Positions 1 to 64,000 of a DNA stretch of 64,000 nt are shown piece after piece. Location of the stretch: assembly GCA_945871915.1 (NCBI GenBank), contig CAMBXO010000002.1, positions 124,001 to 188,000 on the forward strand, written 5' to 3'. The notes beneath the pieces were generated by a model that saw only the letters and a program-made list of their open reading frames with translations, was not told the DNA's origin and did no database searches. The position numbers were made by a program, and so were the translations under genes. The DNA is from Singulisphaera sp. GP187. Its GTDB lineage: Bacteria; Planctomycetota; Phycisphaerae; Phycisphaerales; SM1A02. The number at the start of each line of letters is the position of its first letter. Position 1 is the first letter of the stretch.

Positions 1-101
1 TCGGGCACGGTGAGTTCAACACCCCGCAGCGCGTTGATGACTTCGACTCCCACGTGGTAAATCTTGGTCACGCCGCGAATCTGGATAATGGGCTCAACCA
101 T
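1..101 (-). CDS. ABC transporter ATP-binding protein (N-terminal fragment, cut by window edge)
   Basis: Only the first 33 or so codons are inside the window. They read MVEPIIQIRGVTKIYHVG and then VEVINALRGVELTVP, the usual opening of a MacB/LolD-type ATPase (first beta strand, the aromatic residue that stacks on adenine, then 'ALRGV'). The ATG at 101 lies 13 bases after the stop of the membrane-fusion gene, so the two form an efflux operon. The Walker motifs are outside the window, so the subfamily is inferred from the partner gene. Confidence 0.75.
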   Translation of the reverse strand, partial: MVEPIIQIRGVTKIYHVGVEVINALRGVELTVP

Positions 102-114
102 GTGAGCACCGGCG

Positions 115-1449
115 TTACCGCATTCTCCTGTGGCCGCCACCAACACTCATGTTCATGTTGCCGCCTTGCGTTCGAGCACCCTCTGAGGCCGCCCATCGGT
201 TCGCATCTTTCGATGGATCCTCTTTTGTGACCGCGTCTCCGTCTTTCAATTTTTCGAGTGCTCGATACGGCCCAATGACAATCATTTCACCGCTCTGCAG
301 CCCCTCTTTCACAAGGGTGTCCGTGAGATTGCTCGCACCCGTGGATACGGCTGTCATCACAGCCTTGCCATCCACCACTCGAAATACCACCGGCGTAACG
401 CGACGAGATTTTTGCACCAGCGGGTTGTCCTGTAGCGAAGCGGGAAGATCACTGACGGAACGATCTGCAATCGCCTGACTGGGAATCAAGAGCCCCTCTT
501 GTCGAGCAATGTCAATGTCCACATTGCCTGTCAAACCGCTAAAAACCTGCCGCCCCTTCAGATCCAGATCCACCAGCACCTTGAAACTGCCGGTGCCGTC
601 TTTTTCAAGGGTTCGCTGCAGTGCAATCTCACTCACCTTGCCGTCAAACGGATCATCCTTGTAGGCATTCACAAACACCTTGGCCCCCTGTTCATCCGCC
701 ACGCGAGCGATGTCGGTCTCGGACACCTTGGCGTTTAAGTGCATGTTGCCAAGGTCGGCCACGGTCATGATGCGGGTTCCGGCATTGTTCATCGTGCCCA
801 CCACAACCAACTCGCCAACCTCGGTGTTCAAAAAGGTGACAAGCCCATCAATCGGACACACGATCGATGTGCGGCGAACGGCCTCTCGTGCCTGTTCCAC
901 TGACGCCTCGCCTGCTGCAAGTGATTTCTCCAATTGTGAAATGGTCTTTTCTGCCGCTTGCACCATGCTGTCTACTTCCCGCTCCTTGGCGATTGAATCG
1001 TCAAGTTGCTGACGGCTCACATCTCCGGTGTCGTAAAGTGATTGTGTGCGAGAGAGTTGAGAGCGGGCATTCTGAAGCGATTGCCTTGATCCAAGAATTC
1101 GGCTTCGCTCCGCTTCAAGCCGGAATCGATCCCCATCTCTGCGTGCCTCAACACTTCCAAGGGCTGCCTGCAAGTCTCGTCCATCAAGCTTGACCAGAAT
1201 GTCACCCTTCTTTACGCGAGCACCTTCCCGAAATGGCAACTCCATCACGCGAGCACTGACTTCGGCACTGACATCAACCTTGCGCTTTGGCTCCACGATT
1301 CCAGGTGCCGAAACGCTTTCGACCAGCACTCCCTGCTTGACCTCATGCATGCGAACCTCTGCCGATTCGGATGAACTGGGAACAAGAAAGTAAGCCGCCA
1401 GAAAGGTGACTGCACAGATCGCGAGGCCGATGAAAAGGTACTTTTGCAT
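115..1449 (-). CDS. HlyD/MacA-type periplasmic adaptor (membrane fusion protein) of an ABC efflux pump
   Basis: This is the adaptor that bridges an inner-membrane transporter to the outer membrane. The 444-residue protein has an N-terminal membrane anchor (about residues 4-23). A lipoyl/barrel-sandwich half begins near residue 45 (GIVEPKRKVDVSAEVSARV, then EGARVKKGDILVKLD). A long alpha-helical hairpin follows (about 95-190, with SRTQSLYDTGDVSRQQLDD), then the second lipoyl half (CPIDGLVTFLNTEVGELV) and beta-barrel and membrane-proximal domains. It is followed at 13 bases by the ATPase gene, as in MacAB systems. The tail is rich in Gly, Asn and Arg. The substrate cannot be told from the sequence. 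Confidence 0.88.
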   Translation of the reverse strand: MQKYLFIGLAICAVTFLAAYFLVPSSSESAEVRMHEVKQGVLVESVSAPGIVEPKRKVDVSAEVSARVMELPFREGARVKKGDILVKLDGRDLQAALGSVEARRDGDRFRLEAERSRILGSRQSLQNARSQLSRTQSLYDTGDVSRQQLDDSIAKEREVDSMVQAAEKTISQLEKSLAAGEASVEQAREAVRRTSIVCPIDGLVTFLNTEVGELVVVGTMNNAGTRIMTVADLGNMHLNAKVSETDIARVADEQGAKVFVNAYKDDPFDGKVSEIALQRTLEKDGTGSFKVLVDLDLKGRQVFSGLTGNVDIDIARQEGLLIPSQAIADRSVSDLPASLQDNPLVQKSRRVTPVVFRVVDGKAVMTAVSTGASNLTDTLVKEGLQSGEMIVIGPYRALEKLKDGDAVTKEDPSKDANRWAASEGARTQGGNMNMSVGGGHRRMR

Positions 1450-1559
1450 GGGGATTGAGAGTCCGAGAATGCGTGCTCAAGACTCCTGTCTCAGATTACC
1501 TGTTTCGGGTGAGGCTCGAATGGGTTGCACCATTGCCGGAATCAACCAGTGCCGAATTC

Positions 1560-1596
1560 AAAAAAGAAAGCCCCCCGGCGGCATGCCGGGGGGCTT
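1560..1596 (-). terminator. Rho-independent terminator of the first dockerin gene
   Basis: A perfect 12-bp stem (1568-1579 with 1585-1596, arm AAGCCCCCCGGC) closes a 5-base loop. Read on the minus strand it is followed by CTTTCTTTTTTG. It lies 28 bases past the stop codon at 1625 and faces the right way for that gene. Confidence 0.9.
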
Positions 1597-1624
1597 GTGT
1601 ACTTCAATCAAGTGAACGTGCGTC

Positions 1625-3937
1625 TTAGAAGCAAGGACCAGCGCTGAGCAGCACCAGAGCGATGTCACCGAAGTCGACTTCGCCTGTCTGATCAAGATCT
1701 GCTCCGCAGCCTGGGCATGGACCAAAGTCCAGCAGTGCCAAGGCAACGTCGCCAGAGTCCACCGCACCGCTGCCGTCAATGTCGCCGAAGCAACTGGCAG
1801 CCAGTGCACCCTTCACGCTGAAGGCGTTCTGGTAGGTCATTCCAGGATCATCCGGAGTGGTACCAGTGTCGCTTCGTGTGAACAGTGATGGGGTGACTCC
1901 ATCTGCCTCGAACAACTGATAGGCAATGAAGGTTGGCAGTGCGCCGACTGAACGCCACGCAAACGCAGTTCCTGTATTCGTCGGGCCAACCGGGTTGGTA
2001 CCCGTGTTGTCCAGAGTGGTCAGGATCTGCGACATGGCCTTGCGGCCATAACCGGTCCACGCAATATAGGTGGGACCAGCATCAACGCGAGACGTGAACA
2101 GCGTCATGTAATAGTCACCTGGAGTCAAGGCGAACTCGCTTCCAGCTGGGATATCCATGAAGTACCGGGAGCCGCCGGCGTCTCCAATGTCAACGCTTTG
2201 TGATGGATCGAATGGCTGCAATCCACTGAACAAGATCAGGGAATCGTCCCATTCACCGTTTCCAAACGGACGACCGAACAGACCGTGATCTTCGGCAAAG
2301 CTGTTACGAGCCATGATGCGGTATTCCAATTGATCACCATCGGAGTCATCATGGGCTGTGAAGTCATAACCGTTGATGGTGGCTTCCACTTCGGTGAAGA
2401 AGGGAATCATCATCAAACGCTTCGGGTTGGCCGCTGAGGCATAACCCGAGATGAATCCGGTGTTGGAGAGGCCGCCTGGTGAGTCGTAGTAACTGCGGAC
2501 ACCGTTGGTGTACACAATGGATCGGAAGCTGAAATTGATGCTTCCAACCAGACCCGCCAGTGTTGGATCCGCTGGATCCTGGCCACGATCAAGGAAGGTT
2601 CCAATGCGCACGAGGTAATAGTGACCCTGTGTCACGCCGACAAGCGTGATGCCACCGGGACCTCCGAAGTCAATTGAACCATCACCATCGTCGTCACACA
2701 CGTCGTCTCGGCAACCTGCGTACATCGCTCGAAGCTGGAAGCCATTCGATTCATCGAGGTACTGAACAGGGTTTCCGAATTCATCGACTCCAAGGTCAAA
2801 CACGCTAACCACGGCGTCGCCGGTGTTGCCCTGACCGCACATGCTGGCCGACAATTCGCCAGAGTATGCAAGCGGCCCAACATTGAACCACACATCCTTG
2901 ACGGTGCTGCTGCTGCACAAGCCAGTCAGCGTGCCGACGTCATTGGGACCATCTGTGGTTGCATATCCCGCATCAAACGGAACATTGATTGGGAAAATCG
3001 TCGGATCAAGTGCCAACGCTGTAAACGCGCAGTCATTCTCCGGCGCACCTGAAACGGCTTCGCAGGCGTAGATGAAGTTTCCGCAACGAGTCACGCCGTC
3101 ATCAACGCAGTTCTGATCCCATGCGCTGTTGCAGCATGAAGGTCGGTAACCGCAGACGGTTTCGCAGCACTTCATGTCGTTGCAACCAGGATCCGCCGTG
3201 ACCGTAACGCAGGTTTCAGCCGCGGTACCGCACGAGGCGTTCTCCAGTGGGGTCACTGTGACATGCATGACCCAGTCCAGACCGTGGCCATAGGGCTCTG
3301 GTCGGTACTGATCACCCCAGTCATTGGTGGACACCACAAGAAGGTGCTCGCCAGCTGGCATCGGGAATGCAAAGTCTTCGTTACCGTTTGGCAGGAAGAA
3401 ACTCACCACTTGCGGGCAGGCTTCAAAGAGAGCTTCGCCGTAGACGAAGGCAGCCGTATCGCAAATTGGAGTTGAACCGTCGTTTTGTCCGTAGGCCATG
3501 AAAAGAACGGACTGCTGTGGCGGGTCGTAGGTCGAATCAAAGGGCACGCCATCTTTGGACATGCTCAGGTCGACATTGACATACCCAGGCTGATCCAGAT
3601 TGAATCGGATCCAGTCGAGGTCGCGGTACGTTCCGCTGCCATCTGGCATGTCGTAGACACCACACTGTCCAACGAACGTGTGTGCACCAATCGCCAAGGT
3701 CTTGTTGCCCATCCAGCCATATGCGTCTGGTTCTGGGTTGTTGCAACCGCCCGTTGGCGATGGGTCTGGAAGACCGTCGAAGTCGTTGTCATCGACGTAG
3801 TACCACTGCTCATCCAAGAAAGCAGGATCAGATGCCGTATCGGTCAGCCAACACTGCTGCGCCAGACCGAGACCGGCAATGCCAGTCAGGGCTCCAAACG
3901 CAACCCATCCAGCCATTCTGTTTGTTCGACGCTTCAT
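1625..3937 (-). CDS. Secreted Cys-rich protein with C-terminal GC-type dockerin domain (paralog 1)
   Basis: Function unknown; probably exported and surface-associated. The start is set at the ATG at 3937 because AAGGAG lies 8 bases upstream and a signal peptide follows (MKRRTNRMAGWVAFGALTG, cleavage probably after AQQ). The mature part begins CWLTDTASDPAF and an Asp-rich DNDFDGLPDPSPTGGCNN. A mid-protein cysteine cluster (DPGCNDMKCCETVCGYRPSC, then WDQNCVDDG) resembles Cys modules seen in Phycisphaerae dockerin proteins. The last 55 or so residues hold two calcium-binding-type dockerin repeats (DIDGSGAVDSGD and DLDQTGEVDFGD) with the CPGC pair between them. It is a close paralog of the gene at 4215-6530 along its whole length. 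Both have their own terminator, so they are probably separately expressed. Confidence 0.85.
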   Translation of the reverse strand: MKRRTNRMAGWVAFGALTGIAGLGLAQQCWLTDTASDPAFLDEQWYYVDDNDFDGLPDPSPTGGCNNPEPDAYGWMGNKTLAIGAHTFVGQCGVYDMPDGSGTYRDLDWIRFNLDQPGYVNVDLSMSKDGVPFDSTYDPPQQSVLFMAYGQNDGSTPICDTAAFVYGEALFEACPQVVSFFLPNGNEDFAFPMPAGEHLLVVSTNDWGDQYRPEPYGHGLDWVMHVTVTPLENASCGTAAETCVTVTADPGCNDMKCCETVCGYRPSCCNSAWDQNCVDDGVTRCGNFIYACEAVSGAPENDCAFTALALDPTIFPINVPFDAGYATTDGPNDVGTLTGLCSSSTVKDVWFNVGPLAYSGELSASMCGQGNTGDAVVSVFDLGVDEFGNPVQYLDESNGFQLRAMYAGCRDDVCDDDGDGSIDFGGPGGITLVGVTQGHYYLVRIGTFLDRGQDPADPTLAGLVGSINFSFRSIVYTNGVRSYYDSPGGLSNTGFISGYASAANPKRLMMIPFFTEVEATINGYDFTAHDDSDGDQLEYRIMARNSFAEDHGLFGRPFGNGEWDDSLILFSGLQPFDPSQSVDIGDAGGSRYFMDIPAGSEFALTPGDYYMTLFTSRVDAGPTYIAWTGYGRKAMSQILTTLDNTGTNPVGPTNTGTAFAWRSVGALPTFIAYQLFEADGVTPSLFTRSDTGTTPDDPGMTYQNAFSVKGALAASCFGDIDGSGAVDSGDVALALLDFGPCPGCGADLDQTGEVDFGDIALVLLSAGPCF

Positions 3938-4143
3938 TTCAAATTTCTCCTTGAAGTACACAAATCAAATATTTCACAAACGCAAGCACAGCCCGGTGAC
4001 GCTACCGGTCAGTGGTTCACAATTAGATCGATACCCCAAATGGGATACGCCCCTGCGAGTGTGAATATGCCCCAATAAACAGGGGTTGCCAAACAAAAAA
4101 TAAATAATCCGGCATGAATCCCATCCCTCAAGACTCCAATAAC

Positions 4144-4174
4144 AAAACCCCCCACGGGTTGAAACCGTGGGGGG
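4144..4174 (-). terminator. Rho-independent terminator of the second dockerin gene
   Basis: A 10-bp stem CCCCCCACGG (4148-4157) pairs with CCGTGGGGGG (4165-4174) around a 7-base loop. On the minus strand TTTTGTT follows. It is about 40 bases downstream of the stop at 4215. The 5' region of paralog 1 (3938-4140) lies beyond it and otherwise holds only a possible promoter. Confidence 0.85.
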
Positions 4175-4214
4175 ATGGGTAATTAAGAGTGAGTTTCGGT
4201 AGAAAATGGGCGTT

Positions 4215-6530
4215 TTAGAAGCAGGGACCTGCACTCAGCAGAACCAATGCGATGTCACCAAAGTCAACTTCGCCTGTCTGATCAAGGTCCGCGGAGCAGC
4301 CTGGGCATGGGCCGAAGTCAAGCAGAGCCAAGGCAACATCGCCTGAATCCACCGATCCGCTGCCGTCAATATCGCCAAAGCAACTTGATGCCAAAGCACC
4401 CTTGATGCTGAAGGTGGCTTGGAAGGTCAACCCTGGATCATCAGGAGTTGGGCCAAGATCACTTCGTGGCATATAGGTTGGAGTGACTCCATCGGCGTCA
4501 TAGATCTGATACGCGATGAAACTGGGAGTGGAACCCACGCCACGCCATCCGAAGGCATTGCCTACCAAGGTCGGTCCGATCGGATTCGTGCCTGTGTTAT
4601 CCAGAGTGGTCAAGATTTGGCTGAAACCGCCTCGAGCGTACGAAAGCCACGCCAAATACTCGTTTGCACCTGTGGAACTGGATCCGTAAATCGACATGTA
4701 GTAATCGCCAGGTGGCAACGCGAATTCGGTTCCAGCTGGAAGGTCCACAAAGAACCGCTGGTTGTACCGGTCGCCAATGTCGGCGAAGTCCGCGCTGCTC
4801 CATGGGCCAACACCACTGGCCAGCACTGCAGCCTCGTTGAACTCGCCATCACCAAACGGTCGGCCAAAGAGACCATGGTCACTTGCCATGCTGTCACGCG
4901 AAAGCACTTTGAACTCATATTGATCGGCCATGTCCGTGTCGCTCGAGAACGCGGCAAAGTCAAGTCCGTTGACGCTTGCTTCGGCTTCGGTGGTGAATGG
5001 AACCATGATCCAACGCTTGGGATTTGCGGCAGATGAGTAACCCGAAATCCATCCAAGGTTGACAAAGGTGCCGTCAGACTTGGCCATGGCTTCCTGCGCG
5101 CCATTGGAGTACATGATCGAGCGGAAGGTGAAATTCACGCTTCCAACCAAGCCCAGGACCGCCGGATCCGCCGGATCCTGTCCTCGATCCAGGAAAGTTC
5201 CGATGCGAACAAGGTAATAGTGCCCTTCGGTGACACCGATCAGTGTCATCCCAGCAGGACCACCAAGGTCAACTTCATTGTCGGCATTGTCGTCACATAC
5301 GTCATCGCGGCACGCTGTATACATCGTCCGCAACAGGTAGCCGTTTTCCTCGGTCAAGGATTGAATCGGGTTGCCGAATTCATCCACACCAAGGTCAAAC
5401 ATGCTCAACACGGCATCGCCGGTATTGCCAAGGTCGCACATATTGGCCGACAATTCACCTGAATAGGCAAGCGGCCCAACATTGAACCACATGTCCTTCA
5501 CGGTGCTGCTGCTGCACAAGCCAGTCAGTGTGCCAACATCGTTGGGACCGTCTGTCGTCGCGTTCAGTCCGTCAAACGGAACATTCAACGGGAAGATGGT
5601 TGGGTCCAGCGACATGGCGTTGTATGCGCAATCGTTTTCAGGTGCGCCAGCAATCACTTCGCAGGCATAGATGAAATTGCCGCACCGCGTCACGCCATCA
5701 TCAACGCAACTCTGATCCCAACTGCTACTGCAGCAGGAAGGACGATAGCCGCACACTGTTTCGCAGCACTTCATGTCGCTGCAACCGGGGTCGGCATTCA
5801 CTGTGACGCATGATTCCCATGCCGTTCCACAGGATGGATTTTCCAAACCGGTGACCGTGACATTCATCACCCAATCAATTCCGTGGCCGCCGGGTTCCGG
5901 TCGATATTGATCGGCCCAACTTGGCGTGGTCACAACCAGCAAGTGCTCGCCGGCTGGCATGGGAAAGGCGAAATCTTCGTTGCCGTTTGGCAGAAAGAAA
6001 CTGACCACTTGTGGGCATGCCTCAAAGAGGGCTTCGCCGTACACAAAGGCAGCCGTATCGCAAATGTCCGTCATTTCCTCAGTTTGTCCGTAGGCAATAA
6101 AGAGAATGGACTGCTGTGGTGGGTCGTAGGTCGAATCAAATGGCACGCCATCCTTGGACATGCTCAAGTCGATATTGATGTAACCCGGTTGATCCAAGTT
6201 GAACTTAATCCAGTCAAGGTCGCGATAGGTGCCACCATCGGGACCGTCATACACACCAACTTGTCCTACAAAAGTGTGCGAACCGATTGCTAGAGTCTTG
6301 TCACCCATCCAGCGAGGTCCGCCAGTTGTGTTGTTGCAGCCGCTGGTTGGCGACGGATCGGGAGACCCATCGAAGTCATCATCAAGAACATATTCCCACC
6401 CGGTGTCGATGAACGAGGGGTCGCTTGGTGTGGCGGTGAGCCAGCATGTTTGTGCAAGGGTGGATTGTGCAAGACAAGCCACGATGCCACATGCGGCCAA
6501 TCGGGCGAGATCGGTTGCGGATCGCTTCAT
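4215..6530 (-). CDS. Secreted Cys-rich protein with C-terminal GC-type dockerin domain (paralog 2)
   Basis: This 771-residue paralog shares domain order and many identical blocks with the 1625-3937 product: the CWLTATPSDPSF opening, DPSPTSGCNN, VNIDLSMSKDGVPFDSTYDP-like blocks, the DMKCCETVCGYRPSCC cysteine cluster and the dockerin repeats DIDGSGSVDSGD and DLDQTGEVDFGD. The longest open frame starts at 6656. I use the ATG at 6530 because CAGGAGAA precedes it, the encoded MKRSATDLARLAACGIVA is a signal peptide, and it aligns with the start of paralog 1. The two are a tandem duplication whose 5' regions have diverged while the coding parts stayed similar. The 277 bases upstream (6531-6807) contain no gene that I can support. 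Confidence 0.85.
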   Translation of the reverse strand: MKRSATDLARLAACGIVACLAQSTLAQTCWLTATPSDPSFIDTGWEYVLDDDFDGSPDPSPTSGCNNTTGGPRWMGDKTLAIGSHTFVGQVGVYDGPDGGTYRDLDWIKFNLDQPGYINIDLSMSKDGVPFDSTYDPPQQSILFIAYGQTEEMTDICDTAAFVYGEALFEACPQVVSFFLPNGNEDFAFPMPAGEHLLVVTTPSWADQYRPEPGGHGIDWVMNVTVTGLENPSCGTAWESCVTVNADPGCSDMKCCETVCGYRPSCCSSSWDQSCVDDGVTRCGNFIYACEVIAGAPENDCAYNAMSLDPTIFPLNVPFDGLNATTDGPNDVGTLTGLCSSSTVKDMWFNVGPLAYSGELSANMCDLGNTGDAVLSMFDLGVDEFGNPIQSLTEENGYLLRTMYTACRDDVCDDNADNEVDLGGPAGMTLIGVTEGHYYLVRIGTFLDRGQDPADPAVLGLVGSVNFTFRSIMYSNGAQEAMAKSDGTFVNLGWISGYSSAANPKRWIMVPFTTEAEASVNGLDFAAFSSDTDMADQYEFKVLSRDSMASDHGLFGRPFGDGEFNEAAVLASGVGPWSSADFADIGDRYNQRFFVDLPAGTEFALPPGDYYMSIYGSSSTGANEYLAWLSYARGGFSQILTTLDNTGTNPIGPTLVGNAFGWRGVGSTPSFIAYQIYDADGVTPTYMPRSDLGPTPDDPGLTFQATFSIKGALASSCFGDIDGSGSVDSGDVALALLDFGPCPGCSADLDQTGEVDFGDIALVLLSAGPCF

Positions 6531-6807
6531 TTCACATTTCTCCTGAGGCATTTTTTGTTCTAAGAATCGATTCCAAACTTCAAGGCCGGGTTTCCGACCG
6601 GCACTTCTTCCATAATTACGAAGCGTGTCGAGCTCTATGAAGAAGCACGTCAACATAACTCCGTCCTTGGGGCGGGGCGTGCCAAAATCGAATCAATCAA
6701 ATTGCAATGGAATCAAGCATTCCTTCGATTGCACTTGACCCCTCATTGCGTCCTATAACTCGTTTTGAGACTTCGGAGGCCGCGAGTCGTGGCCGAGGTC
6801 TAGGCGA

Positions 6808-7095
6808 TTAGTCGCGGCTTGGCTCGACCGAGGCAACCAATCCCTTTGAGTGAAATGCATCGCACACAAATTCAGCGTGTTCGCGATGAGACTTCAACAC
6901 AATTGCCTGACCATCATGATGTGCTTCAAGCATGCGTTCAAAGGCATCGGCCACAGGCAAGCGAGCAAGATGCGAAATGGTCTGCACCACAAAGGCCATG
7001 TCGTTACGGTCATCGTTATGCAGAACGACACTGTAGGGAGGCAAACGATCAAGTTTTGGTGCAACGGGTCGCGTGAGGGTCTGCATGAGCCGCAT
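6808..7095 (-). CDS. clpS: ATP-dependent Clp protease adaptor ClpS
   Basis: ClpS delivers N-degron substrates to ClpAP/ClpCP in the cytoplasm. The 95-residue product carries the core PPYSVVLHNDDRNDMAFVV, with the N-D-D residues that bind the substrate alpha-amino group. ARLPVADAFERMLEAHHDGQ and a VLKSHREHAEF helix follow, as in the family. I start at the ATG at 7095 rather than at the longer frame beginning at 7236, because the longer frame overlaps the upstream reductase gene and adds nothing conserved; the ATG at 7086 is also possible. It lies 46 bases downstream of the reductase stop, so they are probably co-transcribed. Confidence 0.88.
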   Translation of the reverse strand: MRLMQTLTRPVAPKLDRLPPYSVVLHNDDRNDMAFVVQTISHLARLPVADAFERMLEAHHDGQAIVLKSHREHAEFVCDAFHSKGLVASVEPSRD

Positions 7096-7141
7096 TGTGC
7101 ACAGAACAGGTGATGCATTGCAAGCAAAAAGTTGCGACTTT

Positions 7142-8173
7142 CTATCGCCAGTCCACCAAGACCTTTCCAAATTGCTGGCCGGATTCAAGGCGTGCAAACG
7201 CTGAAGCCCCTTCGGGGGGTGGAACCACCAAGTCAATAACCGGTTTCAGCGAACCATTGAGAAAGAGAGCCAGCACTGCTCGAAATTCGTCCATGGAACC
7301 CATGGTGCTTCCAAGAATGGAGAGTTGATTCCAAAAGATGCGTGCCAAGTCCGTCGACGGATCACTTCCGCTTGTGCACCCGCACGTCACAAAGCACCCT
7401 CCCCTTGCAAGGCTCTTGATGCATGAACTGTGAATGCTCTTTCCGATGGAATCGATGACCACATCCACGCCACGTTTTGCGGTTGCGGTTCGCACGGCCT
7501 TGGACCAATCCGTGCCGTCATCCAGAATTGTGTGCGTTGCACCGAGTTGTTTCGCTCGAGCAAGTTTGTCCGCGTGCCGGCTGGTGACCAGTGTGGTGCA
7601 GCCCAAATGCCGAGCAATTCCTAGAGCCGCCAAGGCCACACCTCCACCGATGCCAGTGATCAGTACCGATTGGCCGGGTTCAACGCGAGCCCGAGTGACC
7701 AACATGCGCCACGCCGTGAGATGCGTGAGTCCAAACGCGGTCGCCAAGAGTGGATCGGCCTCTCCGATATCGAGCACATTGGTTAACGGCGCAACAAAAA
7801 ACTCGGCCATGGTGCCTGGTGAGTGTTCACCAATCATGTGAATGTTTTCGCCGGCCTCCTTTCGATCGGGCACGTGTGCATCGCGTGCGATCACCGCTGC
7901 ATTCAACAGCACTCTGCGACCCATCCAGCGTGGATCGACCCCCTCGCCGACCGCATGCACAATGCCCGCACCATCGGAACCAGAAACCGTTGGAAATGCT
8001 GTGTCCACACCGGGAAGTCCACGACCAACCCAGAGATCAAGATGATTCAGTCCAGAGGCTTCGGTGCGAACCATGACTTGCCCCGGAAGCGGAACGGGCA
8101 TGGCTCGATGTTCAGTGAATTGAACATTGGCGGCAACCGGAGTCCCACAACGCACCACTTCGATCGCTCGCAT
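7142..8173 (-). CDS. Medium-chain dehydrogenase/reductase, quinone-oxidoreductase-like
   Basis: An NAD(P)H-dependent MDR enzyme. Residues 25-140 form the GroES-like domain (GQVMVRTEASGLNHLDLWVGRG, split here as GQVMVRTEASG and NHLDLWVGRG). The Rossmann fold follows (VLITGIGGGVALAALGIA). The catalytic-zinc Cys and the four structural-zinc cysteines of alcohol dehydrogenases are absent, as in zinc-free quinone-oxidoreductase-type members. The substrate is unknown. It precedes clpS on the same strand. Confidence 0.8.
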   Translation of the reverse strand: MRAIEVVRCGTPVAANVQFTEHRAMPVPLPGQVMVRTEASGLNHLDLWVGRGLPGVDTAFPTVSGSDGAGIVHAVGEGVDPRWMGRRVLLNAAVIARDAHVPDRKEAGENIHMIGEHSPGTMAEFFVAPLTNVLDIGEADPLLATAFGLTHLTAWRMLVTRARVEPGQSVLITGIGGGVALAALGIARHLGCTTLVTSRHADKLARAKQLGATHTILDDGTDWSKAVRTATAKRGVDVVIDSIGKSIHSSCIKSLARGGCFVTCGCTSGSDPSTDLARIFWNQLSILGSTMGSMDEFRAVLALFLNGSLKPVIDLVVPPPEGASAFARLESGQQFGKVLVDWR

Positions 8174-8235
8174 GCAGGCAGGCTATCAGCCAGATCTATA
8201 GCAACCGTGCCATGCCGCAGGCGTAGCATGAAGCC

Positions 8236-9381
8236 ATGAATCGACTGCATGCTGTGGTGGTTGGACTTCTTGTTTCGGCCGGTCTCGCCGCGAATCCGTT
8301 GACGACGATTGACCCGCCGCCACCCAACCAGCCCAAGCCAGTCGGAAAACCGATGAAAGGGCCTTCGCAAGGCGCGGACATGAAAGTGATGGCAGATCCT
8401 CAAGGCCTTGACTTTGGGATCGTTTCGCCGCACACCGTGCTCGAAGGCTCGTTTTCGCTTGTCAATCTGAGTGATACACCACTCAGCGTTCTGCAAGCCG
8501 TTCCAAGTTGTCAGTGCACCACCATTGAGATCAGCGGCAAACAAATTCCAGCGCACGGATCACTGGCCGTCCCGGTCACGATGAAAGTGAGCAGCACGGG
8601 AATCAAAATGGCCAATGTCAAGGTGATGGTGCAGAATCAACCGCGACCCATCACGCTTGATCTGCGCGCAGAAGTTGCCTATCCCATTCGGGCTTTGATT
8701 GAAGACGCCAGTGGTGTTCCCCAGCCCTACATCGATGCCGTAACCGATCCGACCCGACTCTCGGGAACGGCCACGGTTGTCAGCACAGATGGCGCTCCAT
8801 TTCGAGTGCTCAGTGTGCAGGGTCAGCCAGCGGTGGTTCGAGATTTTGATGGTGCCAAGGATGCCCCTCGCAATCGTTATCAAGTGGACTTTGCGTTACC
8901 AGCATCGCCATGCGAAGCCGTTGCGAAATACCTCATCATTGAAACCGATCGAACGGACGCGCGCCTGATTGATATGCGCGTGCGCCACCAGTGCACCAAG
9001 ATTTCGCCCGGCCTTGACATTGCCGAATTTCGAAGCAACGCAGGCGTGATTCCGATTGGTGGAAGTGGAACGATTGATCTTGAAGTGAAGAAGATGGATC
9101 AGAACACCATCGCAAGTGTGAAGTCGATGGATCCTCGGTTCACCGCCTCACTGGTTGGACAGCGGGCGGATGGCAAGAGTGTGATGGCCACCATTCGTCT
9201 TGAACCCAACGCGAGCGTTCGTGGAGTCTTTCTGATTGGCGTGCAGCTGTCCGCTGCGGATGCCAAGGGTCGACCCTATTTCACACAGCGGCCCGAACCC
9301 GCCGCCACGCCGGGAGCACCACCTCGCGTCCTTACCTTGCCAGCCGAAGCTGAGGTGCTGGTGTACGGCAAGGTGGAGTGA
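8236..9381 (+). CDS. Secreted DUF1573-domain protein
   Basis: The 381-residue protein starts with a signal peptide (about 1-19) and a Pro-rich linker. At about residues 55-145 it has the Ig-like DUF1573 fold: LDFGIVSPHTVLEGSFSLVN, then SVLQAVPSCQCTT with the typical CxC, and IPAHGSLAVPVTM. DUF1573 proteins are common in Planctomycetes and Bacteroidetes and resemble ASH/MSP-type Ig domains, but have no defined role. The rest (about 150-381) has beta-rich sequence I do not recognise. It converges on the porin gene with a 3-base gap. The call is firm for the domain, not for function. Confidence 0.8.
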   Translation: MNRLHAVVVGLLVSAGLAANPLTTIDPPPPNQPKPVGKPMKGPSQGADMKVMADPQGLDFGIVSPHTVLEGSFSLVNLSDTPLSVLQAVPSCQCTTIEISGKQIPAHGSLAVPVTMKVSSTGIKMANVKVMVQNQPRPITLDLRAEVAYPIRALIEDASGVPQPYIDAVTDPTRLSGTATVVSTDGAPFRVLSVQGQPAVVRDFDGAKDAPRNRYQVDFALPASPCEAVAKYLIIETDRTDARLIDMRVRHQCTKISPGLDIAEFRSNAGVIPIGGSGTIDLEVKKMDQNTIASVKSMDPRFTASLVGQRADGKSVMATIRLEPNASVRGVFLIGVQLSAADAKGRPYFTQRPEPAATPGAPPRVLTLPAEAEVLVYGKVE

Positions 9382-9384
9382 CGC

Positions 9385-10794
9385 TCAGAAACTGATCGAC
9401 ACGCGAAAGGTAAGAATCCACGCATCGTCCACGCTGGCCCCGGACACACTGCTGGGTTGATTGATGTATTGCAGATCGGGCTGGATCCCCACGCTGGGCG
9501 TCAGTTGAATCTCGTAAAAACCTTCGACGATCATTTCGCCGTCGCCCGGAGAAACGGTGAGCGATGGATCATTCGAGAATTGGTTGTACGCCACCAGCAC
9601 TCCAGCCGTGTCGGTTGGGCGCTCTGGAAAAATCCCCTGCCAACTTGCACCACCCATCAACGACCAATGCGAGGCATTCAAATTGGGATCGCTCCATCCA
9701 AACTGTCCAAACCCAACGAGTTTTTGCCCGTCGGTTGCTCCCTCGGGCTTGAACAATTCCTGTGACAGCGATGAGTAAAGCCCCCAAGGGCCTTGGACCT
9801 CTTGCTGGCCTGGGGGTGACGGTGATACGGAAGAAGTTGGTTCAAGCGAATCGCCTGTCTGGTCAAACCATCCGACATTCCATGCACCGGCAAGGTTGTT
9901 GACCGTCCATCGCGGCCCCATTTCCGCAATCAGAAAGTAACTGCCGGGATTGGACCAGAAGAAGTTGCCGACTCCGCGGCCACCGCTGGGTGAATGCGCT
10001 GTGCCCGTTGATGGGTCGTACCAGTTGGTGCTGCCGTCAAACATTCCGAACTTGCCTTCCAACCATTCTGCGGGCTTCATGAGCACTTCAAATCCACCAG
10101 CCTGATTTGGATAGGTTGGAAATTCGCTTACCACCACTCCGGGCATGTAGGCCGCCGTGTTCACAAATTGAAGACCGGGATAGCTCACGCAAAAGTCGGC
10201 GTTGGCATCAATCTTTCCCAATTTGAGACGGAGGCCGCCTTCGCAGAATGATTGCTGGTACCAGTATTGGGAAAGCGAGGTGTAATTCTGTGTGAAGGGA
10301 TAGATCGCATCCCAGCTCCAGAAATCAGGGATGTATCGACTTCCGAGTTGCGTGGAACCTGCACGCTGAAAATCGACGAACACTTGGCCTCCATCCCACA
10401 GGCCCATCTTTTGTGTATCAAGGGAGAGGTTGGCGTCAATCAAATAGGGCATCAGGAAACCCTGTCGCTGCCCACCGCTGAGCACATTGGCTAGATCAAG
10501 CGTTGCATTGACGGCAAGCGCGATTCCTTTGTGCGAAAGCTCGTTTCGAAATCCGCCCCAATCCCCTGTGAGTGTGCTGGACTTCCACGGCCACTGGTCA
10601 ATGGATGCTGCTGGATCAAAGGTGCTGGTTTGGGCTCCTTGATGATCGGGAGCAACCGACGGAACAGGATTGTGAGGTGTGACCGATCCTTCAGTTGGCG
10701 GTGGTTGAGGATCTCGAGTCTCCATGGACTGTTGCGCGTGAGCAAACCACGTCAAGGCCATCACTCCCACACAGCACATGGAACTCTGCTTCAT
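9385..10794 (-). CDS. OprB-family carbohydrate-selective outer-membrane porin
   Basis: A 469-residue beta-barrel protein with a signal peptide (MKQSSMCCVGVMALTWFAHA). It has the OprB signature LTGDWGGFRNELSHKGIAL near residue 75, followed by many alternating amphipathic strands (QVFVDFQRAGS, LRLKLGKIDANADF, GGFEVLMKPAEWLEGKFGMF). It ends in the aromatic FRVSISF expected for outer-membrane insertion. OprB porins pass sugars through the outer membrane. It is divergent from the gene at 10873; the 78-base gap must hold both promoters. Confidence 0.82.
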   Translation of the reverse strand: MKQSSMCCVGVMALTWFAHAQQSMETRDPQPPPTEGSVTPHNPVPSVAPDHQGAQTSTFDPAASIDQWPWKSSTLTGDWGGFRNELSHKGIALAVNATLDLANVLSGGQRQGFLMPYLIDANLSLDTQKMGLWDGGQVFVDFQRAGSTQLGSRYIPDFWSWDAIYPFTQNYTSLSQYWYQQSFCEGGLRLKLGKIDANADFCVSYPGLQFVNTAAYMPGVVVSEFPTYPNQAGGFEVLMKPAEWLEGKFGMFDGSTNWYDPSTGTAHSPSGGRGVGNFFWSNPGSYFLIAEMGPRWTVNNLAGAWNVGWFDQTGDSLEPTSSVSPSPPGQQEVQGPWGLYSSLSQELFKPEGATDGQKLVGFGQFGWSDPNLNASHWSLMGGASWQGIFPERPTDTAGVLVAYNQFSNDPSLTVSPGDGEMIVEGFYEIQLTPSVGIQPDLQYINQPSSVSGASVDDAWILTFRVSISF

Positions 10795-10872
10795 AAGGCC
10801 AATGGAATATCAGATTTCCGCCGCGTGCACGCACTCAACCAGTTCGTTGGTGATCACCACTACCATGCGGGA

Positions 10873-12249
10873 ATGTTCCGATGCCAACACTGTCCGGCTC
10901 TCCTGCTTCTGGTGATGGGCTTGATTGGCATGCTGGGTTTGAGAAGTGAATCTGCAGTCCAAGATGCGAAGCCCACGCTGGATGCACCGGTTGTTTCAAA
11001 GCCGACTCACATCGACTCGAGCAAGATGACCAGTCTTCCGCGGCCAGCCATCCCCACCTCGCTGACACCGCCCCCACCTGTCATTCGTCGCATCGCGCAG
11101 GCTGCTTCGCAAGTTCCAGTGAGTCAAGCGTGCTTTGAACATGCAACACGCGCCATTGAACGCGGTCTCGCATTCTTGGCTTCTTCACAGAGCAATGAAG
11201 GCGGATGGATGGAAGGTGTGCCGGCCCAAGGTTCTGAAGCACAAAGGCCGTCAAAAGCAGCCAGTTCCGCGGTGACGGGTCTTGTCATCCGAGCGTTTGC
11301 ACAAGCCGGATTTCGCGAGGCGACAAGCTCGGTTGTGGCCAAGGCGGTCTCTCACATGATTTCGCAGACCCACCAAGGCACACGGTTTTCCCCAGACCCC
11401 GAGGGTGGACTGGAGAGTTATGTCGCCAGTTGTTGTGCCGTCGCGCTCGCATCGCTTGAAGAACCCAAGCACGCTGAACGCCTGCAGGAAATTGTTCGCT
11501 GGCTTCAACGCGTGCAGTGGGATGAATCCGAGGGCATCAACCCCGAACAGGATTGGTTTGGTGGAGTCGGCTACGGCAGTAAGGGTCGCCCCGATCTCAG
11601 CAACACGCAAATGATGCTCGAGGCACTTCATGAAGCCGAAGTCAAAACGGATGATGCCGCCGTTCAACGAGCACTCGCCTTTGTTGCACGCTGCCAGAAT
11701 CGCAAGAATTCTGAGAGTGCACCATGGGCGAGTGCTGGCTCAGGCGATGGCGGGTTTGTCTATACGGTTGCCAATGGTGGAGAGAGCTTCGCAAGCGAAC
11801 ATGCCGGCGAAGGTCGCCACGGCGAGAAATTACCGCCAGGAACAAGAAGTCTTCGCAGTTACGGCAGCATGACCTATGCCGGATACAAGAGCCTGCTCTT
11901 TGCCGGACTTGCTCACGATGATCCTCGGGTGCTTGCAGCACTTGGATGGATGCAAGATCATTACACCCTCTCCGAAAATCCTGGACTTGGGCAGCAGGGA
12001 CTTTTTTATTACCGACTGGCGGTGGCTCGAGCGTTCGCGGCGAGTGGTTCAAACACCCTCACGGATTCCAAAGGAACGACTCACGATTGGCGGTGTGAAC
12101 TCATTTCAACACTTGCTGGCTCGCAACAACCAGACGGAAGTTGGGTCAATGCACAGGATCGTTGGATGGAGGGTCACGCTGATCTGGTGACGGCGTATGC
12201 GGTGCTGGCGATCGAAGAAGCGATCAAGCCGACTCTGCAGTCCAGATGA
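10873..12249 (+). CDS. Secreted prenyltransferase/squalene-cyclase-fold repeat protein
   Basis: About 458 residues. The open frame extends back to 10531, but that part lies antisense to the porin gene. I start at the ATG at 10873, which gives a signal-like segment (CPALLLLVMGLIGMLGLRS). The rest carries repeats of the alpha/alpha-toroid terpenoid-cyclase fold: AIERGLAFLASSQSNEGGW, VQRALAFVARCQN with DGGFVYT, and QQPDGSWVNAQDRWMEG. The Asp-rich catalytic motif of true hopene cyclases is not evident, so a structural or binding role is as likely as catalysis. Such proteins are frequent in Planctomycetes. No strong ribosome-binding site was seen. Confidence 0.68.
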   Translation: MFRCQHCPALLLLVMGLIGMLGLRSESAVQDAKPTLDAPVVSKPTHIDSSKMTSLPRPAIPTSLTPPPPVIRRIAQAASQVPVSQACFEHATRAIERGLAFLASSQSNEGGWMEGVPAQGSEAQRPSKAASSAVTGLVIRAFAQAGFREATSSVVAKAVSHMISQTHQGTRFSPDPEGGLESYVASCCAVALASLEEPKHAERLQEIVRWLQRVQWDESEGINPEQDWFGGVGYGSKGRPDLSNTQMMLEALHEAEVKTDDAAVQRALAFVARCQNRKNSESAPWASAGSGDGGFVYTVANGGESFASEHAGEGRHGEKLPPGTRSLRSYGSMTYAGYKSLLFAGLAHDDPRVLAALGWMQDHYTLSENPGLGQQGLFYYRLAVARAFAASGSNTLTDSKGTTHDWRCELISTLAGSQQPDGSWVNAQDRWMEGHADLVTAYAVLAIEEAIKPTLQSR

Positions 12250-12262
12250 GCGAGTCACCTGT

Positions 12263-13690
12263 TCAAGCAGCGGACGATCCAGCAAGCAGCCGGCGGCTCC
12301 AAACAGTTCCTTGAACTGCCGCGGCAAGCAGCAATGCTCCAATCACCTGGTGAGCCGTGGTGGAGACAAGTTCCCACAATGGAATGGCGGCTCCGCGTCG
12401 CATGAGTACGGCGCCAAGTGCAACGAATCCAAGAACGACCTGCAGTGAGACAATCGAAACCATAGTTGTCGCGCACACGGCAAGCGGTCGAGCCAACGCG
12501 TCGCTCCGTCCAATCCCTGCAAGGCGGCTAGCCGCAATCATGACAACGATCACCGCAACCATTGCAAATCCAAGATGACCGTGCATCGCCCATGCGGGGT
12601 ATGAAATGGCCTTGGCTGCGTCGGTTGGTGTGACCTGAAGGTGGCGAAAGGCCGCACCAAGAAATAATTGCACCAGCAAAATGATGGGTGCAATCAGGGC
12701 CCACAGTCGAGCAGAATTTCCTGCGGGCGTATGGATCGCGTGCGAGGGTGAAAGCCATGTCGCCGTGGTGACCGACGCCACGGTGATCAACACCGCAAAG
12801 ACAATCTGTCCAAAGATTCCGTGGACGATTGCCAAAGCCGTACTCGGTTGAAGAAGCGATGGATTTTGCTCCAGTGTCAACGAGCCAGTGACTCGGAGCC
12901 CGCCGAGCAATCCCTGCCCACACACCATGACCAGCATGAGCGTGGCCAGCACTCGAACCCATCCGCGAGATTCATGTCGCCAGCACAACGCAGCAAGCAC
13001 CAATGCGTTCAAACCCACCAACATTCCAAAGAGTCGGTGTGCATGTTCGTAATACACACCACCCTTCATCTCACTGATCGGATACATCAGCATGTTGTGA
13101 CCGAATGTGTTGGGCCAATCTGGAACAGCAAGCCCGGCTTCGAGCCCAGTCACAAGTCCGCCCGTCACAAGAAGAAGAAAAAGTGTGCTGGACGCAACGA
13201 TGGCAAATAAACAGATGGGCGGCGGAAGCACGCCCTCTCTCGGCTCGTTCCTGCGAGCAACGATTCCTCCCAACGCCGCCAACCCGCTGCTGCCCGCAAC
13301 AATTCCAAGTGTCCAATAGATGGCTTCATGCACAGCCGCTTGTGCATCCTTACCTCCCACCACACTTCCAACGATCAACACATTCACCATGCCGTTGACC
13401 AGTCCGCTTGACCATGCTCCAGATTCTTTTCTTGCAAACCGCTGAGAAAGAAACCCAATGGCAATCGGGGCAAGAGCGGTCAAGGCAAAGAGGCCCTCAC
13501 CAATCCATTTGCCAACACCAATCATGGCGATGTACGCCAGCATCCACTGCACCGCGGTAGCTCCAAAGCCCAGTGCGAGGGTGTACGGCCGCACGCGCCT
13601 GGTGAACAACGCCACCAGCCCAAGAGCACAGACAACGATTGTTATGCGAACGATCAAGGCTGCACCCGACGACATGGAATCCGTTGGCAT
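12263..13690 (-). CDS. ctaA: Heme A synthase (COX15/CtaA family) with extra N-terminal membrane domain
   Basis: Converts heme O to heme A for the caa3 oxidase encoded nearby. Residues from about 160 on match COX15/CtaA: the membrane segment LFAIVASSTLFLLLVTGGLV, GLAVPDWPNTFG, and heme-ligand histidines in YYEHAHRLFGMLVG, ALAIVHGIFGQ, WAMHGHLGF and STTAHQVIGA. The first 150 residues form four or five further membrane helices not present in compact CtaA proteins. Total length is 475, against roughly 300-350 for bacterial CtaA. It is divergent from ctaB (gap 40 bases) and converges on the 10873 gene (gap 13 bases). MSSGAAL at 13675 is an alternative start. Confidence 0.85.
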   Translation of the reverse strand: MPTDSMSSGAALIVRITIVVCALGLVALFTRRVRPYTLALGFGATAVQWMLAYIAMIGVGKWIGEGLFALTALAPIAIGFLSQRFARKESGAWSSGLVNGMVNVLIVGSVVGGKDAQAAVHEAIYWTLGIVAGSSGLAALGGIVARRNEPREGVLPPPICLFAIVASSTLFLLLVTGGLVTGLEAGLAVPDWPNTFGHNMLMYPISEMKGGVYYEHAHRLFGMLVGLNALVLAALCWRHESRGWVRVLATLMLVMVCGQGLLGGLRVTGSLTLEQNPSLLQPSTALAIVHGIFGQIVFAVLITVASVTTATWLSPSHAIHTPAGNSARLWALIAPIILLVQLFLGAAFRHLQVTPTDAAKAISYPAWAMHGHLGFAMVAVIVVMIAASRLAGIGRSDALARPLAVCATTMVSIVSLQVVLGFVALGAVLMRRGAAIPLWELVSTTAHQVIGALLLAAAVQGTVWSRRLLAGSSAA

Positions 13691-13730
13691 CGCGGGCTAT
13701 GGTAAACCTTCTTTGCTCAACAGAGCGTGC

Positions 13731-14687
13731 ATGGAACAGACCCCTCAAACACTCAGTGCTGCAGCTCCAAGTTTGACAGCCGACTGGCTGTCCCTTGTGA
13801 AGGCGAGACTTAGCCTTATGGTCTTGGCCACCACTCTGGTTGGATTTCTTGTGGCCGAGCCAGAATCGATTTCATGGAGCAGACTTGGATGGACTTTGCT
13901 GGGCACTTTTCTTGCCGCGGCCTCGGCAGCTGCACTGAATCAAACGGTGGAACGCCATCAAGACGCGAACATGCGTCGAACGGCCAATCGACCTGTGGCC
14001 GCGGGTCGATTCACTCCAACGCTCGGAGTCTTCATCGGATTTGTCCTTGGATATCTGGGCTGCTTTGCCTTGGCTATGCAAGTGAATTTGCTGGCCAGTG
14101 GGCTCGCGGCATTCACCATCATTTTGTATGTCGCGGTGTACACGCCGATGAAGCGATGGACCACGCTCAACACGATGGTCGGTGCGGTCGTTGGTGCCGT
14201 GCCACCGCTGATCGGTTGGGCCGCGGCCACCGGTCAAGTGCATCGAGGCGCGTGGGTGCTGGCCGCCCTGCTCTTCACCTGGCAACTTCCGCATTTTTTT
14301 GCACTGGCCTATTTGTACCGCGAGGATTATGACCGGGGTGGATTTCGAATGCTTCCATCCGTTCGCGGCGGCGACTTGCTGGCTGCCCAAACAAGTTTTC
14401 TCAGCAGCCTGCTCTTGGTTCCCATCGGCTTGATCGCAACCATGCTTGGGCTTGCGGGCATGTGGAGTGCCGGCGTGTGTTTCATCACTGGCCTTTGCAT
14501 GGCGTGGTTTGCCTTTGCACATCTTCGTCGCATGGACCGGGCAACCGCTCGCAATCTCTTTCTTGCCAGTCTTGTTTATTTGCCGGTCACGCTTCTAGCC
14601 ATGAGTTTGGATCGCGGGCCATGGACTCCCGAGTCCGGCGTTCGCGGCGGCCGTCATGTGATCGTGGACACTCCCGACGCACCATGA
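13731..14687 (+). CDS. ctaB: Protoheme IX farnesyltransferase (heme O synthase)
   Basis: Farnesylates heme B to heme O in the inner membrane. The 318-residue protein has the UbiA-type signature ALNQTVERHQDANMRRTANR (N-x3-D-x2-M-x-RT motif), the second conserved loop YREDYDRGGFRML, and about eight membrane helices. The frame is open back to 13458, but the ATG at 13731 gives the expected N-terminus (SLTADWLSLVKARLSLMVL). It overlaps the next gene by 4 bases (ATGA). Its product feeds CtaA, encoded on the other strand 40 bases away. Confidence 0.93.
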   Translation: MEQTPQTLSAAAPSLTADWLSLVKARLSLMVLATTLVGFLVAEPESISWSRLGWTLLGTFLAAASAAALNQTVERHQDANMRRTANRPVAAGRFTPTLGVFIGFVLGYLGCFALAMQVNLLASGLAAFTIILYVAVYTPMKRWTTLNTMVGAVVGAVPPLIGWAAATGQVHRGAWVLAALLFTWQLPHFFALAYLYREDYDRGGFRMLPSVRGGDLLAAQTSFLSSLLLVPIGLIATMLGLAGMWSAGVCFITGLCMAWFAFAHLRRMDRATARNLFLASLVYLPVTLLAMSLDRGPWTPESGVRGGRHVIVDTPDAP

Positions 14688-15739
14688 CCAACACTCCGCC
14701 GATTTCTGCACGCGGGCCAGCCCGCCTGTCATTTGCAGGAGGCGGTTGGGTGATCGCGCTTTCGATTGTGCTGTCTCTCGTGGTGATCGCATGGGCGTTG
14801 ATAGGTGTGTTGCGGGGACATCGGCCCACGGGTGATGGTCGAACACTTGAGAGTTATGGGTTTGATCTTTCCAATCTGAACACGCGCGGCGGTGCTCTGG
14901 TGGCCAGTGGAAACCCCCGCGACTTTCTTGAGGCCCTCGACGCACCGAAAACCATGGCAGGGTTTGAAATGCTTGCCTACAACTCCGAGCATCGAAGCAA
15001 GTATGTGGTCAGCGACGATCGAGTGATTGGGATTGTTGTCAATGCTGAATCTCGTGCGTATCCGATTCGTCTCATGAATGTGCATGAAGTGGTCAATGAC
15101 ACGCTTGGCGGAGTTCCTATTGCGGTCACCTTTAGCCCCCTGTGCGATACCGCTGTGGCGTTTGATCGCCGCATGCCCGAAGGCGAAGTTCGCTTTGGTG
15201 TCAGCGGACTCGTACTCGATTCCAATTTGGTTCTGTACGACCGCAGCGAAACGCCAAGCCTGTGGAGTCAACTGGGTGAAGTAGCCATCGCGGGCCCGGC
15301 GGCTTCGCGGGGTACACGACTTGTTGCATTGCCCAATGTCCAAGTGTGCACATGGAAACATTGGCTTGAGTCCCACCCGGCAACGGATGTGATTCTTCCA
15401 AAGCCCGGTGACGAGCGGCGAATCAAGAACACCAGTTACAGCCGCTATTTGCTGAGTTCATCACTCAATTTCCCGGTGGCTCGATGGCACGAACCCGGCG
15501 ACATGGCGGCCAAGACTCCGGTGATTCTTCTGCGGCGAGGAACCGATGAAAAGGAAATCCTTCTTGCCGAAGCCTGCCAAGGCATGTCCCCCTTTCCACT
15601 GGGAGACACGATCGTGGAGGTCGATGCACGCGCCGCCCCCGCATCCGTGCTCTTTCGGTCGCAGGACGGCACGCCCCTCTTGACCCGATCGGGCTTGCAC
15701 TTTGCAATGGTTGCGTTCGATCCGATCACCGCCAAGTGA
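14684..15739 (+). CDS. Membrane-anchored DUF3179 protein
   Basis: The 351-residue protein has one N-terminal membrane helix (VIALSIVLSLVVIAWALIGV, about 24-43) and a large exported domain of the DUF3179 family: AYPIRLMNVHEVVNDTLGG, VTFSPLCDTAVAFDR, and FGVSGLVLDSNLVLYDR. No enzymatic role is established for DUF3179. Its ATG overlaps the ctaB stop (ATGA), so it is translationally coupled to heme O synthase and could serve oxidase assembly; that is inference. It overlaps the last oxidase gene on the other strand by 14 bases. Confidence 0.82.
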   Translation: MTNTPPISARGPARLSFAGGGWVIALSIVLSLVVIAWALIGVLRGHRPTGDGRTLESYGFDLSNLNTRGGALVASGNPRDFLEALDAPKTMAGFEMLAYNSEHRSKYVVSDDRVIGIVVNAESRAYPIRLMNVHEVVNDTLGGVPIAVTFSPLCDTAVAFDRRMPEGEVRFGVSGLVLDSNLVLYDRSETPSLWSQLGEVAIAGPAASRGTRLVALPNVQVCTWKHWLESHPATDVILPKPGDERRIKNTSYSRYLLSSSLNFPVARWHEPGDMAAKTPVILLRRGTDEKEILLAEACQGMSPFPLGDTIVEVDARAAPASVLFRSQDGTPLLTRSGLHFAMVAFDPITAK

Positions 15740-16346
15740 GCGAGCCGAGCCACAGCGTGGCATACAACGCAAGCCACACTCCACCTAAAAAGTGCCAGTA
15801 CATCTCGCAGTAGAGAAGTCCTTCAGGATTTTTAGGCTGATAGCGACCCCACCGCACGCGCCGCCACACCAGAGTCAAGGGAACAAGGCCTCCTACAACA
15901 TGGAGTGCATGCAAACCTGTCAGCACATAAAAGGTCCACGCATACATGCTGCTTCCAATGAAAAACTTTTGTTGCCACAGCATGAACCACGAGACGCCTT
16001 GCAACAGCAGGAACACCATCGCAAGGCCAAGCGTGATGCCCGCGCGAGACCTCGCCACCACCATGGAACCGGCTCGCACAGCCTTGACTGTTGCATGTAT
16101 GGTCACGCTACTGATCAGCAGCGTGAGCGTGGAAACCAACATGAGATGCGGCAAGGCCGGTGAAGTTGACGAAAAGAATGGCGCTTGCGGATCGGGATTC
16201 AGTCGAACAACGACATACCCCAACATCGTGGCCGCAAAGAGCACCCCCAGTGTCATAAGAAAGAGTGACATCCCAAAGACACCAGCCGCTTGACGGCTTG
16301 CGGAGTTGGCAAACGGGTCAACCGTGGTGCGAGTCTTTACCGCCAC
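15726..16346 (-). CDS. Second cytochrome c oxidase subunit III-like membrane protein
   Basis: A 206-residue, five-helix protein of the heme-copper oxidase subunit III family: FGMSLFLMTLGVLFAATML, SVTIHATVKAVRAG, FYVLTGLHALHVVGGLVPLT, and the C-terminal CEMYWHFLGGVWLALYATLW. I place the start at GTG 16346, 16 bases past the upstream stop, since the longer frame to 16463 overlaps the subunit IV gene; the start is uncertain. It is the last gene of the respiratory operon and the second subunit III homolog in it. Confidence 0.75.
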   Translation of the reverse strand: MAVKTRTTVDPFANSASRQAAGVFGMSLFLMTLGVLFAATMLGYVVVRLNPDPQAPFFSSTSPALPHLMLVSTLTLLISSVTIHATVKAVRAGSMVVARSRAGITLGLAMVFLLLQGVSWFMLWQQKFFIGSSMYAWTFYVLTGLHALHVVGGLVPLTLVWRRVRWGRYQPKNPEGLLYCEMYWHFLGGVWLALYATLWLGSLTWR

Positions 16347-16362
16347 GGTTCTTTTCTTTGCA

Positions 16363-16788
16363 TTACGGCGCGTCAGGTTTGAAACGAGCGACGGGCGCAC
16401 CCGGAGCATTGGCCTGCAAGGTGCTTTCCACATCGGGTGGATTGCCCTTGAACTGCGACGCACGGTACTGCCCGGTGTCCATCAGGCAGAACGCCATCAT
16501 CAGAACGACAAAGGCCATGCTGCCGACGAAGGTCAAAAGATTGAACGGACGATCCCACTTCAGGTGCATAAAGAACAGCGCCACCAAAGTTGCCTTGACC
16601 ACCGCCACGCCCAACGCAATGACAAGGTTGAATTCGCCGACATCGATGTAACGCACAGCCACCGTGATGGCCGTCAGAACAAGGAGGGATGTTCCCACTC
16701 CAAACAGCAACCACATAGGAACCAAGTGCCCCACCAAGGGGTGCGGCTCGCTCGAAGCGTTGTGTTCATGCGAAGTGTTGTGTGCCAT
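16363..16788 (-). CDS. Cytochrome c oxidase subunit IV (prokaryotic type)
   Basis: A 141-residue small subunit with three membrane helices (about 23-42, 53-74, 80-102) and the family pattern VALGVAVVKATLVALFFMHL split over the second helix (KATLVALFFMHLKWDRPFN). The N-terminus is His/Asn-rich. The start at 16788, 8 bases after the coxC stop, fits the operon better than the longer frame from 16836, which overlaps coxC. Subunit IV stabilises the subunit III / subunit I interface in aa3/caa3 oxidases. Confidence 0.82.
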   Translation of the reverse strand: MAHNTSHEHNASSEPHPLVGHLVPMWLLFGVGTSLLVLTAITVAVRYIDVGEFNLVIALGVAVVKATLVALFFMHLKWDRPFNLLTFVGSMAFVVLMMAFCLMDTGQYRASQFKGNPPDVESTLQANAPGAPVARFKPDAP

Positions 16789-16796
16789 GATTTGCT

Positions 16797-17768
16797 CTAG
16801 TGAATGAGATAGAAAATCGGGAACAGGAAGATCCACACCAGATCGACAATGTGCCAGTACAGGCCGCCGACATCAACCGGTGTGAAATAGTTGCTGTTGA
16901 AGTCGCCACGCGCGCCTCGCCAGATGAGCCATGCAAGCATGACCATACCCGCCAGCACATGGATGCCGTGCAGACCCGTCATGCAGTAATAGATTGCAAA
17001 GAACATATGCGTGTTGGCGGGCATCTTTGGATCAGACAAGTGAAGTGAGGGATGCTCCAAGGCTGCATCGTGACTGGCCACTGGCAACCCTTCTTCTTTG
17101 GCCTGTTCACGCGGAGTTGAAAGACCCGATGGCGCCTTGTTGGCTGCTTTGATCGCACTCACTTCTACCGCTGGGATTGGCTCAAAAGCTGGAATGGCGG
17201 GTCCGGCCGGATTGGCCACCACCAACGCTGCAGGTAGCTCAGGCGCTTTGGAAAGAACCAGTTTCTCCGCTTCACCACCCGCATCGTCAGGCGGAACATA
17301 AAAAGTCTTGCCCCACACCAGATGCTGATGAATCTTGTGGCTGTATTCAAAATACTTGATCACCATAAAACCAACCGCACCCATAAAGGTGAGCACCAAA
17401 CACAGCAGCATGGCGTTCTTCTTGTTGGTCTGTGCAAATCGAACCGCCAGAGCCATGGTCAAGCTGCTCAGAATCAGCACGCATGTGTTCACGCCGCCCA
17501 TGATTGTGTTGAGATAGTGGCTGGCGTAACTAAACACCTCCGGGAATCGCGCTCGCAACACGGCGTAGGCAACAAAGAGCCCTCCAAAGAACAGGACTTC
17601 CGTTGCAAGAAAGAGCCACATGCCAAGTTTGGCACTGCCAAACTGGTGCGCAGGCGTGTCAAAGTGATGCTGCAGAAATGGGTACTTCGCATGTTCGCCA
17701 TGCGCGTCATGACCGCCATGCTCTGGGGCATCATGAGGTGCGGCGTGCGTGGTGGGGAGCGTGGTCAC
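16797..17768 (-). CDS. coxC: Cytochrome c oxidase subunit III with large hydrophilic insertion
   Basis: A 323-residue subunit III: His-rich N-terminus, LGMWLFLATEVLFFGGLFVA (about 48-67), two more helices, then FFAIYYCMTGLHGIHVLAGM and VGGLYWHIVDLVWIFLFPIF. Start chosen at GTG 17768, with AAGGA upstream and 22 bases after the coxA stop; the frame open to 17999 would lie inside coxA. A stretch of about 90 Pro/Ala/Glu-rich residues (160-250) is inserted between helices 3 and 4 and is not part of the usual subunit III core. Confidence 0.85.
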   Translation of the reverse strand: MTTLPTTHAAPHDAPEHGGHDAHGEHAKYPFLQHHFDTPAHQFGSAKLGMWLFLATEVLFFGGLFVAYAVLRARFPEVFSYASHYLNTIMGGVNTCVLILSSLTMALAVRFAQTNKKNAMLLCLVLTFMGAVGFMVIKYFEYSHKIHQHLVWGKTFYVPPDDAGGEAEKLVLSKAPELPAALVVANPAGPAIPAFEPIPAVEVSAIKAANKAPSGLSTPREQAKEEGLPVASHDAALEHPSLHLSDPKMPANTHMFFAIYYCMTGLHGIHVLAGMVMLAWLIWRGARGDFNSNYFTPVDVGGLYWHIVDLVWIFLFPIFYLIH

Positions 17769-17790
17769 TATGCGTTCCTTAGGTGTTCGT

Positions 17791-19491
17791 TCAATGCAGT
17801 GGGTGCTTGGCGGCTTCGGCGGCCAGAACCGGATCGATGACATACCCCTGGGTCGCTTCATCCCATCGAAGCGATCGGAAGTCATAACAATCGCCCACAC
17901 TCGGCTGGGTCGCAAAGTTGTCATGCGGTGGCGGGCTGTCGCATTGCCATTCCAAACTGCCTCCGCCCCACGGATTGGCTGGTGCCTTGCGTCCACCAAT
18001 CAGACTGCTGATCAGGCAATAGGCCGTCAGAAAGAATCCACTGGCCATGAAATACGAGCCGAGAGTGCTGATCACGTGATAAACCTGAAACTCAGGTTGA
18101 TAGTCGTAATAGCGGCGCGGCATGCCCTTGCTTCCCAGATAGAACTGCGTGAAGAAGGTCACATTGAATCCAATAAAGATGATGACACAGGCGGTTGAAC
18201 CCAACGCCTCGCTGTACATCTTGCCAGTCATCTTGGGCCACCAGTGGTGCAATCCACCGATCATGCCGATGAGTGCCGAACCCATCATGACATAGTGAAA
18301 GTGAGCCACCACAAAGTACGTGTCGTGCAGATGCACATCGGTGTTGAGCGTGGCAAGGTGAATGCCGGTGAGACCGCCAATGGTGAACAGCACCAGAAAG
18401 CTGAGTGCGTACAACATGGGCGTGGTGAGAGAAATGTTTCCCTTGTACAGCGTGGTAAGCCAGTTGAACACTTTCACCGCGCTGGGAATGGCCACGCTGA
18501 AACTAATCAGACTAAAGAGCGTGTTGAGCAACGGGCTTTGGCCGCTGATAAACATGTGGTGGCCCCACACCAAGAAACTAAAGATGGCAATGGCAATCGA
18601 CGACAGCGCGATGAACTTGTAGCCAAAGATGTGCCGATGGGCGTGCACACTAATCAGATCACTGATAATCCCCATGGCAGGAAGAATCATGATGTACACC
18701 GCTGGATGGCTATAGAACCAGAAGAAATGTTGAAAGAGCACCGGGTCGCCGCCCATGCTCGGATCAAAGATGCCAATGTTGATGGTGCGTTCAATCACCA
18801 GCAGCATGAGCGTGATCGCCAGCACTGGCGTAGCCAGCACCTGAATGATGGCCGTTGCATAAATCGCCCACAAGAACAGCGGCATGCGGAACCATGTCAT
18901 GCCCGGCGGCCGCAGTTTGTGAACGGTGACGATGAAATTCATCCCCGTGAAAATGCTGCTGAACCCAAGCACAAACACACCAAACAGAACCGGAATCACA
19001 CCGCCTGCGGGGCTTGTTGTTGAATACGGGGTGTAGAAAGTCCAGCCGGTGTCGAAACCACCCATGGCCAAACTCACCAGTGTGAAGCACGCACCAAACA
19101 CCCACAGATAGAAACTGCCAAGATTCAATCTTGGAAACGCCACATCCTTGGCACCCAGCATGATGGGCAGCACAAAGTTGCCAAGCGCCGCGGGAATACT
19201 TGGAATGATCACCAAGAACACCATGATGGCGCCATGCAGTGTGAAGAACTGGTTGTACACATCGGCGGTGACGCCGGGAATGGTCTGCCCTGGTGTGAGC
19301 AGTTCGGTGCGAACCAGCAATGCGAACATGCCGCCAACAAAGAAACTGGCGAGCACGCCAACCATATACATCACACCAATGCGCTTGTGATCCAGCGTGA
19401 GCGCCCAACTGAGAAACCCACGCGAGTGCGTGAGATAATTGTCAGTCTGAACTTCCAGTGCGGTCGGCCGAGGTGCGTGGATCGTGGTCAT
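17791..19491 (-). CDS. coxA: Cytochrome c oxidase subunit I (A2-type heme-copper oxidase)
   Basis: Catalytic subunit that reduces O2 and pumps protons. The 566-residue protein has all heme and CuB ligands: H86 ([10 protein letters not shown]), H262 and the H311-H312 pair ([10 protein letters not shown]), and H397/H399 ([13 protein letters not shown]). The helix VI motif is FYSHPAVY (Y260-S261), so the GHPEVY glutamate is replaced by the YS pair. That marks the A2 subclass known from Rhodothermus and Thermus caa3 enzymes. It sits between coxB and coxC in the operon. Confidence 0.96.
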
Positions 19492-19510
19492 GGCGTGTTT
19501 CTTGGGTGGT

Positions 19511-20632
19511 TCACTTCATGCTGACCTTAGGGGCGGCTGGCGCCTCCTTGAGGTACTTGCCGGTCTTGGGATCGAACTCATTCAGATGCTGCATCATGCC
19601 AATGACTGCATCAATCGCTTTGTCATTCAGTTGCCCCTTGAATGTGGGCATGGCATTGCCAAACCCAAACACCAACTCACTTCCTGGAACCAAAATGCTG
19701 TTGCGAAGATAATCCTCTGGCGTTGCAAATTTCTTGCCGGCTCCGATCACGCTCGAATAACTCGAACCGTCGGCAAATTTGCCATCGGAACCCTCGCCGC
19801 CGTGCGTTCGCTCCCAAATGCCTTTCCAACTCGGCCCAATGCCCTTGGTGCCATCAAGTGAATGGCACTGCTGACACCGAGCGTAAATCTTTGGACCCGC
19901 TCTGAAGAACAATTCCTCTTCTGGAATCTTGTCGAGCCATTGGCCTTGCTCGGTCAGCCATGCATCAAACTCCGGCTCAGCAAGAACGTGCACCTTGCGA
20001 TTCATGTTGCTGTGACCTGTTCCGCAGTATTCGGTGCAGAACAGATGGCGCCCCTGTCCCGACTGCGTGACTTCATCCGATTGAAACCACAAGTAGGTGT
20101 AGCGACCTGGCACAACATCCTTTTTCACACGGAAGTCTGGAATAAACAAACTGTGCAGCACATCGTTGGATCGCATGGTGAGTTGCACGGGGCGACCCAC
20201 CGGCACATACAGGTCATCCGAGGTGGCGCCAGTCGGATACTGGAACGACCACGCCCACTTCTGCGCCGTCACCTTGATGATGTAGGCATTCTTGGGCGGC
20301 GTGCTGATGTGCATGTAATCGCGGAAGCCAACATAGAAAATCACAATCACAATCAGCAACGGGACGACACCCCAACTGGATTCCAGTGCAAGGTGATGCA
20401 GGGGCGCGTCGCTTCGAAACGCCTGCCCCTTGTGCACGCGATATTTCACCACGAAATAGACCATGGCCCCGGTCACGACGGCAAAGAAGAAGTAACAGAT
20501 GTAGTTGATCCAATAGAACATCAAGTCCACATTGGCTGCAAAAGTGCTGGCACCTGGCGGCATCCACACCGAGCCTGGGGTGGACGCGTCGGCGGCAAGT
20601 GCGGCTGAAATGAATTGGAAGGAAGGAAGCAT
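19511..20632 (-). CDS. coxB: Cytochrome c oxidase subunit II with fused cytochrome c domain (caa3 type)
   Basis: Accepts electrons and passes them to subunit I. The 373-residue protein has two membrane helices (about 38-62 and 88-104). A cupredoxin domain carries the CuA ligands H160 ([12 protein letters not shown]) and C199-x3-C203-x3-H207-x2-M210 ([12 protein letters not shown]). A C-terminal class I cytochrome c has CQQCH at 253-257 and a distal Met in NAMPTFKG. Start set at the ATG at 20632, because upstream codons to 20863 run into the SCO gene. The fused heme c makes this a caa3 enzyme. Confidence 0.95.
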
Positions 20633-20670
20633 GGTCGGTTCTTCGAAGATGAATGAATCACACCGGCGGC

Positions 20671-21573
20671 TTACACCGCGGAGGGGACTCCTTTGACAGG
20701 GACGCACGCAGGAACTGGCGACAGTTTGCGTGCGCGAATTTCGCGGCGATACACAATGAACAGAGTTGTTCCGAGTGAAATCACGGTGACCAGCCCCCCA
20801 ATTTGCATGACCCGAAACGCCCAGAGCACATACCCGCCTTTGGAGGGATCGAATTGGTGGCACCAGAAAACGAATTGATCGAACGTGCTGCCGAGTTTGC
20901 CGTCACCAGCGCCCGTGAGAGCAAACCGCAAGTCACTGCTTGACGGCGCCACGCCCGGCAAATATTGGCTCAGCCTTCCCTGCCCTGTCATGGCGAACAC
21001 TGCGGCAGGATGCGCAAATTCTCCGTCGGCCATTTTCTTATATGGAAAGCCAACCGAGTCGGCAATGGATCGCACAGTGGCCTCGTCACCCGTAAGGAAG
21101 CGCCAACCTTTTTCGCCACCTGCGCGACCGTACTCAACGGCGTATCCCGCTCGCTTGGCCGCGGCAAGTTCGAAATTCTCTTCGGGATTGATACTGATGA
21201 ACAACACATCGAACTGCTCGCCCACCGACCAATCAAGTCCCTGCATACCTCGGACAAGGCCATTGAGTGCAAGCGTGCACAGCATGGGGCACCGCATGTA
21301 TCCAAGTTGCAGCAATCGAGGCCGTCCATCCGCGAAGAGGGCTTCAAGAGTTACAGGCTGACCCTTCTCATCGCGAAGCGTTGCATTGAACGGCAACCTT
21401 TCTCCGCGGCGATCAGTCACAGTCATGCCATCCAACTCCGCCGGGGCTGCTGTTGTTTCCGCAGTGGGTTGAAAGCCTGCCGCTGGTTTCTGCGCCAACG
21501 CCGCGCAGGAAATCACCCATGCGGCCAGCACGGCAAATGAAGCCCACAAAGAATGGTGCAGACCGTTTGCCAT
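20671..21573 (-). CDS. SCO1/SenC-family copper chaperone, oxidase assembly
   Basis: Delivers copper to the CuA site of subunit II. The 300-residue protein has a signal peptide (AAWVISCAALAQ) and a thioredoxin-like domain. The copper-binding motif is C95-P-M-L-C99 (GYMRCPMLCTLAL) with the third ligand H188 (EFAHPAAVF). A membrane helix near 255-275 and a basic tail close it, unlike minimal SCO proteins. Its ATG shares one base with the upstream stop (TAATG), and coxB follows 38 bases on. Confidence 0.92.
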   Translation of the reverse strand: MANGLHHSLWASFAVLAAWVISCAALAQKPAAGFQPTAETTAAPAELDGMTVTDRRGERLPFNATLRDEKGQPVTLEALFADGRPRLLQLGYMRCPMLCTLALNGLVRGMQGLDWSVGEQFDVLFISINPEENFELAAAKRAGYAVEYGRAGGEKGWRFLTGDEATVRSIADSVGFPYKKMADGEFAHPAAVFAMTGQGRLSQYLPGVAPSSSDLRFALTGAGDGKLGSTFDQFVFWCHQFDPSKGGYVLWAFRVMQIGGLVTVISLGTTLFIVYRREIRARKLSPVPACVPVKGVPSAV

Positions 21574-21992
21574 TACTTCTTGATGCCCCCAGGTGCAGAG
21601 GTCGCTGGTTTCGCAGATGGAGTAGGTGGAGCGGGTGTCGCTGGTGTCGCGGGCATCTGGCTGACTTCAATTCCCTGTTGAGCCGTCAACTCCATGGCCC
21701 GTTCAATCGGAATGCGAACTTTCTGCACTTGCTTTCCATCTGGCTGAATCCATTGATAACGCTGATAACGACTCAACTGATCTCGCCACTCAGACCTCGT
21801 TGCTTCAAGTTTTTCAAAACTCTGATCCACCACCTTTTCGTCGTGCTCAATCGTTTCGACATGGAAATACATCACGCTTGCCGCAACAACCAACGCCACA
21901 AGAATGACGATGCTTGCAAGCGACAGGAACCATGTGCTGCCCGGTTCTGGGTCGTCAAGCTGAATCGAAAGATTGGATGGTTGGGCGCTCAT
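21573..21992 (-). CDS. Small single-pass membrane protein between act and cox genes, function unknown
   Basis: I do not recognise this 139-residue protein. It has a short cytoplasmic N-terminus, one membrane helix (about residues 22-42, STWFLSLASIVILVALVVAA), a charged helical domain with KVVDQSFEKLEATRSEWRDQ, and a Pro/Ala/Thr-rich tail. No heme, copper or Fe-S ligands are visible. The start at 21992 (MSAQPSN) avoids overlap with actF. Being locked between actF and SCO, it may be an accessory subunit or assembly factor; that is inferred from position only. Confidence 0.72.
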   Translation of the reverse strand: MSAQPSNLSIQLDDPEPGSTWFLSLASIVILVALVVAASVMYFHVETIEHDEKVVDQSFEKLEATRSEWRDQLSRYQRYQWIQPDGKQVQKVRIPIERAMELTAQQGIEVSQMPATPATPAPPTPSAKPATSAPGGIKK

Positions 21993-22002
21993 AGAAGTCT
22001 TT

Positions 22003-23298
22003 TCAATAGTTCTCAAACCGAAGGCTTTCAGCCAACCGCGGGTCGTTGCGACACAGCAACCCGGTTCGGGTCAATCGTGAAAGTGCTCCGCCGAGCGTGA
22101 GCAGAAGGAATCCAAAAGAGAACGTCAGAAGCACCGGGTTGAAGATCGGCGCGTATTCATGAGCGTAGGCAGCCTGCACTTCGTCATAGGTTGCAAACTG
22201 TGCAAGATCATGCGGAATGACCGGCTGGATCAGATAGGTGAGATCCACCCAATGAAAGACCAGCATCCAGACCACACCAAACAGAAACGTTCCACGCCAC
22301 CGCTTGGTCCATCTGGAAATGAGAAAGAGGAATGGCAGAATGAAATGCCCAAAGAGCAGCGCCACACTCACCAGTCGCCATTGACCAATCTGTCGTGCCA
22401 TGAACCACGTCGTTTCTTCCGGAATGTTTCCGTACCAGATGAGCATGTATTGACTGAAGGCGATGTAGGCCCAGAACACAATTCCGAAACCAAAGAGAAG
22501 TTTGCCCAGATCTTGATAGTGCTCGGCCGTGATGACGCCCTTGAGGTAGCCCTGATCCTGCACACGCATGCACAACAAGGCAATGGTTGAAAAACCGCCG
22601 GCACAACACGCGGCGAAGAAATACACGCCGAACATGGTGCTGAACCACAATGGATTCAGGCTCATGATCCAGTCGAAGGCAGCGAAGGTGGTCGTGAGCC
22701 CAAAGAGGATCAACGCGGGGCCAGACCACTTGGCCATTCTCAAAGTTCGCTCGATGCGGCCGTCGTTGTCTTGTGCCGCGGAGTTGCTGACAAAGAACCG
22801 TGCCAGCAACGCCCACACGGTGAGATAGATCGCCGCGCGAATCATGAAGAACGGCACATTGAGAAACGCGGACTTTTTGGCAATGGTGTGCGCTTCGGCA
22901 GCGTCCACTTGTGCAAGATGTTCCAGATTCGCCCATGGAAAGAGCACATCCAGCCGACCCTGCAACCACAGCACGACAAACGGAATGAATCCCAGCCAGA
23001 GCCATTGCAAATTGCCGGCAAGAGCCTCTGCTGGTCGTCGCACCACCACGCTCCACCCAGCTCGAACCATGTGCTGAATGGTGATAAAGAAGAGAGCCCC
23101 AAGCGACAGCGTGACCGCGAACAACCATCCTTGCATCCAAGCCTTCATCAGAAAGTTGTCGCCGCCGCGCCATCCGAGGAAAGCGCCAACAAGCAGGAAA
23201 GCGCACCCCACCAGTTGCATGGTTCTTGCACGGGTCATCAGACCTTTGCCACTCACGGCGGCTGGGGGACTTTGCGTCATGTTCACAGCGTGCGCCAT
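22003..23298 (-). CDS. actF: Alternative complex III subunit ActF (NrfD-related, quinone-site membrane protein)
   Basis: One of two integral subunits that anchor alternative complex III. The 431-residue protein has about ten membrane helices (ARTMQLVGCAFLLVGAFLG, LFFITIQHMVRAGWSVVVRR, FDWIMSLNPLWFSTMFGVYF, AFSQYMLIWYGNIPEETTWF). SQYMLIWYGNIPEE is typical of ActF. The ATG at 23298 follows the actE stop with a 1-base gap. The overall gene order A-B-C-D-E-F confirms the call. Confidence 0.93.
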   Translation of the reverse strand: MAHAVNMTQSPPAAVSGKGLMTRARTMQLVGCAFLLVGAFLGWRGGDNFLMKAWMQGWLFAVTLSLGALFFITIQHMVRAGWSVVVRRPAEALAGNLQWLWLGFIPFVVLWLQGRLDVLFPWANLEHLAQVDAAEAHTIAKKSAFLNVPFFMIRAAIYLTVWALLARFFVSNSAAQDNDGRIERTLRMAKWSGPALILFGLTTTFAAFDWIMSLNPLWFSTMFGVYFFAACCAGGFSTIALLCMRVQDQGYLKGVITAEHYQDLGKLLFGFGIVFWAYIAFSQYMLIWYGNIPEETTWFMARQIGQWRLVSVALLFGHFILPFLFLISRWTKRWRGTFLFGVVWMLVFHWVDLTYLIQPVIPHDLAQFATYDEVQAAYAHEYAPIFNPVLLTFSFGFLLLTLGGALSRLTRTGLLCRNDPRLAESLRFENY

Positions 23299-23299
23299 C

Positions 23300-23977
23300 T
23301 CACTTGGCCTCCGCCAGCGTGACGCCGGCTGGCACATCCGATGGATGTGCGTTCTGACTTCGCTGAAGAGATTTCACATACGCCGCAATTGCCCACCGAT
23401 CAGCGACCGGAATCTGACTTCCGTATCCCGCCATGTTTCGAATGCCGTTGGTGATCGTGTTGAACAATTGCCCAACCGGCTGCACCGAGACCGTTTCGTC
23501 GTGGACAAGATTCTTTGCCTGCACCCACACGGTTCCATTCACAGGCCCGTTGGTATTGGCGACCAACTCCATCGCTTTCTGGTTCACCGATCCATCGCCC
23601 GCGCCGGTTTCACCGTGACAGACCGAGCAATAAATATTGAATCGCTGCTGACCTCGCTGCAGGGTTGCCATCGTGAGCGGAATCTGCGGAGGCAACGTGG
23701 TCGCCCATTGCCCGCCCACAACACCGTCATAGAAATAGGCATCCACATAGGTCTCGCCGCGAGCGACCGTGCTGTCGACGGGTGGTCGCACCGCGCGACG
23801 ATCCGCAAAGAGCGGGTTGACCGACTGGGCCTTGAACTTGGATTGAAAGTCCATGTCCTGAATAAAGTGCACAGGAAGATTCGAGTTGGGCGTCACACGA
23901 ACGCGTGCAATCACCGCCGGCGGAATGAGCAGGCAAAGCAGAAGTATGAGCCCGACATAGATGAAGAGTCGTGGCAT
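23300..23977 (-). CDS. actE: Alternative complex III subunit ActE (monoheme cytochrome c)
   Basis: A 225-residue membrane-anchored cytochrome c. The N-terminal helix is MPRLFIYVGLILLLCLLIPP. The heme site is CSVCH in FNIYCSVCHGETGAGDGS, and the distal Met is probably in IRNMAGYGSQIP. The start at 23977 follows actD with a 1-base gap; the frame extends to 24070 within actD. It probably hands electrons from ActA to the caa3 oxidase, as known for alternative complex III. Confidence 0.92.
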   Translation of the reverse strand: MPRLFIYVGLILLLCLLIPPAVIARVRVTPNSNLPVHFIQDMDFQSKFKAQSVNPLFADRRAVRPPVDSTVARGETYVDAYFYDGVVGGQWATTLPPQIPLTMATLQRGQQRFNIYCSVCHGETGAGDGSVNQKAMELVANTNGPVNGTVWVQAKNLVHDETVSVQPVGQLFNTITNGIRNMAGYGSQIPVADRWAIAAYVKSLQRSQNAHPSDVPAGVTLAEAK

Positions 23978-23978
23978 G

Positions 23979-24596
23979 TCAGGCCTCCACCGCCTCGACG
24001 ACTTTGGCGCCAAGACTTTTGAGGAATTCTTCCGTGCGACTTCGGAAAAACCGAGGGTCACGCGACTCAATCACAATAAAGAAGCGGTCATCTGTGGCTC
24101 GCAGGAAACGCTTGTTGGCAAGCAGCGGATGCGAAAGCCACGGCAAGCCATTGAGCAGCAGCATGAGCCCGACCGCTCCGAGAGCTGAAAGCAAGACAGT
24201 CAGTTCAAAGATGACAGGAATAAATGCAGGCAAACTCAGCAAGGGCTTTCCGCTGATCAGGAAGGGATAACCCGTCACCCACACCAACGCCCACAACGAA
24301 AGACTGCTTGAGTTGGTGAAGGCCTGCAAGATGAATCCAATCGAAGTTCCTGTCAGACCCGCACCGAACACCAGAATTGGAAGAATGGTGCGCTGCACAC
24401 CCATCGCCTGATCGAGTCCGTGCACGGCGAACGGTGTGTGACAGTCCCACCATCGGTAGCCCGCATCTCTCACTTTTTCCGCTGCATGCATGAGCGACGC
24501 CGGATCATGGAACTCGGCCAGCAAACCATGCACACGACGGCGCGTGGCCGGAGGCGTGGATGCGTGCGTGGTCGTCATGGAAGAAAGCGTGGTCAT
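23979..24596 (-). CDS. actD: Alternative complex III subunit ActD (DUF3341)
   Basis: The 205-residue DUF3341 protein has a soluble N-terminal part (RRVHGLLAEFHDPASLMHAA, then YRWWDCHTPFAVHGLDQAMG) and two membrane helices (TILPILVFGAGLTGTSIGFI and IPVIFELTVLLSALGAVGLM). It ends in a soluble FFIVIESRDPRF segment. The conserved DAGYRWWDCHTPFPVHGLD-type block is diagnostic for ActD. MTTTHASTP at 24578 is an alternative start. Confidence 0.93.
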   Translation of the reverse strand: MTTLSSMTTTHASTPPATRRRVHGLLAEFHDPASLMHAAEKVRDAGYRWWDCHTPFAVHGLDQAMGVQRTILPILVFGAGLTGTSIGFILQAFTNSSSLSLWALVWVTGYPFLISGKPLLSLPAFIPVIFELTVLLSALGAVGLMLLLNGLPWLSHPLLANKRFLRATDDRFFIVIESRDPRFFRSRTEEFLKSLGAKVVEAVEA

Positions 24597-24620
24597 TTTT
24601 TTTATTGAAAGGGTTGAATG

Positions 24621-26141
24621 TCAGGAAGCATCCGGTGCGTGCGTCGCGGAAGGCGAGGCATGAGCGGCCTGTGCGGAGCCTGCACCGCCGTGGCTTGTCG
24701 GTGCGTGCCAACCTTCCCAGTGCGGGTTGGCTTGCGGCATGGTTGCTTTGATTTCTGCAATGGCCACCATGGGCAAGTAACGACAGAACAGCAAGAAGAG
24801 CGTTCCGAACAACCCAAACGACCCAAGCATGGTGCTCATGTCCACCCACGTTGGCGTAAAGAAGTCCCAACTGGTGGGAATGAAATCATTGGCAAGACTG
24901 GAAACGATAATCACGAATCGCTCGAACCACATGCCGATGTTCACCACCAAACTCAGAATGAACATCAACGGAATGCTGGTGCGAATGGCCTTGAACCAAA
25001 AGAGTTGCGGCGTGATCACATTGCAACTGACCATGATCCAATAGGCCCACCAATACTGTCCGAAGGCTCGATTGACGAACGCAAATTTCTCATAGAGAGC
25101 CCCGGAGTACCACGCGATGAAGAACTCCATGGAGTAGGCGTAGCCCACCATGCAGCCGGTCACCAGAATGATCTTGTTCATGTTGTCTAAGTGACGCAGC
25201 GTGATCATGTCCTTCAGGCCAAACAGTTGCCGTGCAGGAACAGCCAGCGTGACCACCATCGCAAAGCCGCTGAAGATGGCACCGGCAACGAAATAGGGAG
25301 GGAAGATGGTGGTGTGCCAGCCTGGAAGTTGGCTCACCGCAAAGTCGAAACTCACAACGCTATGCACCGACAACACCAGTGGCGTGCTGAGTGCGGCAAG
25401 CAGCAAATACGCCCGTTCATATCGATGCCAATGTCGATTGCTGCCTCGCCACCCAAGCGAGAACAGACCGTACGCAAATTGCTGAATGGTTCCCTTGGCC
25501 CGATCGCGAAGCGTGGCAAGATCGGGAATCAATCCCACGTACCAAAAGAGCAAGGACACCGTGAAGTAGGTGCCGACTGCAAACACGTCCCAAAGCAGCG
25601 GGCTTCGAAATTGAGGCCACATGTCCATCTGATTGGGAATCGGAAAGAGCCAATACGCAAGCCAGACGCGACCCACATGGATGCCGGGAAAGAGTCCGGC
25701 GCAGATCACCGCAAAGATGGTCATGGCTTCTGCGAATCGGTTGATTCCCGTGCGCCATTTCTGTCGGAACAGAAAAAGAATCGCGCTGATGAGCGTGCCT
25801 GCGTGACCGATGCCGACCCAGAACACAAAGTTTGTAATGTCAAAGGCCCACATCACTGGGTTGTTCAATCCCCACACACCAACGCCCGCAAAGAAGAGAT
25901 AGGTCACACAAAAACCAAGGAGCCCCACCAACGAAAGGCTGACCGCAAAGGCCGCATACCACGCAAAGGGTGGCCGCTTGGATTCCGCAACTTGGCACAC
26001 CTGTCGTGTGACTTGGTTGAAGCGGTCCATGTGAGACACCAGCGTGGCGCGACGACCCGGCGTCTCTGCCGTGTTGTCAACTTCCACAAACCCGGGAAGC
26101 CGCCCACCGGTCGCGCTGGATGACGATGGAATGGCGCTCAC
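24621..26141 (-). CDS. actC: Alternative complex III subunit ActC (NrfD/PsrC-like membrane subunit)
   Basis: A ten-helix quinol-binding subunit of the NrfD/PsrC family, 506 residues. Recognisable blocks include [15 protein letters not shown]-like [40 protein letters not shown], and [20 protein letters not shown]. The start is GTG at 26141 and overlaps the actB stop by 4 bases (GTGA). The C-terminus is Ala/His-rich and cytoplasmic. Together with ActF it forms the membrane arm. Confidence 0.94.
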
Positions 26142-29100
26142 GCCTGTGCTCCATTCTGATGGCCCAACGAACCACGAGCGTGATCGCTGCCGTGGCCAGA
26201 GGAATCAGGCCCTTGCTCAACGCCCGGATTGCGAACCCGCGCCATGTATTTCACACGCGGCTTGACATTCAGTTCATCAAGCATTCCATAACTCACCGGG
26301 TGAGACTGCAATGCTGACACCTTGCTCGCCGGATTGTTGAGATCGCCAAACACAATGGCACCGGCCGGGCACGCCTGCTGGCACGCGGTCACGATGGCAC
26401 CATCCGGAATCGAGAAGTTTGCGGTGCCGCTTGCCGTTCCACCGGCTTTCACCCATTCATTCTTGTACTTGATCTTGGCCGACGCGATGCGCTGCAAGCA
26501 GAAACTGCACTTCTCCATCACGCCTCGCATGCGCACGGTGACTTCAGGATTGAACTGCATACGCAACCACTCATCTGGCCCAGTCTCAATGAAGTATTCC
26601 GGCTTCACAGCAAGCAGGCCAGTCTGCTCGCGAACCGGCTCGCGCCGCTGGTAATCAAAGAAATTGAATCGACGCACTTTGTATGGGCAGTTGTTGCTGC
26701 AGTAGCGCGTGCCGATGCAACGGTTGTACACCATGTTGTTCACGCCGTCGGAATCATGGCTGGTGGCCGCAACAGGACACACTTCCTCGCATGGTGCCGT
26801 TTCACAATGCATGCAGGTCACAGGCTGGACTGCAAATCCATCCGGCTGGGCTGGGTCACGACCCTTGAAGTATCGGTCAATGCGAATCCAGAACATCTCG
26901 CGGCCTCGCTTCACCTGATCCTTGCCCACGATCGGAATATTGTTCTCTGCCTGACACGCTGTCACGCAAGCCTGGCAACCAGTGCATGTGGTGAGGTCTA
27001 TCGACATGGCCCAGCGGAACTGCGCGCCGTCCATCAGCGTTTCCTGCCACAAGCTCAAGCGATGCGGCACATGCACTGCGTGCGCCGCGAAATCAGGATG
27101 ATGCTTGTAGGTCTCAAGTGAAGTTTCACGAATCAAAGTTGGAAGGCGTTCCTGAACGCTGTTGTGGGGAACGCTTGGAATCAACGCCGCATCAATGCTT
27201 CCGTGATCCTGTGTGTGTGCAAACTCGTACTGTTGACCAGTGGGCTTCACGCTCACACCACGCACCATGCACATGGCCGCCGATGTTCGCATTGGATAGG
27301 CATTAAATCCTGCGTCCGCAGCAATGGAACCCGCTGCATCACCCACTCGCCCGCCACCGAGAGCAATCACAGCCGAGTCATCAACCATGCCCGGCACTGG
27401 GAACACAGCCGCTTGAATGGACCGACTGCCCTCACCCACCACAACGGTGCTTCCTTGCTTGAGACCAAGTCGCTGAGCCGTGGGAACCGACAGCAGAAGC
27501 GCATTGTCCCATGTGATTTTGGTCACTGGATCAGGAAGTTCCTGCATCCAGCCAAGATTTGCGAAGCGGCCATCAAGCACGCGGCTGTCCGGCACAAAGC
27601 ACAACTCAATGCCGGCATCGCGACTGCTTGGCTGCGCATCGGCAAGCGAGGCCACGGCTCGACCAACATCACTCAAACGAATCGCTGGCGCCACATCTGA
27701 AAGCGGCGAGGAGGACACCATTCCACGATCGAGCCAACCTCGCCATGCAGGTTCAAAAGCCTGTGCTGTTTGTCCGCAGAGCCCCATCTGTGCGCGCCGC
27801 ACCAACGTGTGGCCGTCTCTCGGTTCCGAATCTCCACAGAGCATCGCCAGCACTTCGATGGCGCTTCGTCCACCTTGAGATGCATCCACCATTGGCTGAA
27901 TCAAGGGTTGCTGAATCGACATCGTGCCGTCGGGAGAACGAACATCACCCCAGCACTCTAAGAAGTGAGCTTGCGGCACATGAAAGGTGCACGACGCTTC
28001 GCGGCTTGTTTCATCGAGGTAATACGCCAGACGCGCAATGTGTGGCACTTTGGACATGGCCGCAGAGAAGGCGAAGTCCGCCGGAGCGTCATAGCAAGGA
28101 TTGGCCCCCAAGACCAAGAGTGTGTCAACGGCTCCACCGTTCATGGATTGAACAAGTTCGGAAAGTTGAAGTGTTGCAATGGATGTGGGATCCGAAAGCA
28201 ATCGCTGTGTGGTGCCCGTTGCACCCAACGCATGATTGATTGCGGCAACAAGCGCGTGCATCTCGGCAGGTTGACCCTCGCCGCACAACACAATCGCCGT
28301 GCCCTTTGCACCCTGCAAATCTTTCACCATGGAATCGAAAATCTTCTTGGTGTGATCATCAAACAGATTCTTTGCTGCTGGAGCCGCCGCCAATCGCTCC
28401 GCTGCGGATTTCATCGCGGAATCAGTTGTGGCGCCGACTGCCAACGCAATCATCGCGGCAACCACTGGCATGTCGCCACGACGAATCGCAAGCCGATGAT
28501 CTGCCGCCATGCCCGTGACCGTGACGCCAGGCTCCATGGCATACATGCGACTCTGCTTCTGCTTGGTTGGCTCCGCGGCATTCAATCGCCGACCATTCGC
28601 CCAATCTCGTGTCATCCTGAGCGAAAGTGGATCTGTTCCAAGCGGATCTGCATCAAGCGCAACGATGACCGTTGCCTTGTCAAGTTGCACCAGCGTGCGC
28701 ACGCCTGCTCCATAAGCCGTGCTCAATCCCTTACGCGATGCATCGGCTGCGAGTGCCTCCCACGCAGCCACTTTCGCCTTTGGGAATGCTTGCACAACGC
28801 GCTTCAACATGTCCTGCTGAGTGGGACTACTGGTGGCCTGCGTCAGAATGGCCAAGCCCTCGCCCTGCTTTGCACGTAAGGCAATCGATCGATCGCCGAG
28901 CCACTTTTCGAAAGTCGCAAAGTCCGACGGCTTTCCATTGTGCATCACCGTTCGACTTCGATCCGGGTCGTACAACTCAAGGACGCGAGCCTGCATCCAA
29001 GGCGTACTCGCTCCACCCCAGAACGGATGGTCGGCGTTGCCATCCAGTTTGATTGGGCGACCATCGAAACTTGTCGCGAGCAGTGAGTACCCGATTCCGC

Positions 29101-29479
29101 CGACATCCATCGCGGTCGCGTACATCACCGGAACGCCTGGCGTGCGATTGGCTGGCTGATTGGCATTGGGAACAATTTGACTCTCGGGCCAGCGGCGGCA
29201 TCCGGTCAGACCAAGTCCAGCCAGAGCAAATCCCGCACCCATGATCTTGATAAATGTGCGGCGATCGTCGCCGTCGAGCGTGTCACTAGCTGCTGGAAAT
29301 TCGCGGTGTGCAAACGCCAGTGCCTGTGCGTCACTTTCTCGCTCTCCAAGAGATCTCCACCAGCCTGCACCCTTTCGGGCATCCACTGTTGGCTTGGATT
29401 TTTCAGAACAGCAGCCACCCTCTGAGGGCTGAGCCACTGGCAGCGAAATCGATTTATCCGAACCGTTCAGCGATGACAT
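26138..29479 (-). CDS. actB: Alternative complex III subunit ActB (molybdopterin-oxidoreductase-like and Fe-S protein)
   Basis: The 1113-residue protein joins two parts. Residues to about 810 resemble the molybdopterin oxidoreductase fold, in which alternative complex III lacks the cofactor. The part from about 815 is a ferredoxin-type subunit with four cysteine clusters ([41 protein letters not shown] with CSFCLQ, and [15 protein letters not shown]). That fits three [4Fe-4S] clusters and one [3Fe-4S] cluster. A twin-arginine-like segment near residue 73 ([19 protein letters not shown]) ends in a lipobox-like LTGC. Start at ATG 29479; a TTG three codons earlier is possible. It overlaps actA by 13 bases. 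Confidence 0.94.
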
Positions 29480-30120
29480 GTGGAGCAATTCTCACTTGGA
29501 TGAATGTTGAAAGTTTGTTGCAGTGCCTCTCGCTGTTGTCGCGTCATCTCCGCTTTTTGATCCCACGCCATGCTGGTCACTTTGTCGACTGGTCTCAATC
29601 GATCAGTTGGATTGCGATGGCACTCAAGGCACCAGCCCATGGAGAGCGGCGAAACGCGAGACACTTCTTCCATTTGATCGACGCGACCGTGGCACTCCAC
29701 ACATCCGACACCTCGAGTGATGTGCGCTGAGTGATTGAAATAGGCGTAATCCCCAAGCTTGTGAACTTTGATCCACTCGACCGGCATGCCGGTTTCGTAA
29801 CTCTTTCTCACCACTTCCAATTTGGGACTGTCGCGATGAATCTGCGTGTGGCAATTCATGCAGGTCTGCGTTGCCGGAACCGATGCAAAGCCCGCTTGTT
29901 CCACTGTGGTGTGGCAATACCGGCAATCGATTCCCAATTTGCCAGCATGAACCGCGTGGCTATATGCCACCGGCTGCACTGGCATATAACCCGCTTCCGT
30001 GGTCTTTGGACTAAATCCATAGGCCACAAACATGACCGCATACAGAGGCGCCACCGCACCCAAAACCAACACAAATGGAAGCAATGCGTTGGTCCAGCGG
30101 GGAAATAAGAAGCGGCTCAC
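29467..30120 (-). CDS. actA: Alternative complex III subunit ActA (pentaheme cytochrome c)
   Basis: First gene of the respiratory operon. The 217-residue protein has an N-terminal membrane helix (about 11-34) and five CxxCH heme c sites: CRYCH, CMNCH, CVECH, CLECH and CSTCH, the last at the extreme C-terminus. Extra His residues (YSHAVHAGKLG, YFNHSAHITRG) are the expected distal ligands. The start is GTG at 30120 with GAGGA upstream. It oxidises ActB clusters and reduces ActE, by analogy with characterised complexes. Confidence 0.94.
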   Translation of the reverse strand: MSRFLFPRWTNALLPFVLVLGAVAPLYAVMFVAYGFSPKTTEAGYMPVQPVAYSHAVHAGKLGIDCRYCHTTVEQAGFASVPATQTCMNCHTQIHRDSPKLEVVRKSYETGMPVEWIKVHKLGDYAYFNHSAHITRGVGCVECHGRVDQMEEVSRVSPLSMGWCLECHRNPTDRLRPVDKVTSMAWDQKAEMTRQQREALQQTFNIHPSENCSTCHR

Positions 30121-30153
30121 GGAGTGGAGTCCTCGAAGGGTGGAACGGTGACT

Positions 30154-30171
30154 TTGTACAATTTTTCACAA
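30154..30171. promoter_or_regulatory. Rex-like palindrome between actA and the EIIA/antiporter operon
   Basis: TTGTACAATTTTTCACAA matches the Rex operator consensus TTGTGAA-N4-TTCACAA at all conserved positions but two (AC instead of GA in the left arm). It is the centre of a longer dyad, TGACTTTGT at 30149-30157 and ACAAAGTCA at 30168-30176 with a 10-base spacer. It lies 34-51 bases upstream of the actA start and 44-61 bases upstream of the first start of the opposite operon. Rex would repress respiratory genes at high NADH; that this organism uses Rex here is inference. Confidence 0.5.
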
Positions 30172-30214
30172 AGTCAGTCAGATCATCGTAAGGAAAAAGA
30201 AACTGCGCCGCCAC

Positions 30215-30742
30215 ATGTCTGGATTCACTTGTCGGCCACTTGCCCCCAAGCACGCTTCCATGCATTGCCCGATATCTTCCAAGGCCGTGCTGCAAGAAAT
30301 CCTGCTCCCACAACTTGTCCTTCGACTGGTTCCAACGCCAGATGCGACCGTCTTGGTTCGATTGTTATCGGAACATATGGCCGCGGCAACTGGGCTTGCC
30401 GCACCAACTCTTGAACAGGCATTTACGGAAAGGCTGCGGCGAGGCGGAGTTGCGCTTCCGGAGGGCGTTGCGTTTCCGCACGCTGTCATTGCTGGAGTTC
30501 GGCAAACGGTCCTTGGACTAATTCTTGTTCCCGGAGGGATCGAACTCGATCCGAATCAGCCGCCGAGTGAACTTGTCTTTGCGATTGCCGGTGATTCCGC
30601 TCGCCCGTGGGAGCATGTTCGATTGCTTGCTCGACTCAGTCGAATTGCAAGCGATCCTCAAGCTCGAAAGCGACTCGTTGCCTCACCTGATAACGAATCA
30701 TTGCTCAAGAACCTGATGCAAGAGGACTCGGCCCATGGGTGA
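30215..30742 (+). CDS. EIIA (PTS fructose/Ntr type)-like regulatory protein upstream of antiporter genes
   Basis: A 175-residue protein with a PTS EIIA type 2 domain: LEQAFTERLRRGGVALPEGV, then AFPHAV with the candidate phospho-acceptor His 89, and DSARPWEHVRLLARLSRIAS. The usual start of this domain lies near residue 20. ATG 30260 (MHCPISSKA) is an alternative start that gives a more typical length. No HPr or sugar-permease gene is nearby. It overlaps the PII-like gene by 8 bases, so it is more likely an ion-transport regulator than a sugar carrier. Confidence 0.78.
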   Translation: MSGFTCRPLAPKHASMHCPISSKAVLQEILLPQLVLRLVPTPDATVLVRLLSEHMAAATGLAAPTLEQAFTERLRRGGVALPEGVAFPHAVIAGVRQTVLGLILVPGGIELDPNQPPSELVFAIAGDSARPWEHVRLLARLSRIASDPQARKRLVASPDNESLLKNLMQEDSAHG

Positions 30743-31088
30743 AGCCAAGGGCACAGACGGTTCCGGGGACGAGACCAAACTTCTGATCCTCATTGCGAGA
30801 ACAGAGGAAAGTTTTGATCCGGTTGTGACGGCGCTTCTTGATGCGGGAATCACTGGCGCAACCATTCTGGAAAGTCGTGGTCTGGGTGCCATCATCCGTT
30901 CTGAAATGCCGATCTTTGCTGGGCTTGCGGCGCTCTTGCCCCATGCAACTGGAAGCCGCGTCATTTTGTCCGTTGCCACGCAATCCAGTATTGACGCATT
31001 GATGCGATTTGTGGGTCAATTGCCGCGGGAACAACGCCCCATCGGCGTCACCATGCCTGCGACCACGGTGCTAGGCCTCGAACCGTGA
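30735..31088 (+). CDS. PII-like small regulatory protein
   Basis: A 117-residue protein with the beta-alpha-beta arrangement of PII/CutA-like ferredoxin folds: KLLILIARTEESFDPVVTAL, LDAGITGATILESRGLGAII, MPIFAGLAAL, ILSVATQSSIDALMRFVGQL, and a final IGVTMPATTVLGLE strand. The block 'GITGATILESRGLG...IPIFAGL' recalls small PII-like proteins found near cation/proton antiporter genes. No typical PII T-loop tyrosine is seen. It overlaps both neighbours (8 and 4 bases). Confidence 0.65.
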   Translation: MGEAKGTDGSGDETKLLILIARTEESFDPVVTALLDAGITGATILESRGLGAIIRSEMPIFAGLAALLPHATGSRVILSVATQSSIDALMRFVGQLPREQRPIGVTMPATTVLGLEP

Positions 31089-32284
31089 TCGCCGATGGAA
31101 CGGCCCACACCCTTAGCACTTTTCCGCAAGCCGCTGCGGCGATGGCTGTGGGTGGAACCGCGTTACTGCTTGCCTTTCTTTCACTCACTCGGCCCGCGGC
31201 GAGACTCGCCCGCAGACCCTTGGCCAGTGCATTGATCGGCGGAGGCTGGTTTGCGCTAACGGCAGGATTTCTGCTTGGTCCCGGCGGATTCGGATTACTG
31301 CAACGGGAATCACTGATCGAACTTCGGCCACTCACACAACTGGGTCTTGCGTGGATCGGTTTATTGGTGGGGCTTCAAATGAAGCGTTCCCTTATCGCCG
31401 TAATTCCACCCACACTGTGGAAGTGGAGCGCCCTTGATGCTGCGATCAGTTTTCTTTTCGCAACGCTGATCGCCGGAATCTGCCTTCGTTGGACTGCACC
31501 GCACGCCCCACTTCTGACCATCTGGCCTGTGGCAAGTCTGCTTGGAGCGGCCACCATCGGTTGGTCCGGCGAGTTGCGATCCCTTCGTGGCCTTGACACG
31601 CGTGCGGCACGAACCGCTGCAATCGTTCAGGGTGGAGCGGGCCTTGGATCGGCGCTGGCGATTGTCGCGTCAGACTTGATTTCATTTTCTCCAACTGGAT
31701 CTCGTTCGTTGCTTGCAACACTTGTCATTGCGGCTGCAGTGGCCTACAGCCTTCGAGCCGTTCTGGGTTCGCGAAGCGGAGATGACGGCCGCTTGACTCT
31801 TGCACTGTTGGCCACTCTTTCATTGATCGCAGGAGCGGCCGCAGCAATGGAGTCCAGCCCCCTTCCTGGCGCATTCATCGTGGGTCTGGTGGTTGCCAAT
31901 CTGAAAGGCGGTGCCATGCGTCGAATGGAACGCCTTGTTGCCGAAAGTGAACCAGCTGTGGCTGCTATTTTCTTTCTGCTTGCAGGCGTGCTGCTCGGCG
32001 GCGTCGCTGGCGTTTGGCCGTGGGTCTTGGCTGGATGTTTGCTTCTGGTGCGAGTGACGGTCAAGCCTTTGGTGGCCCATTGGTGTGCCAATGAATTCTG
32101 GATTCAACCCGGCGCAGCACGCCTTCGCCCGGCAGTGGTGCGCCAGGCGCCGATCGCCATTGCCCTTGCAGTTGCATCGGTTCAGCAACGAGATGGACTT
32201 GCTGATCGCGGCGCATTACTTGCGCTGGTTCTCACGGGACTGCTCAGCGGACTCCTGCCGTTGTTGTGGAGGCGCGACACATGA
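31085..32284 (+). CDS. Cation:proton antiporter (CPA2-like) subunit 1
   Basis: About 399 residues with eleven or so hydrophobic helices (MAVGGTALLLAFLSLTRPAA, ALIGGGWFALTAGFLLGPGG, LTQLGLAWIGLLVGLQMKRS, SPLPGAFIVGLVVANLKGGA). GFLLGPGGFGLL and LAWIGLLVGLQMKRSL are the Kef/NapA-type opening helices. No C-terminal RCK/TrkA domain is attached. GTG start at 31085 overlaps the PII-like stop (GTGA), and its stop overlaps the next antiporter gene (ATGA). Ion specificity cannot be told. Confidence 0.78.
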   Translation: MIADGTAHTLSTFPQAAAAMAVGGTALLLAFLSLTRPAARLARRPLASALIGGGWFALTAGFLLGPGGFGLLQRESLIELRPLTQLGLAWIGLLVGLQMKRSLIAVIPPTLWKWSALDAAISFLFATLIAGICLRWTAPHAPLLTIWPVASLLGAATIGWSGELRSLRGLDTRAARTAAIVQGGAGLGSALAIVASDLISFSPTGSRSLLATLVIAAAVAYSLRAVLGSRSGDDGRLTLALLATLSLIAGAAAAMESSPLPGAFIVGLVVANLKGGAMRRMERLVAESEPAVAAIFFLLAGVLLGGVAGVWPWVLAGCLLLVRVTVKPLVAHWCANEFWIQPGAARLRPAVVRQAPIAIALAVASVQQRDGLADRGALLALVLTGLLSGLLPLLWRRDT

Positions 32285-33645
32285 AACGCCTTCTCACACT
32301 GGGGCCAAGTTTGCTTCTGCTCCTCGTGGCCGTTTCGTTGCTGAGGGCATGGACATTGGGCGATGCTGGACAATCCCTGCAGCCTGGAATTCTGGGCGAC
32401 CTTCCCCGCGCCATTCCACCGGGAGTGGCCACCGCAGCGCTCGCCCTGGGCTTGCTCCTTTTAGGTTCATTTCTTCTTGGAGAGATTCTTTCACTCATTG
32501 GACTTCCACGCGTGAGCGGAGCCCTTCTCTTTGGACTTCTTGTTGGGCCTCAACTGCATCAGTGGCTCTCGCTTCCATTTCCACCGCTGGTCGAACACGC
32601 CGAGTTGCGTTACTTGGAATTGATTGACGCACTTGCGGTCAGTTTGATTGGACTGGTCGCCGGCGGCGAAATCCGGCTTCAATTCCTTCGCCGCTCGATG
32701 GGTGTTGTGTTGCGATTGGTGGCCACAGAAGCCGTGGGCGTTGTGCTGTGGGTTGGAGTTGGGGTTTCCATTCTTGGCCAATGGATTCCGCTGCTTTCAG
32801 AACGCACATCCGTAGAACGGTGGTTTCTCACCCTTGTTCTCGCTGTGATGGCCGTGGCCAACAGCCCAGCCATTGTGACTGCCATGCTTCGTGAAACCGG
32901 CGCCAACGGAATTTTTGCTCGTACGGCACTGGCTGTGACTGTGGTCAAAGATCTCTCATTGGTCATTCTGGTGAGTGCCTTGCTCGCCGCATGGAGTGCA
33001 ACAGCCAGTGGTGGTGCGTCGATTGCACTTGAAGTGGCGTGGCATCTCAGCGGATCGTTACTGGTGGGTGGAGTCTTCGCGGGCCTGCTTGGTCTGGCCG
33101 TGTTCAAGACACGAGGACGCCTCGACTTGGTGGTGCTGGTAGCAAGTTTTGCAATTGCCCTCGCCGGTCGCATGCTCTCGATTGCGCCGCTTCTGGCGGG
33201 CATCACAGCAGGATTTGCATTGGCCAATCTCGCTCCACTCCGAAGCAAACGCCTCTTTCGTTCCATCGATGATTTGCTGCCCGCCACCTACGCCCTCTTC
33301 TTTGCGGTGGCGGGTGCTCGCATTGGTGTGGACGCGTTGAGTTCTTTGTGGCCGGTGGTCCTGGCTCTTTCAACCCTTCGGATTGCAGGCATTTATTCGG
33401 GCCTACGAATTGGTTGCCGATGGGCACGAGTCCAGCCTCCCATGCAGCGATGGATTTGGACCAGCATGGTTCCACAAGCCGGTGTCAGCATCGCGTTGAT
33501 TTCCGAAGTTGGAAAGGCTTTCGCAGGGCAACCATGGGTCAATCAATTGCTCGCACTCCTGCTCTCGAGCGTGGCACTTCATGAAATCGTTGGGCCACCG
33601 CTCTTGCGACTGGGTCTGCTACGGTGCGACGAAGTGAAACGATGA
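32281..33645 (+). CDS. Cation:proton antiporter (CPA2-like) subunit 2
   Basis: A 454-residue protein of the same fold: LGEILSLIGLPRVSGALLFG, LLVGPQLHQW, IDALAVSLIGLVAGGEIRLQ, VMAVANSPAIVTAMLRETGA, and VTVVKDLSLVILVSALLAAW. AVANSPAIV and VVKDL correspond to the unwound-helix and acidic-residue regions of CPA antiporters (D in VVKDL, E in GGEIRL). It also lacks an RCK domain. Start at ATG 32281, overlapping the previous stop; the frame to 32266 is upstream read-through. Stop overlaps tatD-like ATG (ATGA). Confidence 0.82.
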   Translation: MKRLLTLGPSLLLLLVAVSLLRAWTLGDAGQSLQPGILGDLPRAIPPGVATAALALGLLLLGSFLLGEILSLIGLPRVSGALLFGLLVGPQLHQWLSLPFPPLVEHAELRYLELIDALAVSLIGLVAGGEIRLQFLRRSMGVVLRLVATEAVGVVLWVGVGVSILGQWIPLLSERTSVERWFLTLVLAVMAVANSPAIVTAMLRETGANGIFARTALAVTVVKDLSLVILVSALLAAWSATASGGASIALEVAWHLSGSLLVGGVFAGLLGLAVFKTRGRLDLVVLVASFAIALAGRMLSIAPLLAGITAGFALANLAPLRSKRLFRSIDDLLPATYALFFAVAGARIGVDALSSLWPVVLALSTLRIAGIYSGLRIGCRWARVQPPMQRWIWTSMVPQAGVSIALISEVGKAFAGQPWVNQLLALLLSSVALHEIVGPPLLRLGLLRCDEVKR

Positions 33646-34448
33646 TCGATACGCATTGCCATCTCACCTTCACGCAGTTCAAGGACCAGATTCCAGATGA
33701 AGTCGATCGCATGAAAGCTGCAGGCGTTCGAGGCTGCATCACGGTGGGCACCACCAGCGCGGAGAGTGCCGCCGGGTGCGCCATCGCCGCAGCGCATGAC
33801 TCGGTGTGGTGCAGTGCTGGAGTGCATCCATTGCACAGCGATGAGCCGGTCGATTGGGGTGTGCTGCGAGCATGCGCTCAGCACCCTCGCTGCGTTGCAT
33901 GGGGAGAACTCGGCTTGGACAATCACTACAAGACTCCAGTCAAGGCTCAGCAGCGAGCGGCGCTCGAAGGACAACTCGACCGCATCAGCCGATGGAGCGC
34001 CGAAGGTCTTTCGAAGCCCATCATTCTTCACTGCCGCGATGCCTTTGACGAATTGATTCCGATTCTTGAAGCCAGTGGATTGCCTCGCGATCGCATGGTG
34101 TTTCACTGTTTCAGCGGGAGCGTTGACGAGGCGCGTCGCGTGCTTGACTTTGGAAGCTGGATCAGTTTCACGGGAATTGTCACCTACCGCAACGCACCCG
34201 AAGTGCAGGCGGCTGCAAAGTTGGTGCCTTCTGACCGCATCATGTGCGAAACCGATGCACCGTTTCTTAGCCCGGAACCCATTCGGACTGCAAAGCCAAA
34301 TCGACCGGCCCATGTCATGCTGGTCGCCAAGCACCTTGCCATGTTGCGAGGCCTTGACGAAACAGAATGTGCCGACTTGCTGGATCGCAACGCGTGTCGG
34401 TTTTTCGGCCTTCCATCAGCAATTGGGCCGGCCGGCGGCGTTCCATAA
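33642..34448 (+). CDS. TatD-family metal-dependent hydrolase (DNase)
   Basis: A 268-residue amidohydrolase-fold protein. The metal-site motifs are complete: MIDTHCHL at the N-terminus, CSAGVHPLHSD, AWGELGLDNHY, PIILHCRDAFDEL, MVFHCFSGSVDEA, and CETDAPFLSPEP near residue 205. TatD proteins are 3'-5' DNases/RNases, and the family name comes from operon position, not Tat function. The ATG at 33642 overlaps the antiporter stop. tatC follows 26 bases downstream. Confidence 0.93.
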   Translation: MIDTHCHLTFTQFKDQIPDEVDRMKAAGVRGCITVGTTSAESAAGCAIAAAHDSVWCSAGVHPLHSDEPVDWGVLRACAQHPRCVAWGELGLDNHYKTPVKAQQRAALEGQLDRISRWSAEGLSKPIILHCRDAFDELIPILEASGLPRDRMVFHCFSGSVDEARRVLDFGSWISFTGIVTYRNAPEVQAAAKLVPSDRIMCETDAPFLSPEPIRTAKPNRPAHVMLVAKHLAMLRGLDETECADLLDRNACRFFGLPSAIGPAGGVP

Positions 34449-34474
34449 ATTCCGGCGGAGTTAGCATCGCAACA

Positions 34475-35485
34475 ATGGAAACATCAAGGCACGGGATGCA
34501 CTCGAGCGCCATGACGCTCGGCGACCACCTTGATGAACTCAGGCGGCGCCTTGTGTGGTGCATTCTGGCGCCGCTGCCAATCGCCATCGCGGCATTCATG
34601 TGGGCAGAGCCCATTCGCAACATGCTCTGCGAACCGGTGATGGCGGCACTTGTGGCGAATGATCTGCCAGCCCAATTACAGGTGCTGAGTCCGGTGGAAA
34701 CACTCACCACCGATCTGAAGCTTGCGTTCGTGACGGCGATTGTGCTGGGAGCACCCTGGATCCTTGTGCAGGTGTGGATCTTTGTGAAGCCCGGACTCTT
34801 TGCACATGAGAAACGGTTTGTGCGCTTGCTGGTTCCCATGTCCATGGTGCTTACGCTCGCCGGCCTCGCACTGCTGTATTTCGTTTTGATGCCAATGATG
34901 CTGAACATTCTGGTGAGCCTCGGAAGTGAACCGCCGCAACGCCTGCCGATCGGCTCCTCGGTGGCTTCAATCGATGGACCACAATTGCCAATGCTGCCAA
35001 CCCTCTCCGAGCCGCCGAGCAACCCGGTCGTTGGTCAGATGTGGCTTACTCCGGACAATCGGATCGCTGTGGTGGTTCCTATGGATGCGACAAGTGTTGA
35101 GGTTCTCAGCATGCCGTTGCTGCATGGGTCACGCCTCGCACAACAATTTCGTTTGAGTGAGTATTTGGATTTTGTTTTGGATTTCGCCCTAGGAACTGCC
35201 GTCGCATTTCAAACACCGATCGCGGTGCTGCTGCTCGGATGGATTGGTGTGATCACGCCGGAAACCCTGGGTCGATTCCGGCGATATGCCGTCTTTTTCG
35301 CCGCGGTGATCGCGGCCATTGTCACACCAAGCGGAGATTTATTTTCACTGGCCTTGCTCGCAGTTCCCATTTACTTGCTGTATGAACTGGGCATCTTGAT
35401 GCTGCGCATTGCTCCACCATCAGCGGTCGCGCAAGGGAGAGTCTTCGGCCGCCTGCTCCGCATGGTGGAGAGTGACAAGGCGTGA
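34475..35485 (+). CDS. tatC: Sec-independent protein translocase TatC with enlarged periplasmic loop
   Basis: Substrate-receptor subunit of the Tat system. The 336-residue protein has TLGDHLDELRRRLVW at residues 14-28, SPVETLTTDLKLAFVTAIVL, and PWILVQVWIFVKPGLFAHEK, all typical TatC. Later motifs are EYLDFVLDFALGTAVAFQTP and RFRRYAVFFAAVIAAIVTPS. An extra 70-80 residues (about 148-225, Pro-rich then strand-forming) replace the short loop between helices 3 and 4. I start at ATG 34475, since the longer frame from 34367 overlaps the TatD gene. Overlaps tadA (GTGA). Confidence 0.93.
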   Translation: METSRHGMHSSAMTLGDHLDELRRRLVWCILAPLPIAIAAFMWAEPIRNMLCEPVMAALVANDLPAQLQVLSPVETLTTDLKLAFVTAIVLGAPWILVQVWIFVKPGLFAHEKRFVRLLVPMSMVLTLAGLALLYFVLMPMMLNILVSLGSEPPQRLPIGSSVASIDGPQLPMLPTLSEPPSNPVVGQMWLTPDNRIAVVVPMDATSVEVLSMPLLHGSRLAQQFRLSEYLDFVLDFALGTAVAFQTPIAVLLLGWIGVITPETLGRFRRYAVFFAAVIAAIVTPSGDLFSLALLAVPIYLLYELGILMLRIAPPSAVAQGRVFGRLLRMVESDKA

Positions 35486-36033
35486 TCACTCGATTTCTTC
35501 ACAACGAACTCAAACGTGATCGAGCATGGCTTGCGACCATTCGGTTGAAGCATGACTGGGTGCAACCATTCGATCTGATGATGATGCGGCGAGCCTTGGA
35601 ATTAGCTCGCCAAGCTTCCGCCGTGGGCGAAGTACCTGTGGGCGCCGTGGTGTATCGAGATCATGAAATCGTTTCAGAGGCAGCCAACGATCGAGAGGCC
35701 TCGCAGGACCCGGCCGGGCATGCGGAATTGGTGGCTCTGCGAAGTGCCGGCGAGCGGCTTGGGCGGTGGCGCCTACATGACTGCCGCATGGCGGTCACCT
35801 TGGAACCGTGTCCGATGTGTGCCGGAGCCCTGGTCAATGCTCGATTGGCGGGGTTGGTGTTTGGTGCGTTTGATCCCAAGGCTGGGGCGGTTGGAACGCT
35901 GTATGACATTCCCCAAGATCAACGCCTGAATCACCGTTTGCCCTGTGCAGGCGGCGTTTTTGCACCGCAGGCGAGTGGAATCCTGAAGCGGTTTTTCGCC
36001 TCTCGGCGAGGCCCAAGACAATTGAAGGCCTGA
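35482..36033 (+). CDS. tadA: tRNA-specific adenosine deaminase TadA
   Basis: Deaminates A34 to inosine in tRNA-Arg(ACG). The 183-residue protein has H80-A-E82 (PAGHAELVALRSAG) and P-C110-P-M-C113 (LEPCPMCAGALVNARL), the zinc and catalytic residues of the deaminase fold, plus FDPKAGAVGTLYDI. The GTG start at 35482 overlaps the tatC stop. It adds about 32 residues before the usual N-terminus; ATG 35578 (MMMRRALELARQ) would give a standard length. Confidence 0.92.
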   Translation: MITRFLHNELKRDRAWLATIRLKHDWVQPFDLMMMRRALELARQASAVGEVPVGAVVYRDHEIVSEAANDREASQDPAGHAELVALRSAGERLGRWRLHDCRMAVTLEPCPMCAGALVNARLAGLVFGAFDPKAGAVGTLYDIPQDQRLNHRLPCAGGVFAPQASGILKRFFASRRGPRQLKA

Positions 36034-36190
36034 TAATAATTTGTTTTTCGGTTTCTTTGTTGGTTGAGCAAAGGAACCGCTCCCCATCCTCGAATCGAAT
36101 GTGATGGTGGAGTCGGCTGCTTCGCTTGGAGCAGCGCGTGTCCAATCACGCATGTGTTGAGAATATTGAGGAGAGAGGAAAGCATCCGCT

Positions 36191-37378
36191 ATGGAACTGT
36201 CAAGGGAAAAGGATCGTGCCTTCGGGCATGTGTTGCTGCCAATCATCGGCGGCGGCTTGGCCATGCTTCTGAATTGTGGGGCTCACGCCAAAATCGTGCC
36301 ATACACCAGCGGTGTGCTGAGTGTCGGTGACCGCAATGTTGCGACATCCGGCGGAGGCGTATTTAGCGAAAATGTTGCCGTCAAGAGCCTGACCGTTGGA
36401 GGCAAGACTCTCAGCCTGGCAGATGGCGAGTTTCACATTCCGATTGCCGTGCGACTGTTGACGCAGCAAACCGGCAACGACGAACAGTTTGATGTCTTCG
36501 CAGACAACGACATTGGTAAATCTACGACTGCGTTTTCCTTTGCCATGAGCAAGGACATGGAAGTTGTTCCGGGCATGACGGCCCTTGATGCCGTGAGCAG
36601 CCCAGACCTAGGTCGACTCATGCAGGCAGACAGTGATCGCACCACTCGGATGCAAATATTTCTCCCGCTTCCAGTCGTGGATGACGATCCAGCCGCAGAT
36701 GATGACTCTCCAGAAATTCTGTACATGGGCGCCGTGCCCAAGTCAGCTGTGAAGATCACTCCGATTCTTGCCGGCCAACCCGATAAGCCAGAAACGCTGG
36801 TCTTCGGAAAGACTGCCATGGTGATGCCTTCCACAATTGAAAGCGGTGCGACTGGCGTCAGCATGATTCTGGGCCAAGATCCTCGGGCCCAGCCGATTTG
36901 CATTGTTGGGCTTGACCTCTCTGGCGAATTCGGAATGATCGCCGGTCAATCCGTGGTTGGATATCAGTTGGACATTCCACCAACGCGAAGCGGACAATCC
37001 GTCGCCTCAAGTGCGCAGAACCCTGCTCCGTTGTCACTGCAGAGCGACACGAACTTGATGAATTTCAGTTCCATGGCCGCGAGCGGTTCGGCCTTCAAGT
37101 TGCAGTCGATTGGATTACAGGAGCCCGGCGCTCTTTCACAAGCCGAGGATGATTTCACACAGACCGTTGGTGCCGCTCTGCTCGGAGCCGTGAGCGATCC
37201 GCTTTCAACGCCACCGTTACAAACTCCGCCGTCGAACCCACCTTTGTTACCACCAGATCCGGGCCCTCCATACACTCCGCCAGTTCCGCCGCCACCACCG
37301 CCCAGTATTCCGGCACCAGGTGTCCTTGCACTTGGCGGACTTGCAGGCTGCTTCTTGAAGCGCGGTCGCCGCAACTGA
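36191..37378 (+). CDS. Secreted protein with PAPG-type C-terminal sorting tail, function unknown
   Basis: A 395-residue protein with an N-terminal signal segment (FGHVLLPIIGGGLAMLLNCG, cleavage near AHA), an acidic body (VVDDDPAADDDSPEIL) and a long Pro-rich stretch (about 338-370). The end is PAPGVLALGGLAGCFL followed by basic KRGRRN. Motif plus helix plus Arg-rich end is a PEP-CTERM-like sorting signal, a variant common in Phycisphaerae. The body matches nothing I know. AGAGGAAAG lies about 11 bases upstream of the ATG. It is flanked by 157 bases upstream with no visible terminator. Confidence 0.75.
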   Translation: MELSREKDRAFGHVLLPIIGGGLAMLLNCGAHAKIVPYTSGVLSVGDRNVATSGGGVFSENVAVKSLTVGGKTLSLADGEFHIPIAVRLLTQQTGNDEQFDVFADNDIGKSTTAFSFAMSKDMEVVPGMTALDAVSSPDLGRLMQADSDRTTRMQIFLPLPVVDDDPAADDDSPEILYMGAVPKSAVKITPILAGQPDKPETLVFGKTAMVMPSTIESGATGVSMILGQDPRAQPICIVGLDLSGEFGMIAGQSVVGYQLDIPPTRSGQSVASSAQNPAPLSLQSDTNLMNFSSMAASGSAFKLQSIGLQEPGALSQAEDDFTQTVGAALLGAVSDPLSTPPLQTPPSNPPLLPPDPGPPYTPPVPPPPPPSIPAPGVLALGGLAGCFLKRGRRN

Positions 37379-37426
37379 TCGCACGTAAAAAGAAGGCATC
37401 ACGCGCCCTGTGCAACACTTGGCGGG

Positions 37427-38698
37427 TCACCCCCCAGCGGGCTCTGAACCCATCAACTCTGTCAGCACTGCCGTAGCAAAGCCACCCCGTGGAAGGTCAA
37501 AGGCCACTCGGATAAAGCCTCCGTGCACATCAACACCAGCCTCGACCTGCGGATCACTCACTTTCATTCGCAGACTGCGCCGCTCACCTGCCGGTGCATT
37601 CTTTGCCGCAGCAAAGATTGCATGGGATAGACCACATTCATGCAAGGCTTTTTCTTCGATGGCCCATGCGTTTTGCTCGGTGGTCATGCTTGATTCCCCA
37701 ATCATGGGCCCTGTTGGCGAGCAATCGAATTCCTTGAGGCGACGAGCAAGTACAGAGGCTTCTCCGGAATCTGCAAGCATGGTGTCGTGAACTCGAAAGA
37801 GAGATCGACCTGGATGCAGGTTGGCTACATCGCCGGCAACGAATTGATCAAACAACCCCAGCTCGAGCCTTGCACTCAGTACGGCATTCAATCCCGCGCT
37901 CTGAGTTGCATTCATCCAAAACTGCAACATGGATTGCTTGATGGCAAGCACAGATCCCTTGGGTGACCTTCCCTGTGCCATGGCACGCACGGCGGCTCGC
38001 TCGGCAAAGTCGCCCCGTGCCCAGAGCCGTTCACTTGCACGAAAGTCACCAGCGTCAAAGCACGCTCTCGCTTCCTGCTGGCTTGGCGGAAAGGGCGACC
38101 CTTGTGCACCGCAAAGTTCCGCAAGAAGATCGCTCCATCGCTCGGCCGCAAGCAAAGCACCCAACACATGATTGTTGCATCGATTCCCAAATCGCTGCCG
38201 GCCAAAAGCGTTGGGAGCCCCTCGCTCCTCAAGCGTTCGCAAGCCCTGCAGCACTCTTGGAGCCGCCAGCGGATCCACTCCGCGAATCCGAATCGAGAAC
38301 CGGTTGCCTTGCAATTGGCCCGGCCGAAGTTTCGCGTCATGCCTTCGCGACCACAGAACTTGCACAGACGGGTGCGACAACACAGGCGGATCGGGAAGCC
38401 CAGGTAGGTGCACCGAAATCGTTTGCCGCGTCACGGCCTGTCGATCCTTCATGCCGGCATACCCAATGGCTCGAACCGGCACACCGCATTGCTTGGCAAC
38501 AACCTGCAGCAAGTCATCATGCGTTAGACCGGACTTCTGCACCCCCATGTGGAGATGTTCCCCCTGCCCACTGGGATCAATGAGTGGAATTTCGTCCACC
38601 AGAAAGTCTTCGTTGCGTTCCTTGATCGTGCCACCGATCGGATTCGTTGCGATCAGTCTTTGAAGAAGAATCGGGGAGGGCAGCGAAAAATGATTCAC
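37427..38698 (-). CDS. truD: tRNA pseudouridine(13) synthase TruD
   Basis: About 423 residues. TruD motifs are present: GGTIKERNEDFLVDEIP, the catalytic-Asp block IGYAGMKDRQAVTRQTISV, GNRFSIRIRGVD, GAPNAFGRQRFGN, and LQFWMNATQSAGLNAVLSAR in the TRUD insertion domain. I use GTG 38698. The longer frame to 38971 lies inside the bifunctional-nuclease gene, and TTG codons at 38766/38769 just after that gene's stop are alternatives. The region 37379-37426 downstream converges with the 36191 gene. Confidence 0.9.
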   Translation of the reverse strand: MNHFSLPSPILLQRLIATNPIGGTIKERNEDFLVDEIPLIDPSGQGEHLHMGVQKSGLTHDDLLQVVAKQCGVPVRAIGYAGMKDRQAVTRQTISVHLPGLPDPPVLSHPSVQVLWSRRHDAKLRPGQLQGNRFSIRIRGVDPLAAPRVLQGLRTLEERGAPNAFGRQRFGNRCNNHVLGALLAAERWSDLLAELCGAQGSPFPPSQQEARACFDAGDFRASERLWARGDFAERAAVRAMAQGRSPKGSVLAIKQSMLQFWMNATQSAGLNAVLSARLELGLFDQFVAGDVANLHPGRSLFRVHDTMLADSGEASVLARRLKEFDCSPTGPMIGESSMTTEQNAWAIEEKALHECGLSHAIFAAAKNAPAGERRSLRMKVSDPQVEAGVDVHGGFIRVAFDLPRGGFATAVLTELMGSEPAGG

Positions 38699-38771
38699 GC
38701 GAGCACGTCCGACGGATTCGAGGATTCGCTCACATTCCAATGCCGGCAATTGCGGCTCGTGCAACAAACAG

Positions 38772-39242
38772 TCACTCGTCAGACTCTTCCGCGTCCGGCT
38801 CCTGCTCTGGGCCAATCTCCGGCATGGAACCAGCACCCGCCGCCGCTTCGGACGAGGCTTGCTCCAACACACTCTCTTCAACCAGAATCGGCACACCCTT
38901 GGCCACACCAATCGCAATGGCATCGGACGGTCGAGAGTCGATCTGCAATTCGCTGCTGGCGTTCTTGACAATCAGTCGCGCATAGAACGTGCCTTCACGC
39001 ATGTCGTGAATTTCGATTCGCAGCAGTGTCCCCCCGAGTGCGTCAATGACATTGGCCAACAGATCATGGGTCTGCGGTCGTGGAATCTCGATGCCTTTCA
39101 ACCTTCGTTCAATCGCAAATGCTTCAGGCAAACCAATGACGATCGGGAAAGTTCTCTCGCCATCGATCTCTGAAAGTTCAATGATCTGCATGTCCGTCAT
39201 TTCACGGATGAAGATGCGAGAAAGTTGCATGGCAATGGTCAT
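38772..39242 (-). CDS. Bifunctional nuclease-family protein (DUF151)
   Basis: A 156-residue protein with the BFN domain: FIREMTDMQIIELSEIDGER, TFPIVIGLPEAFAIERRLKG, HDMREGTFYARLIVKN, and IDSRPSDAIAIGVAKGVPIL. The RPSDAIALA-type motif is diagnostic. An acidic tail (QEPDAEESDE) follows. AGGAGCC precedes the ATG. It is divergent from metK, with 112 bases between, and followed by truD on the same strand. Confidence 0.88.
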   Translation of the reverse strand: MTIAMQLSRIFIREMTDMQIIELSEIDGERTFPIVIGLPEAFAIERRLKGIEIPRPQTHDLLANVIDALGGTLLRIEIHDMREGTFYARLIVKNASSELQIDSRPSDAIAIGVAKGVPILVEESVLEQASSEAAAGAGSMPEIGPEQEPDAEESDE

Positions 39243-39354
39243 AGGCGGCTCCTAGGCGTCATGGTAGGAACGCCGAAACTCTCTGGGTAGGCTGGCTCGA
39301 TACCATTGTTCCCTCTTCCGCCACACGCCTCAAACGATTATCGGAGAACAGACC

Positions 39355-40578
39355 ATGCCAGCGAAGTATCTCTTTACCAGTGAATCCGTCTCCATGGGCC
39401 ATCCGGACAAGCTCGCTGATCAGATCAGCGATGCTGTGCTCGACGCCATGCTGACGCAGGATCCTGCAAGCCGTGTCGCATGTGAAACGCTGGTGACCAC
39501 AGGGACTGCGGTCGTGGCAGGCGAAGTCACCACCAAAGCCGTGATCGATATTCCACGCATCGTTCGTGCCGCCGTTCTGAAGGCAGGCTATGACTGTCCG
39601 TCCAAGGGATTTGATGGACGGAGTTGCGGAGTAAATGTGCTCCTTGGCAAGCAGAGTCCGGACATCGCTCGCGGCGTTGGTCGCAAGAAGAAAAAGGACC
39701 AGGGTGCCGGCGATCAAGGCATGATGTTTGGATTTGCTTGCAACGAGACAAAGGAACTCATGCCGCTTCCAATTTCTCTTTCGCATGAATTGGTCAAGCG
39801 ACAAGCGTTCGTCCGCCAAACAAATCTCATTCCTGGCCTGCGACCCGATGCCAAGAGTCAGGTCACGGTTCAGTACGAAGGTCTCAAGGCGGTCTGCATT
39901 GACACCGTGGTGCTTAGCACGCAGCACGCACCGCAGTGGAATGGCCCCGCCGGACAAAAACGCTTGAAGGCCGCGGTGATCAAGCACATCATCAAGCCCG
40001 TGCTTGGAAAGTGGTGGCGCAACTCCATCAAGGTGCATGTGAATCCAACTGGGCAATTTGAGATCGGCGGTCCCCATGGGGATTGCGGTCTAACGGGCCG
40101 AAAGATCATTGTGGACACCTACGGCGGTCGAGGTCGGCACGGTGGCGGCGCTTTCAGTGGCAAGGATCCAAGCAAAGTGGACCGCAGCGCTGCGTACATG
40201 AGTCGCTATATCGCCAAGAACATTGTCGCGGCTGGTCTGGCGGATGTCTGCGAAGTGCAGTTGAGTTATGCCATCGGCGTGGCACAGCCCACAAGTGTTC
40301 TGGTGGACACACAGGGCACCGGTCGAATTCCCGATGCGTGGCTGGCCAAGGAAGTGCAGCGACACTTTGAACTCACGCCCGCTGGGATCATTGCGTCACT
40401 TGATTTGCTGCGACCCATTTATGCCGTGACTGCGACTCATGGACACTTCGGTCGAAAACCTGGCGAGGGCGGATCGGGCACATTCTCATGGGAGCGAACC
40501 GATAAGGCTCAAGCTTTGAAAAAGGCTGCGGCACGGAAGTACCCAAAGAGCTTTGTCGAACCAAAGCCCTCTCGCTGA
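39355..40578 (+). CDS. metK: S-adenosylmethionine synthetase
   Basis: Makes SAM from methionine and ATP. The 407-residue protein has [20 protein letters not shown] with the ATP-binding GHPDK at 15-19, [16 protein letters not shown] (hexapeptide motif), [20 protein letters not shown], and [24 protein letters not shown] sits 9 bases before the ATG. It heads a plus-strand group of four genes with short gaps. No SAM riboswitch was recognised in the 112-base leader. Confidence 0.96.
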
Positions 40579-40588
40579 TGGGAACTCT

Positions 40589-41968
40589 GTGAATCCAGGA
40601 CGGATCGCCGCTTTCGATCGGCTCGTGGATCATGCAAGCGAATGGCCCCGCATTGATCCGCCTCGTGATGAGGCGGCTGCAATGTGGTCCACCGACATGG
40701 ATCCGCGCGACGCGGCACTTGGCCGCATGATCGAACGGCAAGCGGTTCGGCGATGGATCACGCTGAAATCATTGCTTGAGCATCAACTCACCCGTCCGTG
40801 GGCCAAGGTCGAGTTTCCATTACAGGCAGCGTTGCTTGGAGGTGCTGCACAACTGATCTTGATGGATCGAATTCCAGAGCATGCGGCGGTGGATGAAACG
40901 GTGGAGTGGGCGAAACGGCGGCTACGGCCGGGTGCGGGTGGGATGGTGAATGCAGTCTTGCGAGGACTGGCTGCGCTGCGTGAGGAACGCCTTTCACCCG
41001 AAGCGTTTGCTGCATGCGATCCAGAAGCGTGCGACTTGATTCCGCTTGAGGGAGGCGGAGCATGGAAACTGCGCAAGCCTGTATTCAGTGCTTCGCCACC
41101 TGATCGACTGTCGCAAAAAACGGGGCTTCCACTTCAGGTGCTCCTTCGTTGGATCAATCGCTTTGGCATGGCCGAAGCTCGCCGCGTTGCGCTGCATGGG
41201 CTTGTGCAACCACCAATTTTTGTTCATGGGTTGCCCAGCGGTACTCCGAATGCCGAACTTGTGAACGGAACAACCGCGAGTGTGTGGACGGGAGATCATG
41301 CACAGTTGGTCGCTGTGCTTGCTGAACATCCCATGGCGCGAGTGCAGGACATCTCAAGTGCGATGGCAGTTGAACTGACGGCTGGCATGCAACCCCGCAT
41401 CATCATTGATGCATGTGCAGGCCGCGGAACCAAGTCGCTACAACTTGCGGCGCAGCATCCGCAAGCGGAAGTGATCGCAAGCGAGCCAGATGAGGCGCGA
41501 TGCAATGCCCTCAAGGCGGTCGCCGAGCGCGTGCGCGGTTTGGCGAACATTCGAGTGGCCACAGGCAACGATCTCGCTGCATTGATTGGACAGGCCGACC
41601 TGTTGGTGCTTGATGTGCCCTGCTCCAACACGGGCGTGCTACCCAGACGCATCGAGGCGGCCCTTCGACTGAACCCCATTTCGATTCAATCGCTTGTTTC
41701 GCTTCAGCGGCAAATTGTTGAACAACATCTTCCGCTTCTCAAGCCGGGTGGCGCCGTCTTGTTTGCCACCTGCAGTATGGAGCCTGAGGAGAACGAGCGG
41801 CAAGTCGAGTGGATGACGGCTCGTTTGGGCAAAATATCTCCACAAACAGAACGCCGTAGGCCTGAGGGGCTGCCCGGAGACCCCCCAAACGTGTATCGGG
41901 ATGGCGCGTTTGCTGCTTTGTACACAGCCGTTTCTCCGCGAGTTCAATTTGGGGCCGGCATTCGGTAG
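40589..41968 (+). CDS. RsmB/NOP-family RNA m5C methyltransferase
   Basis: A 459-residue protein with an N-terminal NusB-like domain (about 35-130, DAALGRMIERQAVRRWITLK) and a methyltransferase domain. The SAM motif is DACAGRGTKSLQLA (about 274-287). The two cysteines of the family are C345 in LDVPCSNTGVLPR and the catalytic C395 in LFATCSMEPEEN. That matches RsmB (16S rRNA C967), although the exact target is not proven. GTG start 10 bases after the metK stop; TTG 40553 is the longer alternative. Confidence 0.88.
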   Translation: MNPGRIAAFDRLVDHASEWPRIDPPRDEAAAMWSTDMDPRDAALGRMIERQAVRRWITLKSLLEHQLTRPWAKVEFPLQAALLGGAAQLILMDRIPEHAAVDETVEWAKRRLRPGAGGMVNAVLRGLAALREERLSPEAFAACDPEACDLIPLEGGGAWKLRKPVFSASPPDRLSQKTGLPLQVLLRWINRFGMAEARRVALHGLVQPPIFVHGLPSGTPNAELVNGTTASVWTGDHAQLVAVLAEHPMARVQDISSAMAVELTAGMQPRIIIDACAGRGTKSLQLAAQHPQAEVIASEPDEARCNALKAVAERVRGLANIRVATGNDLAALIGQADLLVLDVPCSNTGVLPRRIEAALRLNPISIQSLVSLQRQIVEQHLPLLKPGGAVLFATCSMEPEENERQVEWMTARLGKISPQTERRRPEGLPGDPPNVYRDGAFAALYTAVSPRVQFGAGIR

Positions 41969-41999
41969 CATTGTCCGATTCACCATTTAGGAAGACCGA

Positions 42000-42461
42000 A
42001 TGAACGTCCTTGAAGTTTTACAGCCCGATTGCATCAAAGTTCCATTACAAGCTCGCGATAAGAAATCCGCCATTGAAGAATTGGTGGATGTGCTTGCGAA
42101 AACGGGTGCAGTCTCCGACGCAGCGGAACTGAAGGTCGCTGTGTGGAACAGGGAAATGCAACGAAGCACCGGTATCGGTGAGGGCCTTGCGATTCCGCAC
42201 GGCAAAGGTAGCGCCGTCAGACGATTGGCCATGGCCATTGGTGTTCCTGAACATCCCATCGCGTATGACAGCATCGATCACAAGCCCGTGAAATTGATTG
42301 CGATGCTTGTGAGTCCAACCGAAAAGGTGACCGAGCATGTTCAAGCACTCGGCCGACTCAGCCGGCTGATGACCGATGCTGCTTTTCGTGAACGAACCTA
42401 TGCCGCACACACCGCCGAAGAGATGTACGAGATTTTTCGCAAGGCGGAGACCGCGGAATAG
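42000..42461 (+). CDS. PTS EIIA-type (PtsN-like) protein
   Basis: A 153-residue single-domain EIIA of the fructose/nitrogen class: REMQRSTGIGEGLAIPHGKG with the phospho-acceptor His in AIPHGK, PEHPIAYDSIDHKPVKLIAM, and EHVQALGRLSRLMTDAAFRE. This is closer to the standard PtsN than the 30215 protein. No HPr, EI or permease is in the window, so a regulatory role is likely. It is 31 bases after the methyltransferase and 5 before the J-domain gene. Confidence 0.88.
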   Translation: MNVLEVLQPDCIKVPLQARDKKSAIEELVDVLAKTGAVSDAAELKVAVWNREMQRSTGIGEGLAIPHGKGSAVRRLAMAIGVPEHPIAYDSIDHKPVKLIAMLVSPTEKVTEHVQALGRLSRLMTDAAFRERTYAAHTAEEMYEIFRKAETAE

Positions 42462-42466
42462 CCGCC

Positions 42467-43375
42467 ATGAATCGAGATCCCTACGAGGTGCTTGGAGTTG
42501 CTCGCTCCGCCACCGCGGATCAGATTCGTGAAGCTCATCGAAGGCTTGCCAAGAAGCATCACCCCGATCTCAGTAAAAAGCCGGAGTCCGCGGCCATATT
42601 CAAAGAAGTGCAGGCGGCCTATGACCTGCTCTCTGACGCAGCCAGTCGAAAGCAATTTGATCAATACGGCGTCTCGGGTCCGAGCAGAGGCCACGGTGGA
42701 CAAGGTGCAGGTGGATTCGGTGGGCAAGGCAATTGGGGCAATGTCGACCCGTCGACCTTTGAGGAAATCTTTGGAGACTTTCTTGGTTCCTCGCGAGGTG
42801 GCGCCAGGTCTCGTCGCGGTGCACAAGCCGGTGGCGATCTTGAAAGCGAAATCTCCGTTGATTTTATGACCGCGGCCGTTGGCGGCGTGCGCCACATCAA
42901 TATGCAGAGCGGCGGTGAGCCCTTGCAAATGGATGTGCGCATTCCAGCCGGTATTGAAAGCGGTGGCATTTTACGATTGCGAGGCAAAGGTTCAGCGGGA
43001 ATGGGCGGTGGTCCCGCCGGCGATTTGGTGCTTCGAGTGACCGTGGCCCCGCATCCGTGGTTCAAACGAGAGGGGCTCGATGTGCTTGTCGAGATTCCAA
43101 TCTCCATCACAGAATGTGCGTTAGGAACCACGGTGGAAGTTCCGTTGCTCGAAGGCTTCGCAACACTTCGCATACCGCCCCAGACCGGCAGCGGAAAACG
43201 GTTGCGACTGAAGGGAAAGGGCGTCGTTACGAAGAACGCTTCAGGTGACCTGTACGCGATGATTCGCGTAGATCCACCACGAGTGATCACGAATGACGAT
43301 CGTGCAGAACTTGAAAACCTGAAGTCACGCGAATTCGATCCGCGAGCGGATGCCCCCTGGAACACATTGAAGTAG
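42467..43375 (+). CDS. DnaJ/CbpA-like J-domain chaperone without zinc finger
   Basis: A 302-residue co-chaperone. The J-domain (5-70) has the H-P-D triad at 32-34 (AKKHHPDLSKKPE) that stimulates DnaK. A Gly/Arg-rich linker follows, then two C-terminal substrate-binding domains (DVRIPAGIESGGILRLRGKG, PHPWFKREGLDVLVEIPI, TLRIPPQTGSGKRLRLKGKG). The four CxxCxGxG zinc motifs of DnaJ are absent, so it is a CbpA-type (class B) member. It converges on hpt with a 10-base gap. Confidence 0.92.
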   Translation: MNRDPYEVLGVARSATADQIREAHRRLAKKHHPDLSKKPESAAIFKEVQAAYDLLSDAASRKQFDQYGVSGPSRGHGGQGAGGFGGQGNWGNVDPSTFEEIFGDFLGSSRGGARSRRGAQAGGDLESEISVDFMTAAVGGVRHINMQSGGEPLQMDVRIPAGIESGGILRLRGKGSAGMGGGPAGDLVLRVTVAPHPWFKREGLDVLVEIPISITECALGTTVEVPLLEGFATLRIPPQTGSGKRLRLKGKGVVTKNASGDLYAMIRVDPPRVITNDDRAELENLKSREFDPRADAPWNTLK

Positions 43376-43385
43376 CGGCGCGTGC

Positions 43386-43946
43386 TTAACGCACCAGCGA
43401 TGTCTTGACACCAATCTTGCGCAGGCTGACGACATCCGAAAGATTTCGAAACCAACCCGAATAGTCCAAGCCGTATCCGGCAACAAACACATCATCGATA
43501 TCAAAGCCAATGAATTCGCAGGGCGTTGCAAGAGCTGCCGGAACTTTCTTGCGAAGCAACACACACGCTCGCACGCTGGCCGCACCTCGATCAATCATTT
43601 GTTGACGTAAAAAGGTGAGCGTTCGACCACTGTCAAGAATGTCGTCGACCAGCAGCACATGCAGCCCCTTGACTTCCGGCATCACCCCCTCAACGCGAGG
43701 CCCCTGTGAGATGGTCCCACGGCCATAACTGCGCACGGTGGCGACATCGACCCGCAAGCGATTCGGAAGCCTTCGCACCAAATCTGCTGCAAAGATGAAT
43801 GCTCCCGTCATCACCGGTGCGATCACAATTCCATCCACCGCATCCCCGTAGGCATCCACGATTTCGGTTGCCAGAACTGGCAAGCGTGCTGCAATGGCCG
43901 CGGCCGGAACCACCACACCTGCCGGTTCGAGATCGATTTCACTCAT
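43386..43946 (-). CDS. hpt: Hypoxanthine phosphoribosyltransferase
   Basis: Purine salvage enzyme of 186 residues. The PRPP-binding motif is VLLVDDILDSGRTL (about 97-110). The flexible-loop region carries VRSYGRGTISQGP, and the base-binding end has FIGFDIDDVFVAGYGLDYSG. Its ATG overlaps the gatB stop by 4 bases (ATGA), so it is translationally coupled to gatB. Confidence 0.93.
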   Translation of the reverse strand: MSEIDLEPAGVVVPAAAIAARLPVLATEIVDAYGDAVDGIVIAPVMTGAFIFAADLVRRLPNRLRVDVATVRSYGRGTISQGPRVEGVMPEVKGLHVLLVDDILDSGRTLTFLRQQMIDRGAASVRACVLLRKKVPAALATPCEFIGFDIDDVFVAGYGLDYSGWFRNLSDVVSLRKIGVKTSLVR

Positions 43947-45463
43947 GATGTTTGCAACCTTTTTAGAAGTCGTTCACTCACACGCTTGGCCTCAGCCTTG
44001 CCCCCAGATAATTTCATGACCGCACCCACCAATCGCCCGATGGCCGCACCCTTTCCAGATGCAACATCGCTCGCGGCTTGCGGATTGGCGGCAATCGCTT
44101 CCTCACACCAGCGATCCACGGCAGCGTCGTCATTCACTTGAAGCAGGTTGTGGCGCTCCGCGAGTTCCTTGACTGAACCGTCGCCTTCACAGAGAAGCCC
44201 GAACAATTGATCGGCTGCTTGAGCCCCGATCATGTTGGCCTCTCGCAGCGCAACCAATTCTGCAATGCGCTGAGGTTGAACCCCCAAGGCTGCAAGCCCA
44301 ACCCCACGATCATTGGCCCACTTCGCACCGGTGTTTCGCAGAAATTTTCCAATGGCAAAGCCGGATTTCTTTCCCCCACCAGCAGCCTGCACACACGCCT
44401 CAAAGTAAAAACAGTCCTGGCGATCGGCGGTCAAGTGTTCCGCATCCACCGCAGCAAGACCATAGTCCGACACATAGCGATGGCGGCGAGCAAGCGGCAG
44501 TTCGACCAACTCCCCCTTCAATTTGGTCAGCCACGCTTCATCGATTTCCACAGGCAAGAGATCAGGGTCAGGGAGATAACGGTAATCATGCGCGTCTTCT
44601 TTTTCGCGCTGCAGAACCGTCTCTTGGCGATCATCGTCCCATCCACGCGTGCTCTTCATTCCGCGCCCCATCGTGCGACCGTCCAGTTTCCACGCGGCCA
44701 CCTGCCGTATGGCTTCATGTTCGATCGCCCCTTGCACGGCTTTGAATGAGTTGAGGTTTTTTACTTCCGCGATCGGAGTTCGGACCTCGGAACCATCCTC
44801 CAGCGTGATCGCCACATTCACATTGGGTTCAAAGCGCATGTGCCCCTTTTGCATGACCCCCTGCGTCACCCCCAGAAACCTGCAGAGATGTCGAAGTTCT
44901 TGCGCAAAAGTCACCACTTCGTCAGCACTTCCAAAGTCCGGCTCAGTGACGATCTCCAAGAGAGGCGTACCCGCTCGATTCAAATCCACCAGACTTCCGT
45001 CGTAGGGAAGCCCACCCGGAAGTTCGTGACTCAGCTTGCCTGTGTCTTCTTCAAGGTGCGCTCGAATGATGCCAATGCGTTTGTGCGTTCCATCCGCCAA
45101 GGGCAGTTGAAAAAATCCGCCGCTACATAACGGCTGGTCGTACTGACTGATTTGATACCCCTTGGGAAGATCTGGGTAGAAATAATTTTTCCGATCCCAG
45201 TGACAGTGTTTGGAGATCGTGCTGTGAAGTGCCAGACCCACGATGGCCGAAAGTTCCACGGCCCGCTTGTTCAATACCGGGAGTGTGCCCGGCAAGGCTG
45301 CGACCAGCGGGTCCACGAGCTCATTGGGCAACCGTCCCTCAAACTCCGGATGTGCGGGATTGGGTGCCCGCGTGAACATTTTGCTGCGGGTCTGCAATTC
45401 CACATGAATCTCTAATCCAACAATAAGACGAGTGGACTGGATGGAAGCCAAGGCAGCGGGCAT
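43943..45463 (-). CDS. gatB: Aspartyl/glutamyl-tRNA(Asn/Gln) amidotransferase subunit B
   Basis: tRNA-binding subunit of GatCAB, which amidates mis-charged Glu-tRNA-Gln and Asp-tRNA-Asn. About 506 residues, with VGLEIHVELQTRSKMF, DRKNYFYPDLPKGYQISQYD, GRMKSTRGWDDDRQETVLQR-like GRGMKSTRGWDDDRQETVLQ, and the C-terminal YqeY-like domain (GKGAAIGRLVGAVMKLSGGK). gatA and gatC are not in the window. I start at ATG 45463; ATG 45487 would overlap the divergent gene's start. Confidence 0.94.
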   Translation of the reverse strand: MPAALASIQSTRLIVGLEIHVELQTRSKMFTRAPNPAHPEFEGRLPNELVDPLVAALPGTLPVLNKRAVELSAIVGLALHSTISKHCHWDRKNYFYPDLPKGYQISQYDQPLCSGGFFQLPLADGTHKRIGIIRAHLEEDTGKLSHELPGGLPYDGSLVDLNRAGTPLLEIVTEPDFGSADEVVTFAQELRHLCRFLGVTQGVMQKGHMRFEPNVNVAITLEDGSEVRTPIAEVKNLNSFKAVQGAIEHEAIRQVAAWKLDGRTMGRGMKSTRGWDDDRQETVLQREKEDAHDYRYLPDPDLLPVEIDEAWLTKLKGELVELPLARRHRYVSDYGLAAVDAEHLTADRQDCFYFEACVQAAGGGKKSGFAIGKFLRNTGAKWANDRGVGLAALGVQPQRIAELVALREANMIGAQAADQLFGLLCEGDGSVKELAERHNLLQVNDDAAVDRWCEEAIAANPQAASDVASGKGAAIGRLVGAVMKLSGGKAEAKRVSERLLKRLQTS

Positions 45464-45485
45464 GGCAAGATCATAAAGTCTCCAC

Positions 45486-46898
45486 ATGCGGATGTTCGAT
45501 CACCCCATCCTTCCGTTGGCATGTGGTGCGGTATGGCTGTGCACCTGCGCAGAACCGTCCGCGGTCGAATCGCCCGATCCACCTGCCACCGCACCCGTTC
45601 AACCCGCGATGCAACAGGGCGCACCATTGTCCGATCGAACCACACGCGTGCATGAACCTGCGTTCCGATCGTCGACCGAAGACATTCGCCTAGGCCAATC
45701 ATCCAATTTTAAGACCCCTCGCTCGGAAACTCGAACCGGTGTCCAACAACCCATCGCAAGCGACCCAGTTCCGCCCGCCGCCACTGTGGCTTTAGATCAA
45801 CCGACCGATCCAGCCATGAGCAGCTCAACACTCCACGCGGATCAACCGCCAACGATTCCGCCTGAAGTTCGGCGCGGTTTAATGCCAGCGCAGGCTCTTA
45901 CAAAACCTTCTGCTCCTCTGGAAGTGACGGTGCAGGCAACCGATCCTCGCGGCGCACTCACCTTGCAGATCATGGATCGAGATGGGCATGTCACCGACAC
46001 CATTGCAGTGAGTCCAGGTACCGTGGATCTTCAGCCTCTTTCGGCCTCGCTGACTGGATCGCAACAAACGATGTGGATTCAGCTTGTTGAGGATGGAAAT
46101 CCAATCGAAGCGCCAATCTGGATTACTCCACTTCGGTCACCGCCACCTGTTCGAACGGTTCGATCCATTCGGGCTTCCAATCAACAGCCCTACACCCGCA
46201 TCATCGGATGGGGCGACCGCGCTTTCGACCCGCAGGACGCGGACACCAAGACGGCCATGCCGCAATGGACGGCACCTGAACCCGTGATCACAAGCGGGTT
46301 CCGTATGGAGCAAGCAGTGGATTGCATTCTGCACACCAGCGAGGGATCCATTCGCGTGGCGTTTGTGCCTGATGCGGCTCCAGAAACAGTTGAGAATTTT
46401 CTGCGACTTGCGCGCAGCGGTTTTTACGATGCCACCATCTTTCATCGAATCGTTCCTCTCGATCGTGAGGGCCGACCGTTTGTGGTGCAGGGAGGCGATC
46501 CAACTGGAACGGGCGATGGTGGGCCGGGGTGGAATCTGGCTCTGGAACCAAGCTCGGTTCCGCACGACCGCGGCATTATGGGCATGGCCCGTGGCGATGA
46601 TCCCAATAGTGCTGGAAGCCAGTTTTATTTTTCGCTTTCACGACAGGGAACGGCTCGGCTCGACGGGCAATATTGCACCTTTGCCGGTGTGGTGGACGGC
46701 TGGGACGCCATGGATCGATTGGCCAAAAGCGAGATCGCAGACGCATCAAGCGGCCGCCCGCGTCAGCCGCCTCTCCTTCAAAAAGTAGAAGTCGTTCCCG
46801 CACAACCCCGCGTTGCCAATGCGTCGGTCATCGGTGCGGCGCCCTCAGAAGAAGACGTGACCGAACCTCTCAACCCTTCTTCGGCTTCGGCTCCGTGA
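45486..46898 (+). CDS. Exported cyclophilin-type peptidylprolyl isomerase with long N-terminal extension
   Basis: A 470-residue protein. The N-terminus (MRMFDHPILPLACGAVWLCT) looks like an export signal, possibly a lipoprotein signal. About 260 residues of Pro/Thr-rich sequence with a beta-rich part follow. The cyclophilin domain starts near 275: CILHTSEGSIRVAFVPDAAP, TIFHRIVP, FVVQGGDPTGTGDGGPGW, RGDDPNSAGSQFYFSLS and DGQYCTFAGVVDGWDAMDRL. The active-site Arg is in FHRIV. It overlaps the convergent cytoplasmic cyclophilin gene by 29 bases. Confidence 0.85.
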   Translation: MRMFDHPILPLACGAVWLCTCAEPSAVESPDPPATAPVQPAMQQGAPLSDRTTRVHEPAFRSSTEDIRLGQSSNFKTPRSETRTGVQQPIASDPVPPAATVALDQPTDPAMSSSTLHADQPPTIPPEVRRGLMPAQALTKPSAPLEVTVQATDPRGALTLQIMDRDGHVTDTIAVSPGTVDLQPLSASLTGSQQTMWIQLVEDGNPIEAPIWITPLRSPPPVRTVRSIRASNQQPYTRIIGWGDRAFDPQDADTKTAMPQWTAPEPVITSGFRMEQAVDCILHTSEGSIRVAFVPDAAPETVENFLRLARSGFYDATIFHRIVPLDREGRPFVVQGGDPTGTGDGGPGWNLALEPSSVPHDRGIMGMARGDDPNSAGSQFYFSLSRQGTARLDGQYCTFAGVVDGWDAMDRLAKSEIADASSGRPRQPPLLQKVEVVPAQPRVANASVIGAAPSEEDVTEPLNPSSASAP

Positions 46899-47355
46899 CC
46901 TTGGTCATCTTTGGCAGCTTTCCAGAAGGCCGTCCATTTTTGTCCACGGGAATCGCTGCAATCTTTTTCACAATCTCCATGCCTTTGGTTACCTGTCCAA
47001 AGCCGGTGTACTGGCCATCAAGATGTTGACACTGTTCGCGTGTCAAGCAAATAAAGAATTGGCTTCCCGCACTGTTGGGATCTGCGCTCCGCGCCATGGA
47101 AAGTGTTCCAGGCACATGCGGTCGCTTGTTGAATTCTGCTTTCACACTCCAACCGGGCCCACCGGTTCCAGTTCCCTCGGGGCAACCACCTTGAATCACA
47201 AACCCCGGGATGATCCGATGAAACCCGATGCCGTCATAAAACCCTTTGCGAAGAAGTTTCTGGAAATTCTCCACATGACCCGGAGCCACATCATCCCAGA
47301 GTTCTACTTCGATGTCGCCAAAATCAGTTCCGATGGTTGCAGTTGGATAGGCCAT
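46870..47355 (-). CDS. Cyclophilin-type peptidylprolyl isomerase (cytoplasmic)
   Basis: A 161-residue single-domain cyclophilin: TDFGDIEVELWDDVAPGHVE, GIGFHRIIPGFVIQGGCPEG with the catalytic Arg, MARSADPNSAGSQFFICLTR, HLDGQYTGFGQVTKGMEIV. No signal peptide, so it acts in the cytoplasm. It resembles the domain at 45486-46898 but is encoded on the other strand and overlaps it tail to tail. Confidence 0.92.
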   Translation of the reverse strand: MAYPTATIGTDFGDIEVELWDDVAPGHVENFQKLLRKGFYDGIGFHRIIPGFVIQGGCPEGTGTGGPGWSVKAEFNKRPHVPGTLSMARSADPNSAGSQFFICLTREQCQHLDGQYTGFGQVTKGMEIVKKIAAIPVDKNGRPSGKLPKMTKVTEPKPKKG

Positions 47356-47401
47356 AGCGTGAATGTATCGAATGGTCCATCACAATGGAATGCACGCATA
47401 C

Positions 47402-48418
47402 TTACCTGCTGAGCAATTTGCCGGTCTTGAGCGGTTTGTATGAATTCGGCAGCAAATAGGCTCGCCCCTGAAATCGAGTCACCTGACCGCTGATCACCAC
47501 CGTCAAGGGATCGATCGTGCTGCGGGCCGCCGTTTCAAGCCCTTCAAGTATGGGCGAAGGCAGCAGCGTTGCCTCGCGCTCGCCAAGCTCGCCACGTGAA
47601 CTCTCGAAAATAAATCGCCACTCGCCTGAAATGGGATCACGAGTCACCACACCAAGGCGATCTTGGATCATGCGATCCGATTCAAGCCACGGCCTGTTGC
47701 GAAGCGGATCGTTTCCACCGCTGGGGGCGGCGTCCGTCATGGCGGCCATTTCTGCTTGCACTGCGGCCTGCGTCATATCCATCGAACGCTGCACATCCCC
47801 CACCGCGTCGACGAGTTGCCGTTCAATCTCATCGGCTTGAACCTCGCCGCCACCAGTTGCGGGTTGCACCCTTGCTAACCGTGCGGAAGGCAGAACGGGC
47901 GACCACTGCATGCCAAAGGCCGGTTGTTCGGCAAGATCGTCAAAGACACCAATCGGTGCCATGTCCTGCGGGATTTCTTCGTCAATGGCTCCGGAGCCAC
48001 CCATCGCACCCGGTGGACGCATGACGGGGCGACTCATGCGTTGTGCAAATTCCTGAATGGGTGTGGCAAACAACGGTAACGCAGCGTTCTCGCCTCGATA
48101 GGTGGTGATCACCGCGGACAACTCAAACTTGGCAACCTCCCCACTTGGCAACGAGTCGTGCCGCCGAATCATGTCCTCCAAGACATTTGATGGAAGCAGC
48201 ATGATGTTTCGATCTGACTCACCCTCGAAAGCGTCTCGCAATCGATAGGTCCATGCTCGTCCACCCGCTCCGGGTTCAAGTGTTCCCTGAACGCGGGTCA
48301 GGTAACCACCGCTTGGCAATAACGGAGCCCTGAAACCCTGTTGCTGCGCATTCGCCGCCTGCGTAAGGGCACTGGCCACGACGAGACTTTGCAAGAGTTG
48401 TGGCAATCGGGTTGTCAT
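47402..48418 (-). CDS. Secreted protein with two homologous halves, function unknown
   Basis: A 338-residue protein with a signal peptide (LPQLLQSLVVASALTQAANA). The N-terminal part (GRAWTYRLRDAF, IMLLPSNVLEDMIR, FELSAVITTYRGENAALPLF) and the C-terminal part (GEWRFIFESSRG, ATLLPSPILEGLET, VVISGQVTRFQGRAYLLPNS) show the same pattern. The domain appears duplicated around a Met/Gly/Pro-rich linker. I do not recognise the family. The start at 48418 places the signal peptide first; the frame extends to 48463. It is divergent from tRNA-Cys. Confidence 0.72.
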   Translation of the reverse strand: MTTRLPQLLQSLVVASALTQAANAQQQGFRAPLLPSGGYLTRVQGTLEPGAGGRAWTYRLRDAFEGESDRNIMLLPSNVLEDMIRRHDSLPSGEVAKFELSAVITTYRGENAALPLFATPIQEFAQRMSRPVMRPPGAMGGSGAIDEEIPQDMAPIGVFDDLAEQPAFGMQWSPVLPSARLARVQPATGGGEVQADEIERQLVDAVGDVQRSMDMTQAAVQAEMAAMTDAAPSGGNDPLRNRPWLESDRMIQDRLGVVTRDPISGEWRFIFESSRGELGEREATLLPSPILEGLETAARSTIDPLTVVISGQVTRFQGRAYLLPNSYKPLKTGKLLSR

Positions 48419-48465
48419 CGCGTTGACGGCACGGGCATCTGCTGCAAGGATACGGTTCGCCACAC

Positions 48466-48539
48466 GGCCGTGTACCCAAGTGGCCTAAGGGAACGGATTG
48501 CAAATCCGTGATTCGTGGGTTCAAATCCCACCACGGCCT
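48466..48539 (+). tRNA. tRNA-Cys (anticodon GCA)
   Basis: A 74-base cloverleaf. The acceptor stem is GGCCGTG/CACGGCC, the anticodon stem ACGGA/TCCGT encloses loop TTGCAAA, and the T-stem GTGGG/CCCAC encloses TTCAAAT. The variable loop is 5 bases. The discriminator base is T, as expected for tRNA-Cys. CCA is not encoded. Confidence 0.95.
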
Positions 48540-48569
48540 TTCGCGGCGGCACTGCAATGCTGCTGCAAA

Positions 48570-48607
48570 AATGAATCGAGCCTCCCACCGCTGGAGGCTC
48601 GTTCATT
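48570..48607. terminator. Bidirectional terminator between tRNA-Cys and the dockerin nuclease gene
   Basis: Stem CGAGCCTCC (48577-48585) pairs with GGAGGCTCG (48593-48601) around a 7-base loop. The flanks ATGAA and TTCAT extend the stem after a one-base bulge. TTTTTT follows on the plus strand, and on the minus strand TTTTT follows the outer arm, so it can stop transcripts from both sides. Confidence 0.82.
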
Positions 48608-48627
48608 TTTTGATCGTTCGTTACGAA

Positions 48628-50469
48628 TCAGTCAAACAGCAGCAGCAGGAACGACACATCGCCAAAGTCGACGGAGTCTGATCCATCCAAGTCGCTGGCG
48701 CACCCGGCACACGCGCCGAAGTCCAGAAGCATGATGGCAATGTCACCGGTTCCAACCGAGCCGTCGCCATCAAGATCCCCCAGCAGGCCCGTACCCACGG
48801 TGACATCAAGAGCTACTGTGATATTTCGAATCTGCTCGCCCGCGGCGGCTTCATCACTGGTGCGAACTGTGGCTGTGGTGGCATACGAGCCCGGCGTGGT
48901 GCCAGCAGTATTGAAAGCAAATCGAAGCGTGCGTGAACCGGTGGTCAATCCAGCACCCAAGCCTTGCGTCATCGAAAACTTGCTTGCATAGGAACCGCTG
49001 AAACTGACGGAGTCAATGTCGAGTTTGCTTTGCGATGCGTCGTAGCCAACATTGCGAACGGCCGCATCCATGGTGACCGATCCAACATCCGGCTCGCATT
49101 CAAGCGAGAGAGAAGTCGAATCAATATCGGTGGTGGCATTCAAAGACGGATTGCTGGGTCGAATGACCGTTACCGACACTGGCAGCGCCACCGACGGCGT
49201 CGCGACTGCTTCACTGCTACTTGTCACATTTACGGTTCCTGTAATGGTTCCGGTGGCGGCAGTATTGAGATTCACATTCACAGAGGAGTACAAAGGACTC
49301 AGGGCACCCGTTCCTGAAGCCGTTCCTGTGACACCGCCCGTGCAACTGAGGCTGTATTGCAAGGCATCAACTGCTGACGCCGACACATACGGAGCCACAT
49401 TCTGAATCTTCACAGCCAGCGGAACCGCAATGCCACGAATGGCCTTGGTTGGCAACGCCGCCGCAAACTGTGCACTCAATTTGGCTGGAACCTGGAACTC
49501 CAGAATTTGAGGAATGTGATCGCTTGCAATCCACAAGTCATCCGTCACGGCGTTCGATCTGGCCTGTTCGCCCGGGAAATAGTCGCTATTGCCGGCATTA
49601 ATGTCCTGGTTGTAATTCGTTCCGTCATTACCGAATGCACGCATGGTGCTGGCCATCATCGAGATGCCATCACCATCGGCCGCCTCAGCATTGGGCAAGA
49701 TGAAATCGAATCGATCGTCCATTCCCCCGCCAACCAATCCGTTTTGTCCAGTGACCGCCGGCGCCTGCGTGTGCTTGATCGCATTGCCAGTGCCTGTCCA
49801 ATTTCCATTTCCGTATGGATCGATACCTTGGCCGTAGCCAGCACCGATAAGAACCAAATACGCCTCTTCAGTATTGTTATAAATGTTGTAATCGCCCGTA
49901 TAAATAATTGGAACGTCCGCTCCCAATGCGTCCGCATTCGAACGAATGTCCTGCATGCCAGCTGTTCGAATGTCCTCATTGGCAGAACCACTGCTTGCCT
50001 TTAGATGCGACCCGTACACATACACCCGTGCCTTGATATCCGTGTAGCCCGTCAACTGAAGTGCCCACCGATCGGTGTCTCGAGTTGCCCCAGTTTCTAT
50101 GTCGACATGCAACGCGGTGACTTCGGTAAAGCGATCCGTTCGGTAGAACATCGCTTGTGCTCCGCCAGATTCTGAGGTGTTGGTGTAGGTGGCGAGCGTG
50201 TAGGTCACTCCAGCAGGAGCGGCAGAATTAACGGCCGCTTTAAGTTCCGTGGTATTCGTATTCGCCACCTCATTAAAGGTGATGATGTCCAATGGCTGCG
50301 CCCAGCCCGGTTTGTTATCAAGGTGCATGGCCGCAATCGTGCGGATGAGTGCGGGACCGTCCCCCTTCATTTCACAGCAATTCCAGTGGGCCACTCGAAT
50401 CTGACCGATTGCGGGCGAGGCACACCCAAGCACAATGGATAGAGTTGCTAAGAGGCGGTTGGTTCGCAT
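48628..50469 (-). CDS. Secreted endonuclease/exonuclease/phosphatase-like protein with GC-type dockerin
   Basis: A 613-residue exported protein with signal peptide (LLATLSIVLGCASPAIGQ). Residues 24-330 fit the EEP (DNase I-like) fold: VAHWNCCEMKGDG, DIITFNEVANTN, VYVYGSHLKASSG, PIIYTGDYNIYNNTEEAYLV and WIASDHIPQILEF, with the catalytic Asn/Glu/Asp/His set. A choice-of-anchor-like beta region follows (350-550). The end is a dockerin with DLDGDGSVGTGD and DLDGSDSVDFGD separated by a CAGC pair, like the two large paralogs at 1625-6530. Substrate (DNA, RNA or phosphoester) is not determined. Confidence 0.82.
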   Translation of the reverse strand: MRTNRLLATLSIVLGCASPAIGQIRVAHWNCCEMKGDGPALIRTIAAMHLDNKPGWAQPLDIITFNEVANTNTTELKAAVNSAAPAGVTYTLATYTNTSESGGAQAMFYRTDRFTEVTALHVDIETGATRDTDRWALQLTGYTDIKARVYVYGSHLKASSGSANEDIRTAGMQDIRSNADALGADVPIIYTGDYNIYNNTEEAYLVLIGAGYGQGIDPYGNGNWTGTGNAIKHTQAPAVTGQNGLVGGGMDDRFDFILPNAEAADGDGISMMASTMRAFGNDGTNYNQDINAGNSDYFPGEQARSNAVTDDLWIASDHIPQILEFQVPAKLSAQFAAALPTKAIRGIAVPLAVKIQNVAPYVSASAVDALQYSLSCTGGVTGTASGTGALSPLYSSVNVNLNTAATGTITGTVNVTSSSEAVATPSVALPVSVTVIRPSNPSLNATTDIDSTSLSLECEPDVGSVTMDAAVRNVGYDASQSKLDIDSVSFSGSYASKFSMTQGLGAGLTTGSRTLRFAFNTAGTTPGSYATTATVRTSDEAAAGEQIRNITVALDVTVGTGLLGDLDGDGSVGTGDIAIMLLDFGACAGCASDLDGSDSVDFGDVSFLLLLFD

Positions 50470-50613
50470 GGGGGCAGTCTACCCCCGCCCGAAGCCGTTC
50501 CAAGATGGAAGTGTTTGGAATCGCGAAACGCCAAACGAAATCGCGGGTATATCTCACCCTCGGGGGGCCATTCAGGTCCTAAAACCGCTCAAGAACCCGC
50601 CTTTGGAGAAACC

Positions 50614-52575
50614 ATGAACAAAGCTCTACCGCTCATTGCCACGCTGCTTCTTGCCCTGCCCGCCGCGGCACAGCAAGTTGAAGTGCAGGAATTCACTCTC
50701 GACAACGGAATGAAGTTCCTGCTCGTCCCTAGAAGCGACCAACCCAATGTGATTGCGGCAGGTTGGCTGGCCAAGGTCGGCAGTGTGAATGAGCGACCGG
50801 GCATTACCGGCATCAGTCACTTCTTTGAACACATGATGTTCAAAGGCACCAACTCCATCGGCACTCGCGACAAGGCCAAGGATGCACAGTACCGCGAACA
50901 GCAGAAGTTGCTTCGCGACAAGATCAATGCCATGGTGTGGAATGGTCAGTATCTGCGCTACTTCCGGGGCGAGATTGATGATCCGTGGAATCCAGCCAAC
51001 GACACTGCAGAATTGAAGGACCTCCGCAGTCAGTTGAAAGCGGCCATGGACTCGCAACAGGGCCGTGGCATGACGGAGCAGATTGCGAAACTTCGCAAGG
51101 ATTCTGCGGCCATCGACTCTAAGGCACCAGACGCTGCGGCCAAGACGGAAGCCATCCAGAAGCAAATCGCGCAGCTTGAATTGGCTCAAGCGGCTGAAGG
51201 CAGCATTCTGAAGGACGAATTTGATCAGGTGTACACCAAGGCCGGTGGAAGCGGCATGAACGCCTTTACCAGCCACGACATCACGTTTTACTTCATCAAT
51301 GTGCCCAGCAACAAGTTTGAAATGTGGGCGTGGATGGAGAGCGATCGCCTGATGGACAGTGTGTTCCGCGAGTTCTTTAGCGAACGCGATGTGGTCCATG
51401 AAGAACGACGGTTGCGTACGGAGAGCACACCCACGGGTCGTTTTCAAGAGCAGTTTGATTCCATGTTCTGGGTGAGTTCCAGTTACGGTTGGCCGGTCAT
51501 CGGATGGACCAGCGACCTGAACAGTTACACGATGGAAGAAGCGATGAAGTACTGGAACATTTACTACCGCGCCAACAATTTGGTGGGTGTGGTGGTGGGC
51601 GACTTTAAACCAGAGGCCGCGAAAGAAGTGATCGAAAAGTATTTCGGTCGGCTCGTCGCTGGCAAGGAATTACCACCGCAAGTGGTCACACTCGAACAGA
51701 AGCAGAGTGCGGAAATGCGAATGAATGCCGAAGGCGACTTCCAGCCGCAAATCGAGGTGCGCTATCACACGGTTCCTGCGGGCCACAAGGACAGTTATCC
51801 ACTGGAGATGATGAGTGAGATTCTTAATGGCAAGACCGGTCGGCTCTACAAGACCATGATTGAAGGTCGCAGCATTGCCAGTAGTGCAAGGGCTCAATCC
51901 GATGCTCGCAAATTTGCTGGGCTCTTTAGTTTCGATGCAGAGACCAAGGGCGACAGCACCCCCGAGCAATTGGAAACCGCGTGGTACGAGGAATTAAAGC
52001 GACTTCAAGATGCACCTGTGGACGACCACGAATTGCAAAAGGTCAAGAACCAGGTCGCCGCGGACAGTTATCGCAGGCTTCAGTCCAATTTCTTCCTGCT
52101 GGTGCAACTGGGCTTTGCCGAATCCATGATGGGCTGGCAGGAACTCAATGAAGCACCGAAAAAACTGCAAGCCGTGACAGCCGCAGACATTCAACGCGTT
52201 GCAAAGTTGTATTTCGATGTGACCAACCGGAGTGTTGCCGACTTTAGGCGAAAGGCTGGTGCCGCAGGTGCCGACGATCCAGACTTGGCAGCGTTGCCAG
52301 AGCGCATGCGTTCTCGCGCCAAGCAAATGGCGTCGCAACTTGCGCAGATGCAGGACGCCGGTGAACTTCGCCAGCAGATGGAAGGCATGGAGGCTCAAAG
52401 TGCGCAGGTGCCTCCGCAAATGAAGCCCGTCTTTGACTACATGAAGAAAAAGATGGCCGAGCGTCTGCAACAACTTGAGGGAGCGGGCGCAGCACCGGCC
52501 GCCGCACCAACACCACCACCAGCTGCCGCGCCGCCTGGTGCTAGTACGGGCAACGGAAAGAAGGCCACCAAGTGA
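50614..52575 (+). CDS. Exported M16-family zinc metalloprotease (catalytic subunit)
   Basis: A 653-residue protein with signal peptide (MNKALPLIATLLLALPAAAQ). The inverted zinc motif H69-F-F-E72-H73 lies in GISHFFEHMMFKGT, and the downstream glutamate is in the DVVHEERRLRTES region. An insertion of about 130 residues, helical and Lys/Gln-rich (80-210), separates them. C-terminal M16 domains follow (YFGRLVAGKELPPQ, NGKTGRLYKTMIEG), then an Ala/Pro-rich tail. GGAGA lies upstream of ATG 50614. It is 32 bases ahead of its partner gene. Confidence 0.9.
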   Translation: MNKALPLIATLLLALPAAAQQVEVQEFTLDNGMKFLLVPRSDQPNVIAAGWLAKVGSVNERPGITGISHFFEHMMFKGTNSIGTRDKAKDAQYREQQKLLRDKINAMVWNGQYLRYFRGEIDDPWNPANDTAELKDLRSQLKAAMDSQQGRGMTEQIAKLRKDSAAIDSKAPDAAAKTEAIQKQIAQLELAQAAEGSILKDEFDQVYTKAGGSGMNAFTSHDITFYFINVPSNKFEMWAWMESDRLMDSVFREFFSERDVVHEERRLRTESTPTGRFQEQFDSMFWVSSSYGWPVIGWTSDLNSYTMEEAMKYWNIYYRANNLVGVVVGDFKPEAAKEVIEKYFGRLVAGKELPPQVVTLEQKQSAEMRMNAEGDFQPQIEVRYHTVPAGHKDSYPLEMMSEILNGKTGRLYKTMIEGRSIASSARAQSDARKFAGLFSFDAETKGDSTPEQLETAWYEELKRLQDAPVDDHELQKVKNQVAADSYRRLQSNFFLLVQLGFAESMMGWQELNEAPKKLQAVTAADIQRVAKLYFDVTNRSVADFRRKAGAAGADDPDLAALPERMRSRAKQMASQLAQMQDAGELRQQMEGMEAQSAQVPPQMKPVFDYMKKKMAERLQQLEGAGAAPAAAPTPPPAAAPPGASTGNGKKATK

Positions 52576-52607
52576 ATCGACTGCACACAGCACACAAGGA
52601 ATCCACC

Positions 52608-54179
52608 ATGCGAAACCACATTCTCACCATTGTTCTGACCGTTGCAGCGACTCAATCTTTTGCGGCGGATACGGCACCTGCCATTCCCGCACGACCAGAA
52701 GACATTAAGTTTGGCCCGCTTCAATTTGATGCGCCGGATGCGAGTAAGTTTCGATTCACGCTCAAGGATGGAACGCCGGTTTATATGGCTCCGAGCCACG
52801 AATTCCCATTGATCAATGTTTCGCTCACTTTCAAAGGTGGCAGCAACCTTGACACAGCGGACACCGTGGGGCTTGCAATCGGGACGGGTCGAATGATTCG
52901 GGAAGGCGGTACCACCACCATGAAGCCTGGCGAAGTCGATGAGGCCTTTGACTTCATGGCCACGCAGGCCCAAACCAGTTGCGGCGACACCACCAGCAGT
53001 GCATCCATGAATTGCCTCACCAGCAACTTTGACGAGAGCCTGAAGCTGTTTGTGGACATGCTTCGCAACCCTGGCTTTGATGCCGCACGACTGGACACCA
53101 ATCGAGGGCAGGCTCTTGAAGCCATGAAACAGCGCAATGACGATGCGGCACGCATCCTCTCACGCGAGTGGGCCGCCCTGATGTATGGCCGTGACCACTT
53201 TGAGGCGAGGCAGGCCACCCAACAGAGCATCACCGCCATCACTCCAGATTCCATGAGGGCGTTTCATGCCAAGATCTTTCATCCCGGCAATCTGATCATT
53301 GCGGTTAGTGGTGACTTCGAGCCTCAAGCCATGCAGGCAAAGTTAGAAGCAGCGTTTGATGGATGGGCTAAGGGTGAGAAGCAGGCAAACCCCATCGCTC
53401 CGACCGCAACCGTAACGCCCGGTGTCTATCACGTTCAGAAAGACATTCCACAGGGCAAGGTGGCCATCGGGCTTCGTTCGATTACACGAGATGATCCCGA
53501 CTACATCCCCTTCATGATGCTCAACGACATCCTGGGTGGCGGTGGATTCACCAGTCGAATCATGACCCAAGTGCGAAGCAATGAGGGGCTGGCGTACTCG
53601 GCGAATAGTCGTCTTGGAGCCAAGGTGTACTACCCCGGCGAGTTCCGTTCTGGGTTTGAGAGCAAGAATCCAACTGTGGCGTTGGCCACCAAGATTGTGC
53701 TGGAGGAACTGCAGAAAATTCGTGATACACCCGTCACCGCAGAGGAACTTGAAACCACCAAGAAGCAATTCATTGAGACTTTCCCTCGCACCTTTGAAAG
53801 CAAGCCCGCCATGCTGGGCGTCTTTGTGAGTGACGAGTGGACGGATCGACCCAAGGGTTACTGGAAGACCTTTCGAGACAAAGTGAATGCGGTCACGGCT
53901 GCGGATATTCAGCGCGTTGCGAAGAAATACCTCGCAACCGATCAAATGGCCATTCTTGTGGTTGGCGACTGGAAGACCATTGCTCCTGGTGATTTGAATG
54001 GTCGCGCAAAGATGTCGGATTTCTGCGGAGGACAGGTCACGCACCTGCCCTTGCGAGATCCGATGACCATGCAGCCGATTCCCGAAGCCGACTCCTCGAC
54101 ATCAACCAAGGCGCCAACAGCTTCAGGCAGTTCAAGCAAGGCCCCTGCCGGATCCGACAAGCCCGCGAGCGCTGGCTAA
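52608..54179 (+). CDS. Exported M16-family protein lacking the zinc motif (partner subunit)
   Basis: A 523-residue protein with a signal peptide (HILTIVLTVAATQSFAA). The M16 fold is recognisable (INVSLTFKGGSNLDTADTVG, LMNDILGGGGFTSRIMTQVR-like MLNDILGGGGFTSRIMTQVR, NEGLAYSANSRLG), but HxxEH is replaced by IGTGRMIREGG. It is therefore the non-catalytic half of an M16B-type heterodimer, by analogy with known paired peptidases. AAGGA precedes ATG 52608. The C-terminus is Ser/Thr/Ala-rich. Confidence 0.9.
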   Translation: MRNHILTIVLTVAATQSFAADTAPAIPARPEDIKFGPLQFDAPDASKFRFTLKDGTPVYMAPSHEFPLINVSLTFKGGSNLDTADTVGLAIGTGRMIREGGTTTMKPGEVDEAFDFMATQAQTSCGDTTSSASMNCLTSNFDESLKLFVDMLRNPGFDAARLDTNRGQALEAMKQRNDDAARILSREWAALMYGRDHFEARQATQQSITAITPDSMRAFHAKIFHPGNLIIAVSGDFEPQAMQAKLEAAFDGWAKGEKQANPIAPTATVTPGVYHVQKDIPQGKVAIGLRSITRDDPDYIPFMMLNDILGGGGFTSRIMTQVRSNEGLAYSANSRLGAKVYYPGEFRSGFESKNPTVALATKIVLEELQKIRDTPVTAEELETTKKQFIETFPRTFESKPAMLGVFVSDEWTDRPKGYWKTFRDKVNAVTAADIQRVAKKYLATDQMAILVVGDWKTIAPGDLNGRAKMSDFCGGQVTHLPLRDPMTMQPIPEADSSTSTKAPTASGSSSKAPAGSDKPASAG

Positions 54180-54206
54180 GTCTCGGCGATTCCTTTTACG
54201 TACAAC

Positions 54207-54249
54207 AAAAAGAGAAGTGGCGACCGAACAGGTCGCCATTTCTCTTTTT
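54207..54249 (+). terminator. Terminator of the M16 operon
   Basis: A 19-bp stem (54207-54225 with 54231-54249, one G-T pair) closes a GAACA loop. The 3' arm ends TTTCTCTTTTT. The stem is A-rich on the left, so it may also act in the other direction. It lies 27 bases after the stop codon. Confidence 0.88.
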
Positions 54250-54584
54250 CCACCACTTCGTGTTCCAAGTCGCACCCTCCTGCAACTCGGATGTCCCTTT
54301 CCGTCACTCGATCCAAGTCGCACCCTCCTGCGACTTGGATGTCATTCCCATCAAACCCCACGCGATTGCAGGAGTTTCTTCCCGTCACATCGCTCCCATC
54401 GTTCGCTCACACGCCGCATCTCGCGTCCGTGTGGGGGTTCTCTTTCCAACACCACATACGAAGTGACCCGCCGCCTGTGTGCCCACTGCGAAAAACCCTT
54501 GAAATTGCGTAAAAACGGGCGTGATTCCCTGCCATGCATAAGAGACATGTCGACGCGGTGTGATGGTGCATCTACCATCGCGGA
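54250..54584. other. Non-coding region between the M16 operon and mqnE
   Basis: The 335 bases hold the two hairpin repeats, then about 240 bases with no open frame I can support on either strand. Frames that run through it carry the repeat in translated form (VAGGCDL twice) and have no ribosome-binding site. The mqnE promoter must lie here, but I could not assign it. Confidence 0.7.
54265..54343. repeat. Two tandem hairpin repeats, 48-base period
   Basis: Copies at 54265-54295 and 54313-54343 share 29 of 31 bases (differences at the eighth and thirteenth bases of the right arm region). Copy 2 is a perfect 12-bp hairpin (54311-54322 with 54329-54340, arm ATCCAAGTCGCA) with loop CCCTCC. Copy 1 has two mismatches in its stem. 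On the minus strand the loop reads GGAGGG. Confidence 0.8.
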
Positions 54585-55880
54585 ATGTCACTCGTTGCAG
54601 ATGAACTCGCCCCGCCACTTCCTCCAGGTCGGGACTCGCGCCTTGAGACCATTGAAGACAAAGTGCGACACGGTGTTCGCCTGAACGAATCCGATGGCAT
54701 GGTTCTTTATGAAACGCCGGATGTGCATCGCGTGATGGCGTTGGCAGATCTGGTGCGTCGCAGACTTCACGGACTTGCTGCGTACTACAACATCAATCGC
54801 CACATTAATTACAGCAATATTTGTGCGCTCAGTTGTTCATTCTGCGCTTTTCATCGCAAGAAGGATCAAGAGGGTGCCTACGAGAAGAGCACAGAAGACA
54901 TTGTGCGGGATGTGCAGGGCGCCGCAGCCGCTGGTGCAACAGAAATTCATATGGTCGGCGGACTGCATCCGTGGCTGCCCTTTGAGTGGTATCTCGACAC
55001 GCTTCGTGCCATGAAGGCCGCGGCTCCGCACATTCACATCAAGGCCTTTACGGCGGTCGAGATTGTGCACCTGCAGCGAATCAGCAAACGAGGCGCTCAG
55101 GGTTACGCAGGCATCACTTCGGTGCTGCACGATCTGTTGCAGGCTGGCCTTGGAAGTCTTCCTGGCGGTGGTGCCGAGGTGTTTGACGATCGCGTTCACG
55201 ACGCTGCATTCAAGGGCAAAATTCGGGGGGATCATTGGCTTGATGTGCATCGTGCTGCCCACGAATTAGGCCTGAATACCAACGCCACCATTCTGTACGG
55301 CCATATCGAGCAACGGCCAGAGCGCCTTCATCACATGCAACTTCTTCGCCAACAACAGGATCACACATTGCGAGCATGGTCGGCTGCACAAGGCATGCAA
55401 CCAAGCAGTGACGGCAGTGTGGTGCTCACTGGCCCGGCAGAGTGCTATCCCAATCAACGCTTGCCCATGCCGGGTCAACTCGGTCTTTCCACGGGCTACT
55501 TCCAGACAATTATTCCGCTTCCTTTTTATCCCAATGCAAGCGAATTGGAACGGCTGCCGGCTCCAACAGGGCTAGAGAATCTGCGAACGCTTGCGATTGC
55601 AAGGCTCATGCTGGACAACTTTCCGCATGTCAAAGCATTTTGGGTTATGCAAACGCTTCCGATGGCGGAACTCATGCTCAACGCAGGTGCCGATGACATG
55701 GATGGAACTGTTGTGTGGTACGACATCACCAAGGCGGTCGGTGAAGGAAACCACCAGGAGACGACCGTGGGTGACTTAACGAAAGCCATTTCCGATGCGG
55801 GGTTTCAACCGGTCGAGCGAGACACGCTGTATCGCCGCGTGATGCGCGACGGTGCGGCGTGGCGTGTGGCCTCAACCTAA
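54585..55880 (+). CDS. mqnE: Aminofutalosine synthase MqnE (radical SAM)
   Basis: Catalyses an early step of the futalosine menaquinone pathway, joining the enolpyruvyl product to SAM-derived adenosine. The 431-residue protein has the cluster motif C80-x3-C84-x2-C87 (ICALSCSFCAFHRKK) and the MqnE blocks NRHINYSNIC, MVGGLHPWLPFEWYLDTLRA, LPGGGAEVFDDRV, and NATILYGHIEQRPERLHHM. About 40 extra residues (262-304) sit before FQTIIPLPFYPNA. It supports menaquinol as the electron donor to alternative complex III. Confidence 0.9.
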   Translation: MSLVADELAPPLPPGRDSRLETIEDKVRHGVRLNESDGMVLYETPDVHRVMALADLVRRRLHGLAAYYNINRHINYSNICALSCSFCAFHRKKDQEGAYEKSTEDIVRDVQGAAAAGATEIHMVGGLHPWLPFEWYLDTLRAMKAAAPHIHIKAFTAVEIVHLQRISKRGAQGYAGITSVLHDLLQAGLGSLPGGGAEVFDDRVHDAAFKGKIRGDHWLDVHRAAHELGLNTNATILYGHIEQRPERLHHMQLLRQQQDHTLRAWSAAQGMQPSSDGSVVLTGPAECYPNQRLPMPGQLGLSTGYFQTIIPLPFYPNASELERLPAPTGLENLRTLAIARLMLDNFPHVKAFWVMQTLPMAELMLNAGADDMDGTVVWYDITKAVGEGNHQETTVGDLTKAISDAGFQPVERDTLYRRVMRDGAAWRVAST

Positions 55881-55915
55881 AAAAAACAGCGCCGCACGAA
55901 TGGCATGTGCGGCGC
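55881..55915 (-). terminator. Hairpin beyond murJ, likely its terminator
   Basis: Stem GCGCCGCAC (55889-55897) pairs with GTGCGGCGC (55907-55915). On the minus strand it is followed by TGTTTTTT. It lies about 160 bases past the murJ stop and directly after the mqnE stop. The bases 55916-56074 between it and murJ hold no confident gene. Confidence 0.7.
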
Positions 55916-56074
55916 CGCGGAGACGCCTAAAAGAGACCGCGCCCGACGATTGGACGCGGCCAGCAGAGCCGCTGTGTGGGCGAAGACCGAACGTCATGGT
56001 CGACCCTGCCGAGACCAATTACGCATCGTGTTTGACGGTGTGAACCAAACGAGTGCCTTTTTTCACTTCGTCGA

Positions 56075-57670
56075 TCAATCGGCTGAGGCACTGGGGAGCG
56101 ACTCGGTATCCGCCATCCCAATCGCCCACCGCCTTTCGGGCATATGCAGTCGACTGGCCGCTAGGAAAAGGCCGCCAATCCCGACACCGACAAGAATGCC
56201 CAACCGACAAAACATTCCCCACCACTCATCCCCAAAGGGCAGTGCCATGTCGATGCCGACAATAACCACCGCCATGGCGGCGGTGGAAAGCAGCGTCTTG
56301 CCCAAACTCTTCCAGACCACGGCATCCATCAAATGGCCAAGGCGTCGATGAAGCGTGCGAGACAGCAACCAACATTGAATGAAGGCGCAGACCGTTGTGC
56401 TCCACGCTAGTCCCGAAAGATTGAGTGGTGTCCAAATGAGTGTGACATTGAGCAGCACATTGAGCCCCACCATCATCAGACTCACGCGTGTGGGTGTGCG
56501 TTGATCACCCAATGCATAGAACGCTCGCGTAAGCAATTGAATGGCACTGCACGCGGCCACCGCTGGCGCAAAGGCCATCAACACGTGTGCGATGCGCGAT
56601 ACCTCATCTGGGCCACACCGACCACCAAGATAAATCGTCGCCGTAAGTGGCTTGGCAACGAGCATCAACCCAACACTGGCTGGCACTCCAATAAACACAA
56701 CAAGCCGCAACCCTCGGCGCAACGTGTGCATGAACACGTGCGAGTCGTTGGATTGTCTGGACAACAATGGGAAGATGGCGGTGGCGACGGAAATCCCAAA
56801 CACTCCAAGCGGAAATTCGAACAGCCGACTCGCCCAATTCAGCGTTGCGTTGCTTCCTTGTGCAAGTGGAAATGGCGTTCCAAAGATTGTCGGGCCAATC
56901 GATGTTGGGTAACTGGCAATCAGACTGTCGACAAGCACATTCAGTTGATACACGCCCAATCCAAGCATCATGGGCAAGGCGGCAAGTACGGTTGTGCGAA
57001 GCGGAACACGGCTGGCCGCCACATGAAATCCGGGGCGGATGTTCTGACCTCGCATCGCCACCATCATCCACACCACTTGCGCCACACCTGCCATCACCAC
57101 ACCCATGGCGACCCATCCGATTCGATTGCGACTCTCCGATTCGCCATCCGATGGAATCCACCATGCAGCGAGTGCCGCCGTGATGATCGCCAGATTCAAC
57201 AGAATGGGACTCGCTGCCGCTGGACCGAATCGTCCGTGCACACCCAGGATGGCCCCCAGCAGCGCGACAACGCACACCATGGGCATGTATGGAAACATCA
57301 GAACCGTCAGCCGGATCACCAGCGATTGGTCGGGTGTCGTGGCCGGAAGACTGGTCAGCACCACCTCGCCAATGACCACAATGACTGCAAGCACGACCAC
57401 CAGAAGCGAGATCAGCGTTCCAGCGAATCGGCGTGCGGCTGCGGCATCGTCCCGCTCTAACTTTGCATAGACCGGAACAAAACTTGCCGTCAGGGCTCCT
57501 TCCCCAAAGAGCCTGCGAAACAGATTGGGTATTTGAAACGCAAGTGCAAACGCGTCCATGACGGGGCCTGCACCAAACGCACGACTCTGCACGGCATCAC
57601 GAGCAAGCCCTGTAAAACGACTTGCCAGCGCGAGCAGGGAAACCGTGCGGGTGTGCTTCTCAATCGACAT
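56075..57670 (-). CDS. murJ: Lipid II flippase MurJ (MviN family)
   Basis: Flips lipid II for peptidoglycan synthesis. The 531-residue protein has about 14 membrane helices and the MurJ blocks SRFTGLARDAVQSRAFGAGP, FALAFQIPNLFRRLFGEGAL-like (IPNLFRRLFGEGALTASFVP), RLFEFPLGVFGISVATAIFP, LLSRQSND, and ALGDQRTPTRVSLMMVGLNV. The N-terminal Arg/Gly region and the LFGEGA motif are typical. It is divergent from the lipoprotein gene with a 38-base gap. Confidence 0.93.
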   Translation of the reverse strand: MSIEKHTRTVSLLALASRFTGLARDAVQSRAFGAGPVMDAFALAFQIPNLFRRLFGEGALTASFVPVYAKLERDDAAAARRFAGTLISLLVVVLAVIVVIGEVVLTSLPATTPDQSLVIRLTVLMFPYMPMVCVVALLGAILGVHGRFGPAAASPILLNLAIITAALAAWWIPSDGESESRNRIGWVAMGVVMAGVAQVVWMMVAMRGQNIRPGFHVAASRVPLRTTVLAALPMMLGLGVYQLNVLVDSLIASYPTSIGPTIFGTPFPLAQGSNATLNWASRLFEFPLGVFGISVATAIFPLLSRQSNDSHVFMHTLRRGLRLVVFIGVPASVGLMLVAKPLTATIYLGGRCGPDEVSRIAHVLMAFAPAVAACSAIQLLTRAFYALGDQRTPTRVSLMMVGLNVLLNVTLIWTPLNLSGLAWSTTVCAFIQCWLLSRTLHRRLGHLMDAVVWKSLGKTLLSTAAMAVVIVGIDMALPFGDEWWGMFCRLGILVGVGIGGLFLAASRLHMPERRWAIGMADTESLPSASAD

Positions 57671-57708
57671 GGGAGAACTCCCAGCGGGAGCCCTGTAGGA
57701 TCGGCGTT

Positions 57709-58179
57709 ATGCGAAGTCGATCTGCATGTTTCATGGCGTGCCTCGCTCTGGTGGCATGGACGGCTGTCAACGCCGGTTGCATTGCAAAGGTCGCCCGAAT
57801 AGGGAAACTTCTTTCACCTGGCGAGCCTGAGACCATTATGGAGAGCGATGTAGGTGCGCCGCCCGACATGGAGAGCCGCCACTCGGAAAACATTGAATTG
57901 AAGGGCGAGACGCTGGCAACGGGCCGCTTTACCTTTCGAGGAAGGATTGAAGAAACCGACTCGTTTGCACAAGAGATCAACGAGCGATATCAGGAACGCG
58001 GCTGGAAACTTTTACGCAGTGAGATCGATCCCACGCATGGCCGTTTGTATTACGAGAAGGACACGCGACTGGTCGAAGTGAATTTCAAGAACAATCCGAT
58101 CAACCCGTCGATGTCGCAGGCAACGGTAATGGTGGGGCCGATTCCTGCACAGCCTGCTCCTGTTGGCCCTTCCACATAG
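57709..58179 (+). CDS. Small exported lipoprotein-like protein, function unknown
   Basis: A 156-residue protein. The N-terminus (MRSRSACFMACLALVAWTAV) ends in NAGC at residue 24, a lipobox-like site although the -3 residue is Asn. The body has TFRGRIEETDSFAQEINERY and RGWKLLRSEIDPTHGRLYYE, an alpha/beta pattern I do not recognise. The frame opens at 57622, inside murJ. The last 80 bases overlap the ParA-type gene on the other strand. Confidence 0.68.
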   Translation: MRSRSACFMACLALVAWTAVNAGCIAKVARIGKLLSPGEPETIMESDVGAPPDMESRHSENIELKGETLATGRFTFRGRIEETDSFAQEINERYQERGWKLLRSEIDPTHGRLYYEKDTRLVEVNFKNNPINPSMSQATVMVGPIPAQPAPVGPST

Positions 58180-58981
58180 CCACAATGCTTTGGGCCACGC
58201 GCCGATAGTCCTCGGCTCCGGGACACTTGCTGTCATAGTCAAAGATGGTCTTGCCGAAACTCGGCGCTTCCGCCAACTTGATGTTGCGACGAATCGGTGG
58301 CTGCAGCAGTTGACAGTGCCGCCACGGAACATCGGTGCCTCGGAATGACTCAAGGTGAGAGTGAATTTCCTCGACCACGGCCTTGCCATGACTCGAGAGC
58401 GTTTCATGCATACACAGGATCACCCCGCTGCAGACAAGTTGCGGGTTCAGACCCGCGGCAACCAACTGCACCGTTTCAAGCAGTTTTTCAAGGCCTCGCA
58501 GTGCAAGATAGTGCGCCTGCATTGGAACAATGACTTCGTTCGCGGCGGTGAGCGCGTTCACGCTGAGTACGCCAAGACCCGGTGGGCAATCAAGCAGAAT
58601 GCAATCGAATCGCGTGTGCAATGGTGCGAGTGCGTTTCGCAACACACTTTGCACATCCGGACGCCCCGCCAGTTCACCTTCCACGAGGGCCAATTCTGTA
58701 TCGGCCGGAATAAACGAAAGACCTGGCCGCGCTTCGACCACGCAGTCCCAAGCCGTGGCTGGTGGATCCGCAAAGAGCGAACTGGTACTCGGTCGCCCTT
58801 CATCGGTTTCCACTCCAAAGTGCAGGGAGAGATTGGACTGCGGATCCAGATCAACCAACAGGGTTCGAAGTCCGGACTCCGCAAGTGCCGCACCCAGATT
58901 GACCGTTGTGGTGGTCTTCCCAACTCCGCCCTTCTGATTTAACAGAGCGACGGTGCGAGTGGCGGGTGTGGTCGCGGACAT
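58100..58981 (-). CDS. ParA/Soj-family ATPase
   Basis: A 293-residue MinD/ParA-type ATPase. The deviant Walker A is KGGVGKTT (17-24), with the signature lysine. Walker A' is LLVDLDPQSNLSLHFG, and FDCILLDCPPGLGVLSVNAL is the switch region. PIRRNIKLAEAPSFGKTIFD is typical of chromosomal ParA/Soj. No parB gene lies next to it in this window. The tail is Gln/Pro-rich. The frame open to 59023 is upstream of the usual start; ATG 58981 is used. 80 bases overlap the lipoprotein gene tail to tail. Confidence 0.9.
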   Translation of the reverse strand: MSATTPATRTVALLNQKGGVGKTTTTVNLGAALAESGLRTLLVDLDPQSNLSLHFGVETDEGRPSTSSLFADPPATAWDCVVEARPGLSFIPADTELALVEGELAGRPDVQSVLRNALAPLHTRFDCILLDCPPGLGVLSVNALTAANEVIVPMQAHYLALRGLEKLLETVQLVAAGLNPQLVCSGVILCMHETLSSHGKAVVEEIHSHLESFRGTDVPWRHCQLLQPPIRRNIKLAEAPSFGKTIFDYDSKCPGAEDYRRVAQSIVAMWKGQQEQAVQESAPPLPLPATSTG

Positions 58982-59087
58982 CACATGTGAGTATAGAAAC
59001 TTGCGCCGCGAAACCCATCTCAAACCGACCGCGTTCGAACTCGTCGATCACGATGCAATGGAGGGCGTCAGACGAACGCAACACGCC

Positions 59088-59774
59088 TCACGCAGCAACC
59101 ACCGGTTCATGTTCAAGCGTGGCCACCTCTTGAATGTGCAGGAGTTTCAGTGTCTGGTCGACGGATTGCCCAACTGGATTCAGCCACGAATCCATGACAT
59201 CACGCCGCAAGAAAATGGGGCATCGGTCATGGCCTGCGGCAAGCACCTCCGCTGGCGGGTCGCCAGTAATCACCGCGAAGGATGTGATGGATTCCGACAG
59301 AACAGGTGCCACCCAATGATCAAAGAGAACGGGGCACCACATCACGTCGCGGCCGAGTGGCCCAAACGACACAAGGTTTTTCTTACCCGTCTGGCGATCC
59401 ACCACCCACTCGAAGAATCGTTCGAAGACCAGAAGGCCATGATTTTTTTGAAGCAGTGGTTTCCATGTGCGCCGCGTACGCAGCGCGTCCAACCTTGCAT
59501 TAAATAAATTGTATTTTGAAGGAAGTTCGTCATGCGACCAATGCGGATGCACGCGATACCGCATGGGCGAGACAACTCTCTTGCCGTCGTGCCATGTGAT
59601 GATCGGCGCCCAATCATTTGGAAAAATCCGTGCGTTCGTTTCCAGTGGCTTAAAGTGTTTGGCATCCGCCGCGGATCGAGCCGCATACGCCGCAAATGCT
59701 TCGTGCATGGGCGTTGCGCCAAACAAGGCCTCGATGCGACTGAGATCTTGGACAACTTTGAGGGAGAAGCAGAT
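59088..59774 (-). CDS. SRAP/YedK-family abasic-site crosslinking protein, apparently with an ATC start codon
   Basis: HMCES/YedK proteins form a thiazolidine crosslink with abasic sites in ssDNA through Cys2. From ATC 59774 the product is 228 residues and begins with C2 (MCFSLKVVQDLSRIEALFGA). The other active-site residues are present: N92 (FNARLDA), E122 (FFEWV), H182 (GHDRCPIFL). The next ATG/GTG/TTG in frame is TTG 59726, which would remove Cys2. An in-frame TGA, the stop of the upstream gene, lies 3 bases before ATC. GAGG at 59784-59781 is 6 bases upstream. I infer initiation at ATC aided by coupling; a sequencing error (ATG read as ATC) is the main alternative. Confidence 0.8.
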   Translation of the reverse strand: MCFSLKVVQDLSRIEALFGATPMHEAFAAYAARSAADAKHFKPLETNARIFPNDWAPIITWHDGKRVVSPMRYRVHPHWSHDELPSKYNLFNARLDALRTRRTWKPLLQKNHGLLVFERFFEWVVDRQTGKKNLVSFGPLGRDVMWCPVLFDHWVAPVLSESITSFAVITGDPPAEVLAAGHDRCPIFLRRDVMDSWLNPVGQSVDQTLKLLHIQEVATLEHEPVVAA

Positions 59775-59777
59775 GGG

Positions 59778-61493
59778 TCACCTCACGGGTGGAACGCTGG
59801 TGTCGGCCGTCTTGTCCTGCGGCGGAGCTGCCTGAGTTGCACTCCACCAACCCGATGGATCAAGTGCCAAGAGAGGAATAGGCGTAAACGGCGGCACGGA
59901 AAGACCCGCGCATTGTCGCGTGCCAGAGCCCCCAGGCGAACGAGCAACACCAAGAAGCAACACGCTTGACATGCCCGGTTCACGCGATGCACTGTTGGCA
60001 TCCGCTCGCTCACACCATTCAGCGGGCAACTCAATGACGCACCGCCAGCGATCGGCAAATGTGCTTCGATGAATGGTCGGCTTTGGAAGTTCACCGAGAC
60101 CCTCCACGATTGGTTCGCCCTGCTCTCGCACTCGAATGCGGGCGATGCCTCGACTTGTTTCACCCACCAGCACTTCGAGTTCATCCAATTCAGTTTCTCG
60201 CGGACGAAGGCACTCGGCAAAAATCTCCCACACGCCAAATCGCCGCCGCAGACTCGCCGTGGATCGCCACTCCTGAGGCGGAGCCGTCACGCGACCTCGC
60301 TGAGCATCGGCAAGAGAAAGCGATGGAAGAAGTAACCCCACGCCGAGGCCTGGTGGACGAGGAGTGACAAGACCGGCACCAACCGGAAGCCGCCGCTTCC
60401 ACTCTTTCCATTGCAAGAGCAGCGTGCCGGAGATCGGCGACGCGCTGCGTGTGATGAGGTCTGGCATCAATTCAGGTGGCCGCTCCATGGTCTGGCGACC
60501 AATGCCATGTGCGGGAACGCGCATGGCCAACGGCGGCATGGCTGGACTCTCCATCCATGACAACATGACGATCGCTTCTTCGCTTGTTGGATTTGCTGCA
60601 ACCACGCGAACCGAACTTCCGTCATCACCTTCAACCCAGCACATCAGTGGTGGTTGAGCCCGCAACCACGTAAGGGCTCCGTCCATCACTTGCTCCTCCG
60701 AACGGCTTCGGTCCACCAGCAAACTAAGCAACGCCGAGAGATCGTCGCTCTTGGCAATCCATGCCGCAATGCGAACCTCAAGTTTGCCCTGCGTTTCGCT
60801 GCAGACCGCGGTGAGACGCTCCCGAAGTTCGTTGGCCACACCCGGACTGACTCGCTCCACTCGATCCAACCCTGCTCGCCAGAGTTGCCCGCGATGCAGC
60901 GCGAAACGCTGTGAGACCTCGTCACCCGTCGGCGCGGGGGGCTGCAATCCCGCAGCTTCCGCAAGAAGCCACCATCGAAACCATTCGGATGGAGCAATGG
61001 GATCGGGTTGTTCCTGCTGAGCGTTGGCTGAAATGTGTAACTGCGGACGATCCACAAACGGAAGAGGGTCGACCAGTTCGAGCCACGCGGGATCAACCGT
61101 GCCACTTCCAAGTTGCAGTGGGCCACTCACATCGATTGGCATGTTGGCCATCAGAACAACCGTTCCAGTTTGTTCTGGCGGCGCTCCGGATGGCGCACGA
61201 GCGATCGGTCGAATGTCCAGTTGCTCATCGCTGCGAGTCCATGATCGTTCAACCGACGGCACCGCCGACGCAACCCATCCAATAACGCCATCAATCGGCC
61301 GACCACCATCCGTGCGTTGCAGTGCGATCGAGTCAGGCCACTCGGTTCGGCCACAACCGTTGAGCGGCAACACCAACATGCCACCGCGCGCTGCGGCCGG
61401 TCGATTCATGGCAGGTGTAATGTCTCCAGCATGTACCGCCTGCACCAGAAGCAGTGCAACCACGGCGGCGGGCCGAAATGAATGCGGGTTCAT
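59778..61493 (-). CDS. Large secreted protein, function unknown
   Basis: A 571-residue protein with signal peptide (FRPAAVVALLLVQAVHA) and no match I recognise. It is Pro/Arg/Trp-rich with beta-type segments (GKLEVRIAAWIAKSDDLSAL, GRVTAPPQEWRST, RRFGVWEIFAECLRPRETEL). The C-terminal part (SVLLLGVARSPGGSGTRQCA and LLALDPSGWWSAT) resembles an exported beta-sandwich. The start overlaps the upstream gene's stop (ATGA) and the stop is 3 bases from the SRAP start. Confidence 0.7.
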   Translation of the reverse strand: MNPHSFRPAAVVALLLVQAVHAGDITPAMNRPAAARGGMLVLPLNGCGRTEWPDSIALQRTDGGRPIDGVIGWVASAVPSVERSWTRSDEQLDIRPIARAPSGAPPEQTGTVVLMANMPIDVSGPLQLGSGTVDPAWLELVDPLPFVDRPQLHISANAQQEQPDPIAPSEWFRWWLLAEAAGLQPPAPTGDEVSQRFALHRGQLWRAGLDRVERVSPGVANELRERLTAVCSETQGKLEVRIAAWIAKSDDLSALLSLLVDRSRSEEQVMDGALTWLRAQPPLMCWVEGDDGSSVRVVAANPTSEEAIVMLSWMESPAMPPLAMRVPAHGIGRQTMERPPELMPDLITRSASPISGTLLLQWKEWKRRLPVGAGLVTPRPPGLGVGLLLPSLSLADAQRGRVTAPPQEWRSTASLRRRFGVWEIFAECLRPRETELDELEVLVGETSRGIARIRVREQGEPIVEGLGELPKPTIHRSTFADRWRCVIELPAEWCERADANSASREPGMSSVLLLGVARSPGGSGTRQCAGLSVPPFTPIPLLALDPSGWWSATQAAPPQDKTADTSVPPVR

Positions 61494-62257
61494 GGCCGTT
61501 GCGGTGCAGCGTGGATCGGCGCGTTCGCTGAATCGGCGGGCGGTGCTGCGGGCACGGGTGCATCCGCTTGGTGTGGCGACCGGTTGACGGAAGGCGCATC
61601 AACCTTTGGCGCGACCACATCTTTTTGCACCACCACTTCCTTTGGCACGACCACTTCACTTGGATTTCGTGCGCCATATCCCGGAATACCGCCCTTCGCC
61701 CGTGCACGATCCTGATCGTTGACTGGGAAAAAATCGATGCGGCTCTCCGCAAGACGCGTGTCAATGGGTCCATCACCATCGGGCTTTCCCTCACGGACAT
61801 CGTCTCCGCGAGCGTCGATTTGATTCGGATCAATCTTGCGTTGAGGAATCGTGATGCCCGGCGCAGCCAGCATGGTGGCCTCGGGTCCATATCGAATGCC
61901 AGGCTTTCGAAGTGTGGCGAAGTCCGGACGGCCAATGTGAAAGGTGACACCAGCGGGCCACAGCACATAGGTCTTGGTGGCTCTTCGGTCCTTGATCGTC
62001 ATGTAATTCCCTTGCTCAAACACGGCATACATGCCACCCTGACTTCGAACCAAAAGGTCGGGACGACCAGCCACGCCAAAGAGTCGCATGAAATTATTTC
62101 CTTCGCCAAGTTCGATCGGCAAGTGGCGCAGCGAAGTTCCTAATGCACTCATATCCGAAATGCCTTGCTCAACAGGAACCAAGTCGCCGGCTTGTTTGGA
62201 TTGTGCCGCAGCCATGGAGGCTGGCAGCAGAAGGATGACCAAGGCAGCTCGATTCAT
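61490..62257 (-). CDS. Secreted protein of unknown function with Pro/Ala-rich tail
   Basis: A 255-residue protein with signal peptide (NRAALVILLLPASMAAAQ). The central part has LPIELGEGNNFMRLFGVAGR, PDLLVRSQGGMYAVFEQGNY and KTYVLWPAGVTFHIGRP. Pro/Ala/Val-rich repeats follow (EVVVPKEVVVQKDVVAPK). No family recognised. The longer frame to 62374 lies in birA. It is coupled to birA (ATGA) and to the next gene (ATGA). Confidence 0.72.
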   Translation of the reverse strand: MNRAALVILLLPASMAAAQSKQAGDLVPVEQGISDMSALGTSLRHLPIELGEGNNFMRLFGVAGRPDLLVRSQGGMYAVFEQGNYMTIKDRRATKTYVLWPAGVTFHIGRPDFATLRKPGIRYGPEATMLAAPGITIPQRKIDPNQIDARGDDVREGKPDGDGPIDTRLAESRIDFFPVNDQDRARAKGGIPGYGARNPSEVVVPKEVVVQKDVVAPKVDAPSVNRSPHQADAPVPAAPPADSANAPIHAAPQRP

Positions 62258-63072
62258 GGGCGATCCATTGTAGATCGGCTTTCGACTGTCTGTGGCTGTA
62301 CGCGCGTGGTGTGAGCATGCAGAAACTGTTCGCCATGTTCGGTTTGAACCAATAATCCACGCGATGGATCGCATCGAATCACCACACCTTCGACAAGCCC
62401 TTGTGGCGTGCTGAATCGCAGCCGCAATCCAGCGGTGCGGTCGAGTTCTGAATAACTGGCCTCAAGAAGATTGGATGGCTGAGAGAGTGCAGCATCGAGT
62501 CGCAGGATCAATTGCTGCAGAACATGCAAGCGATCCACCAGACTGCCCAGCATGTGAAGGCTGGCGGCGCGATCGGCGAGTTCGCCGGCAAATGTGGTCT
62601 GTCGAACATTCATGCCAAGGCCAATCAACGCGCGACCATTTCGGATTTCAATCAGAACGCCTCCAACTTTTCGCGGAGTGCCACCCACCCACGCGGCCAT
62701 GACATCGTTGGGCCACTTCACTGCAATCCGAGACGCCGCCTGCGTGCTTACGCAGGCTCGTGCCGCAGACGCTGCGGCAACTGCGGCAGCCATCGCAAGC
62801 CGATCAGGCGACTGTTGCGCCACCACACATGTGATGGCAACTCCATCCATTGCGGTGTCCGCCCACGAGTGACCAAGGCGACCTCGCCCATTTACTTGTC
62901 GCCCGGCCATGACCAAGGATCCTGCTGGAAGATCCCGTTCCGTGGCAACATCTTGGGTACTCGAAGTTTCTCGAACTACGCACACGGTACGAAAGTGGTC
63001 GGTCGTCGCGGCTGTCTGCTCCAACGCATCGGGCCACAATTCGATTGGACGATCTGCTGGCACTGCATTCAT
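62254..63072 (-). CDS. birA: Biotin-[acetyl-CoA-carboxylase] ligase (BirA), catalytic form
   Basis: Attaches biotin to the carboxylase carrier domain. The 272-residue protein has the biotin-adenylate motif GRQVNGRGRLGHSW, IAVKWPNDVMAAWVGGTPRK and KVGGVLIEIRNGRALIGLGM. It lacks the N-terminal helix-turn-helix of E. coli BirA, so it is not expected to be a repressor. It overlaps nadC (ATGA) and the 61490 gene (ATGA). Confidence 0.92.
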   Translation of the reverse strand: MNAVPADRPIELWPDALEQTAATTDHFRTVCVVRETSSTQDVATERDLPAGSLVMAGRQVNGRGRLGHSWADTAMDGVAITCVVAQQSPDRLAMAAAVAAASAARACVSTQAASRIAVKWPNDVMAAWVGGTPRKVGGVLIEIRNGRALIGLGMNVRQTTFAGELADRAASLHMLGSLVDRLHVLQQLILRLDAALSQPSNLLEASYSELDRTAGLRLRFSTPQGLVEGVVIRCDPSRGLLVQTEHGEQFLHAHTTRVQPQTVESRSTMDRP

Positions 63073-64000
63073 GGGCGAGACACTTTTACCCGTTGCATGT
63101 CAAGGCCAAAGTCAAGTTGCGGTGCCGAGTGCGTGATGGAACCAACACTGATGAAGTCCACTCCGGTGCGGGCGATCGCACGAACTGTTCGCAGAGTCAC
63201 TCCCCCGCTGGCTTCCAATTGCAGGAAGGGTGCCTGTTGATTTCTCAATCGCACGAGCCGTTTCATCAGAGGCGGCTTCATGTTGTCCAGAAGAACCGAA
63301 TCAAGAGTTCCTTTTGGCAGAGTGAGCAGCGCACGGAATTGAGTTTCCGAGTCCACTTCGGCCATGGTGAACGCCAAGGTTGAGCAACGCCGTGCTCGAC
63401 TGACCGCTGCGGAGATTTGAGCCGCAAGGCGAGTGGGTGTGATGCCCGCAAGATGATTGTCCTTGGCAAGAAATGCGTCGTGCAAACCGTGACGGTGGGA
63501 CACACCACCGCCACAGACCACGGCATATTTTTCAAGAGCTCGAAGGCCGGGGGTTGTTTTTCGCGTATCGCGAATGCGAGCACGCGTGCCGTGTGTTTGT
63601 TTTACCAACGCTGCCGTTGCCGTCGCCACGCCACTCATTCGGCCAAGAAGGTTGAGCATGATGCGTTCGATTTTCAACATGTCGCGTAACGAACCACGCA
63701 AGGTCAGAACGCGCTGGCCCGCGCGACACGGGTGGCCATCCTGAACATGAACCCTGCACCGAACGCGCGGCGCGGCCACTGCGAGCAGATGGCGAACCAC
63801 AAGGATTCCGCTCACAATTCCATCGCTTCGAGCCCCAACATGTGCAACGGCCTGTTGCTTCGGAGGGATCATGGCTTGGCTGGTGACATCGCCAGCCTCG
63901 GCTAAATCCTCTTTCAAGTAACGACGCAATCGAGCGTGCAGTTGTCGTGTGGTCTCACTGAGTGTTGGGCGAACAATTCGCTTTGCAGATTGTTTCCAAG
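63069..64000 (-). CDS. nadC: Nicotinate-nucleotide pyrophosphorylase NadC (5' end outside the window)
   Basis: Converts quinolinate and PRPP to nicotinate mononucleotide in de novo NAD synthesis. Motifs are complete in the visible part: YLKEDLAEAGDVTSQAMIPP, ERIMLNLLGRMSGVATATAA, RIRDTRKTTPGLRALEKYAV with CGGGVSHRHGLHDAFLAKDN, and the C-terminal LEASGGVTLRTVRAIARTGV, DFISVGSIT. The frame stays open to base 64000 with no ATG or GTG among the codons before TTG 63929, so the true start lies beyond the window. Confidence 0.93.
   Translation of the reverse strand, partial: WKQSAKRIVRPTLSETTRQLHARLRRYLKEDLAEAGDVTSQAMIPPKQQAVAHVGARSDGIVSGILVVRHLLAVAAPRVRCRVHVQDGHPCRAGQRVLTLRGSLRDMLKIERIMLNLLGRMSGVATATAALVKQTHGTRARIRDTRKTTPGLRALEKYAVVCGGGVSHRHGLHDAFLAKDNHLAGITPTRLAAQISAAVSRARRCSTLAFTMAEVDSETQFRALLTLPKGTLDSVLLDNMKPPLMKRLVRLRNQQAPFLQLEASGGVTLRTVRAIARTGVDFISVGSITHSAPQLDFGLDMQRVKVSRP

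Follow-up and report, generated by a model that had tools for sequence, protein, structure and literature searches.

A SRAP gene with a predicted AUC start codon behind an extended Shine-Dalgarno sequence, and its counterparts in Bdellovibrionota

In a 2013 analysis of the SRAP domain the cysteine is described as invariably second (PMC3765255), and in YedK Met1 is reported to be removed, so that Cys2 becomes the extreme N-terminus needed for the crosslink (PMC9436759). In the window, the 64,000-nucleotide stretch of DNA analysed here, a SRAP (YedK-like) gene on the minus strand carries ATC directly before the codon for this cysteine, which raises the question of where and how its translation starts. 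The reading that we favour, with a probability of roughly 0.82, is that this is a working SRAP gene for abasic-site crosslinking, translated from AUC with the help of an extended Shine-Dalgarno (SD) sequence.

The SRAP gene and its start site

The minus strand reads GTGAGG TGA CCC ATC TGC TTC TCC around the site, the upstream gene closing with GTG AGG TGA and its frame running on, past this stop, into that of SRAP. CCC is the sole codon between the in-frame TGA and ATC, and no ATG, GTG or TTG lies upstream of ATC in the frame. The first canonical codon downstream, a TTG, corresponds to residue 17 and the next, an ATG, to residue 23; all canonical codons thus lie past the cysteine and none can yield a protein that begins with it, so that the cysteine is second after the start only if ATC is the start. 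The earlier note, made from the letters of this DNA, had placed ATC directly before the catalytic TGC, with an in-frame TGA three bases 5' of it and a GAGG six bases away, and had pointed out that a start at TTG 59726 would remove the active cysteine. All of this is borne out to the base (Table 1), with GAGG at 59784-59781 and TGA at 59780-59778. The source is a draft assembly of 20 contigs, and the window ATC is a single sequence.

Table 1. Features of the SRAP locus in the window, and positions of a tandem repeat at related loci
Feature	Position	Strand	Evidence or remark
ParA-like ATPase gene, downstream of SRAP	58100..58981	-	family match; locus search from 58978
SRAP (YedK-like) CDS, 228 codons + stop, from ATC	59088..59774	-	translation; Pfam PF02586; pLDDT 92.2, SRAP fold
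Active-site His182 codon	59229..59231	-	82/83 aligned genes, one gap; YedK His160 equivalent
Active-site Glu122 codon	59409..59411	-	83/83 aligned genes; YedK Glu105 equivalent
Active-site Asn92 codon	59499..59501	-	83/83 aligned genes; YedK Asn75 equivalent
TTG, first canonical in-frame start downstream, residue 17, beyond Cys2	59724..59726	-	
Catalytic Cys2 codon TGC	59769..59771	-	C in 83/83 aligned genes
Proposed start ATC	59772..59774	-	ATT/ATC at the equivalent place in 12 other SRAP genes
Extended SD GAGGTGA, holds the upstream gene's TGA, 3 nt before ATC	59778..59784	-	7-nt match, -13.8 kcal/mol (14-nt anti-SD)
Upstream gene, 571 aa, TGA ends 3 nt before ATC	59778..61493	-	no Pfam/NCBIfam match at E 0.001
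ACTTACGCAA tandem repeat	L045:2963-2984, L047:2864-2885, L049:2963-2984, L065:2963-2984, L125:1266-1287, L142:789-810		

The product is assigned to the SRAP family by the PF02586 profile (E 3.1e-27, 96 bits, above the curated cut-off of 27.1). The active-site residues N92, E122 and H182, which the earlier note had described as intact, are indeed present, and together with C2 they are conserved in an alignment of 83 MCF/MCY genes as listed in Table 1. The structure predicted for the window protein, built with 26 relatives, has a mean pLDDT of 92.2 and a pTM of 0.90; its top PDB matches are BT_1218, human HMCES and E. coli YedK, and all 21 matches with E <0.001 are SRAP chains, either HMCES, YedK or 2f20, 1zn6, 2bdv and 2aeg, the last four having been assigned to the SRAP family (PMC3765255). 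The window protein thus resembles E. coli YedK and the SRAP domain of human HMCES in its fold and in its Cys2, Asn, Glu and His active site, but differs from them in sequence (16-22% identity over the aligned structures) and is of the MCFS type, which is found in Bdellovibrionota. These features predict a functional SRAP protein, expected to lose its Met and to crosslink to abasic DNA.

The GAGGTGA preceding ATC matches the complement of the 16S tail over 7 nt, the genome's own 16S end being TGGATCACCTCC (the 16S-tail pattern was matched in 5 of 15 genomes). Matches of this length or more, within 12 nt, are seen at 0.21% of the positions in the window, and none of the starts of 45 long open reading frames in the window reaches one; by looser pairing, -13.8 kcal/mol is attained at 2/45 of their first starts, or 6/45 if the best start is chosen. 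With a 14-nt anti-SD, this pairing is the strongest among 169 SRAP genes, whereas with a 10-nt anti-SD four MCF genes have a stronger SD. Two traits of the infC-type genes discriminated by IF3 are found in the window gene: an extended or strong SD, here GAGGTGA, and an AUU, AUC or AUA start, here ATC, as every canonical alternative would cost the protein its Cys2.

Among MCF genes as a group, pairing with the anti-SD is stronger in the 12 with ATT/ATC than in the 41 with ATG (medians -8.15 vs -4.5 kcal/mol, p 3.3e-4; p 0.002 with the 14-nt anti-SD), and the longest exact match is longer (5.5 vs 4 nt, p 4.2e-4), all three p values being calculated with relatedness ignored. Over five independent pairs, 3.2 agree with this trend and 0 run against it, too small a sample for significance.

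Start codons of other SRAP genes

The codon preceding Cys2 was read in 175 distinct SRAP genes, which represent part of the matches (30 loci, 29 new ones from the phylum search, loci from two further listings and 80 regions); sampling is uneven and the named relatives are mostly metagenome assemblies. Six genes were dropped, four because a wrong Cys had been taken and the correct one follows ATG (L010, L172, L186 and L187), and two because the N-terminal Cys is unsettled (L092, CGG, and L197, GTG; were these readings correct, the tally would gain a CGG and a GTG). Loci L064, L068, L082, L164 and L207, the last of which reads MCAKYG, were also left out of the count. In the 169 readable genes the codon is ATG in 150, GTG in 6, ATC in 8 (window included) and ATT in 5; ATA, TTG, CTG, ACG, AAG and AGG were found in none. 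ATT or ATC occurs in 12 of the 54 MCF-type genes (window included) and in 1 of the 22 MCA-type genes, against 0 of the 57 MCG-type genes, which are mostly from the window's own phylum, and in the MCF, MCY and MCA genes taken together it is commoner (13) than GTG (3). The 12 genes other than that of the window are all from Bdellovibrionota, the phylum of G181 (the genome of L045). Seven of the 13, including the window gene, have no in-frame ATG, GTG or TTG upstream; the other six do, which weakens those six individually. The MCA-type gene, L182 (G798, Bdellovibrionota), has its ATC behind GAGG and an in-frame GTG four codons upstream. Two further SRAP matches contain one in-frame stop each (G133:C122:4365-5009, TGA; G752:C123:14219-14752, TAA) and probably represent errors or copies in decay.

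When start codons are mapped onto a maximum-likelihood tree of the 83 MCF/MCY proteins, eight changes are required to account for the ATT/ATC state (12 rows), at least five of which are forced by branches with support of at least 95. The tree omits the MCA, MCG, MCN, MCV and MCS types, hence the absence of the ATC gene L182, as well as two short rows that both have ATG. Within one close pair the starts differ (L047, ATT; L051, ATG; support 88). The window row groups, with support 90, with L036 (ATG), L041 (GTG) and two further ATG rows and is set apart from the rest of the ATT/ATC genes; its ATC is therefore best read, on this topology, as a separate event, although none of the sets starred on the tree holds it. 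L036 is the nearest relative found (52% identity to the window gene). Random errors would have had to hit 2 of the 9 single-base neighbours of ATG each time, for which the odds over the five forced events and the MCA case are ~1e-4. As random errors would also give codons other than ATT and ATC, the only ones seen besides ATG and GTG, the choice between a rare AUC start and a wrong base, left undecided in the earlier note, now leans towards AUC.

Two other genes served as controls. The product of glmS likewise requires a Cys directly after the start. This gene is present in 121 of 125 genomes of the order of G181 (E 1e-60), and its start is ATG in all 70 cases read there (30 loci and 40 regions), eight genomes with an ATT/ATC SRAP gene among them. 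The second control, infC, is present in all 13 genomes searched for it, namely the 12 with the other ATT/ATC SRAP genes and that of the window. In nine of the 12 (L284-L291 and L295, from Bdellovibrionota), the interval from the upstream stop to the conserved domain is free of ATG, GTG and TTG, and an SD-like stretch is followed by ATT, ATC or ATA (an ATH codon); the gene of G181, one of the nine, is a short, weak match. A canonical codon is kept in the other three: L283 has an ATH codon after the SD plus ATG, while L292 and L293 have TTG and GTG, with no ATH codon after the SD. Two consecutive Ile codons follow the SD in L284, L286, L289 and L291. In the window genome, infC has ATT after AAGGA, but there is a TTG upstream of it as well, and an ATG ten codons further on, so that this gene is only consistent with an ATH start.

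Origin of the locus and competing explanations

The partners of SRAP in SOS operons (umuCD, imuAB, dnaE2, dinB, lexA and ku) are absent among the two direct neighbours of the window gene. In 13 of the 14 other parA loci of the same genus (L298-L310), a homologue of the upstream gene lies directly beside parA and SRAP gives no match; at the remaining locus, L297, the flank lacks this homologue, and one congener genome has no parA match. A SRAP gene between the two is found only in the window's species, among 14 parA loci showing both flanking genes, and a tblastn search with the window SRAP found no homologue in 15 other genomes of the genus. One of the congeners, G106, has a different SRAP gene, of the MCNR type and with an ATG start. 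The 446-base gap of G105 was searched for a SRAP remnant and gave chance-level matches only. The 13 loci without SRAP and the tblastn result make acquisition from outside the genus, with insertion between the upstream gene and parA, the probable origin of the gene; its loss in the congeners is conceivable. Since its G+C content (54.6%, and 59.0% at third positions) is in line with that of its neighbours, the gain would not be recent.

Searches for a source covered samples drawn from the larger class and phylum. Within the class, 2 of 396 other genomes match at E 1e-15, in three places, at 29% identity and all with MCGRY and ATG; within the phylum, 106 of 392 genomes match (own included), the best other at 34% identity. 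Viral contigs gave a single 14-residue match to the window SRAP, phages three matching records (<30% identity in the two kinds listed), and plasmids 139 records, all <60% identical, the 20 listed being at 37-39%. The nearest named relatives nearly all carry the labels of Bdellovibrionota groups, L036 and L041 being placed in Oligoflexales.

In the favoured reading, AUC would be read by the initiator fMet-tRNA despite a mismatch at the third base, as happens with the AUU, AUC or AUA start of infC, while the long SD match GAGGTGA would hold the 30S subunit on this weak codon; ribosomes ending the upstream gene, whose UGA lies within the SD match, may feed the SRAP start. The expected outcome is a low, IF3-sensitive output of SRAP, and Cys2, freed by the removal of Met1, would serve as the nucleophile towards abasic sites in single-stranded DNA. 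It would be plausible for a protein with a covalent mode of DNA binding to be held at a low standing level. It is highly improbable that base 59772 is instead a sequencing or assembly error and that the organism has ATG: the draft state of the assembly and the ATG of L036 fit such an error, but the 12 other genes with ATT/ATC, the restriction to these two codons besides ATG and GTG in 169 genes, and the stronger SDs of the group, which an error does not predict, argue against it. The ATC/ATT codon looks like a recurring weak translation start rather than a sequencing slip. We give just as little credence to a start lost by mutation, which would leave a pseudogene, or one that makes nothing but inactive protein from TTG 59726. 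As SRAP is missing at this locus in the congeners, the gene may be dispensable, but its 228-codon frame is intact, the active-site residues are present, the predicted SRAP fold is confident, ATT/ATC starts occur in several lineages, and the strongest SD of 169 (-13.8 kcal/mol, 14-nt anti-SD) would be unexpected in a decaying gene.

A closer contender, still rather unlikely in our view, is that AUC is used solely by re-initiation, SRAP being strictly coupled to the translation of the upstream gene. In its favour, 3 nt separate the upstream stop from ATC and this stop forms part of the SD match; noncanonical starts after termination have been described with inactive ribosome recycling factor (PMC2268962) and are also reported as leak expression (PMC4648390). 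On the other hand, re-initiation in E. coli is reported to fall with excess IF3, the effect being smaller where an SD is present (PMC2268962), and none of the other 12 ATT/ATC genes has an upstream frame of at least 90 codons ending within -80..+30 of the start, against 36 of 91 ATG genes. ATT/ATC starts in the SRAP family therefore need no coupling, so that re-initiation after the upstream stop, proposed in the earlier note, may apply to the window gene and is ruled out as their general cause. Read-through of the stop into a fusion protein was rejected by reasoning, as the Cys would then not be N-terminal. A long shot is that the weak start serves the chemistry, part of the SRAP being born Cys-first, independently of deformylase and methionine aminopeptidase, with the IF3 level setting the share. 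In purified translation of AUU with fMet-tRNA (anticodon CAU) and 1.5 uM IF3, 31.1% full-length peptide was reported, the rest lacking fMet after re-initiation at codon 2; with the CAU anticodon, that test covered AUU and left out AUC (PMC10158994). The ATG start of glmS in 70/70 cases, whose product also needs a free Cys, speaks against such a role. The native leader of the window SRAP gene (GAGGTGACCCATC, GAGGTGACCC) includes the end of the upstream gene.

Relation to known noncanonical starts and an upstream repeat

The classic AUU-start gene is infC, and to our knowledge few bacterial genes start at AUU, AUC or AUA. IF3 is described as repressing starts other than AUG, GUG and UUG, infC being the known case and the GTC of sigR another (PMC5472188). 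The window SRAP gene shares with infC, which is reported to be repressed by IF3 (PMC5472188), an ATH start behind a good SD; infC is autoregulated, its product reading the codon, whereas SRAP has no such loop. In S. aureus, infC and ccpN (AUA) and cvfC1 (AUU) are reported to start with extended SDs (PMC13009471), and the conserved noncanonical start combined with an extended SD in ccpN and cvfC1 resembles the SRAP case. These two encode a repressor and a small protein and their starts were mapped by ribosome profiling, whereas that of SRAP is fixed by the catalytic Cys. The sigR gene of Streptomyces is, like SRAP, a stress-response gene, with an IF3-repressed noncanonical start (PMC5472188), but this start is GTC and not ATC or ATT, and it was reported in Streptomyces, whereas the SRAP state arises repeatedly on the tree. 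A survey of 61,358 ancestral AUG starts gave one switch to AUU (PMC5622118). That ATT/ATC is commoner than GTG, has originated repeatedly and coexists with a glmS that stays ATG suggests that weak, IF3-sensitive synthesis has been selected for in a protein that attaches covalently to DNA. No report of a noncanonical start of a SRAP gene was found among the titles and abstract openings listed in searches of an open-access library. Gene finders restricted to ATG, GTG and TTG miss AUU, AUC and AUA starts; SRAP is a natural reporter, since Cys2 fixes the start and noncanonical starts can be counted from DNA alone, and the size of the IF3-discriminated gene set becomes directly testable.

A repeat was observed upstream of 17 of the 83 MCF/MCY genes, in either orientation, consisting of two copies of ACTTACGCAA (at most two mismatches each) with an exact 11-bp period. 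The window SRAP gene is without it, and a copy with at most one mismatch was found in none of the 57 MCG genes. The tandem repeat is present in 8 of 12 ATT/ATC genes and in 9 of 71 others (Fisher, 1.9e-4); on five independent pairs its relation to the start codon is not significant. This repeat may be a transcriptional operator.
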